This document shows positions 1 through 57,850 of a stretch of 57,850 nt of DNA, one piece after another; within the stretch, counting starts at the first letter, position 1, and each line of letters starts with the position of its first letter. A model generated the notes under the pieces. The model did not search any database. It was not told where the DNA came from and saw only the letters and a program-made list of their open reading frames with translations. Origin of the DNA: Bacillota bacterium (GTDB lineage: Bacteria > Bacillota > Clostridia > Peptostreptococcales > Anaerovoracaceae); assembly GCA_017557505.1 (NCBI GenBank), contig JAFYYP010000018.1:1-57850 (forward strand). Reading direction: 5' to 3'. The position numbers were made by a program, and so were the translations under genes.

Positions 1-605
1 AGATCACGGCCATGCACGAAGAAGGCCTGATCGAGAAGATCTTGGACGTCCAGTCCTTCGACCTCGACGCGGCCAAGTCCCTGAAGAAGAATCACTTCCA
101 CCAGCAGATCGACGCTCCGACGTACGCAAGCTACAGAAGAGAGTCCGCTGTCAACCAGCTGGACTTCGTCATCCTGTCCGCTCTGGAAGTCGACACGGAC
201 TTCAACGTCAACGTGCTGACCGGTTCTGACGGCGTCATCCGCGGCGCCATCGGCGGCCATCCCGACACCGCAGAAGGTGCGGCGCTGTCCGTCATCGTCT
301 GCCCGCTGACCAGAGGCCGCATTCCGTGCGTCGTGCCCAAGGTGAACACCATCGTTACACCGGGCAGCGTCGTGGACGTGGTCATCACGGACCAGGGCGT
401 GGCGGTGAACCCGAACAGACCCGAAGTTGCAGAAAAGCTCGTCGCAGCCGGCATCCCGGTGGTCTCCATCGAGTCCCTGGCTGACAGAGCGGAGCGCATC
501 GTCGGCAAGCCCGATCCCATCAAGTACAAGGATAAGATCGTGGCGGTCGTCATGTACCGCGACAATACCGTCATCGACGTCGTAAGACAGATCGACGAGG
601 ACTAG
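1..605 (+). CDS. citF: citrate lyase alpha subunit, C-terminal part (5' truncated by window edge)
   Basis: The open frame enters from the window edge (codon phase begins at base 3) and gives about 200 residues matching the C-terminal half of CitF, the citrate:acetyl-ACP transferase subunit of citrate lyase. The enzyme splits citrate to acetate and oxaloacetate in anaerobic citrate fermentation in the cytoplasm. Recognisable family segments are the YASYRRESAVNQLDF region, the glycine-rich GAIGGHPDTAEGA stretch and the VVPKVNTIVTPG segment. The gene ends at a TAG and is followed 15 bases later by a strong hairpin terminator, so it is the last gene of its operon. citC, citD and citE are presumably upstream, outside the window. 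A citX-citG fusion lies nearby at 1633-2913, which supports the call. Confidence 0.93.
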   Translation, partial: ITAMHEEGLIEKILDVQSFDLDAAKSLKKNHFHQQIDAPTYASYRRESAVNQLDFVILSALEVDTDFNVNVLTGSDGVIRGAIGGHPDTAEGAALSVIVCPLTRGRIPCVVPKVNTIVTPGSVVDVVITDQGVAVNPNRPEVAEKLVAAGIPVVSIESLADRAERIVGKPDPIKYKDKIVAVVMYRDNTVIDVVRQIDED

Positions 606-620
606 TCGTAAAGACAATTG

Positions 621-655
621 AAAAGAGGGTGCCTGCAAAGGCATCCTCTTTTGTT
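621..655. terminator. bidirectional Rho-independent terminator between citF and the inverted esterase gene
   Basis: A 14-base arm at 621-634 pairs with 639-652 around a GCAA loop with one G-T pair. The arms begin with AAAA and end with TTTT, so the hairpin carries a T-run on both strands and can end both convergent genes. Confidence 0.9.
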
Positions 656-666
656 ATATTTCAGCT

Positions 667-1509
667 TTATTTTGAATACTTTTGTATAAACGCCACGGTA
701 TCTGCATGCATCGCGACAGGGATCTCCGGAGCATCTGCATCCGGACAGACGTAGTTGTCGTGCGTATAGCCTTTGTACTCGATGAACTGCACGCTGCCTT
801 CATATCCGATGGTCTTCAGGGATGCGAGATACAGTTGTGTCTGCAGATCGCGGTTCGTCAGATCGGTCTCTGCCAGCGTGACAAGTTGAGGCACAGGCAG
901 GGATTTCAGGTAATACATGGGCGCAGCGTCATCGATCAAGGTCAGCCGCGGATCTCTGCCGCGGGCGAACAGCACACTGAAGTGGCTCGTGGGCTGACCG
1001 CTGGCAAAGATGCAGCCGGCCAGCTGCGAAGGCTGCATGCCGTACGGCTCCAGGACGGACTCATCGAACAGGATCATCATGGACAGCCATGCGCCGGCGG
1101 AGTGACCGCCCAGAAACATCCTGCCGTTAAAGGGAACATAATCAGCGAGATGATCGCGCACCCAGGCCATGGCGCAGGCGGAATCATCCAGGAAGCCGCG
1201 GAAGATGCCATCCGGGTCATCGCAGAACGCGGGGTCGGGTGCCTGAGGGAATCCCTCGAATTCCGGATACAGCCGGTAATTCGGTGCAGCGACGGCAATG
1301 CCTTCTTTCGCCAGTTCCGTGCAGTATTCTACGTAGTTCTCTTTCGTCCAGTAATAGTGCAGAAATCCTCCGCCATGGAAAAACACCAGCACAGGGCAGC
1401 GAGCCGCTCCAACGGGCAGATAAAGGTCCAACGTCTGCGAATCCGCGCCGCAAGGCTTGCCTCCTTCGCGGTACAGGATATCTTTTTCGATCCGGATATC
1501 GTAAGCCAT
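667..1509 (-). CDS. alpha/beta hydrolase, esterase/lipase (HGG) family
   Basis: A 280-residue cytoplasmic protein of the hormone-sensitive-lipase-like esterase family. The oxyanion-hole motif FFHGGGF, the nucleophile elbow GGHSAGAW (Ser) and a late GYTHDNYV histidine are visible, so the triad looks complete. It should hydrolyse a carboxyl ester or a similar bond; the substrate cannot be told. The start at 1509 is chosen because AAAGGAAG lies just upstream; a longer in-frame reading begins at 1608 but has no ribosome site and would overlap the promoter of the divergent citXG gene. The gene sits inverted between citF and citXG and so breaks what is usually one citrate lyase operon. Confidence 0.85.
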   Translation of the reverse strand: MAYDIRIEKDILYREGGKPCGADSQTLDLYLPVGAARCPVLVFFHGGGFLHYYWTKENYVEYCTELAKEGIAVAAPNYRLYPEFEGFPQAPDPAFCDDPDGIFRGFLDDSACAMAWVRDHLADYVPFNGRMFLGGHSAGAWLSMMILFDESVLEPYGMQPSQLAGCIFASGQPTSHFSVLFARGRDPRLTLIDDAAPMYYLKSLPVPQLVTLAETDLTNRDLQTQLYLASLKTIGYEGSVQFIEYKGYTHDNYVCPDADAPEIPVAMHADTVAFIQKYSK

Positions 1510-1573
1510 CGTCTTTCTTCCTTTCCGTTTCAGTATAGCATATAGGGGGACTGTTTTGCGCAGCGTGCCTTCG

Positions 1574-1602
1574 TTGCTTTTCGCAGCACTTTTTAGTACA
1601 AT
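1574..1602 (+). promoter_or_regulatory. promoter of citXG
   Basis: TTGCTT at 1574-1579, a 17-base spacer and TACAAT at 1597-1602, about 30 bases upstream of the ATG, which has GGAGG before it. citXG therefore seems to be transcribed separately from citF. Confidence 0.6.
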
Positions 1603-1632
1603 TTTCATAGATCAGACGAGTACGGAGGATCT

Positions 1633-2913
1633 ATGACAGAGATCAGGAAAGTCGAGCTGCCGGATATGCTGGCGTGCCGCGAAGAACGGGCGGTCAGGCA
1701 GAAGCAGCTCCTGGAATTATATATGAGACCGGTGGTCTCGCTCAGCATGAACATCGCGGGCGACGTCAAGAACACGCCTGCCATTTCCATGCTGCAGAAG
1801 GATGGAGAAGAAGAGTTTAAATCGGCTGCGAAAAAGGCCGGTTTTACGCTGCTTTCCGAAGAGCGTTCCGACGCGTTTACGGGGCCTGAGAGCCTGCTGG
1901 TCTTCAACACGGACAACGCGCAGGCGCTTAAGGAAATCGGCGTGGTCATCGAGGACGAATCGCCCTGGGGCCGCCTGTACGACGTGGATATTATCGGCAC
2001 GGACGGGGAGAAGCTGTCCCGGCCTGAGCCGCGGCGCTGCATCGTGTGCGGCGGGCCTGCGGCGGACTGCGCGAGAAGCAGGGCGCACGGGCTGGATCAG
2101 ATCAAAAAGGCGAGCGACGACCTGATCGCGCAGTATCTGGGCGACAGCCTCGGAACGGCTGCTGCGTCGGCTCTCGTGCGCGAGGCGGTACTCACGCCGA
2201 AGCCCGGTCTCGTGGACGCTGCGAACAACGGCGCCCATAAGGACATGGATCTGGATCTACTCCTGACCTCAGCATCGGCTATAAGGCCGTTTTTCGCCCA
2301 AATGGCAGGTTTTTCTGCCGCTTACGGGACAGATGTCGAAACGCTCATTAAAATCGGTAAAAACGCCGAAAAAGCCATGTTTGAGGCAACGAAGGGAGTC
2401 AACGCACACAAGGGGGCCATCTTCGCGTTCTCGCTGTACCTGGCGGCGGCTGCCGACTGCCTGATGCGCGGCGGTGATCCTGTCGAAAAAGTAAAGGATC
2501 TCGCGGCGGAAAAGGTCGCGAAGGCGCGTCCTTCCGCGCCGACCCACGGCGACGCGGTGCGCGCGGTCTATTCCGGATTCGGCAGGGAAGGGGCGCTGGC
2601 GGAAGCCTGCAAGGGCTTTCCGATGGCCGTCCTGGCCACGAGGACGATACGCGAGACGGGCGACGAGCTGCTGGCGCTGTGCAAAGTCATGAGCCAGCTT
2701 GCGGACAGCAATGTGCTGTACCGCGGCGGGGTGAAAGGCCTGAACTGGGTACGTTCGGAAGCGTCGCGGCTGTGCGCCATGGATCCGGTCGAGCGCAACG
2801 CAGGACTGCGCGTGATGGACGAGGCCTGCATCGCCCGCAACATCTCGCCGGGCGGAGCCGCAGATATGCTGTCTTTAGGAATGTTCTTGTCTGAACTGCC
2901 GTTTTCATTCTGA
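1633..2913 (+). CDS. citXG: CitX-CitG fusion: citrate lyase prosthetic group synthase and transferase
   Basis: A 426-residue two-domain protein. Residues 1 to about 160 match CitX, which attaches the phosphoribosyl-dephospho-CoA group to citrate lyase ACP: RPVVSLSMNIAG near the N-terminus, GRLYDVDIIG, then the ERRCIVCGG-like PRRCIVCGGPA and CARSRAHG motifs. From about residue 175 it matches CitG, the triphosphoribosyl-dephospho-CoA synthase: EAVLTPKPGLVDAANNGAHKDMD, and later ARPSAPTHGDAVR. CitX and CitG are separate in Klebsiella but fused in several bacteria. It matures citrate lyase acyl carrier protein (CitD), consistent with citF next door. The TGA stop is directly followed by the first of two feo operator-like palindromes, and no terminator is seen between. 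Confidence 0.93.
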   Translation: MTEIRKVELPDMLACREERAVRQKQLLELYMRPVVSLSMNIAGDVKNTPAISMLQKDGEEEFKSAAKKAGFTLLSEERSDAFTGPESLLVFNTDNAQALKEIGVVIEDESPWGRLYDVDIIGTDGEKLSRPEPRRCIVCGGPAADCARSRAHGLDQIKKASDDLIAQYLGDSLGTAAASALVREAVLTPKPGLVDAANNGAHKDMDLDLLLTSASAIRPFFAQMAGFSAAYGTDVETLIKIGKNAEKAMFEATKGVNAHKGAIFAFSLYLAAAADCLMRGGDPVEKVKDLAAEKVAKARPSAPTHGDAVRAVYSGFGREGALAEACKGFPMAVLATRTIRETGDELLALCKVMSQLADSNVLYRGGVKGLNWVRSEASRLCAMDPVERNAGLRVMDEACIARNISPGGAADMLSLGMFLSELPFSF

Positions 2914-2915
2914 AG

Positions 2916-2929
2916 TTAGTTTATGCTAA
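2916..2929. promoter_or_regulatory. imperfect DtxR/MntR-like operator upstream of feoAB
   Basis: TTAGTTTATGCTAA matches the perfect palindrome at 2956-2969 at 12 of 14 positions and lies 40 bases (about four helical turns) upstream of it. The two sites are likely bound by the same dimeric regulator. Confidence 0.5.
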
Positions 2930-2947
2930 TTATTTTCTGTAGAGATA

Positions 2948-2977
2948 TTGACAAGTTAGCATATGCTAATCTATAAT
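2948..2977 (+). promoter_or_regulatory. feoAB promoter with perfect 14-bp palindrome in the spacer
   Basis: TTGACA at 2948-2953 and TATAAT at 2972-2977 are both consensus, 18 bases apart. The spacer contains TTAGCATATGCTAA (2956-2969), a perfect palindrome with the TTAG...CTAA ends typical of DtxR/IdeR/MntR-family metalloregulator sites. Binding there would block RNA polymerase. Iron repression of feoAB is the likely logic. Confidence 0.8.
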
Positions 2978-3016
2978 ACCTTTCGGTGGGGGAAACCCTG
3001 CAGAAAGGTCTTTTTT

Positions 3017-5371
3017 ATGTCTGAATTTCTGAAACTGAGCGAGATCAAACCCGGCGAGCATGCAAGAGTGCTGGAGACCGGCGGAGAAGGCGCATTGCGC
3101 CAGCATCTGCTGGATATGGGGCTGACGCCGGGCGCGGCTCTGGAAGTCATCAAATACGCGCCGATGGGCGACCCGCTGGAACTGCGCATCCACGGCTACG
3201 AATTGACGCTGCGCCTGTCGGAAGCAGAATGTATCCGCGTCGAAAAGACAGAAAAACCGGAACGGAACGTCCGGACCGGCGTCTACAAGGACATTGAACA
3301 CCCCGGACTGGGCGAATACGGCAAGTCGCACGATAAGTCGACAGAAGAACCATTACCGAAAACCAGCCGCATCACATTCGCTCTCGCCGGCAACCAGAAC
3401 AGCGGAAAAACCACGCTTTTCAACGCTTTGACGGGTTCGAACCAGCATGTCGGCAACTTTCCGGGGGTCACGGTGGACCGCAAGGACGGCGTCATTCAGG
3501 GTCATCCTGAAACTCGTATCACGGACCTGCCCGGCATCTATTCGCTGTCTCCATATACACGCGAAGAGATCGTTTCCCGTTCGTTTATCCTCGACGAAAA
3601 GCCTTCGGGCATCATCAATATTCTCGACGCCACCAGCATCGAGCGCGGCCTGTACCTGACGATGCAGCTCATGGAGCTGAACGTGCCCATGGTGCTCGCC
3701 CTGAACATGATGGACGAACTGCGCGGCAACGGCGGTTCGGTAAACATCAACCGTATGGAGTCGCTGCTGGGCATCCCGGTCGTACCGATCTCCGCCGCGA
3801 AAGGCGACGGCATCGCGGAACTCGTGGATCATGCGCTGCACGTCGCGAAATATCAGGAAAGACCGCTGCGCAGAGACTTCTGCAGCGAGGATGAGAACGG
3901 AGGAGCCGTACACAGGGCCATCCACAGTATCATCCACCTGATCGACGACCACGCGAGAGCCGCAGGCATCCCGGCCCGTTTCGCGGCCACGAAGATGATC
4001 GAAGGAGATCTGTCGCTGGCGGATCAGCTCGACTTGACGCAGAACGAACGCGAGACCGTCGAGCACATCATTCTGCAGATGGAAGAGGAGAGAGGGCTCG
4101 ACCGCGCCGCAGCCATTGCGGATATGCGCTTTTCCTTTATCCAGAACCTCGTGGCCGAAAGCGTCACGCATCCCAAAGAAAGCAAGGAGCGCGAACGCAG
4201 CCGCCGCATCGACCAGGTGCTGACGGGCAAATATACGGCCATCCCGGCCTTCCTGCTCATCATGGCAGCCGTGTTCTGGCTGACGTTCAACGTCGTCGGC
4301 GCGTGGCTGCAGGATCTGCTGGATCAGGGCATCACAGCGCTGGGCGACTGGGTCGCAGCCGCCATGGCAAGTTCCGGCGCGTCGCCCATGCTGCAGAGCC
4401 TCGTCACGGAAGGCATCTTCGCGGGCGTCGGCAGCGTTCTGAGTTTCATCCCCATCATCGTCATCCTGTTCTTCTTCCTGTCCCTGCTGGAGGATTCGGG
4501 CTACATGGCGCGCATCGCGTTCATCACGGACCGGATGCTGCGTAAGATAGGACTTTCGGGCCGTTCCATCGTTCCTATGCTCATCGGATTCGGCTGCAGC
4601 GTGCCCGGTATCATGGCCGCGCGCACCATGCCGTCGGAGCGCGACCGCAAACTGACGATCCTGCTCACCCCGTTCATGAGCTGTACGGCGAAACTGCCGA
4701 TCTACGGTTTCCTGACGGCAGCTTTCATTCCGGCTTATGCGGGTCTTGTGATGGTCGGCCTGTATCTGCTGGGCATCATCGTCGCCATCCTGTTCGCGGC
4801 GTTCCTGAAGCGTTCTGCGTTCAAAGGCGAAGCGGTGCCGTTCGTCATGGAACTGCCCAATTACCGCCTGCCAGGCGCGAAAAACGTGGCGAAGCTGCTG
4901 TGGGAGAAAGCAAAAGATTTCCTGCAGCGCGCCTTTACAGTCATATTCGTCGCGAGCCTCGTCATCTGGTTCCTGCAGCATTTCGACACCGGCCTCAACA
5001 TGGTCGATGACCCTGAGACGAGCATCCTGGCTATCGTCGCCGGCGCGATCGCGCCTGTTTTCGCTCCGCTCGGTTTCGGAAACTGGAAGTTCTCTACGGC
5101 CCTCATCACGGGCTTCATGGCGAAGGAAAGCGTCGTCGCGACGCTGACGGTCCTGTTCGGCGAGGGCACGGCCATCGCGTCCGCACTCGCGCTGCCGGCC
5201 GCCTTCGCACTGCTCACGTTCTGCCTGCTGTACACGCCCTGCGTGGCCGCGATCGCAGCGGTCAGAAGGGAACTGGGCCCCAAATGGGCGGCGGGCGTCG
5301 TCGTCGAGCAGTGCGCGATCGCGTGGATCGTGGCGCTGGTCGTGAAAGTCATTTTCGATGTGATTCTTTGA
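3017..5371 (+). CDS. feoB: FeoA-FeoB fusion, ferrous iron transporter
   Basis: A 784-residue fusion. Residues 1-75 are a FeoA (SH3-like) domain with the LDMGLTPGA motif. The FeoB G domain follows, with G1 GNQNSGKT at about 125-132, the G2 area FPGVTVDRK, G3 DLPGIYSLSPYT and G4 NMMD. About eight membrane segments come next, including the two conserved cysteine-containing gate segments GFGCSVPGIMA and FMSCTAKLPIY. It imports Fe(II) across the cytoplasmic membrane. The start at 3017 (MSEFLKL) has AGAAAGG upstream; a start at 2963 lies inside the promoter and is rejected. Two metalloregulator-like palindromes precede it and a strong terminator ends it, so it is a single-gene unit. Confidence 0.96.
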   Translation: MSEFLKLSEIKPGEHARVLETGGEGALRQHLLDMGLTPGAALEVIKYAPMGDPLELRIHGYELTLRLSEAECIRVEKTEKPERNVRTGVYKDIEHPGLGEYGKSHDKSTEEPLPKTSRITFALAGNQNSGKTTLFNALTGSNQHVGNFPGVTVDRKDGVIQGHPETRITDLPGIYSLSPYTREEIVSRSFILDEKPSGIINILDATSIERGLYLTMQLMELNVPMVLALNMMDELRGNGGSVNINRMESLLGIPVVPISAAKGDGIAELVDHALHVAKYQERPLRRDFCSEDENGGAVHRAIHSIIHLIDDHARAAGIPARFAATKMIEGDLSLADQLDLTQNERETVEHIILQMEEERGLDRAAAIADMRFSFIQNLVAESVTHPKESKERERSRRIDQVLTGKYTAIPAFLLIMAAVFWLTFNVVGAWLQDLLDQGITALGDWVAAAMASSGASPMLQSLVTEGIFAGVGSVLSFIPIIVILFFFLSLLEDSGYMARIAFITDRMLRKIGLSGRSIVPMLIGFGCSVPGIMAARTMPSERDRKLTILLTPFMSCTAKLPIYGFLTAAFIPAYAGLVMVGLYLLGIIVAILFAAFLKRSAFKGEAVPFVMELPNYRLPGAKNVAKLLWEKAKDFLQRAFTVIFVASLVIWFLQHFDTGLNMVDDPETSILAIVAGAIAPVFAPLGFGNWKFSTALITGFMAKESVVATLTVLFGEGTAIASALALPAAFALLTFCLLYTPCVAAIAAVRRELGPKWAAGVVVEQCAIAWIVALVVKVIFDVIL

Positions 5372-5397
5372 TAAATGTTATAAAGAAAAATATGCGG

Positions 5398-5436
5398 ACA
5401 GCGGACAAATTCTTCGGAATGCGTCCGCTGTTTTGT
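5398..5436 (+). terminator. terminator of feoAB
   Basis: ACAGCGGAC at 5398-5406 pairs perfectly with GTCCGCTGT at 5423-5431. ATTC/GAAT pairs further inside around TTCG, and the run TTTTGTT follows. Confidence 0.88.
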
Positions 5437-5458
5437 TATATAATATTCATATACGTTT

Positions 5459-5467
5459 TGTTATAAT
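5459..5467 (+). promoter_or_regulatory. extended -10 promoter for the hydrolase at 5508
   Basis: TGTTATAAT is a TGn-extended -10, with another TATAAT 23 bases upstream (5439-5444). The start would lie about 35 bases before the ATG. Confidence 0.5.
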
Positions 5468-5507
5468 TTCGATCTTTTTCACTGATGTACCTGTAAGGAG
5501 GCAATCT

Positions 5508-6359
5508 ATGAAGATCTATCCTGAATATGTTGCAAAAGACCGTGTGATGCAGCCGGGTCAGGAAGGCTCTGCTGTCGATGCTCTGGACTTCGTCTGGAAG
5601 GGCAGCCGCATCCTCGGTCAGATCTACGTGCCGGTCCATACCCCCGGCGAGAAGCACCCGCTGGCAATCACGCTGCACGGCTTCCCGGGATATACGAACA
5701 ACCAGGATCTGGATCACGCGCTGCGCAGAACCGGCTTCGTCACGGTCCATCCGTTCGCGCCGGGCGCCTGGGGCAGCGAAGGCTACTATACGTTCGACGG
5801 CCTCGTGGAATGCGCGATGGCGCTGCTGGACTACTGCAAGAGCGATGAATTCGCCGAAAAGTACAGCATCTGCCGCGACAACATCTTTTTCGTCGGCCAC
5901 TCCATGGGCGGCATGACCTCGATCAACGTCCTGAGAAGAAGACCCGACGTCAAGGCCGGCGTGTTCCTCGCTCCGTTCGACGTCGCGCAGTTCTTCTATG
6001 AGGGTCACGACGCGGAGGCCGAACTTGCGCCTCTGTTCGAAGAAGGTTCCATCCTGCGTACACCCGGACCGACCCAGGAATTCTTCCTGAAGAACGGCGC
6101 GGATACCGCGGAAGACCTGCTGTTCATGAACGCGGTCAACGAACTGAAGGACCGCAACTTCATGTTCGTCGGCGGCGCGCTCGATCCGCTTGCTCCTCCT
6201 GCCACTATGTGCGAACCCCAGTACAAAGCCGCGAAGGCCCTGGGCGACGGCAGCAAGAAGCAGGAATATCTTTTGATCAATTCCGACCACGGCTTCAACG
6301 ACCAGCGCATCTATCTGGCGCAGAAGGTCGCGGAATACCTGGCGGATCTGGTGGAATAA
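5508..6359 (+). CDS. alpha/beta hydrolase (serine hydrolase fold)
   Basis: A 283-residue cytoplasmic alpha/beta hydrolase without a signal peptide. LHGFPGYTNN forms the oxyanion region, GHSMGG carries the nucleophile serine, VGGALDPLAP probably holds the acid residue, and NSDHGFND the histidine. The size and the spacing of the motifs resemble dienelactone-hydrolase/S9-peptidase-like hydrolases; the substrate is unknown. The start at 5508 follows GTAAGGAGGCAATCT, an ideal ribosome site. The next gene starts 37 bases downstream with its own AAGGAGG, so the two may share a transcript. Confidence 0.85.
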   Translation: MKIYPEYVAKDRVMQPGQEGSAVDALDFVWKGSRILGQIYVPVHTPGEKHPLAITLHGFPGYTNNQDLDHALRRTGFVTVHPFAPGAWGSEGYYTFDGLVECAMALLDYCKSDEFAEKYSICRDNIFFVGHSMGGMTSINVLRRRPDVKAGVFLAPFDVAQFFYEGHDAEAELAPLFEEGSILRTPGPTQEFFLKNGADTAEDLLFMNAVNELKDRNFMFVGGALDPLAPPATMCEPQYKAAKALGDGSKKQEYLLINSDHGFNDQRIYLAQKVAEYLADLVE

Positions 6360-6396
6360 TATCTTATATCACTTATCACTTTTAAGGAGGACAAAA

Positions 6397-8931
6397 ATGC
6401 GTAACAGCAAATTCATTGCGCTTCTGCTGGCGTTCGCGTTGATCCTGGGTTCCTTCGGTTTTGCGTTCGCAGATGAAGATGTAGCTGCACCTGCAGACGC
6501 CCCGGAAACGACCGAAGCACCGGCGGATGATCCCGTCGATCCGGCTCCCGAAGACGGAGAGACCCCGGCAGATGAACCCGCTCCGGCCGATGCGCCGGCA
6601 GAATCCGGCGATATCGTCATTCTGCACACGAACGACGTGCACTGCGCCAACTACGAGAATTATGCAAAGCTCGTTGAACTGGCAAAGAGCGCGGACTTCG
6701 TCGTAGACGCCGGCGACGCTATCCAGGGAGGCCCGATTGGCGCTCTGTCCAAGGGCGAGTACATCACCGAGATCATGAACTACGTCAAATATGACGTAGT
6801 TGCTCCCGGTAACCACGAATTCGACTATGGTATGGAGCAGTTCAAGAAGATCACAGGCGAAGTGGCAGAATTTCCGTATGTCTGCTGCAACCTCGTGGAT
6901 CTGAAGACCGGCGAACCCATGCTCGACGCTTACAAGATCTTCGAAGCCAAGGGCAAGAAGATCGCATTCGTCGGCGTGGATACGCCCGAGACGTTCCATA
7001 AATCCACTCCTGCTTATTTCCAGGATGAGAATGGCAAGTATATCTACGGATTCTGCGAGGGCAATGATGGCAAGGATCTGTATGATGCCGTTCAGAAGGC
7101 TGTCGACGCTGCAAGAGCTGAAGGCGCGGACTATGTCATCGTGCTCGGCCACCTGGGCATTGACGAAGAGTCTTCTCCCTGGTGCTCCACTGAAGTCGCT
7201 GCCAATACCAGCGGTATCGATGCCTTTATCGACGGACATTCCCATAACGATTTCACCAAGACAGTTGCCAATAAAGAAGGCAAGGATGTCGTTATCCAGC
7301 AGACCGGTACACAGCTGGTGAACATTGGTAAACTCATGATCGCGGAGGATGGCACCATTTCCGGTGAACTTATTCCGACCGAAGGCCTCGAAGCAGATGC
7401 AGATGCCGCAGCCTTTATCCAGAAAGTTGCAGCCAGATTCGAGGCACTGACAGCTGAAGTCGTGGCAAAGACGGAAGTCCAGCTTACGATCCTCAATGAA
7501 GATGGTACCAGAGCAGTCCGTTCCAAGGAGACCAACCTGGGCGATCTGTGTGCGGACGCTTATAAGACGGTCCTGGAAGCGGATATCGCTTTCGTAAACG
7601 GCGGCGGCATCCGCAAGGATCTGCCTCTCGGAGATGTCACCTATGGTGATATCATTCTAGTCCATCCGTTCGGCAATATGGCCTGTCTGGTAGAAGTCAC
7701 CGGACAGCAGGTGCTGGATGCTCTCGAAATGGGTTATTCCCAGACTCCTTCCGAAACAGGTGGCTTCTTACAGGTTTCAGGTCTTACCTGCACTATTAAC
7801 ACCGCAATCGATTCTCCTGTCATCAAGAATGACAAAGGTGAATTCGTTGAAATTGACGGTCAGAGAAGAGTATCCGAAGTCATGATCAACGGTGAACCCA
7901 TTGATCCCGAAGCGACCTACAAGCTGGCTTCTCACAACTATATGCTGAAGCTGGCAGGTGATGGCTACACCATGTTCGGCAAGGACAATGTTAAGATCCT
8001 GCGTGACGAGATCATGGTCGACAACCAGGTTCTGATCAGTTACATCGTCGATACCCTCGGCGGCGTAGTCGGTGAAGAATATGCAGAATCACAGGGCCGT
8101 ATCAACATCATCGACGATCCGTCCGTGGTCGAAGCTAAGCCCGTTGCAAAGGTCTTCTCCGATGTCAACGAAGGCGACTGGTTCGAAAAGTACCTGCAGA
8201 CCGCATACGACACCGGCATCATCGGCGGTTTCAAAGACGGCACCTATAAGCCGACCGGCAACCTGACCCATGCTCAGATCATGGTCATGGTCGCCAACCT
8301 GCACAGCCTGCAGAAAGGCGACGAGTTCAAGGGATCCCAGATCGAAGGCGATCACTGGGCCGCTTCCTTCCGCGATTACTGCAAGGCGGAAGGCGTCATC
8401 GACGACCGCTTCGATGCGAAACTTGACGAATACGTCACCAGAGACGAGATGGCTTACTACTTCGCGAACTGCATCGTCGACGAATCCTACACGGAGAAGC
8501 AGACACTCGAGTTCGACGATATCGAAGGCAATCCGTTCGCGGAAGAGATCAGCAAGCTGGCTAAGGCCGACATCGTTGCCGGTATTGGCGGCGGCAAGTA
8601 CGGTCCCGACTCCTTAGTGACCCGCGCACAGGCTGCAGTCTATATCTGCAACGTCATCGACGCGTTCGACGAAGCTCTCGTCGGCGAATGGGAGACGGCG
8701 CTGGAAGGTACCGATTATGTGTTCACTTACACGTTCAAGGACGACGGCACCGGTAGCTACAAATATGCTGACAACGATGACGCTTTTACCTATACCGCAG
8801 GTATTAACGAACTGTCCATCCAGTATGAAGGCGAGAATATGATGCCCTGGGAGACGACGTTCCATATCGACGGCGACAAGCTGACCGTAAAGGATGACAC
8901 GGGTGCAGACGTGGTCTACACCAGAAAGTAA
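6397..8931 (+). CDS. secreted 5'-nucleotidase/metallophosphatase with S-layer homology anchor
   Basis: An 844-residue exported protein. Residues 1-25 are a signal peptide ending AFA. Residues 26-70 are an Ala/Pro/Asp/Glu-rich linker. A calcineurin-like phosphatase domain follows, with HTND at 77-80, DAGD near 104, GNHEFDYG at 138-145 and GHSHND further on. The 5'-nucleotidase C-terminal domain (NGGGIRKDLPLGDVTYGD; DGYTMFG substrate loop) comes next. Three SLH repeats follow, starting near residues 585, 645 and 700, and the last 80 residues look like a small beta-rich lipocalin-type domain. It probably dephosphorylates nucleotides or other phosphoesters outside the cell while bound to the cell wall polymer. 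A beta domain C-terminal to SLH repeats is unusual. A hairpin terminator follows. Confidence 0.92.
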   Translation: MRNSKFIALLLAFALILGSFGFAFADEDVAAPADAPETTEAPADDPVDPAPEDGETPADEPAPADAPAESGDIVILHTNDVHCANYENYAKLVELAKSADFVVDAGDAIQGGPIGALSKGEYITEIMNYVKYDVVAPGNHEFDYGMEQFKKITGEVAEFPYVCCNLVDLKTGEPMLDAYKIFEAKGKKIAFVGVDTPETFHKSTPAYFQDENGKYIYGFCEGNDGKDLYDAVQKAVDAARAEGADYVIVLGHLGIDEESSPWCSTEVAANTSGIDAFIDGHSHNDFTKTVANKEGKDVVIQQTGTQLVNIGKLMIAEDGTISGELIPTEGLEADADAAAFIQKVAARFEALTAEVVAKTEVQLTILNEDGTRAVRSKETNLGDLCADAYKTVLEADIAFVNGGGIRKDLPLGDVTYGDIILVHPFGNMACLVEVTGQQVLDALEMGYSQTPSETGGFLQVSGLTCTINTAIDSPVIKNDKGEFVEIDGQRRVSEVMINGEPIDPEATYKLASHNYMLKLAGDGYTMFGKDNVKILRDEIMVDNQVLISYIVDTLGGVVGEEYAESQGRINIIDDPSVVEAKPVAKVFSDVNEGDWFEKYLQTAYDTGIIGGFKDGTYKPTGNLTHAQIMVMVANLHSLQKGDEFKGSQIEGDHWAASFRDYCKAEGVIDDRFDAKLDEYVTRDEMAYYFANCIVDESYTEKQTLEFDDIEGNPFAEEISKLAKADIVAGIGGGKYGPDSLVTRAQAAVYICNVIDAFDEALVGEWETALEGTDYVFTYTFKDDGTGSYKYADNDDAFTYTAGINELSIQYEGENMMPWETTFHIDGDKLTVKDDTGADVVYTRK

Positions 8932-8951
8932 TCAGCTTTTACAGACAACCA

Positions 8952-8980
8952 AAAAGGACCGGCTCCGGCCGGTCCTTTTG
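8952..8980. terminator. bidirectional terminator between the 5'-nucleotidase and the antiporter
   Basis: AAAAGGACCGG pairs with CCGGTCCTTTT around a short CTCCGG loop. A-rich and T-rich flanks make it usable from both sides, as fits two convergent genes. Confidence 0.88.
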
Positions 8981-8992
8981 TTATGCTTTTTA

Positions 8993-11281
8993 TCAGCGAT
9001 GCTGTTTTGCTGTTTTTCTGCTGACGATCTCGGCGGCGATGAGTTTGTCCGCCATGACCTGCGTGCCAAGCACCCAGATCTGGTCGCCGGCGGTAATGAT
9101 GGTATGGATGTCCGGCGTGGGGATAGGCAGCATGTTGCGCTGCAGGCCGAGGATCATGCAGTCGTAATCGCGGCGCAGCCCGCAGTCCCGGATAGTCTTT
9201 CCTGCGAGATTGGAATTCTTGTCGACGAGAATGGGGAAGGAGTAGAGGTCGGAAACCGTGCTCTCTTCCTCTGCCATATATTCTCTCAGCGTCTGCTGCG
9301 CAGGCTGCTCTCCGCCGATCACGCGCGAGACCAGCGTCGCGATATTCTCGGATTCACCGATGACGTAGACGTTGTCTCCTTCCGCGAGGATGAAATCTCC
9401 GTTGGGCATGTTGACATGTTCGCTGTCGCGGAGCACCTTGATGACGTTGACGTCGTAGCGTTTGCCCCAGGACAGTTCTTTCAGGGACTTCCTGTCCATA
9501 GCGCGGCCCCGCTGGACTGTAAAATGGCTGACATGCAGGCGCTCATCGAGCATGTTGGATACGCTCATCGCATCGTAGCTCTCCAGGCTGCGTTCGTTGA
9601 AATTGGCCCGGAAGCGCGCTTCCGCATTCAGATAGCGGCTTGCGAGCCAGTCTGAACGGGAAAGCACGAGCAGTCCCGCGCCGACGAACGGCAGGATAGC
9701 GAGGGCGGAAGCTCCTGCGACCCGGTGCAGCGGCAGGAAGGCGATGAGCAGCAACAATACGATGCGCACGCCGGTCAGTCCCATGAGGCTGGCGCGATAC
9801 AGACCGCCCTGCACCCAGAATCTCGTGTAATCGAACGAATGCGTATCGAGGAACGGACGGATGAACAGGGCCATCGCCACGTAGATGAGCCCGAGCGTGA
9901 TGAGTTTCGCTGCCGTCGTATTGGCGATAAACCCGCTCAGCAGCGGCAGCACGACGTAGTGGCCGAGAATGGTGCACGCCAGCATCAGGATGCCGTAGAC
10001 CAGCGTGATGCGCACGTAGCGCTTCAGGTAAGCCGCCCAGGCGCTGTCCTGCTTCAGTTCGTTGTCCGCGCTTTCCTCCTTGTCGATGCGCGCGAGCACT
10101 TTGCCGGGCAGCACGCGCTGCAAGAGCCCGTAGACCTTGCCTGTCCCCTTGATGCAGTAGGGCGTCGTGAGCGTGGTCAGTACGGAAACAGAAACGATGA
10201 TGGGGTAGATATAGTCCGCGATAACGCCCAGCGACATACCGAGCGACGCGATGATGAACGCGAATTCGCCGACCTGCGCCAGCGACGTGCCGCAGCGCAC
10301 GGCGAATTTCAGCCCGTGACCCGACAGCAGCACGCCCAGCGTGGAGCAGAACGACTGTCCGAGGATGACGACGAGACTGATGACGAGGATGGGGATCTTG
10401 TATTTGACGATCATGGCCGGGTCGATCATCATGCCGACGGAGATAAAGAAGACCGTGCCGAACAGGTCTTTGATGCCTTTCGTGATATGTTCGACACGCT
10501 CCGCGTGGATGGTTCCCGCGAGCAGCGAGCCGGATACGAACGCGCCCAGCGCGGAGGAAAAACCGAGCTTATCGGCCAGCAGCACCATGCCGAAGCAAAT
10601 GCCTAAAGACACGACGAGCAGCGTTTCGTCCGTCATGAGTTTCGTTGCCCTGCGCATGATGGACGGCAGGAAATAGATGCCCAGCACGAGCCAGATGATC
10701 AGATAGAGCACGAGCATGGACAGCTGCAGGGCCAGATCGCCGCCGGAGATGTTCTTGGACACGGAGATCGTGGACAGAATGATCATCATGAAGATGCCGG
10801 CGATATCCTCGACGACGAGGATGCCGAACACGAGCTGCGCGAAGCTCTCCTTTTCGACGCCGAGCTCCGAAAACGCCTTGATGATGATGGTCGTGGAACT
10901 CATGGACAGCATGCCGCCCAGGAAGATGGCGTCCATATGGCCCCAGCCAAGCGCCAGGCCCGTCAGGTATCCTGCGGTCAGCATGCCCGCGACGACAGTC
11001 GTCGCCGTGATGACAGCTCCCGCGCCGACGTCCATCAGTTTTTTAAAACTGAACTCAAGACCGAGGCCGAACATCAGCACGATGATGCCGATCTCGCTCC
11101 AGGTCTGGATGGACGCGGTATCCTGCGCCGTAAAGAAAAAAGGAAGATAAGGCCCGATCAGAAAACCGGACAGGATATATCCCAGGATGAGGGGCTGATT
11201 GATCTTTTTGAAGATGACGGTCACGACGCCTGCCGTCAGCAGGATGACCGCCAGGTCGGTGATAAGTGCCGGGAGATGCAT
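8993..11281 (-). CDS. CPA2-family cation/proton antiporter with two C-terminal RCK_C (TrkA-C) domains
   Basis: A 762-residue membrane protein. The first ~390 residues form the 12-13 helix Na+/H+ exchanger domain seen in KefB/KefC/GerN: LITDLAVILLTAGV, QPLILGYILSGFLIGP, GLGLEFSF, FGILVVEDIAG. A second hydrophobic block of about four helices covers roughly 420-535. After it come two RCK_C-type regulatory domains, ending GDNVYVIGE and GDQIWVLGT. There is no full NAD-binding RCK_N domain, unlike E. coli KefC. It likely exchanges K+ or Na+ for H+ in pH or osmotic balance. It starts 6 bases after the stop of the DUF1836 gene and must be co-transcribed with it. Confidence 0.88.
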   Translation of the reverse strand: MHLPALITDLAVILLTAGVVTVIFKKINQPLILGYILSGFLIGPYLPFFFTAQDTASIQTWSEIGIIVLMFGLGLEFSFKKLMDVGAGAVITATTVVAGMLTAGYLTGLALGWGHMDAIFLGGMLSMSSTTIIIKAFSELGVEKESFAQLVFGILVVEDIAGIFMMIILSTISVSKNISGGDLALQLSMLVLYLIIWLVLGIYFLPSIMRRATKLMTDETLLVVSLGICFGMVLLADKLGFSSALGAFVSGSLLAGTIHAERVEHITKGIKDLFGTVFFISVGMMIDPAMIVKYKIPILVISLVVILGQSFCSTLGVLLSGHGLKFAVRCGTSLAQVGEFAFIIASLGMSLGVIADYIYPIIVSVSVLTTLTTPYCIKGTGKVYGLLQRVLPGKVLARIDKEESADNELKQDSAWAAYLKRYVRITLVYGILMLACTILGHYVVLPLLSGFIANTTAAKLITLGLIYVAMALFIRPFLDTHSFDYTRFWVQGGLYRASLMGLTGVRIVLLLLIAFLPLHRVAGASALAILPFVGAGLLVLSRSDWLASRYLNAEARFRANFNERSLESYDAMSVSNMLDERLHVSHFTVQRGRAMDRKSLKELSWGKRYDVNVIKVLRDSEHVNMPNGDFILAEGDNVYVIGESENIATLVSRVIGGEQPAQQTLREYMAEEESTVSDLYSFPILVDKNSNLAGKTIRDCGLRRDYDCMILGLQRNMLPIPTPDIHTIITAGDQIWVLGTQVMADKLIAAEIVSRKTAKQHR

Positions 11282-11287
11282 AAGGAT

Positions 11288-11797
11288 CTATTCTTTTCCC
11301 GATTCGTTCAGGAAGTTCATCTGTACGTAGTATTTGCTCGCGAAGGAGAGCGCGAAGTTCTCCATCAGGTATTTCCTTTCCCTGCCGGAGATGTGTTCGT
11401 CCCTGATGTGGACTTCTCCGTGGAACACGTCGCGCACCGCGTTTTCCACGGCTTCACAGAAGCGGTCGTACGTCATGGGTATGCCGGCTTCCAGGCCCAG
11501 TCCCATGCGGATCAGTTTGCCGACGTCTTCGGTCTCGTAGCAGCATTTCAGGATGTAGACAACGATGATCATGGCGACGGAAAGGCGGGGATAGCGCTTG
11601 TTGACGGGCGCCTGCACGATCTTCGCCTTGACGTAATTGTTGATCATATTTTTCGTGAGCGGCGCGATGCCGACGCTGCTGAAGAAATCGCCGAGATTTC
11701 CGTTGATCAGCGTCGTGACCTGTTCCATGTACAGATCGACAGCAGGCAGCTGGTCCCAGCGCGGAATATGAAAGTCTGCGGCCTGTTTTCTGTTCAT
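11288..11797 (-). CDS. DUF1836 family protein
   Basis: 169 residues. The order IPRWDQLPAVDLYMEQV, a KNMINNYVKAK segment and LSVAMIIVVYILKCC matches DUF1836 (a Firmicute family with a predicted N-terminal HTH-like fold; function unknown). The start at 11797 (MNRKQAADF) is chosen because GAGGAGGG lies 7 bases upstream; a longer reading from 11821 lacks a ribosome site. It is the first gene of a two-gene unit with the antiporter, which suggests a regulatory or accessory role for cation transport. That role is inference only. Confidence 0.8.
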   Translation of the reverse strand: MNRKQAADFHIPRWDQLPAVDLYMEQVTTLINGNLGDFFSSVGIAPLTKNMINNYVKAKIVQAPVNKRYPRLSVAMIIVVYILKCCYETEDVGKLIRMGLGLEAGIPMTYDRFCEAVENAVRDVFHGEVHIRDEHISGRERKYLMENFALSFASKYYVQMNFLNESGKE

Positions 11798-11851
11798 AAG
11801 ACCCTCCTCGTAACCAATCAATTATACCATTCCCGGGGAGATGCGTAAAGG

Positions 11852-11880
11852 TTGACAAGGCAAAGATTATAGAGTAATAT
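11852..11880 (+). promoter_or_regulatory. upstream promoter of the acyl-CoA synthetase gene
   Basis: TTGACA at 11852-11857, a 17-base spacer and TAATAT at 11875-11880. This lies 75-100 bases before the ATG at 11952. Confidence 0.6.
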
Positions 11881-11904
11881 AGTTTTCGATACTACATCAT
11901 TTTG

Positions 11905-11913
11905 TGGTATAAT
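11905..11913 (+). promoter_or_regulatory. extended -10 promoter close to the acyl-CoA synthetase gene
   Basis: TGGTATAAT (TGn plus consensus -10), predicted start near 11920, about 30 bases before the ATG. It may be a second promoter in tandem with that at 11852. Confidence 0.5.
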
Positions 11914-11951
11914 ATTTTATTATTTTTTATCGAATCAAGAGGAGACTGATT

Positions 11952-13751
11952 ATGATCTATACGCAGAGAGGTCTGGATTGGGCGGTGAATTTCGTCGATA
12001 CGATCAACGCAGACCCCAGCAAATACGTTATGTATAAACAGAGCCGTCCCATCGCGAACTTAAAACACATGATGGTGACGACCACAGACCTGTACCCGGG
12101 TAACACGGCGTTCCGCATGAAGTTCCCCGGTGACAAGGAATACACGCCTATTACGTTCGCACAGGTCCTGGAAGAGATGAACGCCCTCGGCACCGCGCTG
12201 ATCGCCAGAGGCCTGAAGGGCAAGCGCATTGCGGTGTGCGGTGAAAATTGCTACTACTGGTGCCTGGCTTATCTGGCGGCGGTCAACGGCGTAGGCGTCG
12301 TCGTTCCTTTGGATAAGGAGTTGCCCGACGCAGACCTGAAGGGCCTGGCCGAGGCGGCGGAAGTCGCCTGTGTCTTCACGACGAAGAAGCACATGGCCAT
12401 GTTCAACGACATGCTGGCGAATCACGAAGGCAGTTTGGAATACGTTGTCGGCATGTATACCGAACCCGACAGTGAAGGGCCCGAGTTGTCCCTGAAAGCG
12501 CTGGTCGAGGAGGGTAAAGCCCTGATCGAAGGGGGTGACAGAAGCTATATCGACGCGCAGATCGACGAGGAAGCCATGGGCATCCTGCTGTACACGTCCG
12601 GCACGACGGGCCTGTCCAAAGGGGTCATGCTGTCGCACAAGAACATCTGCGCCGACCTGATGAGCTCCCCGAATCTGCTGGAAGTATTGCCGACCGATAC
12701 GTTCTTCAACGTGCTGCCGCTGCACCACACTTACGCCTGCACCTGCGATTTCCTGATGCCCATGTACAAGGGTACGTGCGTCGCGTTCTGCGAAGGCCTG
12801 AAGTACATCCAGAAAAACCTGAAGGAAGTGCAGCCGACGTTCTTCCTCGGCGTGCCTGCCATCTTCGAGGCGCTGTACAAGGCCATCAACAAAAACATCA
12901 AAAAGCAGGGCAAGGAGAAGTCCGTCGCCACGGTTCTGAAGGTCAATAAGTTTACGAAGAAGATCGGCATCGATCTCGTTCCGAAGCTGATGGGCCAGAT
13001 CCTGGACGTGTTCGGCGGAAAGATGAAGACCATCATCGCCGGCGGCGCCGCCATGGACCCGGTCATTACGAACTTCTTCCTGGATCTGGGCTTCAAGGCG
13101 GTCCAGGGCTACGGTCTGACAGAATGCTCGCCCATCGCCGCGCTCAACCCCGATAAGCGAGAGATGGCCAACCCGGCTGCGGCGGGCCGCGTGCTGCCCA
13201 ATACGGAAGCGAAGATCGTGGATGCCGGAGAAGACGGCAACGGCGAGATCTGCATCAAGGGCGACCACGTCATGCTGGGTTACTACCAGATGCCCGAGCA
13301 GACGGCAGAAGTGCTCGTGGACGGCTGGTACCACACCGGCGACCTCGGCTATATCGACGAGAACAACTTCATCTTCATCACCGGCCGTAAGAAGAACGTC
13401 ATCATCACCGGCAACGGCAAGAACGTCTATCCGGAAGAGCTGGAATACAAGCTGTCGCTCAGCCCGTACGTCGCGGAATCCATGGTGTGGGCCGCGGAGG
13501 ACGAGCAGGGTCACGACAGCAGCATCGTCGCGACGATCATTCCCGACAAGGAAGAGGTCGAGAACGTTCTGGGCAAGGACGCGCCGGCAGAGAAGGTGCT
13601 GGAACTGCTGCAGGCCGAAGTCGACAAGCTGAACGACCAGGAGCCGCTGTTCAAGCAGATCAAGAAGGTCGTGCTGAGGAACGAGCCGTTCATCAAGAAC
13701 ACGTCCGCGAAGATCAAGCGCTTCGAGGCGGACAACAAGAGACTGAATTAG
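11952..13751 (+). CDS. AMP-dependent long-chain acyl-CoA synthetase
   Basis: 599 residues of the ANL adenylating superfamily. The P-loop [13 protein letters not shown] lies near residue 211, the A5 motif GYGLTECSP near 385, [10 protein letters not shown] and [19 protein letters not shown] form the hinge region, and a final NTSAKIKRF lysine matches A10. It activates a fatty or other carboxylic acid with ATP and CoA. No membrane segment or signal is present. GAGGAGACTGATT precedes the ATG. It stands alone between two promoters and a terminator. Chain-length preference cannot be read from sequence. Confidence 0.92.
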
Positions 13752-13765
13752 AGATTGCTTTTATG

Positions 13766-13791
13766 AGCCCGGCCATGCGCCGGGCTTTTTT
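13766..13791 (+). terminator. terminator of the acyl-CoA synthetase gene
   Basis: AGCCCGGC at 13766-13773 pairs with GCCGGGCT at 13779-13786, followed by a T-run. It ends directly against the extended -10 of the next gene. Confidence 0.9.
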
Positions 13792-13799
13792 GGTATAAT
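13791..13799 (+). promoter_or_regulatory. extended -10 (TGGTATAAT) set for a leaderless transcript
   Basis: TATAAT at 13794-13799 with TG at -2 spacing. The usual +1, seven bases after the hexamer, is 13806, the A of the next ATG. No clear -35 is present because that position falls in the terminator stem. Confidence 0.5.
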
Positions 13800-13805
13800 G
13801 GTGGC

Positions 13806-14789
13806 ATGAAGAGAATCGTTTCGTGGATTCTGACAGCGGTAATACTGGTGTGCTGCGCGGGCTGTACCCCTGAAAGCGGGGGAACGGAAGAACCGGACAG
13901 CGGCATCGCTATGCTCGTGGCAGAGCAGATCTCCAACGGAGCCGTCTGCGCGCTGGATACGCTGCAGACCGCGCGCGAAGAATACGAAAAGGAAGTGGAG
14001 GCCTGTTCTCCGCTGGGCAATGCCGGCGAGCTCGAGGGCAGGATCGCGGTCTTTACGATCTTCGCGAGCGGGTCCGATTACAGTTGGGACTTCTCGATGC
14101 AGGAAGACCTGGACCAAAGGGCCAAGTGCCTGAAGGATCTTTCCGAGGCGTTAGCGTATTTAGCGGATCAGACTGCCCGGTACGGAAAGAATGTGGAGTT
14201 CCTCTACGACTGGGAGGAGGATCCGGGCCTTGCCGCCGAGTATTCCGCGAAGCATCCGATGGCAAATACCGCTGCGTCCAAGGAGATCGCTTACGGGCTT
14301 GCCACGCCGAGACAGCTGAAGGAAACGTACGGCGCGGACGGGGTCATTTATCTGTTCATCGTAAATACCGACTATGAGAATACAAAAAAGTCCCATGCGA
14401 ATTCGTATGAGCCTGGAAAGGCCGGCGGGGAAGCGACGCTGCCGGATCTGATCGAATATGTGAAGATCAACCTGCGGTATTCTTATGACAGCGAGCGGCG
14501 GGACGCCCAGTCTTCCACCTATGCGCACGAGATCCTGCATCTGTTCGGGGTCCCGGATCTGTACGAGGCAGGAACGCTGATCACGCAGGAATACGCGGAT
14601 CACATGCAAGCTGTCATGAGCACGGCGTACTATCCGGATATCATGTACGGCGTGGTGACCGGCTGGAGCGTCCGGAATCATATGTTTTCCGAGGTGGACG
14701 CCTACTATGCAGGCCTGACGGACACGTGTGCGGACGTCGAGAAATACGGGCTGGGAAAGAGCCAGCACATCGAAACAGATCAGGATTAA
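13806..14789 (+). CDS. lipoprotein with metzincin-like HExxHxxGxxD zinc site
   Basis: 327 residues. A lipoprotein signal (MKRIV, hydrophobic stretch, lipobox-like CAGC with Cys20 as the lipidated residue) predicts export and anchoring to the outer face of the membrane. Near residue 241 the sequence AHEILHLFGVPDLYE contains HExxHxxGxxD, the elongated zinc motif of metzincin-type proteases with Asp as third ligand. The rest matches no family I recognise. A zinc-dependent peptidase is likely; the substrate is unknown. The start is required for the signal peptide, although GGTGG sits only one base before ATG, too close for a normal Shine-Dalgarno. A -10 element places transcription start at the ATG itself. 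Confidence 0.75.
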   Translation: MKRIVSWILTAVILVCCAGCTPESGGTEEPDSGIAMLVAEQISNGAVCALDTLQTAREEYEKEVEACSPLGNAGELEGRIAVFTIFASGSDYSWDFSMQEDLDQRAKCLKDLSEALAYLADQTARYGKNVEFLYDWEEDPGLAAEYSAKHPMANTAASKEIAYGLATPRQLKETYGADGVIYLFIVNTDYENTKKSHANSYEPGKAGGEATLPDLIEYVKINLRYSYDSERRDAQSSTYAHEILHLFGVPDLYEAGTLITQEYADHMQAVMSTAYYPDIMYGVVTGWSVRNHMFSEVDAYYAGLTDTCADVEKYGLGKSQHIETDQD

Positions 14790-14796
14790 TAGGTTT

Positions 14797-15741
14797 ATGA
14801 GCAAATACGATATTCTATTCATCGGAACAGCGATCGTCGATTCGATCATCCGAGGCTTCGATCCGGAACCGGTTTCTGCAACAGGATATAGGGCGGAGAG
14901 CGGGTCGCTGCATATCGGTGGCGAAGCTGTGAACGGATCGATCACGGCAGCCAAACTGGGCATGAAGACAGCGATCCTCTGCGCACTCGGAAACGATGCG
15001 GCAGGGGATATGATCGAGAACGCATTGACTGCATATGGTGTAGATACCGGTCTTATCGTACGGTCTGACGATCATCCCACGCCTGTCACCACGATGTTCG
15101 TGGCGGAAGACGGCAGCCGCAAGTCGATCACGAACAAGGCCCACCGGTATAATTTCCATCCGGAGCAGTACATGGAAGCTCTTTCGGATACAAGGGAGGT
15201 CGTGCTCGGTTCACTGTTCCGTGCTCCGTTCGATGACCCGGCCGTGGCCCGGCAGGTCGTGGCGGCAGCGAGTGAAAGAGACGTCCTTATCTTTGCGGAC
15301 ACGAAGCTCCCGAACTTTACGAAGCGCAAACTCGAAGATTATGCGGATTCCCTGCCGCTGATCGACTGCATCACGCCGAACGAAGACGAAGCCCGGTATT
15401 GCAGCGGGGAAGATGACCCGGAGAAGATGGCGGAAGCATTCCTGGATGCGGGCGTGCGCAGCGTGATCATCAAGCTCGGCGGCAAGGGCTGTTTCTTCAA
15501 AAGCAGAGAAGAGTCGCTGTACCTGCCGCCTTATGAGATCGAGGCGGTCGACGCTTCCGGTGCGGGCGATAACTTCCTGGCGGGGTACGTTTCCGAGGTC
15601 CTGCGGGGGAGCAGCGTCAGAAGCGCTCTGACCTTCGCGAACGCCTGCGGCGCGCTCTGTACGACAGCCGTCGGCGCCTGCACGGCGCTGCGCGACAGGC
15701 AGCAGGTCGAGGAATGGGTCAGGTCAAAAAGCAGGAGTTGA
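14797..15741 (+). CDS. PfkB-family carbohydrate (ribokinase-like) kinase
   Basis: 314 residues of the ribokinase/PfkB fold. GGEAVNGSITAAKLG is the N-terminal substrate signature. The second signature DASGAGDNFLAGYVSEVLRG carries the anion hole and the catalytic Asp. It phosphorylates a sugar or nucleoside with ATP in the cytoplasm; the substrate is not clear. The start at 14797 (MSKYDILFIG) begins the first beta strand, 7 bases after the upstream stop, with a weak ribosome site, so coupling to the lipoprotein gene is likely. The stop lies 11 bases before the GTG of the next gene. Confidence 0.9.
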   Translation: MSKYDILFIGTAIVDSIIRGFDPEPVSATGYRAESGSLHIGGEAVNGSITAAKLGMKTAILCALGNDAAGDMIENALTAYGVDTGLIVRSDDHPTPVTTMFVAEDGSRKSITNKAHRYNFHPEQYMEALSDTREVVLGSLFRAPFDDPAVARQVVAAASERDVLIFADTKLPNFTKRKLEDYADSLPLIDCITPNEDEARYCSGEDDPEKMAEAFLDAGVRSVIIKLGGKGCFFKSREESLYLPPYEIEAVDASGAGDNFLAGYVSEVLRGSSVRSALTFANACGALCTTAVGACTALRDRQQVEEWVRSKSRS

Positions 15742-15752
15742 CGGAGGCAAAC

Positions 15753-16580
15753 GTGAAACAATTCAAAAAATACACACCCCCGCTTATCATATTGATCGTT
15801 TTTGAAGCGGTCGCCGTGATCCTGTGGCAGACCAAGGACAATCTGTTCTACCTGTTCAATTTCAGCTATATCGGACTGTCCGTATCCCTCGGGATATTCC
15901 TGTTCATAAGAGAATACAAACATGCCAGGCGCATCGTACAGCTGCTGGTCGGCCTGTATATGCTTGTCTATCTCGGGCTGATCTGCAGGGAAAACATGCA
16001 GATCGAAGGGTTCTGGTATTACCTCTTTTCGGGAGTGTTTGAAGCGGCGACCATCCATTATGCGGTCGCAAAGATCTTCGGGCCGTTGGTATTCGGACGC
16101 GGCTGGTGCGGATATGCCTGCTGGACGGCGATGGTGCTCGATTTTCTTCCGTACAAAGTTCCGGAACAGCCGGGAAAGAAAATCGGATGGATCCGGTACG
16201 TCACGTTCGTTGCGTCGCTCCTCTTCATGTCCGCGCTGTTTCTCGCAAAAGTCGCGAACATGGAGCGTATCATGTTCCGGGCGTTCATCATCGGGAACGT
16301 GGCTTATTACGCGGCCGGCATAGCGCTCGCCTTCGCGTTCAAAGACAACCGGGCTTTCTGCAAGTATATTTGCCCGGTCACCGTGTTCCTGAAGCCGATG
16401 AGTTATTTTTCGCTGATCCGCGTCAAATGTGACAAAGACAGATGCGTGAATTGCGGAAAATGCCGCCGGGTATGTCCGATGGACGTGGATGTAACCGATA
16501 ATTCGAGAAACAGGAAGAACGGTACCGAATGCATTCTCTGTATGGAATGCGTTAAGAATTGCCCGAAAGATGCGCTTTAG
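15753..16580 (+). CDS. membrane-bound 4Fe-4S ferredoxin protein (NapH/RdxA-like)
   Basis: A 275-residue integral membrane protein with about six helices (for example PPLIILIVFEAVAVILW, FIIGNVAYYAAGIALAF) and cysteine motifs GWCGYACW and CKYICPV. A C-terminal pair of cluster motifs follows, CVNCGKCRRVCP and CILCMECVKNCP. This layout is that of NapH/RdxA/CcoG-type electron transfer proteins. It should pass electrons across or at the membrane; the partner is unknown. The start is GTG at 15753, preceded at 15743-15747 by GGAGG with 5-base spacing; an ATG reading from 15714 overlaps the kinase gene and has no ribosome site. Confidence 0.82.
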   Translation: MKQFKKYTPPLIILIVFEAVAVILWQTKDNLFYLFNFSYIGLSVSLGIFLFIREYKHARRIVQLLVGLYMLVYLGLICRENMQIEGFWYYLFSGVFEAATIHYAVAKIFGPLVFGRGWCGYACWTAMVLDFLPYKVPEQPGKKIGWIRYVTFVASLLFMSALFLAKVANMERIMFRAFIIGNVAYYAAGIALAFAFKDNRAFCKYICPVTVFLKPMSYFSLIRVKCDKDRCVNCGKCRRVCPMDVDVTDNSRNRKNGTECILCMECVKNCPKDAL

Positions 16581-16610
16581 CAGATCCCGGTTCGCAGTGG
16601 AGAATAAACA

Positions 16611-17775
<1,165 letters not shown>

Positions 17776-17799
17776 ATCGCAAATATCGGGAGGAAACAG

Positions 17800-18321
17800 A
17801 TGAAAGGCATAATTCTTTATACATCCAAATACGGCGCAACAAAGCGTTATGCGGAATGGATCGCTGAAGAGACAGGCTTTGATTGCATCGAGACGAAGAG
17901 CGCAAGAATAGATGATGTGAAACAATATGACACGGTCATTCTCGGCGGAGGGATTTATGCCTCCGGGATCGCTGGACTGTCTTTTCTGAAAAAGAATATC
18001 GGTCAGTTGGCCGGTAAAAAGATCATCCTTTTCTGCGACGGCGCCTCCCCTTATGAAGAAGCGGCATTTCAGCAGATCGTCGAGCATAACCTGAAGGGAC
18101 CTCTTGCCGAGCTGCCTTGTTTTTATTGCAGAGGCGTCTGGGATATGGATGCCATGAGTTTTACGGACAGGAATCTCTGTAAAATGCTGCAGAAAGCCGT
18201 GGCGAAGAAGAAACCTGAGGACTGTGAGATCTGGGAAAAAGCTTTGATGGAAGCCGGCAATACGAAGCACGACTGGACGGATAAGTCATATATCGAACCG
18301 ATCCTGGAAGCGGTCAGATGA
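17800..18321 (+). CDS. flavodoxin-domain protein
   Basis: 173 residues. The N-terminus KGIILYTSKYGATKRYAEWI is a flavodoxin FMN phosphate-binding loop (TSKYGAT), and VILGGGIYASGI the second FMN loop. The C-terminal half (WTDKSYIEPILEAVR) is as in the protoporphyrinogen-oxidase-like flavodoxin group (PF12724). It probably carries electrons with bound FMN. No haem genes are near. GGGAGGAAACAG precedes the ATG, 24 bases after the acetyltransferase. Confidence 0.85.
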   Translation: MKGIILYTSKYGATKRYAEWIAEETGFDCIETKSARIDDVKQYDTVILGGGIYASGIAGLSFLKKNIGQLAGKKIILFCDGASPYEEAAFQQIVEHNLKGPLAELPCFYCRGVWDMDAMSFTDRNLCKMLQKAVAKKKPEDCEIWEKALMEAGNTKHDWTDKSYIEPILEAVR

Positions 18322-18353
18322 ATCTGCGGACATCACGCAGAAAAGGAAAATAA

Positions 18354-19157
18354 ATGGAAGAACAGATACTGCAGACAGAAAAAGGGAATGTCTTCTATTG
18401 GAAATCGGATCACTGGGATGCCGGCAAAGAGACGGTTTTCTTTTTGCATGGGCTTACCGCTGACCACAGCATGTTTGACGATCAGGTTGCAGCTTTTGAG
18501 AAAGAGTATAATCTTTTGACATGGGATACGCCTGCTCATGGGAGATCCAGGCCATTCGAGACGTTTGATTTCGGAGATGCTGCTGAATACATGAAGAGCA
18601 TTCTCGATAAGCACTCAGTGAACCGGGTCGTTTTTGTCGGGCAGTCATTGGGCGGCTTTCTTGCACAGTCCTTTATAAAGCGATATCCGGACTATGTAAA
18701 GGGATTCGTGTCTATAGACAGCACTCCCTATGGATTTGGTTATTATTCAAAATTTGATATCTGGATCCTTAAGCAAGTCGAATGGATGGCCCATCTTTAT
18801 CCGCTGCGGTGGATGAAGAGAGCAATGGCGAAACAGGTCTCTGCAACGCAGAAGGCTTATGACAACATGATGCAGATGCTCTCCCCGTATGGTAAAAATG
18901 AACTGTGTCATCTGATGGGGCTCGGCTATGCCGGTTTTCTGGATGACAATTGTGAGCTGAAGATTCCGTGCCCCGTTCTATTGATCCTGGGGGAGAAGGA
19001 CAGGACAGGGAAAGTCGTGCAGTACAATAAAGAATGGGCAAAGAAAACCGGTTATCCTCTGAAGATCATCGCCGGCGCAGCGCATAACGCCAACGTGGAT
19101 CGACCGGAGGAAGTAAATGCGTGTATCCATGATTTTCTGTCGGGTATGACCCGATAA
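18354..19157 (+). CDS. alpha/beta hydrolase
   Basis: 267 residues with the classic fold: FFLHGLTADHSMF oxyanion region, DTPAHGRS, nucleophile elbow GQSLGGF, an acid in LILGEKDRTG and a histidine in GAAHNAN. It resembles haloperoxidase/ester-hydrolase members; the substrate is unknown. GAAAAGGAAAATAA lies before the ATG. The first 60 bases shown from 18361 count to 25 G+C (42%), clearly below neighbouring housekeeping genes, which hints at separate ancestry. Confidence 0.85.
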   Translation: MEEQILQTEKGNVFYWKSDHWDAGKETVFFLHGLTADHSMFDDQVAAFEKEYNLLTWDTPAHGRSRPFETFDFGDAAEYMKSILDKHSVNRVVFVGQSLGGFLAQSFIKRYPDYVKGFVSIDSTPYGFGYYSKFDIWILKQVEWMAHLYPLRWMKRAMAKQVSATQKAYDNMMQMLSPYGKNELCHLMGLGYAGFLDDNCELKIPCPVLLILGEKDRTGKVVQYNKEWAKKTGYPLKIIAGAAHNANVDRPEEVNACIHDFLSGMTR

Positions 19158-19179
19158 ATATCAGCCTGCAGAGGAGAAT

Positions 19180-19734
19180 ATGAGCATAAGACTATTCAAA
19201 ACACTGACTGCTGTGATCTTGACGATATCTTTGCTTGCTTCGTGCGCGGCTTCTTTCCCTGAAAAGGAAAAGGTAGCTGCCATGACCGACGAAGAAGCTA
19301 CTGAACTGTTGCTGGATAAAACGCAGGAGGAAGTCCGTGAGCATTGGGGCGAACCGGACAGTTTTTTTTCGGGCTTTTACGGCGATATCTACAGGGCCGG
19401 CGACAAATGTATCGGGCTTTACTATGATTACGATACGAAAAAGGTCTATCAGGTGACGTGCTGGGTCAGACAGGAGATCGAAAAAGAGATCGAGGGAAAC
19501 TTCCGGACTTACTATCAGATGACCGACGGAAGCTGGATGTGCGAAGGGTATTCGTATACGTACCGGCTGGAGATCAGCGGGCGGATGCCGAACGCGGCCA
19601 AGGATTCCACGTTCACGTATTTGAGCAACATCGAGGTAATTACTTTCGAACAGGCCTATAAAGCCGCGGGGATCAGCAGCTATTCGGGAGACTATTTTTC
19701 TCCGGACGAAGCCGTGCTGGTGGATATGAATTGA
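19180..19734 (+). CDS. small lipoprotein of unknown function
   Basis: 184 residues. The signal peptide ends in the lipobox LLASC with lipidation predicted at Cys22. The mature part has the segment TQEEVREHWGEPDSFFSGFYGDI, reminiscent of BamE/SmpA-type lipoprotein repeats (short helix then GxP strand). That likeness is a weak structural hint. It should sit on the outer face of the cytoplasmic membrane. GAGGAGAAT precedes the ATG, 22 bases after the hydrolase. Confidence 0.72.
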   Translation: MSIRLFKTLTAVILTISLLASCAASFPEKEKVAAMTDEEATELLLDKTQEEVREHWGEPDSFFSGFYGDIYRAGDKCIGLYYDYDTKKVYQVTCWVRQEIEKEIEGNFRTYYQMTDGSWMCEGYSYTYRLEISGRMPNAAKDSTFTYLSNIEVITFEQAYKAAGISSYSGDYFSPDEAVLVDMN

Positions 19735-19743
19735 GGGGAAACC

Positions 19744-20295
19744 ATGAACCACTGCGGAACACAGACGATAGAGACAGAAAGACTGGTATTAAGACGGTTC
19801 ACGCTCGATGACGCGGACGCCATGTACCGCAACTGGGCGTCTGACCCCGATGTGACGGAGTACCTGACGTGGCCGCCGCATGCCAGCGTCGACGTGACGA
19901 AAGCGATCCTGGAGAATTGGGTCTCTTCCTATGCGCAGAACAACTGCTATCAGTGGGCGATCGTCCTGAAGGAGAATGGAAACAGCCCGATCGGAAGCAT
20001 CGCCGCGGTAGGGATGAACGACGACGTCGAGATCATCCATATCGGCTATTGCATCGGAAAAGAGTGGTGGCACCGGGGGATCACGTCGGAGGCGCTGAAA
20101 GCCTTGATGGATTTCTTCTTCGATAAAGTAGGCGCAAACCGCATCGAGAGCCGCCATGATCCGAGAAATCCATATTCCGGCATGGTCATGCAAAAGTGTG
20201 GCATGAAATACGAGGGCACGCTGCGCAGTTCGGACCGGAACAACCAGGGCATCTGCGACGCGAACTGGTATGCGCTGCTGAAGTCAGAGCGTTAG
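19744..20295 (+). CDS. GNAT N-acetyltransferase, RimJ/RimL type
   Basis: 183 residues. TERLVLRRFTLDDADAMYRNWASDPDVTEYLTW is the usual start of the RimJ/RimL/SpeG-like group, followed by IGYCIGKEWWHRGITSEAL as the acetyl-CoA-binding motif A and NRIESRHDPRNPYSGMVMQKCGM as motif B. The substrate could be a protein N-terminus or a small amine. GAGGGGAAACC precedes the ATG. Its TAG overlaps the TAA of the convergent MATE gene by four bases (TTAG). Confidence 0.88.
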   Translation: MNHCGTQTIETERLVLRRFTLDDADAMYRNWASDPDVTEYLTWPPHASVDVTKAILENWVSSYAQNNCYQWAIVLKENGNSPIGSIAAVGMNDDVEIIHIGYCIGKEWWHRGITSEALKALMDFFFDKVGANRIESRHDPRNPYSGMVMQKCGMKYEGTLRSSDRNNQGICDANWYALLKSER

Positions 20296-21680
20296 ATCTC
20301 AGACGGCTGTCCGTTCTCCGCGGGCAGCCTTTTGTATATGCGGAAATACATGGTGAGGCAGCAGAGGCTGGCGCCGATGATCTGCGACAGCATCTCCGCG
20401 TAGAAGACCCCCATGACTCCGAAGCCGATGCGCGGCAGGATGATCGTGAGAGGCACGATCAGGAACAGCTTGCGCAGCATAGAGAAAAATACCGCGTATT
20501 TGGGCTTGTTGAGCGCGACGAACGTGTTCTGCCCGCCGGTCTGGAAGCTCATCATGAAGTACGCCGCGTAGTAGATGTGCAGGCAGGGGATGGCCGTTTC
20601 GATGAGAGCTGCGTCGTTGGAAAAGATGCGGATGAGCTGGGCCGGATGCGTAAAGACCACGATCCAGGCCAGAACATTGTACGTGAGGGCAGCCGCGATC
20701 ATAAAGCGGATGCTCTTTTTTACGCGGTCGTAGTTCCGGGCTCCGTAGTTGAAGCTCATGACGGGCACGGACGCCTGGTTGATGCCGTTGATGGGCTGGC
20801 TGATGACCTCGCGCATGGAATTGATAATGGAGAACGCCCCGATGTACAGCGTGCTGAGCGCGCCGCCGAACGTCTTGAGCGTCAGATTGACGACTGTCTG
20901 CGCCACGCTGTTCGAGAAGCGGAACATAAAGCCCGTCGCGCCAAGTTTCAGGATGCGCGGGACTTCATTCATGTCCATGTGCAGCCTGTGGATGGGCAGC
21001 AGCGTCTTCTTGCCCGTCAGGAAGCGGATGACCCAGAGCGAACTTACGAACTGGGAGATGACCGTGGCGATCGCTGCGCCTTTCACGCCCATGTGCAGTA
21101 CAAAGATAAAGACCGGATCCAATATGATATTCAGGGCCGCGCCGATGATAACGGTGCCCATGCCGATCTTCGTAAAGCCCATGCCGTTGATGAAAGGGTT
21201 CATGCCGAGGCTGATGAGCACGAAGACCGTGCCGGCCACGTAGATGCGGAAGTATTCCATAGCGTAGGGCAGGGTCTCTTCGTCGCCTCCCATGGAGGAC
21301 AGGAGAGGCCTTGCGAACACGAACAGGATGACGGTGAGGCAGGCGCTGAAGACCAGCAGCATGGTGAATGCGGTCTCGAGGATGCGCTGCGCTCTGGCGT
21401 TGTCACCTTCGCCTCTGGCGATGGAGCACAGGGGATTGCCGCCTGTGCCGCACAGATTGGCGAAGGCGCCGATCAGCGAGATGAGCGGGAAGGCGATCCC
21501 CACGCCGGACAGCGCCGCCGTACCGGTTCCCGGAATGTGGCCGATAAACATGCGGTCCACAATGTTGTACAGCACGTGAACGATCTCGGCCATCGCGATG
21601 GGGATGCCGAGTCTTAAGACTGTTTTAGGGATGCTTCCCTGCGAAAAGTCGCCTTTTTGAGTGTTCGTCTGCTGCGCCAC
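20292..21680 (-). CDS. MATE family multidrug efflux transporter
   Basis: 462 residues, about 12 membrane helices, two related halves as in MATE antiporters: VLRLGIPIAMAEIVHVLYNIVDRMFIG at the N-terminus and the repeat ILKLGATGFMFRFSNSVAQTVVN in the second half. It exports cationic drugs or metabolites using Na+ or H+. The start is GTG at 21680, with AGAAAGG 6 bases upstream; a longer reading from 21872 would run through the divergent nrdR promoter. It is convergent with the GNAT gene. Confidence 0.9.
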   Translation of the reverse strand: MAQQTNTQKGDFSQGSIPKTVLRLGIPIAMAEIVHVLYNIVDRMFIGHIPGTGTAALSGVGIAFPLISLIGAFANLCGTGGNPLCSIARGEGDNARAQRILETAFTMLLVFSACLTVILFVFARPLLSSMGGDEETLPYAMEYFRIYVAGTVFVLISLGMNPFINGMGFTKIGMGTVIIGAALNIILDPVFIFVLHMGVKGAAIATVISQFVSSLWVIRFLTGKKTLLPIHRLHMDMNEVPRILKLGATGFMFRFSNSVAQTVVNLTLKTFGGALSTLYIGAFSIINSMREVISQPINGINQASVPVMSFNYGARNYDRVKKSIRFMIAAALTYNVLAWIVVFTHPAQLIRIFSNDAALIETAIPCLHIYYAAYFMMSFQTGGQNTFVALNKPKYAVFFSMLRKLFLIVPLTIILPRIGFGVMGVFYAEMLSQIIGASLCCLTMYFRIYKRLPAENGQPSEI

Positions 21681-21707
21681 GGGTTCTGCCTTTCTGTAGG
21701 TGTCTAT

Positions 21708-21713
21708 ATTATA
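21708..21713 (-). promoter_or_regulatory. -10 element of the MATE gene
   Basis: TATAAT on the minus strand, about 28 bases before the GTG start. No good -35 is seen at 16-18 bases. Confidence 0.4.
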
Positions 21714-21749
21714 ACACAAAAACAGTGCCGGGCGGTGCTGTCCCAAATC

Positions 21750-21778
21750 TTTACAAACCACAAGATATAGCGTATACT
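21750..21778 (+). promoter_or_regulatory. promoter of nrdR-cmk
   Basis: TTTACA at 21750-21755, 17 bases, TATACT at 21773-21778. The predicted leader to nrdR is about 47 bases. Confidence 0.6.
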
Positions 21779-21831
21779 GGAAAAGTAATCGCATTATTCT
21801 TGTGGACTTTTGTATAGTCAGGAGAACGAAT

Positions 21832-22320
21832 ATGAAGTGCCCGTTTTGTGAAGCCCCGGATACCAAGGTCATCGATTCCCGCCCGACTGAGGAGGGTCAC
21901 GCCATCCGCCGGCGCAGAGAATGCGAAAAGTGCGGCAAGCGCTTTACGACGTACGAGAAGGTGGAGGAAGTCTTCTTCATGGTGGTCAAGCGGGACGGCA
22001 GCCGCGAGTCCTTCGACCGCAACAAGGTGCTGAACGGCATCGTGAGAGCCTGTGAAAAGCGCCCGGTCACCATGGACCAGATGGAAGCCGTCGTGTCCGA
22101 GGTCGAAAGAGGCCTGAACAATATGATGGAAAAGGAGATCAGCAGCTCGTTTATCGGCGAAGTCGTCATGGAGAAGCTGAAGGATCTCGACGAAGTCGCC
22201 TACGTGCGCTTCGCTTCCGTCTACCGTCAGTTCAAGGACGTCAATACGTTCGTTGCCGAGATCGAAAAACTTCTCGGTACGGGTGCAGGCGGCAAGCTGA
22301 AGAAGTCGATGAAGGAGTAA
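21832..22320 (+). CDS. nrdR: transcriptional repressor NrdR
   Basis: 162 residues. An N-terminal zinc ribbon (CPFC at 3-6 and CEKC further on) leads to [17 protein letters not shown], then an ATP-cone ([29 protein letters not shown]) that senses ATP/dATP. NrdR represses ribonucleotide reductase genes. AGGAGAACGAAT lies before the ATG. cmk starts 2 bases after its stop, a nucleotide-metabolism pairing. No ribonucleotide reductase gene lies in the window. Confidence 0.96.
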
Positions 22321-22322
22321 CC

Positions 22323-22985
22323 ATGCGCATCAAGACGATCGTCGCGATCGACGGCCCCGCCGGCGCAGGCAAGAGCACCATCGCGAAGCTGCTGGCAAAG
22401 CGCATCGGGGCAGACTATATCGATACCGGCGCCATGTACCGGGCAGTCGCGCTGCAGCTGATCCGTACAGGCACGGACTATAACGATCCCGGGGCGCTGC
22501 AGGCCATGCTGGACGCCATGGACGTGGACTTTTCCGAAGGACACACGCTGCTGAACGGGGAGGACGTAAGCGGGCTCATCCGCACGCCCGAGATCTCCGC
22601 AGTCGCTTCGCCTTCTTCCGGCGTTCCCGCCATCCGCTACAAGCTGACCGCGCTGCAGCAGGCCATGGGCAAGAGAAAAAGCATCGTCATGGACGGACGA
22701 GACATCGGCACCGTCGTGTTTCCCGACGCGGATTTCAAGTTCTATCTCACCGCATCGGCGGACGAACGGGCCAGAAGACGTACGGAAGAGATGCGTGCCA
22801 AGGGTGAAGAGGCAGACCTCGAAACCATCAGGGCAGATATCATCCAGCGCGATTATCAGGATTCGCACCGCGAATTCCGGCCGCTGCGCAAGGCAGACGA
22901 CGCCGTAGAGATCGATTCCACCAACATGAGCATCGACAGCGTCGTCGACACCATGATGGCGTTTATCGAGGCAAGGGACCGGTAA
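22323..22985 (+). CDS. cmk: cytidylate kinase
   Basis: 220 residues, the normal length. P-loop IDGPAGAGKST at the N-terminus, DTGAMYRAVAL substrate motif, then the characteristic MDGRDIGTVVFPDADFKFYLTAS. It phosphorylates CMP/dCMP with ATP. GAAGGAGTAACC precedes the ATG and overlaps the end of nrdR, so translation is coupled. The usual neighbours plsC, ispH or rpsA are not next to it here. Confidence 0.96.
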   Translation: MRIKTIVAIDGPAGAGKSTIAKLLAKRIGADYIDTGAMYRAVALQLIRTGTDYNDPGALQAMLDAMDVDFSEGHTLLNGEDVSGLIRTPEISAVASPSSGVPAIRYKLTALQQAMGKRKSIVMDGRDIGTVVFPDADFKFYLTASADERARRRTEEMRAKGEEADLETIRADIIQRDYQDSHREFRPLRKADDAVEIDSTNMSIDSVVDTMMAFIEARDR

Positions 22986-23003
22986 TACCGCGGGAGGCAA
23001 GCA

Positions 23004-23999
23004 ATGGCAGGCAGTGAAAATCAAAAGTTCAAACTGCTGTATCTGTACCAGGTCCTCATGGAAGAGACCGACGAGGACCACGTGCTGACGACGCCCCAGC
23101 TGATCAGCAAGCTGGCGGCAAGAGGCATCAAGGCGGAGCGCAAGAGCATCTACGCGGACCTGGCGGCGCTGCGGGACGAATTCGGCGTGGACATCATCGA
23201 CGTGGGGCGGGGCGGCCATTACGTGGGATCCCGGACGTTCGAATTTCCGGAGGTCAAACTGCTGGCGGACAGCGTGCTGTCCTCTCGCTTTATCACGGAA
23301 CGTAAGACCGTCGAACTCGTGGAAAAGCTCAAGACGCTCGCGAGCAGCCATCAGGCGAAGCAGATCTCCGGCCGTATGTTCGTTGCGGACCGGGTCAAAG
23401 CCATGAACAGCAGCGTTTATTACAGCGTCGATACGATCGCTTCGGCCATCGACGCGGGCTGCAAGGTCTCGTTCAAGTATTACGGATACAACGCGAAAAA
23501 AGAAAAGCAATACCACCACGACGGGCAGGCCGTTTCGGTCAGTCCTTATGATCTCGTGTGGGACAACGAATATTACTATCTGGTCGCGTACGACAGCGCG
23601 GATCAGAAGATCAAACATTACCGCATCGACCGCATGGAATGGATCAAGGTCCAGAAGAAAGAGAAGCGGGAAGGGGCGGAAGCATATAAGAAAGCGGACG
23701 TACGCTCGTATTCCAAGCGCATGTTTTCCATGTTTTCCGGCGAAGAGCAGAGCGTGACCCTGCGTTTTGCGGATAAACTTGCGAACGTGGTCATCGACCG
23801 CTTCGGCACCGACGTGTTCCTTGCGCCGGACGGGGAAGGATATTTCCGCACGAGCGTGACGGTGTTCGTCAGCCCGCAGTTCTACGGCTGGCTGTTCGGA
23901 CTCGGCGCGGACGCCGAGATCCTCGCGCCGCAGAAGGTACGGGACGATTATGCGGCGATGCTGGCCGGTGTGCTCGGACAATATGGACCGGTGAAATGA
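23004..23999 (+). CDS. WYL-domain transcriptional regulator with N-terminal HTH
   Basis: 331 residues. An N-terminal winged-helix (LTTPQLISKLAARGIKAERKSIYADLAAL) is DeoR/YafY-like. A WYL domain follows, with VSPYDLVWDNEYYYLVAYD and the IKHYRIDRM motif, then the WCX-type C-terminal extension. WYL domains sense nucleic-acid-like or nucleotide ligands. It is placed 18 bases after cmk and 1 base before an ABC transporter gene, which it may regulate. That role is inference from position only. Confidence 0.9.
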   Translation: MAGSENQKFKLLYLYQVLMEETDEDHVLTTPQLISKLAARGIKAERKSIYADLAALRDEFGVDIIDVGRGGHYVGSRTFEFPEVKLLADSVLSSRFITERKTVELVEKLKTLASSHQAKQISGRMFVADRVKAMNSSVYYSVDTIASAIDAGCKVSFKYYGYNAKKEKQYHHDGQAVSVSPYDLVWDNEYYYLVAYDSADQKIKHYRIDRMEWIKVQKKEKREGAEAYKKADVRSYSKRMFSMFSGEEQSVTLRFADKLANVVIDRFGTDVFLAPDGEGYFRTSVTVFVSPQFYGWLFGLGADAEILAPQKVRDDYAAMLAGVLGQYGPVK

Positions 24000-24000
24000 G

Positions 24001-25332
24001 ATGAGCTGGTTCCGGATCGCAACGTGGTTCTTCACGTCCCTGGGGATATGGGGAATCCTGAAAAAATATGACAAAGCTACCTGGCAGGCCTGGATCCCGG
24101 GCCTGCGGTATTATCGTATGGGCCAGGCGTGCGGCAGGGAGCAGGACGGCTTCAATTGCCTCGTCCTGGAGATAGTTTCGCGCATCCTGACGACTGTCGC
24201 GAATTTCATACCGCAGGAAGGGAATGTTTATAACGCGCTGGGTCTGCTCGCACTCGTCCTCGTCATCATGCTGCTCGTGTTCGAGATCCGCGTTGCCGCG
24301 GGGCTGTGCCAGTCGTTCGAACTGAAGAAGCGCTGGATCGTGCTTTGGGTATTCAGTTCGAGCATCGCGGCCATGATCCTCGGCTTCCTGAAGAGATTCC
24401 AGCCCGTACACCTGCTTGCGCGGATGGACGAAGAGCAGCTGGCCGGTACGCAGCCGGCCGTGCTGAGCGCTCCTGTCGCTGCGGAAACGATAGGCGAAGG
24501 GCTCTCTGTCCACGTGAAGGAAAGGACGGCACGGGACTTCGGCAAGACCCGCTATCTGCTGAAGGATATCCATCTGAATATTCCCAACGGTTCCCTCGTC
24601 CTGCTGCTGGGCGGCTCCGGCGCGGGCAAAACGACGCTCGTGAACGCCATTACAGGCTACGAGAAAGCCGATGCGAAGATCCTTCTGAACGGGACGGACG
24701 TCTACGAGAACTATAACGAAGTGAAGTACCGGATCGGTTTCGTACCGCAACAGGATCTGCTGCGCATGAACGATACGGTTTCGAAGACGCTGAACGACGC
24801 GGCGCTGCTGCGCCTGCCGGTGAACGTTTCCGCAAAGGAACGCCAGGAAAGGATAGACGCCGTCATGGACGTGCTTGGCCTTTCCGGCAGGCAGGACGGC
24901 CTGGTCGCCAAGAAGTCCGGCGGGCAGAAGAAGCGCATCTCGATCGGTACGGAGCTGATCAGCGACCCGGATCTGTTCATCCTGGATGAGCCGGATTCCG
25001 GCCTGGACGGCGTCATCGCGCGCGAACTGTTCGAAAAGCTGCGCAGCATCGCGGATTCGGGCAAGGTCGTGATCACGATCACGCATACGCCGGACCGCGT
25101 CGCGGACCTGTTCGACAAGGTGATCGTGCTGGCAAGAGACTCCGGCAAAGTGGGACGGCTGGCGTTCTACGGGTCACCGGACGAGGCGAGGGAATTCTTC
25201 GGAAAGCCCTCCATGGAGCAGATCGTGCTGTCCGTGAACAGTAAGAACGAAGGCGGCGAAGGCCGTGCGGACGAATTCATCGAGAAATACGCCAGGTCGA
25301 CCGCGGAAAAGGAGGTGACCGTCCATGAATGA
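24001..25332 (+). CDS. ABC transporter ATPase with N-terminal membrane domain
   Basis: 443 residues. Residues 1 to about 140 contain several hydrophobic segments (for example ALGLLALVLVIMLLVFEI and WIVLWVFSSSIAAMIL) like small DUF5684-type membrane proteins. An ABC ATPase of the ABCG/ABC-2 type follows: Walker A GGSGAGKTT at 204-212, signature SGGQKKR at 306-312, Walker B LFILDEPDSGLD at 325-336 and a switch His in ITHTPDR. It should energise the permease encoded next, with which it overlaps by 8 bases. The direction is probably export; the substrate is unknown. The membrane domain fused ahead of the ATPase is uncommon. Confidence 0.88.
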   Translation: MSWFRIATWFFTSLGIWGILKKYDKATWQAWIPGLRYYRMGQACGREQDGFNCLVLEIVSRILTTVANFIPQEGNVYNALGLLALVLVIMLLVFEIRVAAGLCQSFELKKRWIVLWVFSSSIAAMILGFLKRFQPVHLLARMDEEQLAGTQPAVLSAPVAAETIGEGLSVHVKERTARDFGKTRYLLKDIHLNIPNGSLVLLLGGSGAGKTTLVNAITGYEKADAKILLNGTDVYENYNEVKYRIGFVPQQDLLRMNDTVSKTLNDAALLRLPVNVSAKERQERIDAVMDVLGLSGRQDGLVAKKSGGQKKRISIGTELISDPDLFILDEPDSGLDGVIARELFEKLRSIADSGKVVITITHTPDRVADLFDKVIVLARDSGKVGRLAFYGSPDEAREFFGKPSMEQIVLSVNSKNEGGEGRADEFIEKYARSTAEKEVTVHE

Positions 25333-26266
25333 GGAACTTCGTTACCGGGGACGGATCGCCCAGGTCGGGATCTACCTGAAAAAACTGATCCGCATGTTCG
25401 TGTATCAGAACGACTGGAAGATGCTTCCGATGGCGGCTCTGATCGGCGGCGTCGTGACGTTTGCCGTCGGCGGCAGCCTGTTCCACACACAGGAAGGCAC
25501 GCTGAGCGGCTGCTTCGCGCTGGTCTGCGTCTGCATCTGGAACGGCTTCTTCAATTCGATCCAGTCCGTCTGCCGCGAACGTCCTGTCATCAAGAGAGAG
25601 CACCGCAGCGGCATGCACATCACGTCGTACATTGCAGCGCATATGATCTATCAGATGATCTTATGCGCTCTGGAAACAGTCATCGTGCTGTTCATCTGCG
25701 GGCAGGCCGGTATCGCCTTCCCTGCGGAAGGCGTCATCACGCGGTTCTTTATCGTCGACTTCGGCATTTCCATGTTCCTGATCACCTATGCGGCCGACAT
25801 GATGTCGCTGGCGATCTCGTCGCTGGTGCGCAACACAACGACCGCGATGACGGTCATGCCGTTCATGCTGATCTTCCAGCTGATCTTCTCCGGCGGACTT
25901 GTTCTGCTCGAGGGACCTGCAGCAAAACTGAAGAGCATCACGGCAGCGAAGTGGGGGCTGCAGAACCTCTGCGCGCTCAGCGATTACAACAATCAGCCCA
26001 TGGTGACCCTGTGGAACACGATCTGGAAGTTCCGCGCCATGGAGATCGACGGGCAGTATCCGATCAAGATGATGACGGATTACATCGCGGCCAACAACAT
26101 GCGCGACCAGCTGCTGCAGGAATCCGGGCAGTACAACATGAATCCGGAATACGTGCGCGAAGCGGCTAACATCCTGCATTGCTGGGGCATGCTTCTGCTG
26201 ATCATCGTGCTGTTCGCGGTGCTTTCCGTGATCCTGCTGGAATTCATCGACCGGGATAAGCGGTAG
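25325..26266 (+). CDS. ABC-2 type transporter permease
   Basis: 313 residues with about six helices. The N-terminal hydrophilic stretch LKKLIRMFVYQNDWKML precedes the first helix, and FFNSIQSVCRERPVIKREHRSGMH is the connecting loop that in ABCG-like permeases touches the ATPase. The PFMLIFQLIFSGGLVLL helix and a large loop follow. The ATG lies inside the end of the ATPase gene (8-base overlap), GGAGGTGACC being the ribosome site. The two subunits form one transporter. Confidence 0.87.
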   Translation: MNEELRYRGRIAQVGIYLKKLIRMFVYQNDWKMLPMAALIGGVVTFAVGGSLFHTQEGTLSGCFALVCVCIWNGFFNSIQSVCRERPVIKREHRSGMHITSYIAAHMIYQMILCALETVIVLFICGQAGIAFPAEGVITRFFIVDFGISMFLITYAADMMSLAISSLVRNTTTAMTVMPFMLIFQLIFSGGLVLLEGPAAKLKSITAAKWGLQNLCALSDYNNQPMVTLWNTIWKFRAMEIDGQYPIKMMTDYIAANNMRDQLLQESGQYNMNPEYVREAANILHCWGMLLLIIVLFAVLSVILLEFIDRDKR

Positions 26267-26276
26267 GGGTCTGCAG

Positions 26277-26939
26277 ATGGAGAAAGAGCTGAGACAACTG
26301 ATCGGTTCCGCGCGCGCCTGCATCTTCGATTTCGACGGCACGGTCGCGGATACGGAAACGTTTCATTTCGGGCTGTATCAGCGCATTCTGGGGAGGCGCT
26401 GCGGCGTGACCCTCGATTGGCCGCACTGGCTGCACTACATCGGCCGTACGGATCCGGATTTCCACCGGATGATGGAGGCTGATTACGGCATAACGATCGA
26501 TTCGGAACCCGTCATGAAAGAGTATTTCTCGCTGCTGGAAGCGGAGGAGCCTTCGGCGGTGCAGCCGTATCCGTGGGTAAAGGAAGTGCTGCAGGTCTGC
26601 CGGGAACAAAGTATTCCGGCCAGCATCCTGTCTTCGGGCAACCGCGGCGTCATCTGCGCCTGTCTGAAGGCATGGGGACTGTACGGGTATTTCGAAGAAG
26701 CGAATATTATCAGCGTATCGGCGGGGATCTTTACGAAACCGGACGTGTTCGCAGAGCCTGCGCGTTACCTGAAGGGCTTCGACGGGACGTCCGCGGACGT
26801 GCTTTTGTTCGAGGATTCCATCCATACGATAGAAAAGGCGCTGGCCTGCGGCATCGGAGCTGTTGCCGGTGTGACGCACAAATATAATCAAGGTATCGAA
26901 ACCTATTGCAGGATCTGCATCGAAGGGGAAACGAGATGA
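26277..26939 (+). CDS. HAD superfamily hydrolase (beta-phosphoglucomutase-like)
   Basis: 220 residues. Motif I DFDGTVADTE carries the two catalytic Asp residues, LSSGNRG motif II, KPDVF motif III lysine and LLFEDSIHTIEKA motif IV. It is a phosphatase or phosphomutase of a small metabolite. It shares a 4-base ATGA overlap with the aldo/keto reductase gene, so they are translationally coupled. Its start lies 10 bases after the permease stop with a weak GGGG ribosome site. Confidence 0.88.
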   Translation: MEKELRQLIGSARACIFDFDGTVADTETFHFGLYQRILGRRCGVTLDWPHWLHYIGRTDPDFHRMMEADYGITIDSEPVMKEYFSLLEAEEPSAVQPYPWVKEVLQVCREQSIPASILSSGNRGVICACLKAWGLYGYFEEANIISVSAGIFTKPDVFAEPARYLKGFDGTSADVLLFEDSIHTIEKALACGIGAVAGVTHKYNQGIETYCRICIEGETR

Positions 26940-28078
26940 ACTACAGACAGCTTGGGAAAACAGGATTTCTTGTGAGCGAGATCGGCTTCGGCGGCGAATG
27001 GCTGGAGCGTCACGACGAGGAACACTCCGTGGATCTTGTCCGCTATGCGGGAGAGCAGGGCATCAACATCATCGACTGTTGGATGTCGGATCCGAAATCG
27101 CGCGACATCATCGGCAAGGGCATGGAAGGCCGGCGCGACAAGTGGTTTGTGCAGGGTCACATCGGAGCGACCCATCAGGACGGTCAGTACGTCCGCACGC
27201 GCGACATGAAGTTTGTGCAGCCTGCGTTCGAGGACCTGCTGCGCCGCATGAAGACCGATTACATAGACCTCGGCATGATACACTACGTGGACGCGCAGGA
27301 GGACTGGGACCGCTGCGTGGGCACGGATTTCATCGAGTATGTATATAAGCTCCGGGAGGCCGGAACTATTAGAAATATCGGGCTTTCCACGCACAACCCG
27401 CGCATCGCGAGGCAGGCTGTGGAGACAGGCATTGTTGACATGATACTATTTTCTGTCAACCCAGCGCTCGACATGAAACCGGCCATCGAAGACATCGATA
27501 CGCTGTTCGCGCCGGACTACGAAGGCTTGTCCGGTTTCGATCCCGAACGCACGGCGCTGTACCGCCTGTGCGAGGAGAGGGAAGTGGGCATCACGGTCAT
27601 GAAGCCGTACTTCGGCGGCAGACTGTTCGATCCTGCCCAGACGCCTTTCGGCGTGACGCTGACACCTGCGCAGTGCATCCACTACGCACTGACGAGACCT
27701 GCCGTTGCTTCGGTGCTTTGCGGTTACGATACGAGAGAGCAGATCGATGCGGCTGTCGCGTACGAGACTGCGGCGGAGGAAGAAAAAGACTACGCTTCCG
27801 TGCTCGCTTCCGCTCCGCTGCACGCGTTTACGGGGCAGTGCACGTACTGCGGTCACTGCAAGCCCTGTCCTGCGGACATCGACATTGCGATGGTGAACAA
27901 GTTCTACGATCTGGCGTCCGTGCAGCCCCAGGTGCCGGAGAGCGTAAAACAGCACTATCTGTCGCTGGAGCGCCACGCTTCGGACTGCGTCGGCTGCCGC
28001 GGCTGCGAGAGCCGCTGCCCGTTCGGCGTACCGGTCGCGGACCGCATGGAAAAGACGGCGGAGCTGTTCGGCTGTTAG
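26936..28078 (+). CDS. aldo/keto reductase with C-terminal 4Fe-4S domain
   Basis: 380 residues. The AKR barrel starts LGKTGFLVSEIGFGG and has DYIDLGMIHYVD and RNIGLSTHNPR. The C-terminus bears cysteine motifs CTYCGHCKPCP and CVGCRGCESRCP for two clusters, a common Clostridia variant thought to couple oxidoreduction to ferredoxin-like electron flow. The substrate is unknown. The start at 26936 is preceded by GGGGAAACGAG and overlaps the HAD stop. The DUF1445 gene follows after 9 bases, pointing to a common pathway. Confidence 0.9.
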   Translation: MNYRQLGKTGFLVSEIGFGGEWLERHDEEHSVDLVRYAGEQGINIIDCWMSDPKSRDIIGKGMEGRRDKWFVQGHIGATHQDGQYVRTRDMKFVQPAFEDLLRRMKTDYIDLGMIHYVDAQEDWDRCVGTDFIEYVYKLREAGTIRNIGLSTHNPRIARQAVETGIVDMILFSVNPALDMKPAIEDIDTLFAPDYEGLSGFDPERTALYRLCEEREVGITVMKPYFGGRLFDPAQTPFGVTLTPAQCIHYALTRPAVASVLCGYDTREQIDAAVAYETAAEEEKDYASVLASAPLHAFTGQCTYCGHCKPCPADIDIAMVNKFYDLASVQPQVPESVKQHYLSLERHASDCVGCRGCESRCPFGVPVADRMEKTAELFGC

Positions 28079-28087
28079 GAGGATCTT

Positions 28088-28873
28088 ATGGCATTCGAAA
28101 ACCTGACGCCTGCTGAAATGCGGGCACTGATCCGCAAAGAAGAATATACCGGCCAGACCTCGGGCCTGTGCCCGGGCTATGCGCAGGCAAATCTCGTGGT
28201 GCTGCCTGAAGAGTACGCTTACGATTTTCTGCTGTTCGCCCAGAGGAACCCGAAGGCCTGCCCGCTGCTGGAAGTGACGGATACAGGCAGCCGCCTGCTG
28301 AAGGACATCGCGCCCGGTGCGGATATCGCAACGGATATCCCCCGCTACCGCATATATGAAAACGGCCTGCTGACCGGCGAAACTACGGACGTTTCCACCC
28401 TGTGGCGGGACGATCTCGTGAGTTTCCTGATCGGCTGCAGCTTCTCGTTCGAGGCCGATCTGCTGGCGGCGGACGTTCCGGTGCGGCAGATCGAAGAGGG
28501 AAAAAACGTGCCGATGTACGATACGGACATCCCGTGTGCGTCCGCCGGGGTGTTCCACGGCAACATGGTCGTCTCCATGCGGCCCATTCCGCACGATCTG
28601 GTCCCGAAAGCCGTGCAGATCACGGCGGGCATGCCCCGCGTACACGGCGCGCCTGTCCACATCGGAGATCCCGCGGCTATCGGCATCGCGGACCTGTCGA
28701 AGCCGGATTACGGCGACGCGGTCACGGTAAAACAGGGCGAAGTGCCCGTGTTCTGGCCGTGCGGCGTGACCCCGCAGAACGCGATCCTGCGTTCGAAGCC
28801 TTCGTTTGCCATTACCCATGCGCCGGGTCACATGCTGATCACCGACGTAAAAAACGTGAACCTGAAATATTGA
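28088..28873 (+). CDS. DUF1445 family putative hydro-lyase (D-glutamate cyclase N-domain type)
   Basis: 261 residues of the UPF0317/DUF1445 (PF07286) family: GLCPGYAQANLVVLP near the start, FLIGCSFSFEADLL, MYDTDIPCASAG, FHGNMVVSMRP and WPCGVTPQNA are family hallmarks. The human mitochondrial D-glutamate cyclase DGLUCY has this domain followed by a DUF4392-type domain, which here is the separate next gene. Conversion of D-glutamate to 5-oxo-D-proline is therefore a reasonable guess. It starts 9 bases after the reductase with AGGAGGATCTT as ribosome site. Confidence 0.88.
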   Translation: MAFENLTPAEMRALIRKEEYTGQTSGLCPGYAQANLVVLPEEYAYDFLLFAQRNPKACPLLEVTDTGSRLLKDIAPGADIATDIPRYRIYENGLLTGETTDVSTLWRDDLVSFLIGCSFSFEADLLAADVPVRQIEEGKNVPMYDTDIPCASAGVFHGNMVVSMRPIPHDLVPKAVQITAGMPRVHGAPVHIGDPAAIGIADLSKPDYGDAVTVKQGEVPVFWPCGVTPQNAILRSKPSFAITHAPGHMLITDVKNVNLKY

Positions 28874-28875
28874 TT

Positions 28876-29736
28876 ATGAACCCCGGACCCTTTATCGAAG
28901 ACATCATCCTGAAGTTCTCCCGGCGCGGCATGGAAAGGCTGCGTCCGTATCTTTCAGAACGCTATTGTGAAGACGCGGCAAAAGAGATCCTCTCCTGGCA
29001 AAGGGGCCCTGTGCTGCTCGCGACCGGTTTTTACGTGGCGGGCCATGCGGAAACGGACGGCCCGGCTGGTACGGTCGTACTGGCAAAAGCCCTGCAGAAG
29101 CTCGGTTTTGCACCTTTCGTGCTGACGGATGAGAACTGCAGTCACTATTTCGAACCGGAAGGGTTGGATACGATCTACATGTCCTACGAGGAGGGTGAGG
29201 ACTTCTGCCTGTCGCTGCTGGCGGATCTGCAGCCCGTGGGACTCATCTCGATCGAGCGCTGCGGCCGGAACGCGGAAGGCGACTATGCGAACATGCACGG
29301 CGAGAGCATCCGCAGCCATACGGCGCAGATCGACCGCCTGTTCGACGCGGCGTACGGCAAAGTGCCGACGATCGGCGTCGGAGACGGCGGCAACGAGATC
29401 GGTATGGGCAATCTGGCGGACGTGATCGAACAGGAGCTTTCCCTTGTGCCTTGCCGCACGAAGACGGACCGCCTCGTGATCGCGACGGTCTCGAACTGGG
29501 GCGCGTACGGCATCGCGGCATATCTGCAGATCCTGTCCGGCGTTCCGGTCTTTCCGCCTGTCGAAGAGGTGGAATCCTACCTTGCGCGGACCGTCGCATT
29601 GGGCAGCGTGGACGGCATGTCAGAGGAGAACGTGTGCCGGGTGGACGGTTTTTCGCTTGCGGAAAGCGAAGAAGTGTATGCGGCGCTGCAGAGAGCCGTC
29701 ACATCTTGTACAGCTCCCAGCGGCATTCGGGAATGA
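28876..29736 (+). CDS. DUF4392 family protein (D-glutamate cyclase C-domain type)
   Basis: 286 residues of the PF14336 type: RGPVLLATGFYVAG, ETDGPAGTVVLAKAL, LISIERCGRNAEGDYANM and TIGVGDGGNEIGMGN are recognised family blocks. It begins 2 bases after the DUF1445 stop and so is co-translated with it. The two genes together cover the two domains of animal DGLUCY. Its last 38 bases overlap the end of the convergent small gene on the minus strand. Confidence 0.87.
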   Translation: MNPGPFIEDIILKFSRRGMERLRPYLSERYCEDAAKEILSWQRGPVLLATGFYVAGHAETDGPAGTVVLAKALQKLGFAPFVLTDENCSHYFEPEGLDTIYMSYEEGEDFCLSLLADLQPVGLISIERCGRNAEGDYANMHGESIRSHTAQIDRLFDAAYGKVPTIGVGDGGNEIGMGNLADVIEQELSLVPCRTKTDRLVIATVSNWGAYGIAAYLQILSGVPVFPPVEEVESYLARTVALGSVDGMSEENVCRVDGFSLAESEEVYAALQRAVTSCTAPSGIRE

Positions 29737-29962
29737 AGTATTTCAGCTGGTAGCGCCGTTCGCAGCCATCGATGTCGCTCTGGCAGTCGTAGACGTAGAC
29801 CGGCACGCCGGCAAAGCGTTCCTGCGTTGCGGTGAGAATGTGCTTGACGTAGACGTCCCGGCACGTGCCGTCGGAGTCGGTATAGCGGAATTTATAGGGG
29901 AGGGGCTTGCCGCTCCCTTTGAAGACGACGATGGCGTCTATGGGTCTCATCAGAAGTTTCAT
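29699..29962 (-). CDS. small conserved-looking protein under an SOS-type promoter
   Basis: 87 residues (MKLLMRPIDAIVVFKGSG..., ending WELYKM), strongly charged and with no membrane segment or motif I can name. The opening RPIDxIVxFxGxGKPLPYKFRY resembles small Clostridia hypothetical proteins that I recall but cannot name. Evidence that it is real: the minus-strand promoter at 29999-30027 lies about 40 bases upstream with a LexA-type box inside, and GGACGGATCC precedes the ATG. The start could also be 12 bases later at 29950. A DNA-damage role is inferred from the promoter only. Confidence 0.65.
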   Translation of the reverse strand: MKLLMRPIDAIVVFKGSGKPLPYKFRYTDSDGTCRDVYVKHILTATQERFAGVPVYVYDCQSDIDGCERRYQLKYFIPECRWELYKM

Positions 29963-29998
29963 GGATCCGTCCGTCTCTAATCAAATGTTCGCAAGAAT

Positions 29999-30027
29999 AT
30001 TATAAAGAACATATGTTCTTTTCGCAA
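29999..30027 (-). promoter_or_regulatory. SOS promoter: LexA (Cheo) box inside -35/-10 spacer
   Basis: On the minus strand TTGCGA (30027-30022), 17 bases, TATAAT (30004-29999). The spacer holds the 16-bp perfect palindrome AAGAACATATGTTCTT (30005-30020), whose core GAACATATGTTC fits the Gram-positive LexA operator GAAC-N4-GTTC. Repressor bound there would cover both promoter elements. Confidence 0.78.
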
Positions 30028-30036
30028 GAGAAAAAG

Positions 30037-30086
30037 CGGCTGAGGAGCCGATTCCGGACAAGCTCGGCAATCTTCCCTTGCCGAGC
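30037..30086 (+). promoter_or_regulatory. structured 5' leader of the MBL-hydrolase gene
   Basis: CGGCT/AGCCG (30037-30041 with 30046-30050) and GCTCGGCAA/TTGCCGAGC (30062-30070 with 30078-30086, 9 perfect pairs). The second is flanked by CGGAC and GTCCG, which can pair outside it. No T-run follows, so it is not a plain terminator. No known riboswitch consensus was recognised. Confidence 0.4.
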
Positions 30087-30124
30087 GGTTCGAAACGGTC
30101 CGAAGGCGCTAATCCGGAGGTCAC

Positions 30125-30940
30125 ATGCTGAAACTCACTATCCTTTCCGAAAACAACACCCATACCAGGGAACCCTACCTGATGGGTGAACCCGGTTTCT
30201 GCTGCTATATCGAATGCAACGGCAAGCGCATGCTGCTCGACACCGGTTATTACGGCATTGCCGTGAAGAACGCGAAGACGCTCGGCATCGATTTGAACGG
30301 TCTCGACTATATCGCGATCTCCCACGGTCACGACGATCACACCCACGGACTGGGGCCGCTGCTGGAGGCGGGCATCGACGTCAGCCATACGAAGCTGACC
30401 GTCCATCCGAAAGCGCTGCGGCGCAAGATCGTGGACGGCGCGGACGCCGGCTTCCCCTGGCCGGAACAGGAGATCCGCAGCCGTTTCGATCTGATCGAGA
30501 CAGACAGACCGTTCGAACTTGCGGAAAACCTGTGGTATCTGGGTCAGATCCCGCGTACGAACGATTTCGAAAACAAGGTGCCCATCGGTTTCGTCGTGGA
30601 TGAGAACGGAGAAGAGCCTGACTTCATGACGGATGATACGGCGCTGGCTTATCAGACAGACGAAGGTATCTTCATCATCACCGGCTGCTCGCACAGCGGC
30701 ATCTGCAACATCTGTGAGTACGCGAAGAACGTGCTCGGCGACGAACGTTTGCTCGGGGTCATCGGGGGCTTCCATCTGCTGAAAGAAGGCCGCCAGCTCG
30801 ACGAGACCATCCGCTATTTCGAACGCGAGAAGCCCGGGAAGCTCTGCCCGTGCCACTGCATCTCCATGCGCTGCAAATTCCGCATCGCGCAGGCACTTCC
30901 CATCGAAGACGTCGCCGTCGGCTACGAACTGGAACTGTAA
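30125..30940 (+). CDS. MBL-fold metallohydrolase
   Basis: 271 residues of the metallo-beta-lactamase fold: LLDTGYYG, AISHGHDDHTHGL (the HxHxDH zinc ligands), ITGCSHSGICNI and VIGGFHLL. This arrangement belongs to the group related to archaeal dihydropterin ribofuranosyl-aminobenzene phosphate synthase and is widespread in anaerobes; the substrate is unknown. TCCGGAGGTCAC precedes the ATG. maf follows after 12 bases. The leader has two strong hairpins and an SOS box lies 105 bases upstream. Confidence 0.88.
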   Translation: MLKLTILSENNTHTREPYLMGEPGFCCYIECNGKRMLLDTGYYGIAVKNAKTLGIDLNGLDYIAISHGHDDHTHGLGPLLEAGIDVSHTKLTVHPKALRRKIVDGADAGFPWPEQEIRSRFDLIETDRPFELAENLWYLGQIPRTNDFENKVPIGFVVDENGEEPDFMTDDTALAYQTDEGIFIITGCSHSGICNICEYAKNVLGDERLLGVIGGFHLLKEGRQLDETIRYFEREKPGKLCPCHCISMRCKFRIAQALPIEDVAVGYELEL

Positions 30941-30952
30941 GAGGAAACGGAA

Positions 30953-31546
30953 TTGGACCTGAAACAGACGAACGTGGTCCTGGCGTCCGGCTCGCCCCGT
31001 CGCATCGACATGCTGCGCGCGGACGGCATCGAGCCGCTCATCGTGCGCCCGGACTGCGAAGAAAATATCCATATGGCGCTGACCCCCGCGCAAGAGGTCA
31101 TGGCGCTCGCGCTGCGCAAGAATCTGCGCGCTGTCGAAATGCTGAAAGAGCAGGGCAGCCTGCCGCAGGAGGGCGTCGTGCTGTCCGCCGACACCATGGT
31201 CGTTCTGGAGGGCGTGCCTATCGGAAAACCGGTGGACGAGGCGGACGCGTTCCGCATCCTCAGCGAGCTGAACGGCAGAAAGCACACCGTCTGCAGCGGC
31301 GCCTGCCTGTACGATCTGGCGAGCGGCCGCAGACAGTTGTTTTCCGAGGATACGGACGTGTATTTCATGACATACACGGACGAAGATATCCGCGCGTACA
31401 TCGCGACCGGCGAACCGATGGACAAGGCCGGCGCGTACGCGATCCAGGGCGGGTTCGCTCCCTACGTGATCCATACGGACGGTCCGTTGGACAACGTGAT
31501 CGGTTTCCCTTACGGAACGATCAAACGGATGCTGGAAATGTGGTAA
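30953..31546 (+). CDS. maf: Maf family nucleoside triphosphate pyrophosphatase
   Basis: 197 residues. ASGSPRRIDML is the Maf P-loop-like motif and LSADTMVV the catalytic Asp region, with GKPVDEADAFRIL and QGGFAPYV following. It removes pyrophosphate from non-canonical or modified dTTP/UTP nucleotides. The start is TTG at 30953 with GAGGAAA upstream; no ATG fits. maf is followed by radC and minD, the order seen in Bacillus and Clostridia maf-radC-mreBCD-minCD clusters. Confidence 0.93.
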   Translation: MDLKQTNVVLASGSPRRIDMLRADGIEPLIVRPDCEENIHMALTPAQEVMALALRKNLRAVEMLKEQGSLPQEGVVLSADTMVVLEGVPIGKPVDEADAFRILSELNGRKHTVCSGACLYDLASGRRQLFSEDTDVYFMTYTDEDIRAYIATGEPMDKAGAYAIQGGFAPYVIHTDGPLDNVIGFPYGTIKRMLEMW

Positions 31547-31582
31547 AATATGGAAATTTCCTGCAGAATATGATATGATGAA

Positions 31583-31606
31583 CTCCGGCCGGGAGCCGGA
31601 GTTTTT
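31583..31606 (+). terminator. hairpin at maf/radC junction: terminator and possible radC SD mask
   Basis: CTCCGGC (31583-31589) pairs with GCCGGAG (31595-31601) around CGGGA, followed by TTTTTATT. The GGAG at the 3' arm is also the only Shine-Dalgarno for radC, 8 bases before its ATG, so the same stem could limit radC translation. Confidence 0.7.
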
Positions 31607-31609
31607 ATT

Positions 31610-32329
31610 ATGACAAACGGATATGAAAGACAGATGCGCAGGGCAGCGATGCCCCTGGTGAAGGAGATGCCCGCGTCCGAACGGCCGCGTGAAAAAATGC
31701 TGGCGCAGGGAGCCGGGGCGCTGTCGAACACCGAACTGCTGGCTGTGCTGATCGCGTCCGGGTCCGGTACGGACAGCGCCGTATCGCTTGCCGCAAGAGT
31801 GCTCGCAGCAGAAGAGGGCAGCCTGGCCGCTCTTTCTTCGTGCCAGCCCGAAGATTACATGAAGATCCCCGGGATAGGCACCGCGAAGGCCTGCACGATC
31901 ACGGCTGCGCTGGAGCTGGGGCGCCGGGCCGCCACGATGCCGCCGTCCGGGAAGATCCCGCTCGAGAATTCGCGCGACGCAGCGGAACTGTTCATGGGGC
32001 AGCTGCGATACCTGAAGAAAGAGGTCATGGAGATCGCGCTCGTCAACGTCAAAGGCGAATTGATCATGCGCGAACGCATCGCGGTCGGTGGGCTGCGCAG
32101 CGCGCAGACGCAGCCGCGGGAAGTATTTGCGAACGCGATCCGCAAAGGCGCCAGCGGGGTCATCCTCGCGCACAACCATCCCAGCGGAGACCCGTCTCCG
32201 TCGAAAGAAGACGTCGCCATCACGAAACAGCTCGTAAAAGCGGGAAAGATCCTGGGGATCAACGTGCTGGACCACATCGTGATCGGCGACGGCCGCTACG
32301 TGAGTTTTGCTGACGAAAAACTGCTCTGA
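31610..32329 (+). CDS. radC: RadC family JAB-domain protein
   Basis: 239 residues. An N-terminal UPF0758 region with helix-hairpin-helix (MKIPGIGTAKACTI) precedes a JAB/MPN metal-binding domain with the AHNHPSGDPSPSKED signature. It was historically called a DNA repair protein; its biochemical role is unsettled. The ATG sits 8 bases after GGAG, which is part of the maf/radC hairpin. Confidence 0.94.
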   Translation: MTNGYERQMRRAAMPLVKEMPASERPREKMLAQGAGALSNTELLAVLIASGSGTDSAVSLAARVLAAEEGSLAALSSCQPEDYMKIPGIGTAKACTITAALELGRRAATMPPSGKIPLENSRDAAELFMGQLRYLKKEVMEIALVNVKGELIMRERIAVGGLRSAQTQPREVFANAIRKGASGVILAHNHPSGDPSPSKEDVAITKQLVKAGKILGINVLDHIVIGDGRYVSFADEKLL

Positions 32330-32370
32330 AAATTTTTTCTGATTTCGCTATTTTTATTCCACAAGCCCCC

Positions 32371-32399
32371 TTGCCGATGATAGAATTATCCTGTAAAAT
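32371..32399 (+). promoter_or_regulatory. promoter of minD
   Basis: TTGCCG at 32371-32376, 17 bases, TAAAAT at 32394-32399, with a predicted leader of about 26 bases ending in AGGAGTAGT before the ATG. Confidence 0.5.
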
Positions 32400-32431
32400 A
32401 TCCTGCGTTTGACAGGACATTCAGGAGTAGT

Positions 32432-33148
32432 ATGGGCATCGTTGCATTGGTCACCTCCGGCAAGGGAGGCGCAGGAAAAACCACGATAACGGTCAATTTA
32501 GGAGCAACTCTGGCGCAGAAAGGCGCGAGAGTCTGTTTGGTTGACTTCAACATGGGCCTGCGCAACATGGACATCTATCTGGGTATGGAGGACTGCAGCC
32601 TGTTCGATCTCGGCGACGTGCTGACGGGCGTGTGCAAAGTCGAAAAAGCCCTGGTGCGCGATGAGCGCTTCGGCCGCCTGTACATGCTGCCGTGTCCGCA
32701 GTTCAAGGAGATCAACGGCGTCACAGCCCAGCACGTCGCAGGTCTGTTTGCCGTGCTGAAGAAGAACTTCGACTACATTCTCGTCGACATGCCGACCGGC
32801 ATCGGTCAGACGATGGAGAACGCCGCCTCTGCAGCCGACATCGGCATCGTAGTGGTCACGCCGGATTACGTGTCCCTGCGCAATGCGGACACGGTCGACC
32901 GCAAGCTGGACGTCTGCGGACTCAAGAGACGCTGCTATCTGATCAACCAGGTCGACCTAGAACTCCTGCGCAGCAGAAGTGTGCCCGGAATCGAGCATAT
33001 CGCGCGCAACATGAGCACGCCCATGGCGGGCATCATCACGTGGGACGAGAATATCCATGCCGGCAACAACATGGGCAGCCCCGTCGTGCTGGCGTCCGAC
33101 TCCTATATCGCGAAGAATTTCAGCAGCATCGCGCTGCGGATCTTCTAG
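32432..33148 (+). CDS. minD: MinD-like ParA/Mrp ATPase, short form
   Basis: 238 residues. The deviant Walker A is SGKGGAGKTT with the signature lysine, then FNMGLRNMDIYLGMED (MinD-type), DMPTGIGQTMENAA and VTPDYVSLRNADTVDRKL. The order maf-radC-minD supports the MinD assignment. It stops at SSIALRIF, about 25-30 residues earlier than typical MinD, so the C-terminal amphipathic membrane-targeting helix is absent. The base sequence after the stop does not restore it in another frame. minC, minE and mreBCD are not nearby. It may be a soluble relative rather than a division-site selector. Confidence 0.8.
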   Translation: MGIVALVTSGKGGAGKTTITVNLGATLAQKGARVCLVDFNMGLRNMDIYLGMEDCSLFDLGDVLTGVCKVEKALVRDERFGRLYMLPCPQFKEINGVTAQHVAGLFAVLKKNFDYILVDMPTGIGQTMENAASAADIGIVVVTPDYVSLRNADTVDRKLDVCGLKRRCYLINQVDLELLRSRSVPGIEHIARNMSTPMAGIITWDENIHAGNNMGSPVVLASDSYIAKNFSSIALRIF

Positions 33149-33163
33149 CGCAAAAAAGACGAC

Positions 33164-33195
33164 GCCCTCCGGCCGTAAGACCGGAGGGCTTTTTC
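33164..33195 (+). terminator. terminator of minD
   Basis: GCCCTCCGG (33164-33172) pairs with CCGGAGGGC (33181-33189), followed by TTTTTCT. It lies between convergent minD and selD. Confidence 0.9.
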
Positions 33196-33204
33196 TATGC
33201 AGTT

Positions 33205-34245
33205 TTACTTCAGGAAGATGCGTTTTCCGCCCTGATATCCGCGGATGACGCCGATCTTCTGCGCGCTCAGGACCTGACCCTGCAGCATCGCAAGGCAGTG
33301 CTCCGCGTCTTCTTCCGCCACGGCTGCCAGCAGGCCGCCGGACGTCTGCGGGTCGAACAGGCAGTCGCAGACTGCTACAGGCACGTCGCCGGGATCGACC
33401 CGGCCTTCGCAGTGGTCGCGGTTGCGGTACATGCCTTCCGCCAGAACGCCCATGCGGGCGAATTTCAGGGCGGAGGGGAGGATGTCGATCTCTTTCGTGT
33501 CCACGAGCGCTTCGCAGTCCGTGCCGTCCACCATCTCGAACAGGTGGCCCATCAGGCCGAACCCCGTCACGTCGGTGCACGCGTGCACTTCGTGTTGCAC
33601 AAATACGTCGCGGGCCTTTTTATTCAGTTCCGTCATGATGCGGATCATGGCGGCCCGGTCTTCTTCCGAAACGAGGTCAGCCTTTGCGGCCGTCGTCAGA
33701 ATGCCTGTGCCCAGAGGCTTCGTGAGGATCAGCACGTCGCCCGGCTTCGCGCCGCAATTACGGTAGAACTTCTCCGGATGGACGTAGCCTGTGACGGAAA
33801 GGCCGTACTTGGGCTCCTCGTCGAAGATCGTGTGGCCGCCCGCCACGACGGCGCCGGCTTCGTAGACTTTGTCATAGCCGCCCCGCAGGATCTCCCGGAT
33901 GACTTCCTTGGGGAATCCTTTGGGCACGCCCATGACGTTCAGGCACGTCTTCGGCTCGCCGCCCATGGCGTAGACGTCGGACAGGGCGTTGGCCGCAGCC
34001 ACCTGGCCGAACGTGTATGGGTCGTCGACGACGGGAGGGAAGAAATCCACCGTCTGCACGAGCGCCAGTTCGTCGTTCACTTTATAGACGCAGGCATCGT
34101 CGCTCCTGTCGAAACCGACAAGAAGGGAAGGATCGCTCTGCATGGAAATGCCGTCTAAAACTTCAGCAAGAACTCCTGCTCCAAGCTTCGCTCCTCACCC
34201 GGCGCAGCCTGCAAGGTTCGTCAGTTTTATATCCTTTGCAGTCAT
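33205..34245 (-). CDS. selD: selenide, water dikinase SelD, itself a selenoprotein (TGA-encoded Sec17)
   Basis: Read through one in-frame TGA (34197-34195) the gene gives 346 residues, the normal SelD length. The N-terminus becomes KLTNLAGCAG-U-GAKLGAGVLAEVL, the family pattern in which Sec or Cys precedes the ATP-binding lysine. The rest has VQTVDFFPPVVDDPYTFG, AGGHTIFDEEPKYGLSVTG and DVTGFGLMGH. It makes selenophosphate for Sec and selenouridine synthesis. The start at 34245 has AAAGGAGGTGATCC, an almost perfect anti-16S site, whereas the ATG at 34143, after the TGA, lacks a site and the catalytic region. A SECIS-like hairpin follows the TGA. The host must therefore carry selA, selB and selC elsewhere. 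Confidence 0.93.
34158..34188 (-). promoter_or_regulatory. bacterial SECIS-like hairpin in selD
   Basis: Counting from the base after the UGA, AAGCUU (7-12) pairs with AAGUUU (32-37) and GCAGG (16-20) with CUUGC (25-29), leaving apical loop AGUU at 21-24. The loop contains the guanosine and U expected by SelB and sits about 20 bases from the UGA, within the usual range. Confidence 0.7.
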
Positions 34246-34297
34246 GAGCGGATCACCTCCTTTCCGTACGTTTTCCAGTGTTTTTCACAAAAACAAG

Positions 34298-34325
34298 TAT
34301 ATATCGTTTCCCTGATTTTGTGCAA
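34298..34325 (-). promoter_or_regulatory. putative selD promoter
   Basis: On the minus strand TTGCAC, 16 bases, TATATA, about 55 bases before the selD ATG. Confidence 0.4.
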
Positions 34326-34363
34326 GTACAACCGTTTTTTGTGTGGAAACACACAAGATTTGC

Positions 34364-34392
34364 TTTACAATTGACTGCATAAATTGTACAAT
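34364..34392 (+). promoter_or_regulatory. promoter of rny
   Basis: TTTACA at 34364-34369, 17 bases, TACAAT at 34387-34392. The leader to rny is about 88 bases. A small GTGTG/CACAC hairpin lies just upstream at 34341-34354. Confidence 0.6.
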
Positions 34393-34486
34393 ATATTGGT
34401 ATATTTTTGATTTTCTAACTGCGAGACGACAGTTTTAAGCATACAGTCAGAAAATTAAACACTATTTAACGCAGAGGAGGCGCGAA

Positions 34487-36022
34487 ATGCTTGTCAAAGC
34501 ACTGATTGCAATCGCCTTTCTCGCGATCGGAATACTTGTAGGTTACATCGTCCGGAAGAACACGGCTGAAAAGGTCATCGGCAGCGCCGAAACGCAGGCA
34601 AAGAACCTGATCCTGGACGCAGAGAACCGCTCCGAAGCCATCCGCAAAGAGACCCTGGCAGACGCCAGAGCGGAGGCTCATTCCATAAAACAAGATGCGG
34701 AAAGAGATATTCGCGAACGCAGAGAAGAGGTAAAGAAGACCGAAAGAAGACTGGTCCAGAAGGAAGAATCGCTGGACCGCAAGATCGAAAACATCGAGCA
34801 GAAAGAGGAGAGCATCTCGAAGAAGCAGAGAGCCCTGGCCGAAAAGGAAAAGGAACTCGACGGCTTTATCGAGAGACAGATCGCCGAACTCGAGCGCATC
34901 TCCGGCTGCACGGCGGAAGAAGCCAAGGCGCAGCTGCTGGAGAGCATCGAGAAGGACGTCCGCAGAGACGCTTCGCTCATGATCAAGGACATCGAGTCCA
35001 AGGCGAAGGAAGAGGCGGACCGCAAGGCCAAAGAGATCATCACCGGCGCCATCCAGCGCTGCGCGGCGGATCACGTGGCGGAGACGACCGTTTCCGTCGT
35101 GCCCCTGCCCAACGATGAGATGAAGGGCCGCATCATCGGCCGAGAAGGCCGCAACATCCGGGCTATCGAGACCGCGACCGGCGTCGACCTCATCATCGAC
35201 GACACGCCCGAAGCCGTCATCCTGTCCGGGTTCGACCCCGTCAGACGCGAGATCGCCAGAGTCGCTCTGGAGAAGCTCATCGTGGACGGACGCATCCATC
35301 CGGCCCGCATCGAAGAGATGGTCGAGAAGGCTGAGAAAGAAGTCAACACGATCATCAAGGAAGAGGGCGAGGCTGCCACGTTCGAGATGGGCATCCACAA
35401 CCTGCACCCCGAACTGGTCAAGCTGCTGGGCAGACTGAAGTACCGCACCAGCTACGGCCAGAACGTGCTGAAGCACTCCCTCGAAGTCGCCCATCTGGCC
35501 GGCCTGATGGCAGGCGAACTGGGCATGGATGTCAAGCTCGCGCAGAGAGCGGGCCTGCTGCACGATATCGGCAAGGCGCTGGACCACGAGATCCAGGGCA
35601 CGCACGTGGATATCGGCATCGACGTCCTCAGAAAGTACAAGGAATCCGAAGCGGTCATCGACGCGATGGCAGCGCACCACGGAGATTATGAACCCAAGAG
35701 CGCGGAGGCCATCCTGGTCGCTGCAGCGGACGCTCTGTCCGCCGCCCGTCCCGGCGCCCGCCGCGAGACGCTCGACACCTACGTCAAGCGCCTGCAGAAG
35801 CTCGAGGAGATCGCGAACACGACGCCCGGCGTCGAAAAGTCCTTCGCCATCCAGGCGGGACGCGAGATCCGCATCATCGCCCACCCGGACGAAGTGTCCG
35901 ACGACGCGATGGCGCTGCTGGCCAGGGAGATCTCCCAGAAGATCGAGAGCGAACTGGAATATCCGGGTCAGATCAAGGTGAACGTCATCCGCGAGACCAG
36001 AGCTGTAGATTACGCAAAATAA
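34487..36022 (+). CDS. rny: ribonuclease Y
   Basis: 511 residues. An N-terminal membrane helix ([17 protein letters not shown]) is followed by a charged coiled coil from about 30 to 190, a KH domain with [15 protein letters not shown] and an HD domain with [12 protein letters not shown] and [12 protein letters not shown]. It is the membrane-bound endoribonuclease that starts mRNA decay in many Firmicutes. GCAGAGGAGGCGCGAA precedes the ATG. The cysteine desulfurase gene starts 12 bases later, so they may be co-transcribed. Confidence 0.96.
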
Positions 36023-36034
36023 CACAGGAGAAGC

Positions 36035-37192
36035 ATGTTTGTATATTTAGACAACAGCGCTACCACCCGTGTGCGGCCTGAGGTCGCGCAAATCATGGCA
36101 AAGACAATGACGGAGGATTTTGGAAATCCTTCGTCTTTGCATAGAATGGGCGTGAACGCGGAGAAGATCCTGAAGAAGGCAAGACAGCAGGTAGCCGGCG
36201 CGCTGAACGCGTCCGCCGAGGAAGTTTTCTTTACGTCCTGCGGCACGGAAAGTGACGCAACCGTGCTGCGCGGCACCTGGGAAAGCCGCAAAAAGCAAGG
36301 AAAGCGCATCATAACCACCGCCGTGGAGCATCCGGCCATCCTGCGCAGCTGCGAAGCGCTGGCGAGAGAGGGTGCGGACATAATCTATCTTCCGGTCAAC
36401 CGCAACTGCACGTTCGACATGGACGCTTTCAAGGCCGCATTGACAGCGGACACCATCCTCGTTTCCGTCATGCACGTGAACAACGAGGCCGGTTCGGTCA
36501 TGCCGCTGGCGGACATCCGCCGCGAGATCGACAAGGTGAACAGGGGCATTCTGTTCCATACGGATGCGGTGCAGTCTTTCGAGAAACTGGACACGGACGT
36601 CCACAAACTCGGCGTCGACATGCTCAGCCTGTCGGGCCACAAGATCCACGCCTGCAAGGGTATCGGCGCGCTGTACGTGAAGAAGGGCCTGCACATCCAG
36701 CCGTTCCTGCTGGGCGGCGGCCAGGAGAGCGGCTTCCGCTCTGGCACCGAAGCGCTGCCCGCGATCGCGGGACTGGGCGAAGCGGTGCGGCTTGCGGAGC
36801 AAAGCAAAACTGCACGCATCGCGCACATCGCGGACGTCAGGAACTGCCTGAAGCAGCTGCTTCTCGACAACGTCGAAGACATCACGGTGAACTCGCCGGA
36901 AGACGGCGTCTGCTCCGTGCTGAACGTTTCGTTCCTCGGCTGCCGCGGCGAAGTGCTGCTGCACACGCTCGAACAGGACGAGATCTACGTTTCGACCGGA
37001 TCCGCCTGCTCGTCCCACAAGAAGGGCAGCCACGTGCTGACGGCCATGGGTCTGTCGGACGAACAGATCGAAGGGGCCATCCGCTTCTCGTTCTGCGAGG
37101 ACAACACGACGGAACAGATGGCGTTCGTCTGTGAAAAGCTGAAGGCAGCTGTCGAAAGCCAGAGACGGCTGAGAAAGGCATTCAAGAGATAA
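36035..37192 (+). CDS. cysteine desulfurase (NifS/IscS-like) paired with ThiI
   Basis: 385 residues. YLDNSATTRVRPEV at the N-terminus, FTSCGTESD, the PLP lysine in LSGHKIHACKG and the active-site cysteine loop STGSACSSHKKGSHVL are all present. It moves sulfur from cysteine to an acceptor as persulfide. Its TAA overlaps the ATG of thiI by one base, so the acceptor is most likely ThiI for 4-thiouridine and thiamine thiazole, as for NifZ-ThiI pairs of other Firmicutes. As the window also encodes SelD, a role in supplying selenium is possible but unproved. Confidence 0.93.
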   Translation: MFVYLDNSATTRVRPEVAQIMAKTMTEDFGNPSSLHRMGVNAEKILKKARQQVAGALNASAEEVFFTSCGTESDATVLRGTWESRKKQGKRIITTAVEHPAILRSCEALAREGADIIYLPVNRNCTFDMDAFKAALTADTILVSVMHVNNEAGSVMPLADIRREIDKVNRGILFHTDAVQSFEKLDTDVHKLGVDMLSLSGHKIHACKGIGALYVKKGLHIQPFLLGGGQESGFRSGTEALPAIAGLGEAVRLAEQSKTARIAHIADVRNCLKQLLLDNVEDITVNSPEDGVCSVLNVSFLGCRGEVLLHTLEQDEIYVSTGSACSSHKKGSHVLTAMGLSDEQIEGAIRFSFCEDNTTEQMAFVCEKLKAAVESQRRLRKAFKR

Positions 37193-38400
37193 TGGAAAAT
37201 ATCTATATCGTCCGCTGCGGCGAAAGCGCGCTGAAAGGCAAGAACAAGCCGTATTTTGAGCGCATGCTCGTGCAGCGGATCAAAAAGAATCTGAAAGAAT
37301 ATGAAGGGATCACGGTCGAACGCGTCGACGGCCTCATCTTCGTGCGCACCCCGGAAGAAACGCCTGCGGAAGACGTCCTGAAGAAGGTCGGCCGCGTGTT
37401 CGGTGTGGATTCCGTCAGCCCGGCGGAGGAAGTCAGCATCGAAGGCATGGACGCCGAAGAAGCGCTGAACGCGATCGGCAAGGAAGCCGTCGCTTTCATG
37501 ATGCGCCAGATCGAGGAGAAGGGCATCAAGACCTTTAAGGTCGACGCGAAGCGCGGCGACAAGACGTTCGCCATCCAGTCCCCGGACATCGGCAAGCGCG
37601 TCGGCGCCCGCATCCTGAAGGGCTGCAAGGTGCTGAAAGTCGACGTGCACGAGCCGGACTGTCTGCTGTACGTCAACGTGCGCCGGAACTTCGCTTACAT
37701 CTACGACCGCAAGGTCTCCGGCTACGGCGGTCTGCCGCTGGGAACGAACGGACGCGGCATGGTGCTGCTGTCCGGCGGCATCGATTCGCCGGTCGCAGCC
37801 TTCCTGATGGCGCACCGCGGCATGTACGTCGAAGCCGTGCATTTCCACTCCTATCCGTACACGTCCGAGCGCGCGTTCGAGAAGGTGAAGGACCTCGCGG
37901 ACATCCTGACGGACTACTGCGGACGCATCCGTATGTTCTCCATCAACTTACTGCCCATCCAGGAACAGATCGTGCAGAATTGCCCCGAAGAAGAGACGAC
38001 CATCCTCGTGCGCCGTTTCATGATGCGCATCGCCGAAGCGATCGCGAAGAGAGAAGGGGACCTGATGCTCATCACAGGTGAAAGTCTCGGCCAGGTGGCA
38101 AGCCAGACGGCGGCTTCTCTCGTGGTCACAGACGCGGCGGTCTCTCTGCCGGTCATGCGGCCCCTGATCGCCATGGACAAGACCCAGATCATGGACATCG
38201 CGCGCGACATCGGCACGTTCGAAACGTCCATCCTGCCGTACGAAGACTGCTGCACGGTCTTCCTGCCCAAGCACCCCGTGACCCAGCCGAAACTCGAACG
38301 GATCGAGGCCTCCGAAAGCAGGCTCGAGGTGGAAAAACTGGTGCAGGCGGCGGTGGATTCCGCAGAATTGATAATTATTTCGCAAAGGGAGGGGAATTAA
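37192..38400 (+). CDS. thiI: tRNA sulfurtransferase ThiI
   Basis: 402 residues: ferredoxin-like N-terminus (RCGESALKGKNKPYFE), THUMP domain to about 165 and PP-loop domain with VLLSGGIDSPVA. It ends without a rhodanese domain, as is usual in Firmicutes. It forms s4U8 in tRNA by ATP activation and sulfur transfer. It is coupled to the preceding desulfurase by a one-base overlap. No T-rich terminator follows, only the hairpin at 38452-38483. Confidence 0.95.
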   Translation: MENIYIVRCGESALKGKNKPYFERMLVQRIKKNLKEYEGITVERVDGLIFVRTPEETPAEDVLKKVGRVFGVDSVSPAEEVSIEGMDAEEALNAIGKEAVAFMMRQIEEKGIKTFKVDAKRGDKTFAIQSPDIGKRVGARILKGCKVLKVDVHEPDCLLYVNVRRNFAYIYDRKVSGYGGLPLGTNGRGMVLLSGGIDSPVAAFLMAHRGMYVEAVHFHSYPYTSERAFEKVKDLADILTDYCGRIRMFSINLLPIQEQIVQNCPEEETTILVRRFMMRIAEAIAKREGDLMLITGESLGQVASQTAASLVVTDAAVSLPVMRPLIAMDKTQIMDIARDIGTFETSILPYEDCCTVFLPKHPVTQPKLERIEASESRLEVEKLVQAAVDSAELIIISQREGN

Positions 38401-38412
38401 GCGCCGAACCCC

Positions 38413-38441
38413 TTGCAAAGTTTGTTAAAATATTGTTTAAT
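38413..38441 (+). promoter_or_regulatory. putative promoter of the acyl-CoA dehydrogenase/etf operon
   Basis: TTGCAA at 38413-38418, 17 bases, TTTAAT at 38436-38441. The predicted start near 38448 would put the hairpin at 38452 at the very 5' end of the mRNA. Confidence 0.45.
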
Positions 38442-38451
38442 AAATATTGGT

Positions 38452-38483
38452 GGTAACGCGCCTTCAGGGGAGGGGGCGTTATC
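38452..38483 (+). promoter_or_regulatory. 5' leader hairpin before the acyl-CoA dehydrogenase gene
   Basis: GGTAACGC pairs with GCGTTATC (one wobble) and inside it CCTTC with GAGGG around AGGG. No T-run follows. It could protect the mRNA end or be a remnant control element. The 18 bases at 38443-38460 resemble the conserved T-box sequence. Confidence 0.4.
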
Positions 38484-38548
38484 TTCCGCACTGTTATTTT
38501 TAGGACATAGTTAATATGGCCCTGTAGAAAATATAAGGAGGCAAAAGA

Positions 38549-39688
38549 ATGAACTTTCAATTATCGAAAGAGCAAGAGAAAGTAAGAGAACTGGTAAGGA
38601 AGTTTGCCCTTGCCGAAGTCGAACCCATCGCTGCTGACATCGATAAGGAACACAGATTCCCCAAGGAAAATGTCGAAAAGATGGCAAAGCTCGGTATGAT
38701 GGGCATTCCGTTCCCCGCTGAATACGGCGGAGCAGGTTCCGATCACATCTCTTATGCGATCACCGTGGAAGAACTCGCAAGAGTCTGCGCATCCACCGCT
38801 GTTATCGTCTCTGCTCACACTTCTCTGTGCTGCTGGCCGATCTTCAACTACGGCACCGACGAGCAGAAGGCCAAGTATCTGCCCGACCTGCTCTCCGGCA
38901 AGAAACTCGGCGCATTCGGTCTGACCGAACCCAACGCGGGTACCGACGCATCCGGACAGCAGACCAAGGCTGTCGACATGGGAGACCACTGGCTGCTCAA
39001 CGGCGCCAAGGTGTTCATCACCAACGGCGGCTATGCGGACACGTTCGTCATCTTCGCGATGACCGACAAGAGCAAGGGCAACCACGGCATCACCGCTTTC
39101 ATCGTCGAGAAGGGCTTCCCCGGATTCTCCATCGGCAAGACCGAGGATAAGCTGGGTATCCATGCTTCTTCCACCACCGAACTCATCTTCGAAGACTGCA
39201 TCGTTCCGAAGGAAAACCTGCTGGGCGAAGTCGGTCAGGGCTTCAAGATCGCCATGTCCACGCTGGACGGCGGCCGTATCGGTATCGCTTCCCAGGCTCT
39301 GGGTATCGCGCAGGGCGCTCTGGACGTCACCGTCGACTACATGAAGTCCAGAAAGCAGTTCGGCAAGTCCCTGAACAAGTTCCAGGCTCTGGCTTTCGAA
39401 GTTGCTGAAATGAAAACCCGCATCGAAGCTGCAAGACTTCTGGTCTACAGCGCTGCCTTCAAGAAGGACCAGCACATGCCGTACTCTGTAGACGCCGCTA
39501 TGGCAAAGTACTATGCTGCAGAGACCGCCATGTACGTCACCACCAAGGCAGTCCAGCTGCACGGCGGTTACGGCTACACCACCGACTACCCCGTAGAGCG
39601 CATGATGAGAGACGCCAAGATCACCGAAATCTACGAAGGAACCACCGAAGTCCAGAAGATGGTTATCTCCGGCGCTGTGTTCAAGTAG
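38549..39688 (+). CDS. short-chain acyl-CoA dehydrogenase (butyryl-CoA dehydrogenase type)
   Basis: 379 residues, the usual length. AFGLTEPNAGTDASGQQT and VFITNGGYAD line the FAD site, then RKQFGKSLNKFQALAFEVAEM and the catalytic-Glu region ITEIYEGTTEVQKMVISG. With EtfB and a ferredoxin-bearing EtfA directly downstream it likely forms an electron-bifurcating complex reducing an enoyl-CoA with NADH while reducing ferredoxin, as Bcd-EtfAB or CarCDE do. No crotonase or thiolase genes are next to it, so the substrate is uncertain. AAGGAGGCAAAAGA precedes the ATG. Confidence 0.9.
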   Translation: MNFQLSKEQEKVRELVRKFALAEVEPIAADIDKEHRFPKENVEKMAKLGMMGIPFPAEYGGAGSDHISYAITVEELARVCASTAVIVSAHTSLCCWPIFNYGTDEQKAKYLPDLLSGKKLGAFGLTEPNAGTDASGQQTKAVDMGDHWLLNGAKVFITNGGYADTFVIFAMTDKSKGNHGITAFIVEKGFPGFSIGKTEDKLGIHASSTTELIFEDCIVPKENLLGEVGQGFKIAMSTLDGGRIGIASQALGIAQGALDVTVDYMKSRKQFGKSLNKFQALAFEVAEMKTRIEAARLLVYSAAFKKDQHMPYSVDAAMAKYYAAETAMYVTTKAVQLHGGYGYTTDYPVERMMRDAKITEIYEGTTEVQKMVISGAVFK

Positions 39689-39709
39689 GCTAGAGGGAGG
39701 ATAGAAACT

Positions 39710-40522
39710 ATGAGAATTATTGTTTGTGCAAAGCAAGTACCCGATACCAGCGAAGTCAAGATCGATCCGAAGACCAACCGTATCATCCGTGACGGCGTTC
39801 CCAGCATCCTCAATCCCGATGATGCCAACGCGCTGGAAGAAGCTCTCCTGCTGAAGGACAGCCAGCCCGACACCGAAGTCATCGTCGTTTCCATGGGACC
39901 TCCCCAGGCCAAGGACATGCTGATCGAATGCCTCGCGATGGGCGCAGATAAGTGCTATCTGCTGTCCGACAGAGCCGTAGGCGGCTCCGATACGTGGGCA
40001 ACCTCCAATGCGGTCACTTCCCTGATCGAAAAGGTCGTCGAAGAATGCGGTCCGTTCGACATGATCTTCGCCGGCAGACAGGCTATCGACGGCGACACCG
40101 CACAGGTCGGTCCGCAGATCGCGGAAAAGATGCACCTGCCGCAGGTCACCTACGTTCAGAAGTTCGAGATCTCCGACGACAAGAAGGTCGTCACCGTCCA
40201 GAGACAGCTCGAAGACGGCTATGAGATCATCGAAGTTCCGACTCCCTGCATGCTCACCTGCATCAAGGAACTGAACAACCCCAGATACATGACCGTATCC
40301 GGCATCGTCAAGGCCTGCAAGGCTGACGCTCCCATCTATGTGAAGAGCGCAAAGGATTGCGAATGCGATCTGAGCAAGGTTGGTCTCGAGGCCTCCCCGA
40401 CCGTCGTATTCCGTTCCTTCACACCGGCTCCGAAGGCTCCCGGCCAGATCATCCAGGGCGAGGACGAGAGAACCCAGTCCCAGAACCTGCTGGCCAAGCT
40501 GAAGGAAAAGCACGCGATCTGA
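39710..40522 (+). CDS. etfB: electron transfer flavoprotein beta subunit
   Basis: 270 residues. MRIIVCAKQVPDTSEVKIDPKT at the N-terminus, SMGPPQAKDML, FAGRQAIDGDTAQVGPQIAE (ETF-beta signature) and TPCMLTCIKELNNPRYM are typical. In bifurcating ETFs this subunit binds the bifurcating FAD and NADH. It lies 21 bases after the dehydrogenase gene, with AGGGAGGATAG as ribosome site, and just before etfA. Confidence 0.95.
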   Translation: MRIIVCAKQVPDTSEVKIDPKTNRIIRDGVPSILNPDDANALEEALLLKDSQPDTEVIVVSMGPPQAKDMLIECLAMGADKCYLLSDRAVGGSDTWATSNAVTSLIEKVVEECGPFDMIFAGRQAIDGDTAQVGPQIAEKMHLPQVTYVQKFEISDDKKVVTVQRQLEDGYEIIEVPTPCMLTCIKELNNPRYMTVSGIVKACKADAPIYVKSAKDCECDLSKVGLEASPTVVFRSFTPAPKAPGQIIQGEDERTQSQNLLAKLKEKHAI

Positions 40523-40543
40523 TGGTAGAAGGAGGATACTAAA

Positions 40544-41815
40544 ATGGCAGTAGTAATTAACCAAGAATTATGCAAAGGTTGCAAGATCTGCGTCAAGAAC
40601 TGCCCGTTCCAGGCGATCGACTTCGACGAAGCCACCAGAAAAGCAACCATTAACGAGAAGTGCACGGCTTGCTCCGTCTGCATTTCCAAGTGCCCGTTCA
40701 AGGCAATCACCAAGGACGAGAGCGACGAAGTCGACCTGTCCGCATACAAGCACATCTGGGTATTCGCCGAACAGAGAGACGGCGAACTCATGGGCGTAGC
40801 GAAGGAACTCATCGCCTGCGGCCGCAGACTTTCCAGAGATATCTCCCCCGAGACCAAGTGCTATGCGCTGCTCGTCGGCAACAATCTGGACGCTCTTGGC
40901 CAGGAAGCGATCGAATGGGGCGCTGACGGCTCCATCCTCATCGAGAGCCCGCTGCTCGAGCACTTCAACACCGACGGCTACACCAAGGTCATCTGCGACG
41001 CGATCAAGGAATACAAGCCTGAGATCATCCTGTACGGCGCGACCCACATCGGCCGCGACCTGGCACCCCGTGTGGCAGGCAGATCCAACGTCGGTCTGAC
41101 CGCTGACTGCACCGGTCTGGAAGTCGACCTCGAGAAGTACAAGGCATACTGCGCAAAGGAAACCACTCTCGACCTGTCCACGCTGGAAGGCGAGGACCCG
41201 GACGACAAGTGCATCAAGCAGACCCGTCCGGCATTCGGCGGCAACCTGATGGCCACCATCGTTTCCAAGAAGACCAGACCGCAGATGTCTACTGTACGTC
41301 CCGGCGTTATGTCCAAGCAGGAAAGAGTTCCCGGCGCTAAGGGCGAGATCATCAAGGTCACCCCGCAGCTCGAAGAGAGCGACATCCGCACCAAGATCAT
41401 CAAGATCGTCAAGGAAGCCAAGGAAATGGTCTCCCTGACCGACGCCAAGATCATCTGCTCCGGCGGCCGCGGACTCGGCGGTCCGGAAGGATTCAAGCTC
41501 ATCGAGCAGTTCGCCAACAAGGTGGGCGGCGTTGTCGGTTCCTCCCGTGCGTGCGTTGACGCCGGCTGGATCGGACACGAACACCAGGTCGGTCAGACCG
41601 GCACCACGGTCAAGCCCGACATCTACTTCGCATGCGGCATCTCCGGCGCTATCCAGCACCAGGCGGGCATGAAGAACTCCAAGCTGATCGTCGCGATCAA
41701 CAAGGATCCGGATGCTCCGATCTTCGGCATTGCTGACTACGGTATCGTCGGCGACCTGTACAAGGTCGTGCCCATGATCATCGAAGAATGGGATAACTTC
41801 TCCACAGCTCTGTAA
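40544..41815 (+). CDS. etfA: electron transfer flavoprotein alpha subunit with N-terminal 2x[4Fe-4S] ferredoxin domain
   Basis: 423 residues. The first 60 form a ferredoxin domain with two motifs, cysteines at 10, 13, 16, 20 and 40, 43, 46, 50. A standard ETF alpha follows, ending with the FAD-binding block [35 protein letters not shown] and [21 protein letters not shown]. The extra ferredoxin domain occurs in CarE of Acetobacterium caffeyl-CoA reductase and in some lactate dehydrogenase ETFs; it gives an outlet for low-potential electrons. It is the last gene of the operon; a strong terminator follows. Confidence 0.95.
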
Positions 41816-41833
41816 TATTTTCTACAAGACCTT

Positions 41834-41864
41834 AAAGGGCGGCTCTTCGGAGCCGTCCTTTTTC
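41834..41864 (+). terminator. terminator of the acyl-CoA dehydrogenase/etf operon
   Basis: AAGGGCGGCTC pairs with GAGCCGTCCTT (one G-T) around a TTCG tetraloop, then TTTTTCG. Confidence 0.92.
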
Positions 41865-41893
41865 GTGCCGCGAGGCGGTGACCCGGAACAGGC

Positions 41894-42066
41894 AATCGTC
41901 GCAAAGTCGGGAATCTGGTGTTTCATCGCTTTCTTTCGCGTGCAGTTTCAGTACGCAGGCAGACCTCGGGCAGTTTCGTCTATGCGAAACCGCCCTCGAG
42001 CAACTGCCTGCCGAGTCAAGCTCGCCCGAAACTGATTACGCTCAGAAACCGGAAACACAGACGATT
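41894..42066. ncRNA. candidate structured RNA, domain 1 (long nested rod)
   Basis: Concentric pairings: AATCGTC (41894-41900) with GACGATT (42060-42066); CTGGTGTTTC (41915-41924) with GAAACACAG (42052-42060), one bulged G; CAGTTTC (41943-41949) with GAAACTG (42028-42034); GCAGGCAG (41955-41962) with CTGCCTGC (42004-42011). The innermost arm is GGGCaGTTTCG with CGAAACcGCCC plus CTC/GAG, closing a 6-base loop at 41979-41984. A side hairpin CGAG/CTCG is at 42012-42024. The strand is undecided, and no known RNA family consensus was recognised. Confidence 0.5.
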
Positions 42067-42098
42067 CCCTCAGATTGCTCCCATCCGCCTGCTGAGGG
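42067..42098. ncRNA. linker hairpin between the two candidate RNA domains
   Basis: CCCTCAG (42067-42073) pairs perfectly with CTGAGGG (42092-42098), with an 18-base C-rich loop. It abuts the outer stem of domain 1, which suggests one continuous folded transcript. Confidence 0.4.
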
Positions 42099-42137
42099 GC
42101 TACGATAGTATAAGACTATTCAGGCAATTTTATGACC

Positions 42138-42278
42138 GGGGCAGATATAAGTCAGTCGAGGTCCATCGGGGATACCGGTTCTTAGCGATTGGCGAGCCGT
42201 AAGGCGAAGACAGAGCTTAGAACCGCTGTTGGGGCCACGCTGAGCGAGAGCGTGTCCGAGACTGACTTCTATTGCCCC
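42138..42278. ncRNA. candidate structured RNA, domain 2 (closed by long terminal stem)
   Basis: The ends pair: GGGGCA (42138-42143) with TGCCCC (42273-42278), ATA with TAT, and AAGTCAGTC (42149-42157) with GACTGACTT (42260-42268), about 18 pairs with one bulge and one mismatch. Inside, CGGTTCT-t-AGC (42176-42186) pairs with GCT-t-AGAACCG (42215-42225) and encloses GCC-GTAA-GGC, a GNRA tetraloop. CACGCT/AGCGTG forms a hairpin at 42236-42254. No T-run follows either end. It could be a single 140-base RNA or part of a longer one with domain 1. Confidence 0.5.
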
Positions 42279-42303
42279 GATTCAATTATGCGCGCAAGGT
42301 GGA

Positions 42304-42333
42304 TTGACAATATTATCCAATTTGTGCTACTGT
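42304..42333 (+). promoter_or_regulatory. strong promoter giving a leaderless yraN transcript
   Basis: Consensus TTGACA at 42304-42309, 18 bases, TACTGT at 42328-42333 with an extended-10 TG at 42325-42326. The expected +1 is 42340, the A of the yraN ATG; no Shine-Dalgarno lies between. Confidence 0.65.
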
Positions 42334-42339
42334 AAAAAT

Positions 42340-42726
42340 ATGGATAATATTGAAAAGGACAAGATAAAAAAGAAGCGGGGCAAAAGGGGCGAAGACCTGG
42401 CCTGCGAATTTCTGAAAAAGAACGGATACCGTATCGCAGAGAGGAACTTTCGGTGTAAAATGGGGGAGATAGATATTGTCGCGTACGACAAAGAGCATCT
42501 CTGTTTTGTCGAGGTCAAGGCGAGGACAAGGACTGATTACGGCATGCCCAGGGACGCCGTCGACCGCAGAAAACAGCAGAAACTGCTGCGATGCGCACAA
42601 TTCTATCTGAAATTGCATCCGCGGGTGCTGGAACAGTTCTCGCCGCGGATGGACATCATCGAGATCCTGTACCGGGAAGAGGGCACGTACGTGCGGCATA
42701 CGCCCAGCGCCTTCTCCCTGACATAG
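42340..42726 (+). CDS. yraN: YraN family (UPF0102) endonuclease-like protein
   Basis: 128 residues. KRGEDLACEFLKKNGYRIAERNFR, GEIDIVAYD and CFVEVKARTRTDYGMP form the PD-(D/E)XK-like nuclease core characteristic of YraN, which often sits near rnhB and comM. Its exact role is unresolved. The ATG at 42340 has no ribosome site; the promoter is placed so that the message would start at or within a base of the ATG. The next gene begins 14 bases after its stop. Confidence 0.9.
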   Translation: MDNIEKDKIKKKRGKRGEDLACEFLKKNGYRIAERNFRCKMGEIDIVAYDKEHLCFVEVKARTRTDYGMPRDAVDRRKQQKLLRCAQFYLKLHPRVLEQFSPRMDIIEILYREEGTYVRHTPSAFSLT

Positions 42727-42740
42727 AACCGGAGAAAACC

Positions 42741-43559
42741 ATGAAGAAAAAGATCTTCTTTTTAGGCGCGGGCAACATGGCCGAGAGCATCATCGCGGCG
42801 CTGCTGCAGAACAAAGTCTTCGAACCGCAGGACATCCTGGTCTGCGATATCTCCTCGGAACGCATGGAGCATATGGTTAAAACGTATGGCGTTACGGCGA
42901 TCAGCGACGGAGCGGCAGCCCTGAAGATCGCGGATATTTTCCTGATCGCGGTGCGTCCGCAGGATATGGGCAGCCTCGGATGGGTCAAAGACGCGATGCT
43001 GGAGAAACGCCCGTTTACGGTCTCCATCGTCTGTTCCTGCCTCATCCACACGCTGGAGGAGATCTGCGGCAAGGCGGCCATCGCGCGCATGATGCCTAAT
43101 ACGCTCACGAAGGCGCAGCACGGTTATTCCGGCCTCTGCTGCAACGATCTGTGCACAGAAGACGACCGAAAGACGCTCGAGGAGATCGCCGGCGCCATCG
43201 GTCAGTACATGTACGTCGATGAGAAACTGTTCAACGCCTGGACAGGTTTTGCGACGTCGGCGCCGCTTATGATCTATAAATTCATCTACGGCATGATCGA
43301 GGGAGGCATCTACAGCGGCTTTACGCTCGAACAGAGCAAGGAGGTCATCTATGAGGCCATCATCGGCAGCGGCCTCAATCTGCAGTTGACCGGCGAACAT
43401 CCGCTGCAGCTCGTCGACAAACTCACGACGCCGGGCGGCGTCGGCATCGAGCATTTCAAAGCTCTTGAGGAAGGCAACTTTACGAATCTGTGCATCGATG
43501 CGGTCTGGGCAGCCGTGCAGAAGGCCGAAGCGATGGCGGACAAATACAAGGTGGACTAG
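42741..43559 (+). CDS. proC: pyrroline-5-carboxylate reductase
   Basis: 272 residues. The Rossmann start KKIFFLGAGNMAESIIAALL, IFLIAVRPQDM, ARMMPNTLTKAQHG and the C-terminal LVDKLTTPGGVGIEHFKALEEGNF correspond to the P5CR signature. It makes proline from P5C with NAD(P)H. Several canonical positions vary (C-rich GLCCNDLC, no exact ESP motif), so a related reductase substrate is possible. GGAGAAAACC precedes the ATG. The ybaK gene follows with no gap. Confidence 0.82.
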   Translation: MKKKIFFLGAGNMAESIIAALLQNKVFEPQDILVCDISSERMEHMVKTYGVTAISDGAAALKIADIFLIAVRPQDMGSLGWVKDAMLEKRPFTVSIVCSCLIHTLEEICGKAAIARMMPNTLTKAQHGYSGLCCNDLCTEDDRKTLEEIAGAIGQYMYVDEKLFNAWTGFATSAPLMIYKFIYGMIEGGIYSGFTLEQSKEVIYEAIIGSGLNLQLTGEHPLQLVDKLTTPGGVGIEHFKALEEGNFTNLCIDAVWAAVQKAEAMADKYKVD

Positions 43560-44051
43560 ATGAAGAAAGACGCGATCGAAAAGACGAACGTCATGCGGCT
43601 GCTGGACCAGAAGAAAGCGGAGTACGTCAGTCACAGCTACGCGAGTACCGGAGCGATCTCCGGGGTCGAGGTAGCGGCTGCGCTCGGCCAGGATCCGGCG
43701 CGCGTATTCAAGACGCTCGTGACCCTCGGCAAGACAGGCCAGCACTACGTGTTCGTCATCCCCGTGGCGAAGGAACTCGACCTGAAGAAGGCCGCGAAAG
43801 CCGCAGGCGAGAAGAGCATCGAAATGATCAAATCGAAGGAACTGCTGCCGCTCACCGGCTATATCCACGGTGGCTGCAGCCCCATCGGCATGAAGAAATT
43901 CTTCCCGACGTTTATCGATAGTACGGTGGAAAACTGCGAGACGTTCTGTTTTTCCGCCGGGAAGATCGGCTACCAGGTCGAGATGAGCCCAAAGACCCTG
44001 TCGAAAATGATCCGCTACACGACTGCGGATCTAACGGAAGAAGACCAGTAA
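43560..44051 (+). CDS. ybaK: Cys-tRNA(Pro)/Cys-tRNA deacylase YbaK/EbsC
   Basis: 163 residues. KTNVMRLLDQKKAEYVSHSY, VFKTLVTLGKTGQHYVFVIP and the YIHGGCSPIGMKKFFPTFID block are diagnostic for YbaK, which removes cysteine mischarged on tRNA-Pro. The ATG follows the proC stop immediately, with AAGGTGG inside the end of proC as ribosome site. Pairing with a proline biosynthesis gene is a neat functional fit. Confidence 0.93.
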   Translation: MKKDAIEKTNVMRLLDQKKAEYVSHSYASTGAISGVEVAAALGQDPARVFKTLVTLGKTGQHYVFVIPVAKELDLKKAAKAAGEKSIEMIKSKELLPLTGYIHGGCSPIGMKKFFPTFIDSTVENCETFCFSAGKIGYQVEMSPKTLSKMIRYTTADLTEEDQ

Positions 44052-44061
44052 GGAGGACCCC

Positions 44062-45138
44062 ATGAAAGCAGCAGTATGGCACGGATACAAGGACGTGCGG
44101 ATCGAAGACAGGCCTATTCCCGAGCCTAAACCCGGGCAGGTGCGCATCAAGGTGGACTACGCGGGCATCTGCGGCACGGACCGCCACGAATACGTGGGGC
44201 CGAACTTCATTCCTGTTGCAAAGCCGCACCGGCTGACGGGCCGCACGGCGCCGCTCATCATCGGGCACGAGTTCTCCGGCCGCATCGACGCGGTAGGAGA
44301 AGGTGTGACCGGCTGGGAACCCGGCCAGCGCGTGACCGCGAACGGCAGCCTGACCTGCGGTGAATGCGAGCTGTGCAGGTCCGGCCGCTACAATATCTGC
44401 AAGCGACTCGGATTTGTGGGCGTCGGAGACGACGGATGCTTTGCGGAATACCTGGTCGTCAGCGCGGACAAGCTGTTTTCCATTCCGGACGAGGTGACGC
44501 AGAAGGAAGCCGCGGTGGCAGAGCCTCTGGCCTGCGGCATCCACGCCACGAATCTGATCGGAAATCTCGGCGGGGTGAAAGACAAACTGGCTGTCGTCGT
44601 AGGCCCAGGCATCATCGGTATCGGCGCGTTCTACGCTGCGAAGCTGGCAGGCGCGCGCAAGGTGCTCGTGATCGGCCGCGGCGAAGAAAAGAGAGCGGTC
44701 ATCGAAAAGCACGGCGGCGAATTCCTGAACACGGCTCTGCTTGCAAACGGCGCGGCAGACGTGCCTTCTTACGTGGAGAAATGGTCGGACGGCGCGCTGG
44801 CGGACGTGGTGTACGAATGCGCCGGCACGCAGCAGACGCTCGACCTGTGCGTGCCCATCGTCAAACCGGGTGGTATTCTGATGGTCATGGGCGTGTTCGG
44901 ACAGAAACCCGTCATCGACATGAACACCGTCCAGGAGGCAGAACGCATCATCCTGACGAGCCAGGCGCATGTCAATGAGATCGCCGAGGCTCTGGAGTAC
45001 ATCCGTCAGGGAGCGATCGACGCGGACGGACTCGTGACGCGCGTCGTGACTCTCGACACGCTCGTGGACGACGGTTTCGAAGAGCTCGAGCGCAACTCGA
45101 AGAACCATATCAAGGTCCTGATCAGGATCAGCGAGTAG
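44062..45138 (+). CDS. zinc-dependent alcohol dehydrogenase, 2,3-butanediol/sorbitol dehydrogenase type
   Basis: 358 residues of the MDR family. Catalytic zinc ligands lie in GICGTDRHEYV (Cys) and IIGHEFSG (His/Glu); the structural zinc site is CGECELCRSGRYNIC; the nucleotide fold is VVVGPGIIGIGAF. The insertion around PHRLTGRTAPLIIGHE is typical of (R,R)-2,3-butanediol dehydrogenases. It interconverts a secondary alcohol and ketone with NAD. AAGGAGGACCCC precedes the ATG, 10 bases after ybaK. A terminator follows. Confidence 0.88.
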   Translation: MKAAVWHGYKDVRIEDRPIPEPKPGQVRIKVDYAGICGTDRHEYVGPNFIPVAKPHRLTGRTAPLIIGHEFSGRIDAVGEGVTGWEPGQRVTANGSLTCGECELCRSGRYNICKRLGFVGVGDDGCFAEYLVVSADKLFSIPDEVTQKEAAVAEPLACGIHATNLIGNLGGVKDKLAVVVGPGIIGIGAFYAAKLAGARKVLVIGRGEEKRAVIEKHGGEFLNTALLANGAADVPSYVEKWSDGALADVVYECAGTQQTLDLCVPIVKPGGILMVMGVFGQKPVIDMNTVQEAERIILTSQAHVNEIAEALEYIRQGAIDADGLVTRVVTLDTLVDDGFEELERNSKNHIKVLIRISE

Positions 45139-45152
45139 ACTTTAGAATGCAG

Positions 45153-45195
45153 AACGCCCTGCAAGGGGGTAAATCTCCCCTGCAGGGCGTTTTTC
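45153..45195 (+). terminator. terminator between the alcohol dehydrogenase and inverted amidohydrolase
   Basis: AACGCCCTGCA (45153-45163) pairs with TGCAGGGCGTT (45181-45191) and GGGG with CCCC inside; TTTTTCC follows on the plus strand. It may act weakly from the minus side as well. Confidence 0.88.
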
Positions 45196-45212
45196 CATGC
45201 TTATAAGAAATC

Positions 45213-46802
45213 CTATGCTTCGAAGACGGTTTCGCCGCCTAAAACGGTCTTTTTCACCTTCGTGAAGGGGATGTCCCGCGGGTCGGCTGTGAAGGGATCC
45301 CGGTCGATCACGATAAAGTCGGCCAGTTTGCCTTCTTCGATCGTTCCCTTGACGTCCTCTTCGAACGAATCGTAGGCGGCGTATTTGGTGTACGTGCACA
45401 GCGCTTCATAGACGGACATCCTGTGCTCCGGGCAGCTGCCGCCTTCGGGCCAGCCGTTTTTGTCGCAGCGGGTCACGCAGCAGTAGATGCCCAGCCACGG
45501 GTCTTCGTCGAGGCCGGGTGCGTCGGAACCTGACGTCACGATCACGCCTTCGCGCAGCATGCGTCCCCAGGCGTTCGCGTAGGGCATGCGTTCCGGACCG
45601 ATGCGGTCCTCGATCCAGGCTGCGTCGGTGTCCATGTACAGCGGCTCCGCATCGATGACGACGGGCAGCTTCCGGATGCGCTGCAGGATGTCCTCGGTGG
45701 CGACTTCCAGGTGGATCATGCGGAAGCGCGGGTCGGGCTGCGGGTCTTCTCTGCACAGCGTCTCGATGGCGTTCGTCAGCATCTCGCAGGCTCTGTCGCC
45801 GATGACGTGCGTGCCGGTCTGGATACCGAGGGAATAGGCCTTGCGGAGCTCTTCGGTAAGGCCTTCCTGCGTATAGTTCAGTACGCCGTGATTGCCCGGG
45901 TCGTCGCAGTAGGGCGCTATCATAGCCGCGCTGCGTCCGCCGAGGCCGCCGTCCATAAAGACCTTGTAGTATCCGTAGCGCAGCAGTTCGTCGCCTTCGC
46001 CCTTATGGGCCTTCAACTCTTCGAAATCGTCTGTGCTGTAGTACAGGCGCGCGGTCAGGCGGCCTTCGTCTTTCAGCTTTTTATATGCCTCGTAGTACTC
46101 CGGCAGGTTGACGTGGCTGGCCTGCACGGGCTGGGCCCCGGTAAAGCCTTTTTTGTTCAGTTCGCGGATCGCCTTTTCCAGCACGTCTGCCTTGGCCTCG
46201 AGCGTCGCGTAGGCGTCCGGGATGAGGGAGACGACTTTCAGTCCGGACGCGTCGCTCAGGACGCCGTTCGGCTCTCCGTCCGCGCCGTACAGCACAGTGC
46301 CTTCGACGTCGGACACAAAGTCCTTATCGATGCCTGCTTCTGCCAGGGCTGCGGAATTTGCGGAGAAGAAATGCATGCACCAGCGGCCGATCACGACCTT
46401 GTGATCCGGGCAGGCCGCGTCGAGTACTTCCTTCGTGGGCAGGCTCTTGTCGTCCGTAAAGCGTTCGTTGTCGTAACCGAAGCTATAGATCCATTCGCCT
46501 TTTGGCACGTTTTCCGCATAACGGCGCAGCACGTCCTGCAATTCCGCGGCGGACGTGACCTTATCGAGCGCCAGACGTTCCAGGTTGCAGGCGTAAGGGA
46601 AGAGGTGGATGTGCGTGTCGATCAGCCCCGGGAGCACAGTCGCTCCCTGCAGGTCGGCGACTTCGTCCGCCATCGCCTCAGCTTTCTCTCTGCTGCCACA
46701 ATAGACGAACTTTCCGCCGCGCACTGCAAACGCTTCGCACATGGCGCCGTCGGTTTCCAGGGTGTAGATCTTCGCGTTCACATATGCGGTCGTCTTTTCC
46801 AT
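45213..46802 (-). CDS. amidohydrolase family protein (YtcJ-like)
   Basis: 529 residues of the amidohydrolase-3 group: an N-terminal composite sandwich (VNAKIYTLETDGAM), metal ligands in GLIDTHIHLFP, GTHVIGDRA, SGSDAPGLDEDPW for the metal Asp, and the end IEEGKLADFIVIDRDPF. It hydrolyses an amide or N-formyl type bond; the substrate is unknown. The start at 46802 has AAAGGAGGCAAAAG ahead; a longer reading from 46976 overlaps the SDR gene. It follows the SDR gene by 13 bases as the second gene of a minus-strand pair. Confidence 0.9.
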   Translation of the reverse strand: MEKTTAYVNAKIYTLETDGAMCEAFAVRGGKFVYCGSREKAEAMADEVADLQGATVLPGLIDTHIHLFPYACNLERLALDKVTSAAELQDVLRRYAENVPKGEWIYSFGYDNERFTDDKSLPTKEVLDAACPDHKVVIGRWCMHFFSANSAALAEAGIDKDFVSDVEGTVLYGADGEPNGVLSDASGLKVVSLIPDAYATLEAKADVLEKAIRELNKKGFTGAQPVQASHVNLPEYYEAYKKLKDEGRLTARLYYSTDDFEELKAHKGEGDELLRYGYYKVFMDGGLGGRSAAMIAPYCDDPGNHGVLNYTQEGLTEELRKAYSLGIQTGTHVIGDRACEMLTNAIETLCREDPQPDPRFRMIHLEVATEDILQRIRKLPVVIDAEPLYMDTDAAWIEDRIGPERMPYANAWGRMLREGVIVTSGSDAPGLDEDPWLGIYCCVTRCDKNGWPEGGSCPEHRMSVYEALCTYTKYAAYDSFEEDVKGTIEEGKLADFIVIDRDPFTADPRDIPFTKVKKTVLGGETVFEA

Positions 46803-46815
46803 TCTTTTGCCTCCT

Positions 46816-47610
46816 TTACGCGATGCCGCCGCCGTCGACGACGAGCGCGGCTCCGGTGACCCATCCGGCCAGATCCGAGCACAGGAACAGGACGGCTTTG
46901 GCGATGTCTTCCGGCATGCCGATGCGTCCGAGGGGTCTGCCGGCGCCGCAGGAATACAGGAAAGCCTCGATATCATCTTCGCTTTTGATCTCGCCGGTCT
47001 GCCATCCCTCGGAGATCATCATGGGGGTTACGGTATCGCCGGGATTGACGGAATTGACGCGGATATGATCCTTGCCGTGGTCGATGGCCATGGCGCGGGT
47101 CACGTTGACGATACCGCCCTTGACCGCGCAGTAAGCCGCTGCCTGGTCTCCGCCTTTCAGACCCCAGCCGGAACCCGTGTTGACGATGGATCCGCCGCCA
47201 GCTTTCCTCATCTCGGGGATGACGTATTTGCTCATCAGGAACAGGCCCTTCAGACCGACGTCCAGCACGAAGTCCCATTCCTTTTCGCTCAGGTTCTCTA
47301 TGGTCTTGCGCACGGTGACTCCTGCGTTGTTGTGCAGGATATCGATATGTCCGAACGCGGAGACGATGGCATCGACGGTCTCCTTGACGTTCTGCTCGTC
47401 CGTGACGTCGCAGCGGAAGAACTGCACGTTTCTGCCGGCTTCGCGGAACTTGCGCGCTTCTTCCTCGCCTGCGGGGTTCACGTCCACGATCGCGACGGCA
47501 GCGCCGTAAGTGGAGAGCATGTCCGCGACCGCAAGGCCGATGCCGGAACCTGCTCCGGTGACGACGGCAGCTTTTCCGCTCAGATCGAGAAAATCTTTTC
47601 TTTCAAACAT
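46816..47610 (-). CDS. SDR family oxidoreductase
   Basis: 264 residues of the classical short-chain dehydrogenase family: cofactor motif TGAGSGIG, NNAG, catalytic Ser in NTGSGWG, YCAVKG (Tyr-x-x-x-Lys) and the PGDTVTPM loop. Asp in VDVNP after beta-2 favours NAD(H). The substrate is unknown; pairing with a YtcJ-like amidohydrolase suggests a small catabolic unit. AAAGGAGCGCACC precedes the ATG and an extended -10 lies 45 bases upstream. Confidence 0.92.
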   Translation of the reverse strand: MFERKDFLDLSGKAAVVTGAGSGIGLAVADMLSTYGAAVAIVDVNPAGEEEARKFREAGRNVQFFRCDVTDEQNVKETVDAIVSAFGHIDILHNNAGVTVRKTIENLSEKEWDFVLDVGLKGLFLMSKYVIPEMRKAGGGSIVNTGSGWGLKGGDQAAAYCAVKGGIVNVTRAMAIDHGKDHIRVNSVNPGDTVTPMMISEGWQTGEIKSEDDIEAFLYSCGAGRPLGRIGMPEDIAKAVLFLCSDLAGWVTGAALVVDGGGIA

Positions 47611-47654
47611 GGTGCGCTCCTTTCTGTCTGTTATCCCACTTGATTTCTTTCTTA

Positions 47655-47663
47655 ATCATACCA
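47655..47663 (-). promoter_or_regulatory. extended -10 of the SDR/amidohydrolase unit
   Basis: On the minus strand TGGTATGAT, giving a leader of roughly 40 bases to the SDR ATG. No clear -35. Confidence 0.45.
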
Positions 47664-47684
47664 CGGCCTGCCTGAAAAAGGTAG

Positions 47685-47713
47685 TTTACAAATAATACCA
47701 ATCGTATTAAGAT
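47685..47713 (+). promoter_or_regulatory. promoter of comM-dprA
   Basis: TTTACA at 47685-47690, 17 bases, TAAGAT at 47708-47713. The spacer contains the inverted repeat AATAC-CAATC-GTATT, a possible operator. Confidence 0.45.
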
Positions 47714-47748
47714 AATGTAAAATATTGCCAATTTCAGAGAGGTACGTT

Positions 47749-49305
47749 ATGTATGCAAGAGTATTGACCGCCGGGCTGTACGGACTGTCCGGCGAACCCA
47801 GCTGGGTAGAAACGGACGTGGAGAACGGTCTGCCCGGCTTTTTCATGGTCGGACTGGCCGACCAGGCCATACGCGAGGCGAAGGAGCGTATCCGTTCGGC
47901 CATTCTCAACGTTGGCTGCAAGTTCCCGGACAAGCGCATCACGGTAAACCTGACCCCGGCTAACCGACGCAAAGAGGGCAGTCATTTCGATCTGCCGATC
48001 GCGGTCGGGCTGATGCTGGCATCCGAAGCGGTGCTGTGCCGGGGCGATCTGTCGTCCACGGCTTTCTTAGGCGAGCTGACCCTGGACGGACGCGTTCTGG
48101 GCTGCGACGGCGTTCTGCCCATGGTGACCGGCCTGCAGCGCAGCGGCGTGCAGAGGGTCGTGCTGCCGAAAGCGAACGCGGCGGAAGCGGGACTCGTCAA
48201 GGGCATGGAGATCATGCCGGTCGGGACGCTGTCCGAAGCGGCTGAATTTATCGAAGGAGGGCTCTCGATGGCCTCGTTCATCGCGCAGGGCTACCGGCCG
48301 CCGGAGGAGACGTCCGCAGCTCTTGATTTTGCTGACATCCGCGGACAGCAGGCTGTCAAAAGAGCTGCGCAGGTGGCCGCGGCAGGTGGTCATGGCCTGC
48401 TGATGATAGGCCCTCCGGGCACAGGCAAAAGCATGGTAGGCAAGCGCATTCCCGGCATTCTGCCGGATCTGACGTATGAGGAGCAGCTCGAAGTGACCCA
48501 GATCTACAGCGTCGCGGGACAGCTGGATCCGCAGCATCCGTTCCTGACGGAGCGGCCGTTCCGCGCGCCGCATCACAACCTGTCGGCTGCCGCGCTCGCG
48601 GGTGGAGGTACGAATCCCCGGCCCGGCGAGATCTCGCTCAGCCACTGCGGCGTGCTGTTTTTAGACGAACTGCCGGAGTTTGCGCCGGCTGCGCTCGAAT
48701 GCCTGCGTCAGCCGCTGGAGGATGGACAGATCACGATCGCGCGGGCAGGGGGAAGGGTCACATATCCGGCACGCTTTATGCTCGTCGCTGCCATGAATCC
48801 TTGCCGCTGCGGCTACTATGGGGACCCTGTCAAGACCTGCACTTGCAACGAAAGCGAGAGAAAGAAGTACATCGGCAAGGTTTCCGGGCCTCTGCTGGAC
48901 CGCATCGACATGCACGTGGCAGTGGAACGGGTCGCGTACCGGGAGATCCGAGGCGATCTGCATCCGGTGAAGGCGGAAAAGACAGACTCGCCCGTTTCTT
49001 CTGCCATGCTGCGGGAGGGGGTCGTCAGGGCTGTGGAAATGCAGAAAAAACGCTACGATGGCCTGAAGATCCGCAACAACGCGGGTTTAACGCCCCGGCA
49101 AACAGAACAATACTGCCCGCTGGATGCTGCATGCAGCAGACTGATGGAGGCCGCGTTCAGCCGCTATTCGCTGTCCGCCAGAGCGTATCACCGCATCCTG
49201 CGCACCGCACGGACCGTTGCGGATCTGGAAGGAAGCGAAGCGATCCGTAAAGAGCACGTGCTGGAAGCGCTCAGCTACCGCATGCCGGAGCGTTTCTTTG
49301 AATAA
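47749..49305 (+). CDS. comM: YifB/ComM family AAA+ ATPase (Mg-chelatase-like)
   Basis: 518 residues. An N-terminal ChlI-like domain (TAGLYGLSGEPSWVETDVENGLPGFFMVGL) precedes Walker A IGPPGTGKSM, Walker B GVLFLDELPEF and C-terminal Mg-chelatase region with YSLSARAYHRILRTARTVADL. ComM is a branch-migration helicase acting in natural transformation in proteobacteria. It stands directly before dprA, the recombination mediator, the usual Firmicute pairing. The start at 47749 follows AGAGGTACGTT. Confidence 0.94.
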   Translation: MYARVLTAGLYGLSGEPSWVETDVENGLPGFFMVGLADQAIREAKERIRSAILNVGCKFPDKRITVNLTPANRRKEGSHFDLPIAVGLMLASEAVLCRGDLSSTAFLGELTLDGRVLGCDGVLPMVTGLQRSGVQRVVLPKANAAEAGLVKGMEIMPVGTLSEAAEFIEGGLSMASFIAQGYRPPEETSAALDFADIRGQQAVKRAAQVAAAGGHGLLMIGPPGTGKSMVGKRIPGILPDLTYEEQLEVTQIYSVAGQLDPQHPFLTERPFRAPHHNLSAAALAGGGTNPRPGEISLSHCGVLFLDELPEFAPAALECLRQPLEDGQITIARAGGRVTYPARFMLVAAMNPCRCGYYGDPVKTCTCNESERKKYIGKVSGPLLDRIDMHVAVERVAYREIRGDLHPVKAEKTDSPVSSAMLREGVVRAVEMQKKRYDGLKIRNNAGLTPRQTEQYCPLDAACSRLMEAAFSRYSLSARAYHRILRTARTVADLEGSEAIRKEHVLEALSYRMPERFFE

Positions 49306-49317
49306 AGGAGGAAAGGA

Positions 49318-50403
49318 ATGGAAGATCTGATCTATACCATATGGCTAGGCATCCTGCCAGGGATACCCGCCGAATACAAATGGGACCTGATCCGCGCCTG
49401 CGGCAGTCCGGAAAGCGTGTACGAAGCATCCGCGGACGATCTGAAAGATTTGTTTGCGAAAAATAAAATTCTGTCAACTCATAAGGCTTTTCTGAGGCAC
49501 CTGCTGCAGAAAGACCTGGCCCCTGCACAGCGCTGCCTGCACCAGGCGGAAAAGTCCGGAGCCGCAGTTATTACAACGGAAGACAGCTTTTATCCGTCCA
49601 AGTTGAAAGCTATCAAAGATCCTCCTCTTGTGCTGTTCTGTCTCGGCGACGTTTCCCTGCTGCAGACGCGCTGCATCGCGATCGTCGGCACGCGCCGGGC
49701 TTCTCCGTACGGCAGATGGGCTGCGGCGGAGATCGCGAAGAAAGTGAGCCTTGCAGGGGTCACAGTCGTATCGGGCATGGCCGAAGGGATCGATACGGCT
49801 GCCCATACCGGCTGCCTGCAGGCGGGCGGAAAGACCATCGCGGTGTTCGGCACCGGCGTGGACGTCTGCTTTCCGAAGTCGAACGAAAAACTTTACGCAC
49901 GGATCCGGGAAGAAGGTCTGCTCGTTTCCGAATATCCGTTCGGCGAGTGGGGCCATGCAGCATATTTTCCGGTGCGCAACCGCATCATCTCCGGCCTGTC
50001 CGAGAGCTGTGTCGTCGCCGAAGGAGCAGTTAAAAGCGGGTCGCTCATTACGGCAGGGCTTGCGGCGGAACAGGGGCGGGGCGTATTCGCTCTTCCCGGC
50101 AACGTCAACCAACCCGGCAGCGCCGGTACGAACCTTCTGCTCTCCGAAGGCGTACCGCCCATCTATTCTATGGAGCACGTGCTGCACATCCTTGGCCTCG
50201 AAGGCCTGCCGGCCGAACAGCGCACCGACCTCAGCGATCACGAGAAGGCTCTCGTGCGTCACATCCGCGGCTGCGGCAGCAGTTCGAAACAGTATATCTT
50301 CGAGACGTGCAGTTTTGGCGCGCAGGAAGCATCCATGCTGCTCACGTGTCTGGAACTCAAGGGCCTCGTGCGCCTCGAGGGTACGCAGGTATTTCTCTTA
50401 TAA
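49318..50403 (+). CDS. dprA: DNA processing protein DprA (Smf)
   Basis: 361 residues. An N-terminal SAM-like helical part, the Rossmann core with IVGTRRASPYGR, VVSGMAEGIDTAAH, VFGTGVDVCFPKSN, FPVRNRIISGLS and EGAVKSGSLITAGLA, and a C-terminal winged helix are all present. It loads RecA on incoming single strands. ATAAAGGAGGAAAGG is a perfect ribosome site, 12 bases after comM. Confidence 0.96.
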   Translation: MEDLIYTIWLGILPGIPAEYKWDLIRACGSPESVYEASADDLKDLFAKNKILSTHKAFLRHLLQKDLAPAQRCLHQAEKSGAAVITTEDSFYPSKLKAIKDPPLVLFCLGDVSLLQTRCIAIVGTRRASPYGRWAAAEIAKKVSLAGVTVVSGMAEGIDTAAHTGCLQAGGKTIAVFGTGVDVCFPKSNEKLYARIREEGLLVSEYPFGEWGHAAYFPVRNRIISGLSESCVVAEGAVKSGSLITAGLAAEQGRGVFALPGNVNQPGSAGTNLLLSEGVPPIYSMEHVLHILGLEGLPAEQRTDLSDHEKALVRHIRGCGSSSKQYIFETCSFGAQEASMLLTCLELKGLVRLEGTQVFLL

Positions 50404-50425
50404 TGTAGGAAATTCACATTGGGTC

Positions 50426-50453
50426 TTTACATTTGCAACACTATAAATATAAT
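50426..50453 (+). promoter_or_regulatory. promoter of topA
   Basis: TTTACA at 50426-50431, 16 bases, TATAAT at 50448-50453. AGAAAGGAGCACT precedes the ATG 40 bases further on. Confidence 0.55.
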
Positions 50454-50493
50454 TATATGGTGTATTTCAGTATGACTTAGAGAAAGGAGCACT

Positions 50494-52581
50494 ATGGCTA
50501 CTTCAAAATATCTCGTTATCGTCGAGTCTCCGTCCAAGGCCAGAACGATCGGTAAATTCCTGGGCAGCCGCTACAATGTGGTCGCCAGTGCGGGTCATTT
50601 GCGCGATCTTCCCAAGAGCACGCTGGGCGTAGACATCGAAAACAACTTCGAACCCAAGTACATCAACGTGCGCGGCAAGGCCGACCTGATCAAGACGATC
50701 AAGAAAGAGGCGAAGGACGCCTCGAAGGTCTTCCTCGCGACAGACCCTGACCGCGAAGGCGAAGCGATCTCCTGGCACCTGTGCAGCCTGCTGGACATCG
50801 ATCCGAAGAAGGCGTACCGCGTCGTGTTCCCCGAGATCACGAAGAGCGCGGTGCTCGAAGGCGTCAAGAACAGCCGTCCCATCGACATGAACCTCGTCAA
50901 CGCGCAGCAGGGCAGACGCGTCATGGACCGCATCGCGGGTTACGAGATCAGCCCCGTGCTGTGGAGCAAGATCGGCAAGGGCCTGTCCGCGGGACGCGTA
51001 CAGTCGGCTGCGCTGAAGATCATCTGCGACAGAGAGCGCGAGATCGAGGATTTCGTGCCCCAGGAATACTGGAACGTCGCGGCGGACCTCACGAAAGAGG
51101 GTCTCACGGCCGCGCAGCAGAAGAAGAACACGTTCACGGCGACGCTGACCGAATACAAAGGCAAGAAACTCAAGCTGACCAATAAGGAGCAGACCGACAA
51201 GGTGCTTGCGGATCTGAATGCGGGTTCGTATTCCGTCAAGGATCTCGAAGTCACCGAGAACGCCAAGAAGCCGTTCGCGCCGTACACGACGAGCACGATG
51301 CAGCAGGATGCATCCATCAAACTTCACTTCACGCCGACCAAGACCATGATGCTGGCACAGCAGCTGTATCAGGGCGTTTCCGTGAAGGGTCACGGTACGA
51401 CCGGTCTCATCACCTACATGAGAACGGACTCTGTCCGCATCTCCGACGAGGCGGACAAGGCCTGCAAGAGCTACATCAAGAGCACGTTCGGCGCCGGCTA
51501 CGTCGGCAACAACCGCTACACGAACAAGTCCGCGAACGCGCAGGACGCGCACGAAGCCATCCGCCCGTCCTATATGGACCTCGATCCGGAGACCGTCAAG
51601 GATTCTCTGCAGAACGACCAGTACAAGCTGTATAAGCTCATCTGGTCCCGCTTCGTGGCCAGCCGCATGAAACCCGCCGTCTACACCGGCACAGCAGCCG
51701 AGATCGCCAACGGCGCGTATACGCTGCGAGCAAAGGGTTCGACGCTCAAGTTCGACGGCTATCTCAAGGTGTACAACGACGCCGGCAAAGACGAAAAAGA
51801 CAAGGCGCTGCCGCCTCTGGAAAAAGGCGAAGCACTCAAACTCGTCAAACTGGACGGCGAACAGAGATTCACACAGCCGCCCGCCCGCTTCACGGAAGCG
51901 AGCCTCATCAAAGAGATGGAAGAGAACGGCATCGGCCGTCCGAGCACGTACGCGACTATCGTGAACACGCTCACGGAAAAGCGCTACGTCGCGAAGGAAA
52001 AGAACGCGCTGTCCCCGACGGATCTGGGCAACAAGATCACGTACGTCATCATGGAGCCGTATTTCCGCGAACTGGTGGACGTGGGCTTCACCGCAAACAT
52101 GGAAACGCAGCTCGATAAGGTCGAAGAGGGCGATCTGCAGTGGCAGTCTGTCGTCGGCGATTATTACAACAACTATCTGAAGGACGAGCTCGTCAAGGCC
52201 CGTGCCGAAGTCGAAAAGGTCGTGACCGCGCCGGAATTCATCGGTGAGAACTGCCCGGACTGCGGCAAGCCCCTCGTCAAGAAAAACGGCAAATTCGGCT
52301 CGTTCATCGCCTGCAGCGGTTATCCCGAATGCCGCTATACGAGAAATATCATCGTGGGCACAGGCGTTGCCTGCCCGAAGTGCGGCAAGGAGATCATCCA
52401 GAAGAGAAGCCGCAAGGGCAAGACGTTCTACGGCTGCAGCGGTTACCCCGCCTGCGACCAGGTATTCTGGTACAAGCCCGTGGACAAGAAATGTCCGAAG
52501 TGCGGATCGCTGCTCCTGGAGCGCGGCCGCAAGCTCGTGTGCAGCAGCGAAGACTGCCACTATTCCGAAAACAAACAGTAA
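50494..52581 (+). CDS. topA: DNA topoisomerase I
   Basis: 695 residues. TOPRIM domain with VIVESPSKARTIGKFLG and ATDPDREGEAISWHL, the catalytic tyrosine in GLITYMRTDSVRIS, and three C-terminal zinc ribbons (CPDCGKP..., CPKCGKE..., CPKCGSL..., each with a second cysteine pair). It relaxes negative supercoils. Order comM-dprA-topA-hslVU is as in Bacillus, but xerC between topA and hslV is missing here. Confidence 0.97.
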   Translation: MATSKYLVIVESPSKARTIGKFLGSRYNVVASAGHLRDLPKSTLGVDIENNFEPKYINVRGKADLIKTIKKEAKDASKVFLATDPDREGEAISWHLCSLLDIDPKKAYRVVFPEITKSAVLEGVKNSRPIDMNLVNAQQGRRVMDRIAGYEISPVLWSKIGKGLSAGRVQSAALKIICDREREIEDFVPQEYWNVAADLTKEGLTAAQQKKNTFTATLTEYKGKKLKLTNKEQTDKVLADLNAGSYSVKDLEVTENAKKPFAPYTTSTMQQDASIKLHFTPTKTMMLAQQLYQGVSVKGHGTTGLITYMRTDSVRISDEADKACKSYIKSTFGAGYVGNNRYTNKSANAQDAHEAIRPSYMDLDPETVKDSLQNDQYKLYKLIWSRFVASRMKPAVYTGTAAEIANGAYTLRAKGSTLKFDGYLKVYNDAGKDEKDKALPPLEKGEALKLVKLDGEQRFTQPPARFTEASLIKEMEENGIGRPSTYATIVNTLTEKRYVAKEKNALSPTDLGNKITYVIMEPYFRELVDVGFTANMETQLDKVEEGDLQWQSVVGDYYNNYLKDELVKARAEVEKVVTAPEFIGENCPDCGKPLVKKNGKFGSFIACSGYPECRYTRNIIVGTGVACPKCGKEIIQKRSRKGKTFYGCSGYPACDQVFWYKPVDKKCPKCGSLLLERGRKLVCSSEDCHYSENKQ

Positions 52582-52608
52582 GAGAAGTCATTCAAAGGAA
52601 GGCACAGT

Positions 52609-53148
52609 ATGTCTGAATTTCATGCAACGACCATCGTCCTCGTCAAGAGAAGCGCGGACGACATCTGCATCGGCGGCGACGGCCAGGTGACCATGGGCGA
52701 ACACGCCATCATGAAGAACAACGCGAAGAAGGTTCGCAAGATCTACAAGAACAGCGTCATCACGGGCTTTGCCGGCTCCGTTTCCGACGCGTTTTCGCTG
52801 ACGGAAAAGTTCGAAAAGAAGCTCGAGGAACACGGCGGCAACCTGAAGAGGGCGGCTGTAGCGCTCGCGCAGACCTGGCGCAGCGACGGCGGCGCGCGCA
52901 ATCTCGAAGCCATGATGCTGGCGGCGGACAAGGAGAACGTCCTGCTGATCTCCGGCACAGGCGAGGTCATCGAACCGGACAACAACTACGTGGCCATCGG
53001 ATCGGGCGGCAATTTTGCCTATGCGGCGGCTCACGCGCTGTACGACCACACGGACATGGACGCGGAAGCCATCGTGCGCGAAGCGCTGAAGATCGCGTCC
53101 GACATCTGCGTATACACGAACGATCACATCTCCGTGGAAAAACTGTAA
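52609..53148 (+). CDS. hslV: ATP-dependent protease HslV subunit
   Basis: 179 residues. The catalytic threonine follows the short N-terminal MSEFHA in ATTIVLVKR, as in Thr-type HslV with a longer propeptide than E. coli. GGDGQVTMG, the [24 protein letters not shown] block and [11 protein letters not shown] are typical. It forms the dodecameric peptidase with HslU. AAAGGAAGGCACAGT precedes the ATG; hslU follows after 10 bases. Confidence 0.95.
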
Positions 53149-53158
53149 GGAGGCAGCC

Positions 53159-54577
53159 ATGGCAAAGACGTTTACGGATTACACGCCCAAAGAGATCGTG
53201 GCGGAACTCGATAAATACATCATCGGCCAGGAGAGCGCCAAGCGTTCCGTGGCGGTCGCGCTGCGCAACCGTTACAGGCGCAACCAGCTGTCCGACGAAA
53301 TGCGGGAAGAGATCTCCCCGAAGAACATCCTGATGATGGGCCCGACGGGCGTCGGCAAGACCGAGATCGCCCGCAGGCTCGCCAAGCTGATGGACGCGCC
53401 TTTCGTCAAGGTCGAGGCGACGAAGTTCACGGAAGTGGGCTACGTCGGCCGCGACGTGGATTCCATGGTGCGCGACCTGATGGAGGCTTCCATGCGGGTC
53501 ACGAAGCAGAAGCACATGGAGGAAAAGTACGAAGCCGCAGGGCAGCTGGCAGAGGAGAAGATCATCGAAGCCATCATCCCCGGCAAGAAGAAGCCTGCCG
53601 GCGAGACCGTGCGCGGACCCTTCGATTTCCTGATGGGCAGAGGCACGGCGACCTATACGCAGACGAACGAGAAAATCGAGGAGCATAAAGAACCCGTCGA
53701 GAGCGAGACCGAACTCGCCCGGGAACAGGTGCGCCAGCAGCTCAGAGAAGGCCTGCTCGAAGAACAATATATCGAGATCGACGTGCAGGAACAGCCCAAA
53801 GAGAACAACCTCGACGTGTCGCAGGGCGGCATGATCAGCCTTGGCAGCATCTTCGGCGACGCTATGCCCAAGCGCACGAAGAAAAAGAACGTCAAGGTGA
53901 AGGACGCCCGCAAGATCCTGACCGAACAGGAAGCCCAGAACATGATCGACATGGACCAGGTGACCCAGGAAGCGCTGGACAACTGCGAGCAGAACGGTAT
54001 CATCTTCATCGACGAGATCGACAAGATCGCCGGATCCGGCTACAAGAGCGGCGCGGACGTGTCCAGAGAAGGCGTGCAGAGAGACATCCTGCCCATCGTC
54101 GAAGGCAGCGTCGTCAATACGAAGTACGGCCCGGTCAAGACTGACCACGTGCTGTTCATCGGCGCAGGCGCGTTCCACGTATCCCGTCCGACAGATCTCA
54201 TCCCCGAACTGCAGGGCCGCTTCCCGATCCGCGTGGAACTGGAGAACCTCACGAAGGAAGATTTCGTGCGCATCCTCACCGAGCCCGACAACGCGCTCTT
54301 AAAGCAGCATAAAGCGCTGCTGGAGACCGAAGGCGTCGAGATCGAATTCACGCCCGAAGCGGTGGACGAGATCGCGTCCATGGCCTTCATGGTGAACGAG
54401 CAGACCGAGAACATCGGCGCCAGAAGGCTGCACACAGTCATGGAAAAGCTGTTGGAGGACATCTCCTACAACCTTCCTGACGAGAACACCAAAAATATTT
54501 CCATCACGCCGGAGTACGTCCGCGAGAAGTTCGAAGAACAGATCCACGAGGACGATATCGACCGGTTCATCCTGTAA
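53159..54577 (+). CDS. hslU: HslU ATPase subunit of the HslVU protease
   Basis: 472 residues. [16 protein letters not shown] start, Walker [12 protein letters not shown], pore loop [12 protein letters not shown], a charged I-domain from about 110 to 240, Walker [13 protein letters not shown] and the C-terminal sensor-2 region [20 protein letters not shown]. It ends in the docking tail DIDRFIL. It unfolds substrates for HslV. AAGGAGGCAGCC precedes the ATG. codY, often next, is absent; hflX follows immediately. Confidence 0.97.
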
Positions 54578-55870
54578 ATGATACGGATCAGAGAAGACGG
54601 AACGGTCGTAGACAGAGAAGAATACAGAGCGATCCTCGTGGGCGTTTCGCTCGGCGAAGACATCGACTACTCCATGGAGGAGCTGAAAGGTCTCGCGGAG
54701 GCGGACGGCATCGAGGTGCTGGGCATCATGACCCAGAACGTCGAAAAGATCAACGCGGCCCATTTTCTCGGCAGCGGCAAGCTGAAGGAGCTCGCTGAAT
54801 TCGTGGAGAACATGGAGGCCGATCTTGTCGTATTCAACGACGAGCTGTCCGGCATGCAGCTGCGCAACATCGAAGACGTCTGCGGCTGCCGCATCATCGA
54901 CCGCACCATCCTGATCCTCGATATCTTCGCTGACCGCGCGACGTCCATGGAGGGCAAACTCCAGGTCGAGCTGGCCCAGCTGCAGTACCGCATGCCGAGG
55001 CTGCTGGGCTTCGGTAAATCGCTGTCGCGTCTGGGCGGCGGCATCGGCACGAGAGGCCCCGGCGAAACGAAGCTCGAGACCGACCGCCGGCATATCCAGC
55101 ACCGCATGGACGAGATCAAGAAGACCATCGCGGAAGTCAAGGCGAACCGCAGCGTGCAGAGAAGCCGCCGGCAGAAGTCCGGTCTTCCGGTCGCGGCGCT
55201 CGTGGGCTATACGAACGCGGGAAAATCCTCCATCATGAACCGCCTGCTCGCGGCGAGTGAAAAAGAGGAGAAGCAGGTCTTCGAAAAGGATATGCTGTTC
55301 GCGACGCTCGATACGGCGCAGCGGCTCATCACGCTCGACGACCGCTGCAGCTTCATCCTGATCGATACGGTCGGCTTTGTCAGCAAGCTGCCGCACGCGC
55401 TCGTGGACGCCTTCAAGGCGACGCTCGAAGAGGTAACGTACGCGGATCTGCTGATCCACGTCGTGGACGCCTCGTTCGAGGGCAGCGACTTCCAGACCGA
55501 AGTGACCCGCAGCGTGCTCAAAGAGCTCGGTGCGGATGAAAAGCCCATTCTGACCGTATACAATAAAACGGACCTCGTCGACCCGGAAATGCTGGCCGAA
55601 AAGCAGCTGACGTCCGGCAAGGACAGCTGCTTCGTATCCACGAAGACGGGCGCAGGCTATGAAGAGCTGCTCGCGAAGATCCGCGCGGGCCTGTTCGCGG
55701 ACCTGCAGACCGTGCGGCTGCTGATCCCTTACGATAAGGGCAGCGCTGTTTCTGCCATCCTGGCGAAGACGACGCCGTCTGAAGTCAAATACGAAGAGAA
55801 CGGTACGCTTCTCACTGTCGATCTGAACGAAGAGGACAGGGGACGCTACCGCGAATACATTCTGCAATGA
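54578..55870 (+). CDS. hflX: GTPase HflX
   Basis: 430 residues. The N-terminal HflX domain has LGSGKLKELAEFV and the glycine-rich LGGGIGTRGPGETKLETDRR linker. The G domain has GYTNAGKSSIMN (G1), DTVGFVSKLPH (G3) and YNKTDLV (G4). It rescues and splits stalled ribosomes under stress. The ATG follows the hslU stop with no gap and no clear ribosome site, so it depends on translational coupling. yigZ overlaps its end by 4 bases. Confidence 0.95.
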   Translation: MIRIREDGTVVDREEYRAILVGVSLGEDIDYSMEELKGLAEADGIEVLGIMTQNVEKINAAHFLGSGKLKELAEFVENMEADLVVFNDELSGMQLRNIEDVCGCRIIDRTILILDIFADRATSMEGKLQVELAQLQYRMPRLLGFGKSLSRLGGGIGTRGPGETKLETDRRHIQHRMDEIKKTIAEVKANRSVQRSRRQKSGLPVAALVGYTNAGKSSIMNRLLAASEKEEKQVFEKDMLFATLDTAQRLITLDDRCSFILIDTVGFVSKLPHALVDAFKATLEEVTYADLLIHVVDASFEGSDFQTEVTRSVLKELGADEKPILTVYNKTDLVDPEMLAEKQLTSGKDSCFVSTKTGAGYEELLAKIRAGLFADLQTVRLLIPYDKGSAVSAILAKTTPSEVKYEENGTLLTVDLNEEDRGRYREYILQ

Positions 55871-56484
55871 ACCGTTACACGACCGTCGCACAAGAGGCGA
55901 GCGCGGAGCAGGTGATCGACCGCTCCCGTTTTATCGCCCATATCGCCCGCGCGTTTTCCAAGGAGGAGGCTGACGCCTATATCTCTTCCATCCGCGCACA
56001 GTACAGGGACGCCACGCACAACGTTCCCGCGTTTATCGTGGGCGAAAAGAGCGAACTGAAGTGGACGTCCGACGACGGTGAGCCCCAGGGAACGTCCGGC
56101 CCTCCGATGCTGCAAATGCTGGAAAGAGAAGGGTTGACGAACGTCGTGTGCGTCGTGACACGTTATTTCGGCGGCATCAAGCTCGGCACCGGCGGTCTCG
56201 TGCGCGCCTACACGTCCAGCGCGAAACTGGCTCTGGAAGCAGCTGGCAAGCATACCGTGAAGGACGTTTCGGTCCTGACCGTAACGATCCCGTATACGCT
56301 ATTAGGCAAAATACAGAACATAGAAAAGAACGAACCGTTTACAATCGAGCAGATCAACTATACGGATGCAGTCGATCTTACACTGCATATGGATCTCGAA
56401 GACGAAGACAGAGTCCAGGCTCTTTTGATGGAATTGAGTGCGGGAACGGTTCAGATCCACTCCATAACCCATTGTATTGAATAG
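55867..56484 (+). CDS. yigZ: YigZ/IMPACT family protein (UPF0029)
   Basis: 205 residues. RSRFIAHIARAFSKEEADAYI, DDGEPQGTSGPPML and the signature VVTRYFGGIKLGTGGLVRAYT of the Impact N-terminal domain, followed by a ferredoxin-like C-domain, are clear. The YvyE/YigZ group has proposed roles linked to ribosome or translation control, fitting its ATGA overlap with hflX. No terminator is seen before the tRNA operon promoter. Confidence 0.93.
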   Translation: MNRYTTVAQEASAEQVIDRSRFIAHIARAFSKEEADAYISSIRAQYRDATHNVPAFIVGEKSELKWTSDDGEPQGTSGPPMLQMLEREGLTNVVCVVTRYFGGIKLGTGGLVRAYTSSAKLALEAAGKHTVKDVSVLTVTIPYTLLGKIQNIEKNEPFTIEQINYTDAVDLTLHMDLEDEDRVQALLMELSAGTVQIHSITHCIE

Positions 56485-56572
56485 TGTTGCCGAGGGGTGG
56501 CGCGAGGGAAAGGGTGCCCTGCGACAGGACTCCGAGGCCTGAAAAAACTTGCAAGAAACTGCAAATTTTCAG

Positions 56573-56601
56573 TTGACAAAACAGCCTTCCATCTATATAA
56601 T
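56573..56601 (+). promoter_or_regulatory. consensus promoter of the tRNA operon
   Basis: TTGACA at 56573-56578, 17 bases, TATAAT at 56596-56601: a perfect consensus pair, as expected for stable RNA. The first tRNA begins 36 bases downstream. Confidence 0.9.
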
Positions 56602-56637
56602 TCATTAATGTGCCGACCAAAAAGAAGGCACGAGGGC

Positions 56638-56713
56638 GGGCGTATAGCTCAGCTGGGAGAGCATCTGCCTTACAAGCAGAGGGTCGTAGGTTCGAGCCCT
56701 GCTACGCCCACCA
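56638..56713 (+). tRNA. tRNA-Val (anticodon TAC)
   Basis: Acceptor GGGCGTA/TACGCCC, anticodon loop TTACAA, T arm GGTTCGAGCCC, encoded CCA. First of twelve tandem tRNAs. Confidence 0.95.
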
Positions 56714-56722
56714 AACTTTTGC

Positions 56723-56799
56723 GGCCCGGTAGTTCAGTTGGTTAGAATGCCAGCCTGTCACGCTGGAGGTCACCGGTTCGAGCCCGGTTCGGGTCGCCA
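56723..56799 (+). tRNA. tRNA-Asp (anticodon GTC)
   Basis: Acceptor starts GGCCCGG, paired with two G-T pairs to TCGGGTC. Anticodon arm CCAGC-CTGTCAC-GCTGG, encoded CCA. Confidence 0.94.
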
Positions 56800-56834
56800 T
56801 TTTTTTTAACAATTAAATAGCATAAGTGCGTTTT

Positions 56835-56909
56835 GCTGGCGTGGCTCAATGGCAGAGCAGCTGATTTGTAATCAGCAGGTTGTTGGTTCGACTCCGATCG
56901 CCAGCTCCA
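56835..56909 (+). tRNA. tRNA-Thr (anticodon TGT)
   Basis: Acceptor GCTGGCG/CGCCAGC, anticodon arm CTGAT-TTGTAA-TCAG, T discriminator, encoded CCA. Confidence 0.95.
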
Positions 56910-56917
56910 TATTCTGT

Positions 56918-57002
56918 GGAGGGATTCCCGAGTGGCCAAAGGGGGCGGACTGTAAATCCGTTAGCTGAGCTTTCGATGGTTCAAATCCATCTCCCTCCAC
57001 CA
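56918..57002 (+). tRNA. tRNA-Tyr (anticodon GTA)
   Basis: Long variable arm of class II type, acceptor GGAGGGA/TCCCTCC, anticodon arm CGGA-CTGTAAA-TCCG, encoded CCA; 85 bases. Confidence 0.95.
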
Positions 57003-57009
57003 TTTTTAT

Positions 57010-57084
57010 GCGGAAGTGGCTCAGGGGTAGAGCATCGCCTTGCCAAGGCGAGGGTCGCGAGTTCGAATCTCGTCTTCCGCTCCA
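57010..57084 (+). tRNA. tRNA-Gly (anticodon GCC)
   Basis: Acceptor GCGGAAG/CTTCCGC, anticodon arm TCGCC-TTGCCAA-GGCGA, encoded CCA. Confidence 0.95.
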
Positions 57085-57087
57085 TCT

Positions 57088-57161
57088 GCGGATGTAGTTC
57101 AATGGTAGAACTTCAGCCTTCCAAGCTGATAGCGTGAGTTCGATTCTCATCATCCGCTCCA
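57088..57161 (+). tRNA. tRNA-Gly (anticodon TCC)
   Basis: Acceptor GCGGATG/CATCCGC, anticodon arm CAGC-CTTCCAA-GCTG, encoded CCA. Second glycine isoacceptor, 3 bases after the first. Confidence 0.95.
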
Positions 57162-57193
57162 GCAAGAGCCGGTCTACGCAGCCGGCATATCGT

Positions 57194-57270
57194 GGGCTCA
57201 TAGCTCAGTTGGATAGAGCAACGGTCTTCTAAACCGTGTGTCGGAGGTTCGAATCCCCCTGGGCTCACCA
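57194..57270 (+). tRNA. tRNA-Arg (anticodon TCT)
   Basis: Acceptor GGGCTCA pairs with TGGGCTC through G-T pairs. Anticodon arm ACGGT-CTTCTAA-ACCGT, encoded CCA. Reads AGA/AGG. Confidence 0.94.
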
Positions 57271-57277
57271 ATTTCAG

Positions 57278-57352
57278 TGGGGTATAGCCAAGCGGTAAGG
57301 CAACGGACTTTGACTCCGTCATGCGTAGGTTCAAATCCTGCTACCCCAGCCA
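57278..57352 (+). tRNA. tRNA-Gln (anticodon TTG)
   Basis: Acceptor TGGGGTA/TACCCCA with the unusual first T typical of tRNA-Gln, anticodon arm ACGGA-CTTTGAC-TCCGT, encoded CCA. Confidence 0.95.
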
Positions 57353-57356
57353 TTGC

Positions 57357-57432
57357 GACCCATTAGCTCAGGTGGCAGAGCACTTGACTTTTAATCAAGG
57401 TGTCCCGAGTTCGAGTCTCGGATGGGTCACCA
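57357..57432 (+). tRNA. tRNA-Lys (anticodon TTT)
   Basis: Acceptor GACCCAT/ATGGGTC, anticodon arm CTTGA-CTTTTAA-TCAAG, encoded CCA. Confidence 0.95.
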
Positions 57433-57456
57433 AAAAAGTTTTAGGACCTACGATAC

Positions 57457-57545
57457 GGAGAGGTGTCCGAGCGGTTTAAGGAGCTAGTCTTGAAAACTAG
57501 TGATGCAGCAATGCACCGTGGGTTCGAATCCCACTCTCTCCGCCA
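57457..57545 (+). tRNA. tRNA-Ser (anticodon TGA)
   Basis: Class II with long variable arm, acceptor beginning GGAGAGG, anticodon arm CTAGT-CTTGAAA-ACTAG, G discriminator, encoded CCA. It reads serine UCA codons; it is not tRNA-Sec, whose anticodon is TCA. Confidence 0.94.
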
Positions 57546-57580
57546 TAAGCCTTCCGCATCCCACAGATCATTTTCAGCAC

Positions 57581-57673
57581 GGAGAAGTACTCAAGTGGCT
57601 GAAGAGGACGGTTTGCTAAACCGTTAGGGTTCGATTACGGGCCGCATGGGTTCAAATCCCATCTTCTCCGCCA
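57581..57673 (+). tRNA. tRNA-Ser (anticodon GCT)
   Basis: Class II, 93 bases, acceptor GGAGAAG/CTTCTCC, anticodon arm ACGGT-TTGCTAA-ACCGT, G discriminator, encoded CCA. Confidence 0.94.
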
Positions 57674-57715
57674 TATTTTGTGGCTAGTGTGACATACACC
57701 TGAAGGGACCGATAC

Positions 57716-57791
57716 AGGGGTATAGCTCAGTTGGTAGAGCAGCGGTCTCCAAAACCGCGTGCCGAGGGTTCAAGTCCTTCTGCCCCTGCCA
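57716..57791 (+). tRNA. tRNA-Trp (anticodon CCA)
   Basis: Acceptor AGGGGTA/TGCCCCT with one T-G pair, anticodon arm GCGGT-CTCCAAA-ACCGC, G discriminator, encoded CCA. Last of the cluster. Confidence 0.95.
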
Positions 57792-57796
57792 GTAAT

Positions 57797-57829
57797 AAAA
57801 GGATCCACAAAAAGGTGGATCCTTTTTTT
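57797..57829 (+). terminator. terminator of the tRNA operon
   Basis: GGATCCAC (57801-57808) pairs with GTGGATCC (57815-57822), flanked by AAAA and a run of seven T. Confidence 0.94.
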
Positions 57830-57850
57830 ATGCTTATAGAGATGAAAAGG

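Follow-up and report, generated by a model that had tools for sequence, protein, structure and literature searches.

Selenophosphate synthetase (SelD/SPS) is well described as a selenoprotein, and its Sec-containing form appears as a standard family in the sections of PMC4561486, PMC1794560 and PMC13188914 that we drew on. In the part of PMC1794560 used here, FdhA and SelD were the most widespread selenoproteins of the set analysed, and one of its tables names GrdA and GrdB as selenoproteins of Clostridia. The section of PMC13188914 used here treats the steps of the selenophosphate and Sec pathway as established knowledge and also gives rules for the bacterial SECIS (bSECIS) element: a loop of 3-9 nt, an upper stem of 4-16 bp, a G in loop positions 1-2, a distance of 16-37 nt from the UGA and a free energy <= -7.5 kcal/mol. 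We compared with these systems a selD gene on a 57,850-nt stretch of DNA, the window, from contig JAFYYP010000018.1 of the Bacillota bacterium assembly GCA_017557505.1. This gene almost certainly encodes SelD as a typical bacterial selenoprotein whose residue 17 is Sec. Its features, all on the minus strand, are as follows.

33205..34245, minus strand: selD, selenide water dikinase, 346 residues with predicted Sec at residue 17 and stop codon TAA; matches TIGR00476
34245-34243, minus strand: ATG start of selD, read from the sequence
34250..34263, minus strand: ribosome-binding site AAAGGAGGTGATCC upstream of the true selD start, read from the sequence
34195..34197, minus strand: in-frame TGA at codon 17, read as selenocysteine; the column is TGA, TGC or TGT in 150 loci
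34165..34180, minus strand: apical stem-loop of the putative bacterial SECIS, AGCAGG-AGUU-CUUGCU; read, folded and compared, and fitting the published rules
34157..34189, minus strand: possible lower stem, 34189-34183 / 34163-34157; folds in the window sequence, weakly supported
34141..34143, minus strand: internal ATG (Met35), the start chosen by a plain ORF finder, from the ORF listing

The selD frame comprises 346 residues and the TAA, with the TGA at codon 17 as its sole interruption. A preliminary description of this DNA had stated that upstream of the ATG at 34143 the frame stays open but for one TGA (34197-34195), up to an ATG at 34245 behind a near-perfect ribosome-binding sequence, and this turned out to be correct to the base, with AAAGGAGGTGATCC found at 34263-34250; we take this sequence to be complementary to the 3' end of 16S rRNA. 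In a family profile search the 346-residue reading scored 402.4 bits against TIGR00476 (cut-off 125) and 345.9 bits against PRK00943.1 (cut-off 299), placing it above the curated cut-off for the SelD family. As had been foreseen for automatic annotation, a plain ORF finder returned 33205-34143 only (312 aa), losing the first 34 residues of SelD including the active-site Sec. This N-terminal extension had been taken for the missing SelD N-terminus, and indeed it aligns with E. coli SelD (structure 3u0o) and is conserved across loci.

For the codon-17 column we assembled 150 SelD loci, consisting of 80 named loci, 30 matches including the window's copy and 40 stretches of further matches. The named loci were the best 80 of 580 found and were selected with query residues 35-346 only, so that the selection was blind to the Sec site. 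Among these 150 loci, which are partly non-independent (L020 and L050, for example, are identical over the tree columns), the window's own included, the column reads TGA in 66, TGC in 78 and TGT in 6 and nothing else. With Cys in 84/150 loci, the in-frame UGA lies on a column held by Cys in homologues, as is expected of a selenoprotein. U17 and K20 of the window SelD align with C17 and K20 of 3u0o, and Cys or Sec stands three residues before Lys20 in 150/150 loci, in agreement with the earlier statement that SelD has Cys or Sec just before this lysine. We take Cys/Sec17 and Lys20 to be the catalytic residues of SelD.

The same description had placed an apical AGUU loop 20 bases after the UGA on two stacked stems; conservation in the close clade was seen for the apical stem and is not clear for the lower one. 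The apical stem has 6 bp (34180-34175 / 34170-34165) and closes the loop AGUU (34174-34171), with G at loop position 2 followed by U at position 3 and a TGA-to-loop distance of 20 nt, values within the constraints given in the section of PMC13188914 used here. The 48-nt stretch with the hairpin folded at -12.2 kcal/mol, an energy that includes the weakly supported lower stem. Single-sequence folding was not beyond chance when compared with shuffles (z -0.30 to -0.64 in four of five stretches, +0.76 in the 71-nt stretch), and an Rfam search at the hairpin gave no family at gathering score and, when E values up to 10 were allowed, nothing beyond chance-level matches. Assessment of the bacterial SECIS relied on conservation and on the published rules.

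Conservation was visible at the codon level. In the window and its divergent Sec relatives L022, L023 and L024 (66-67% identical to the window protein), 37/39 same-residue codon pairs of residues 22-28 were identical, compared with 512/1115 for residues 33-340 of the same four sequences, and none of the 288 other 7-codon windows with enough comparable codons reached this value. When all seven clade Sec sequences were used, 116/141 codon pairs of residues 22-28 were identical, equalled by 5/297 windows, and in a 15-codon test of the seven sequences 51/293 windows did as well. In a set of 30 loci taken from the 80 near Cys ones, codon conservation was poor at this place, with 1113/2627 identical pairs in residues 22-28 vs 48566/95707 elsewhere, and with 277/301 windows at or above residues 22-28. 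A dip in third-position G+C was seen in the window selD (4/15 in residues 18-32 vs 250/308 in residues 33-340); the other six clade Sec sequences had 5 to 9 of 15 in residues 18-32, and the 80 Cys loci showed no dip (0.781 vs 0.777).

The count of pair changes was confined to the close clade (seven sequences and L113), because the apical columns do not fit the Sec-SelD of the wider order, where they form 3.23/6 pairs in 56 distinct sequences. In the eight Sec sequences apical pairs form in 47/48 cells, one pair being G-U throughout and the sole failing cell being an A-G pair in L113. Two apical pairs have changed on both sides, one from A-U in five to G-C in two sequences and the second with A-U in seven and C-G in L113. 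On average 5.88 of 6 apical pairs form in Sec sequences vs 4.74 in Cys sequences, and the lower stem forms 4.75 of 7 pairs in the eight Sec sequences vs 3.87 in 78 distinct Cys sequences. The mean fold of the same stretch is stronger in the Cys homologues (-15.59 vs -13.15 kcal/mol). The loop G is uninformative when taken alone, since it opens a Val codon in the window and 59/78 Cys sequences have G there as well. It is the comparison with relatives, and not the single-sequence fold, that lifts the putative hairpin above chance, and the codon and pair patterns point to selection at the RNA level for the apical part only.

Since a Sec codon would call for decoding genes, we looked for selA, selB and selC in the same genome (G000), as had been proposed, and all three were found. 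Profile searches gave 572.7 bits for selA (cut-off 267.9) and 355.3 bits for selB (cut-off 242.25), and tRNA-Sec (selC) scored 69.3 bits at a gathering score of 47 and was called tRNA-SeC with anticodon tca by ARAGORN. The three genes, which together make up the Sec machinery as we defined it, lie side by side on contig C45. Downstream of selB follow, in order, grdX, a GrdG/GrdE-like subunit (670.9 bits, below the GrdG cut-off of 780), grdB, thioredoxin reductase, thioredoxin, grdA and a component C protein. With 690.1 bits against TIGR01917 (cut-off 602.2) and a TGA at codon 347, GrdB is above the cut-off for glycine reductase selenoprotein B and does not reach the cut-offs of the models for sarcosine and betaine; grdA (275.6 bits, cut-off 130) has its TGA at codon 44. 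Because grdB and grdA also carry an in-frame TGA, SelD is probably not the sole selenoprotein, and selenium use would be tied at least to glycine reductase, as judged from family names. The selD gene lies on another contig, C55, outside the selA-selC-selB/grd cluster. The ORF finder stopped GrdB at its TGA (346/433 residues kept) and began GrdA after its TGA (104/153 residues kept); with SelD, GrdB and GrdA all cut, the organism's selenium use could therefore be missed.

Component C is represented by a single 837-residue ORF that scores above cut-off with the component C beta model as well as the component C alpha model and may be a fusion. The arrangement of selA-selC-selB followed directly by a glycine reductase cluster with two TGA-containing genes was observed in G000:C45, L048:4634-11191 and L169:251-5946. 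As to further ways of using selenophosphate, for yqeB (TIGR03309) and ybbB (TIGR03167) there was no match in G000, which is ~87% complete, so that these absences are soft; the formate dehydrogenase model matched G000 in three frames, all below cut-off, with no stops within the matched stretches. In the window itself, two genes away from selD and beyond RNase Y, the opposite strand carries a gene for a NifS-like cysteine desulfurase (36035-37192, plus strand); its best match reached 414.3 bits, short of the 530.75 that this model requires. It is a possible selenium supplier, this closeness being the only tie. The window also holds a cluster of 12 tRNA genes (56638-57791, plus strand), and a tRNA-Ser(tga) at 57457, which passed narrowly as tRNA-Sec (47.9 vs a gathering score of 47 bits), was taken as a false positive.

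In 119 related genomes, selA was present in 61/63 genomes with Sec-SelD, 2/8 with Cys-SelD (G064 and G090) and 1/48 without SelD (G004); the association of selA with the SelD state gave a Fisher's p of 5e-6 with relatedness ignored. Here, SelD presence meant a match at E < 1e-60, weaker matches being taken as other superfamily enzymes, and for selA, partial matches (e.g. G044) were scored as presence and four matches of less than 22 bits (G007, G019, G037 and G057) as absence. Profile search found Sec-SelD yet no selA and no selB above cut-off in G006 (89% complete) and G116 (79%). The Sec-SelD of G006 (L023) has the AGUU apical hairpin, and the absence of selA and selB there most likely reflects incompleteness at 89%, or else an early loss. 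G007, of the same genus as the window, has Cys-SelD (L025), a best selA match of 18.8 bits and yqeB, which we assign to the trait of selenium-dependent molybdenum hydroxylases; a separate Sec-to-Cys switch with changed selenium use is likely in this genome. Upstream of the Cys-selD in L054, L070 and L072 lie stretches resembling YqeC, with the P-loop GGGGKTTLLRTLG in two of them and GSGGKTTLLRTLG in L070, which would fit a role of selD in a different selenium trait in these three. Of the named relatives, the nearest two are Bacillota MAGs from the abomasum of goat and water deer. With Sec- and Cys-SelD in close relatives and selA mostly tracking them, the clade offers a usable small case for loss of the Sec trait.

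It could be asked if the TGA was inherited or if the window's clade regained Sec from an ancestor with Cys-SelD, which would make the TGA a gain. In a quick tree of 118 of the 150 loci, from which near-copies of the same state had been dropped at >= 84% identity, the window's 9-row clade (8 Sec, 1 Cys) is nested in a group of 66 rows, the remainder of which, apart from L113, is Cys, and this nesting, together with 77 Cys among the best 80 of 580 named loci, speaks for a regain. Against it, trees in which 49 or 56 Cys rows, groups named after the tree was seen, were held together had log-likelihoods 47.94 (p-AU 0.879) and 27.05 (p-AU 0.752) above the free tree, respectively. Because the constrained trees fit better than the free tree, one Sec-to-Cys loss on the sister branch is enough, and a regain was rejected as unneeded. 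The SelD of the wider order is moreover mostly Sec, and a Cys-to-Sec event in SelD was not observed according to the part of PMC1794560 used here. We therefore regard a regain as improbable. Its fuller form, in which the window's genus and nearest kin regained Sec from an Oscillospiraceae-type Cys ancestor, the AGUU hairpin evolved anew and at least one member, G007, later went back to Cys, is quite improbable; if true, it would represent a Cys-to-Sec gain in a family where the consulted part of PMC1794560 saw none.

An inherited Sec codon also has to be weighed against a real stop, with selD either decayed or mis-sequenced or giving a shorter protein from the ATG at 34143. The 312-residue ORF returned from that ATG would fit a real stop, which is nevertheless extremely improbable as the same codon is TGA in 66/150 loci and Cys in the other 84, the residues encoded ahead of the TGA are conserved and can be aligned with E. 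coli SelD, and a strong ribosome-binding site stands at 34263-34250. An altered genetic code with TGA generally read as another amino acid, for which no supporting evidence was found, has a negligible probability, given that 13/44 hand-picked likely genes of the window (most without family search) end in TGA and that a tRNA-Sec with anticodon tca is present.

From the presence of selA, selB and selC and the position of the TGA on the Cys/Sec column, the earlier proposal that the organism decodes UGA as Sec and makes its selenophosphate with a Sec enzyme is supported. Translation would start at 34245, the hairpin just 3' of the UGA would recruit SelB-GTP-Sec-tRNA(Sec), and Sec would be inserted in place of termination to give a 346-residue enzyme with Sec17 near Lys20. 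Its predicted activity is the conversion of selenide and ATP to selenophosphate, which SelA would use to form Sec-tRNA(Sec), and the Sec formed would go into SelD and into, at the least, GrdA and GrdB, whose genes lie next to selA-selC-selB.

The window selD is an ordinary, well-supported example from an uncultured bacterium, and its novelty is low. E. coli SelD (3u0o) can be aligned over residues 2-335, position 17 and Lys20 coinciding, and differs in having Cys17 and Cys19 where the window SelD has Sec17 and Ala19. Sec-containing SelD/SPS shares with the window gene the family, the Sec position and a hairpin after the UGA, and no substantive difference was seen; the active-site stretch is G-U-G-A-K in the window and G-U-A-A-K in 12/18 more distant Sec-SelD with the site printed (L029 ends after U-A-A). 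The window hairpin agrees with the bSECIS consensus model in its 4-nt loop, 6-bp upper stem, G-U at loop positions 2-3 and 20-nt spacing. In Clostridia with Sec-decoding and glycine reductase genes, selA, selC and selB are likewise followed by a grd cluster in which the genes for GrdB and GrdA contain a TGA, and the difference in the window's genome is that its selD lies apart, on C55.
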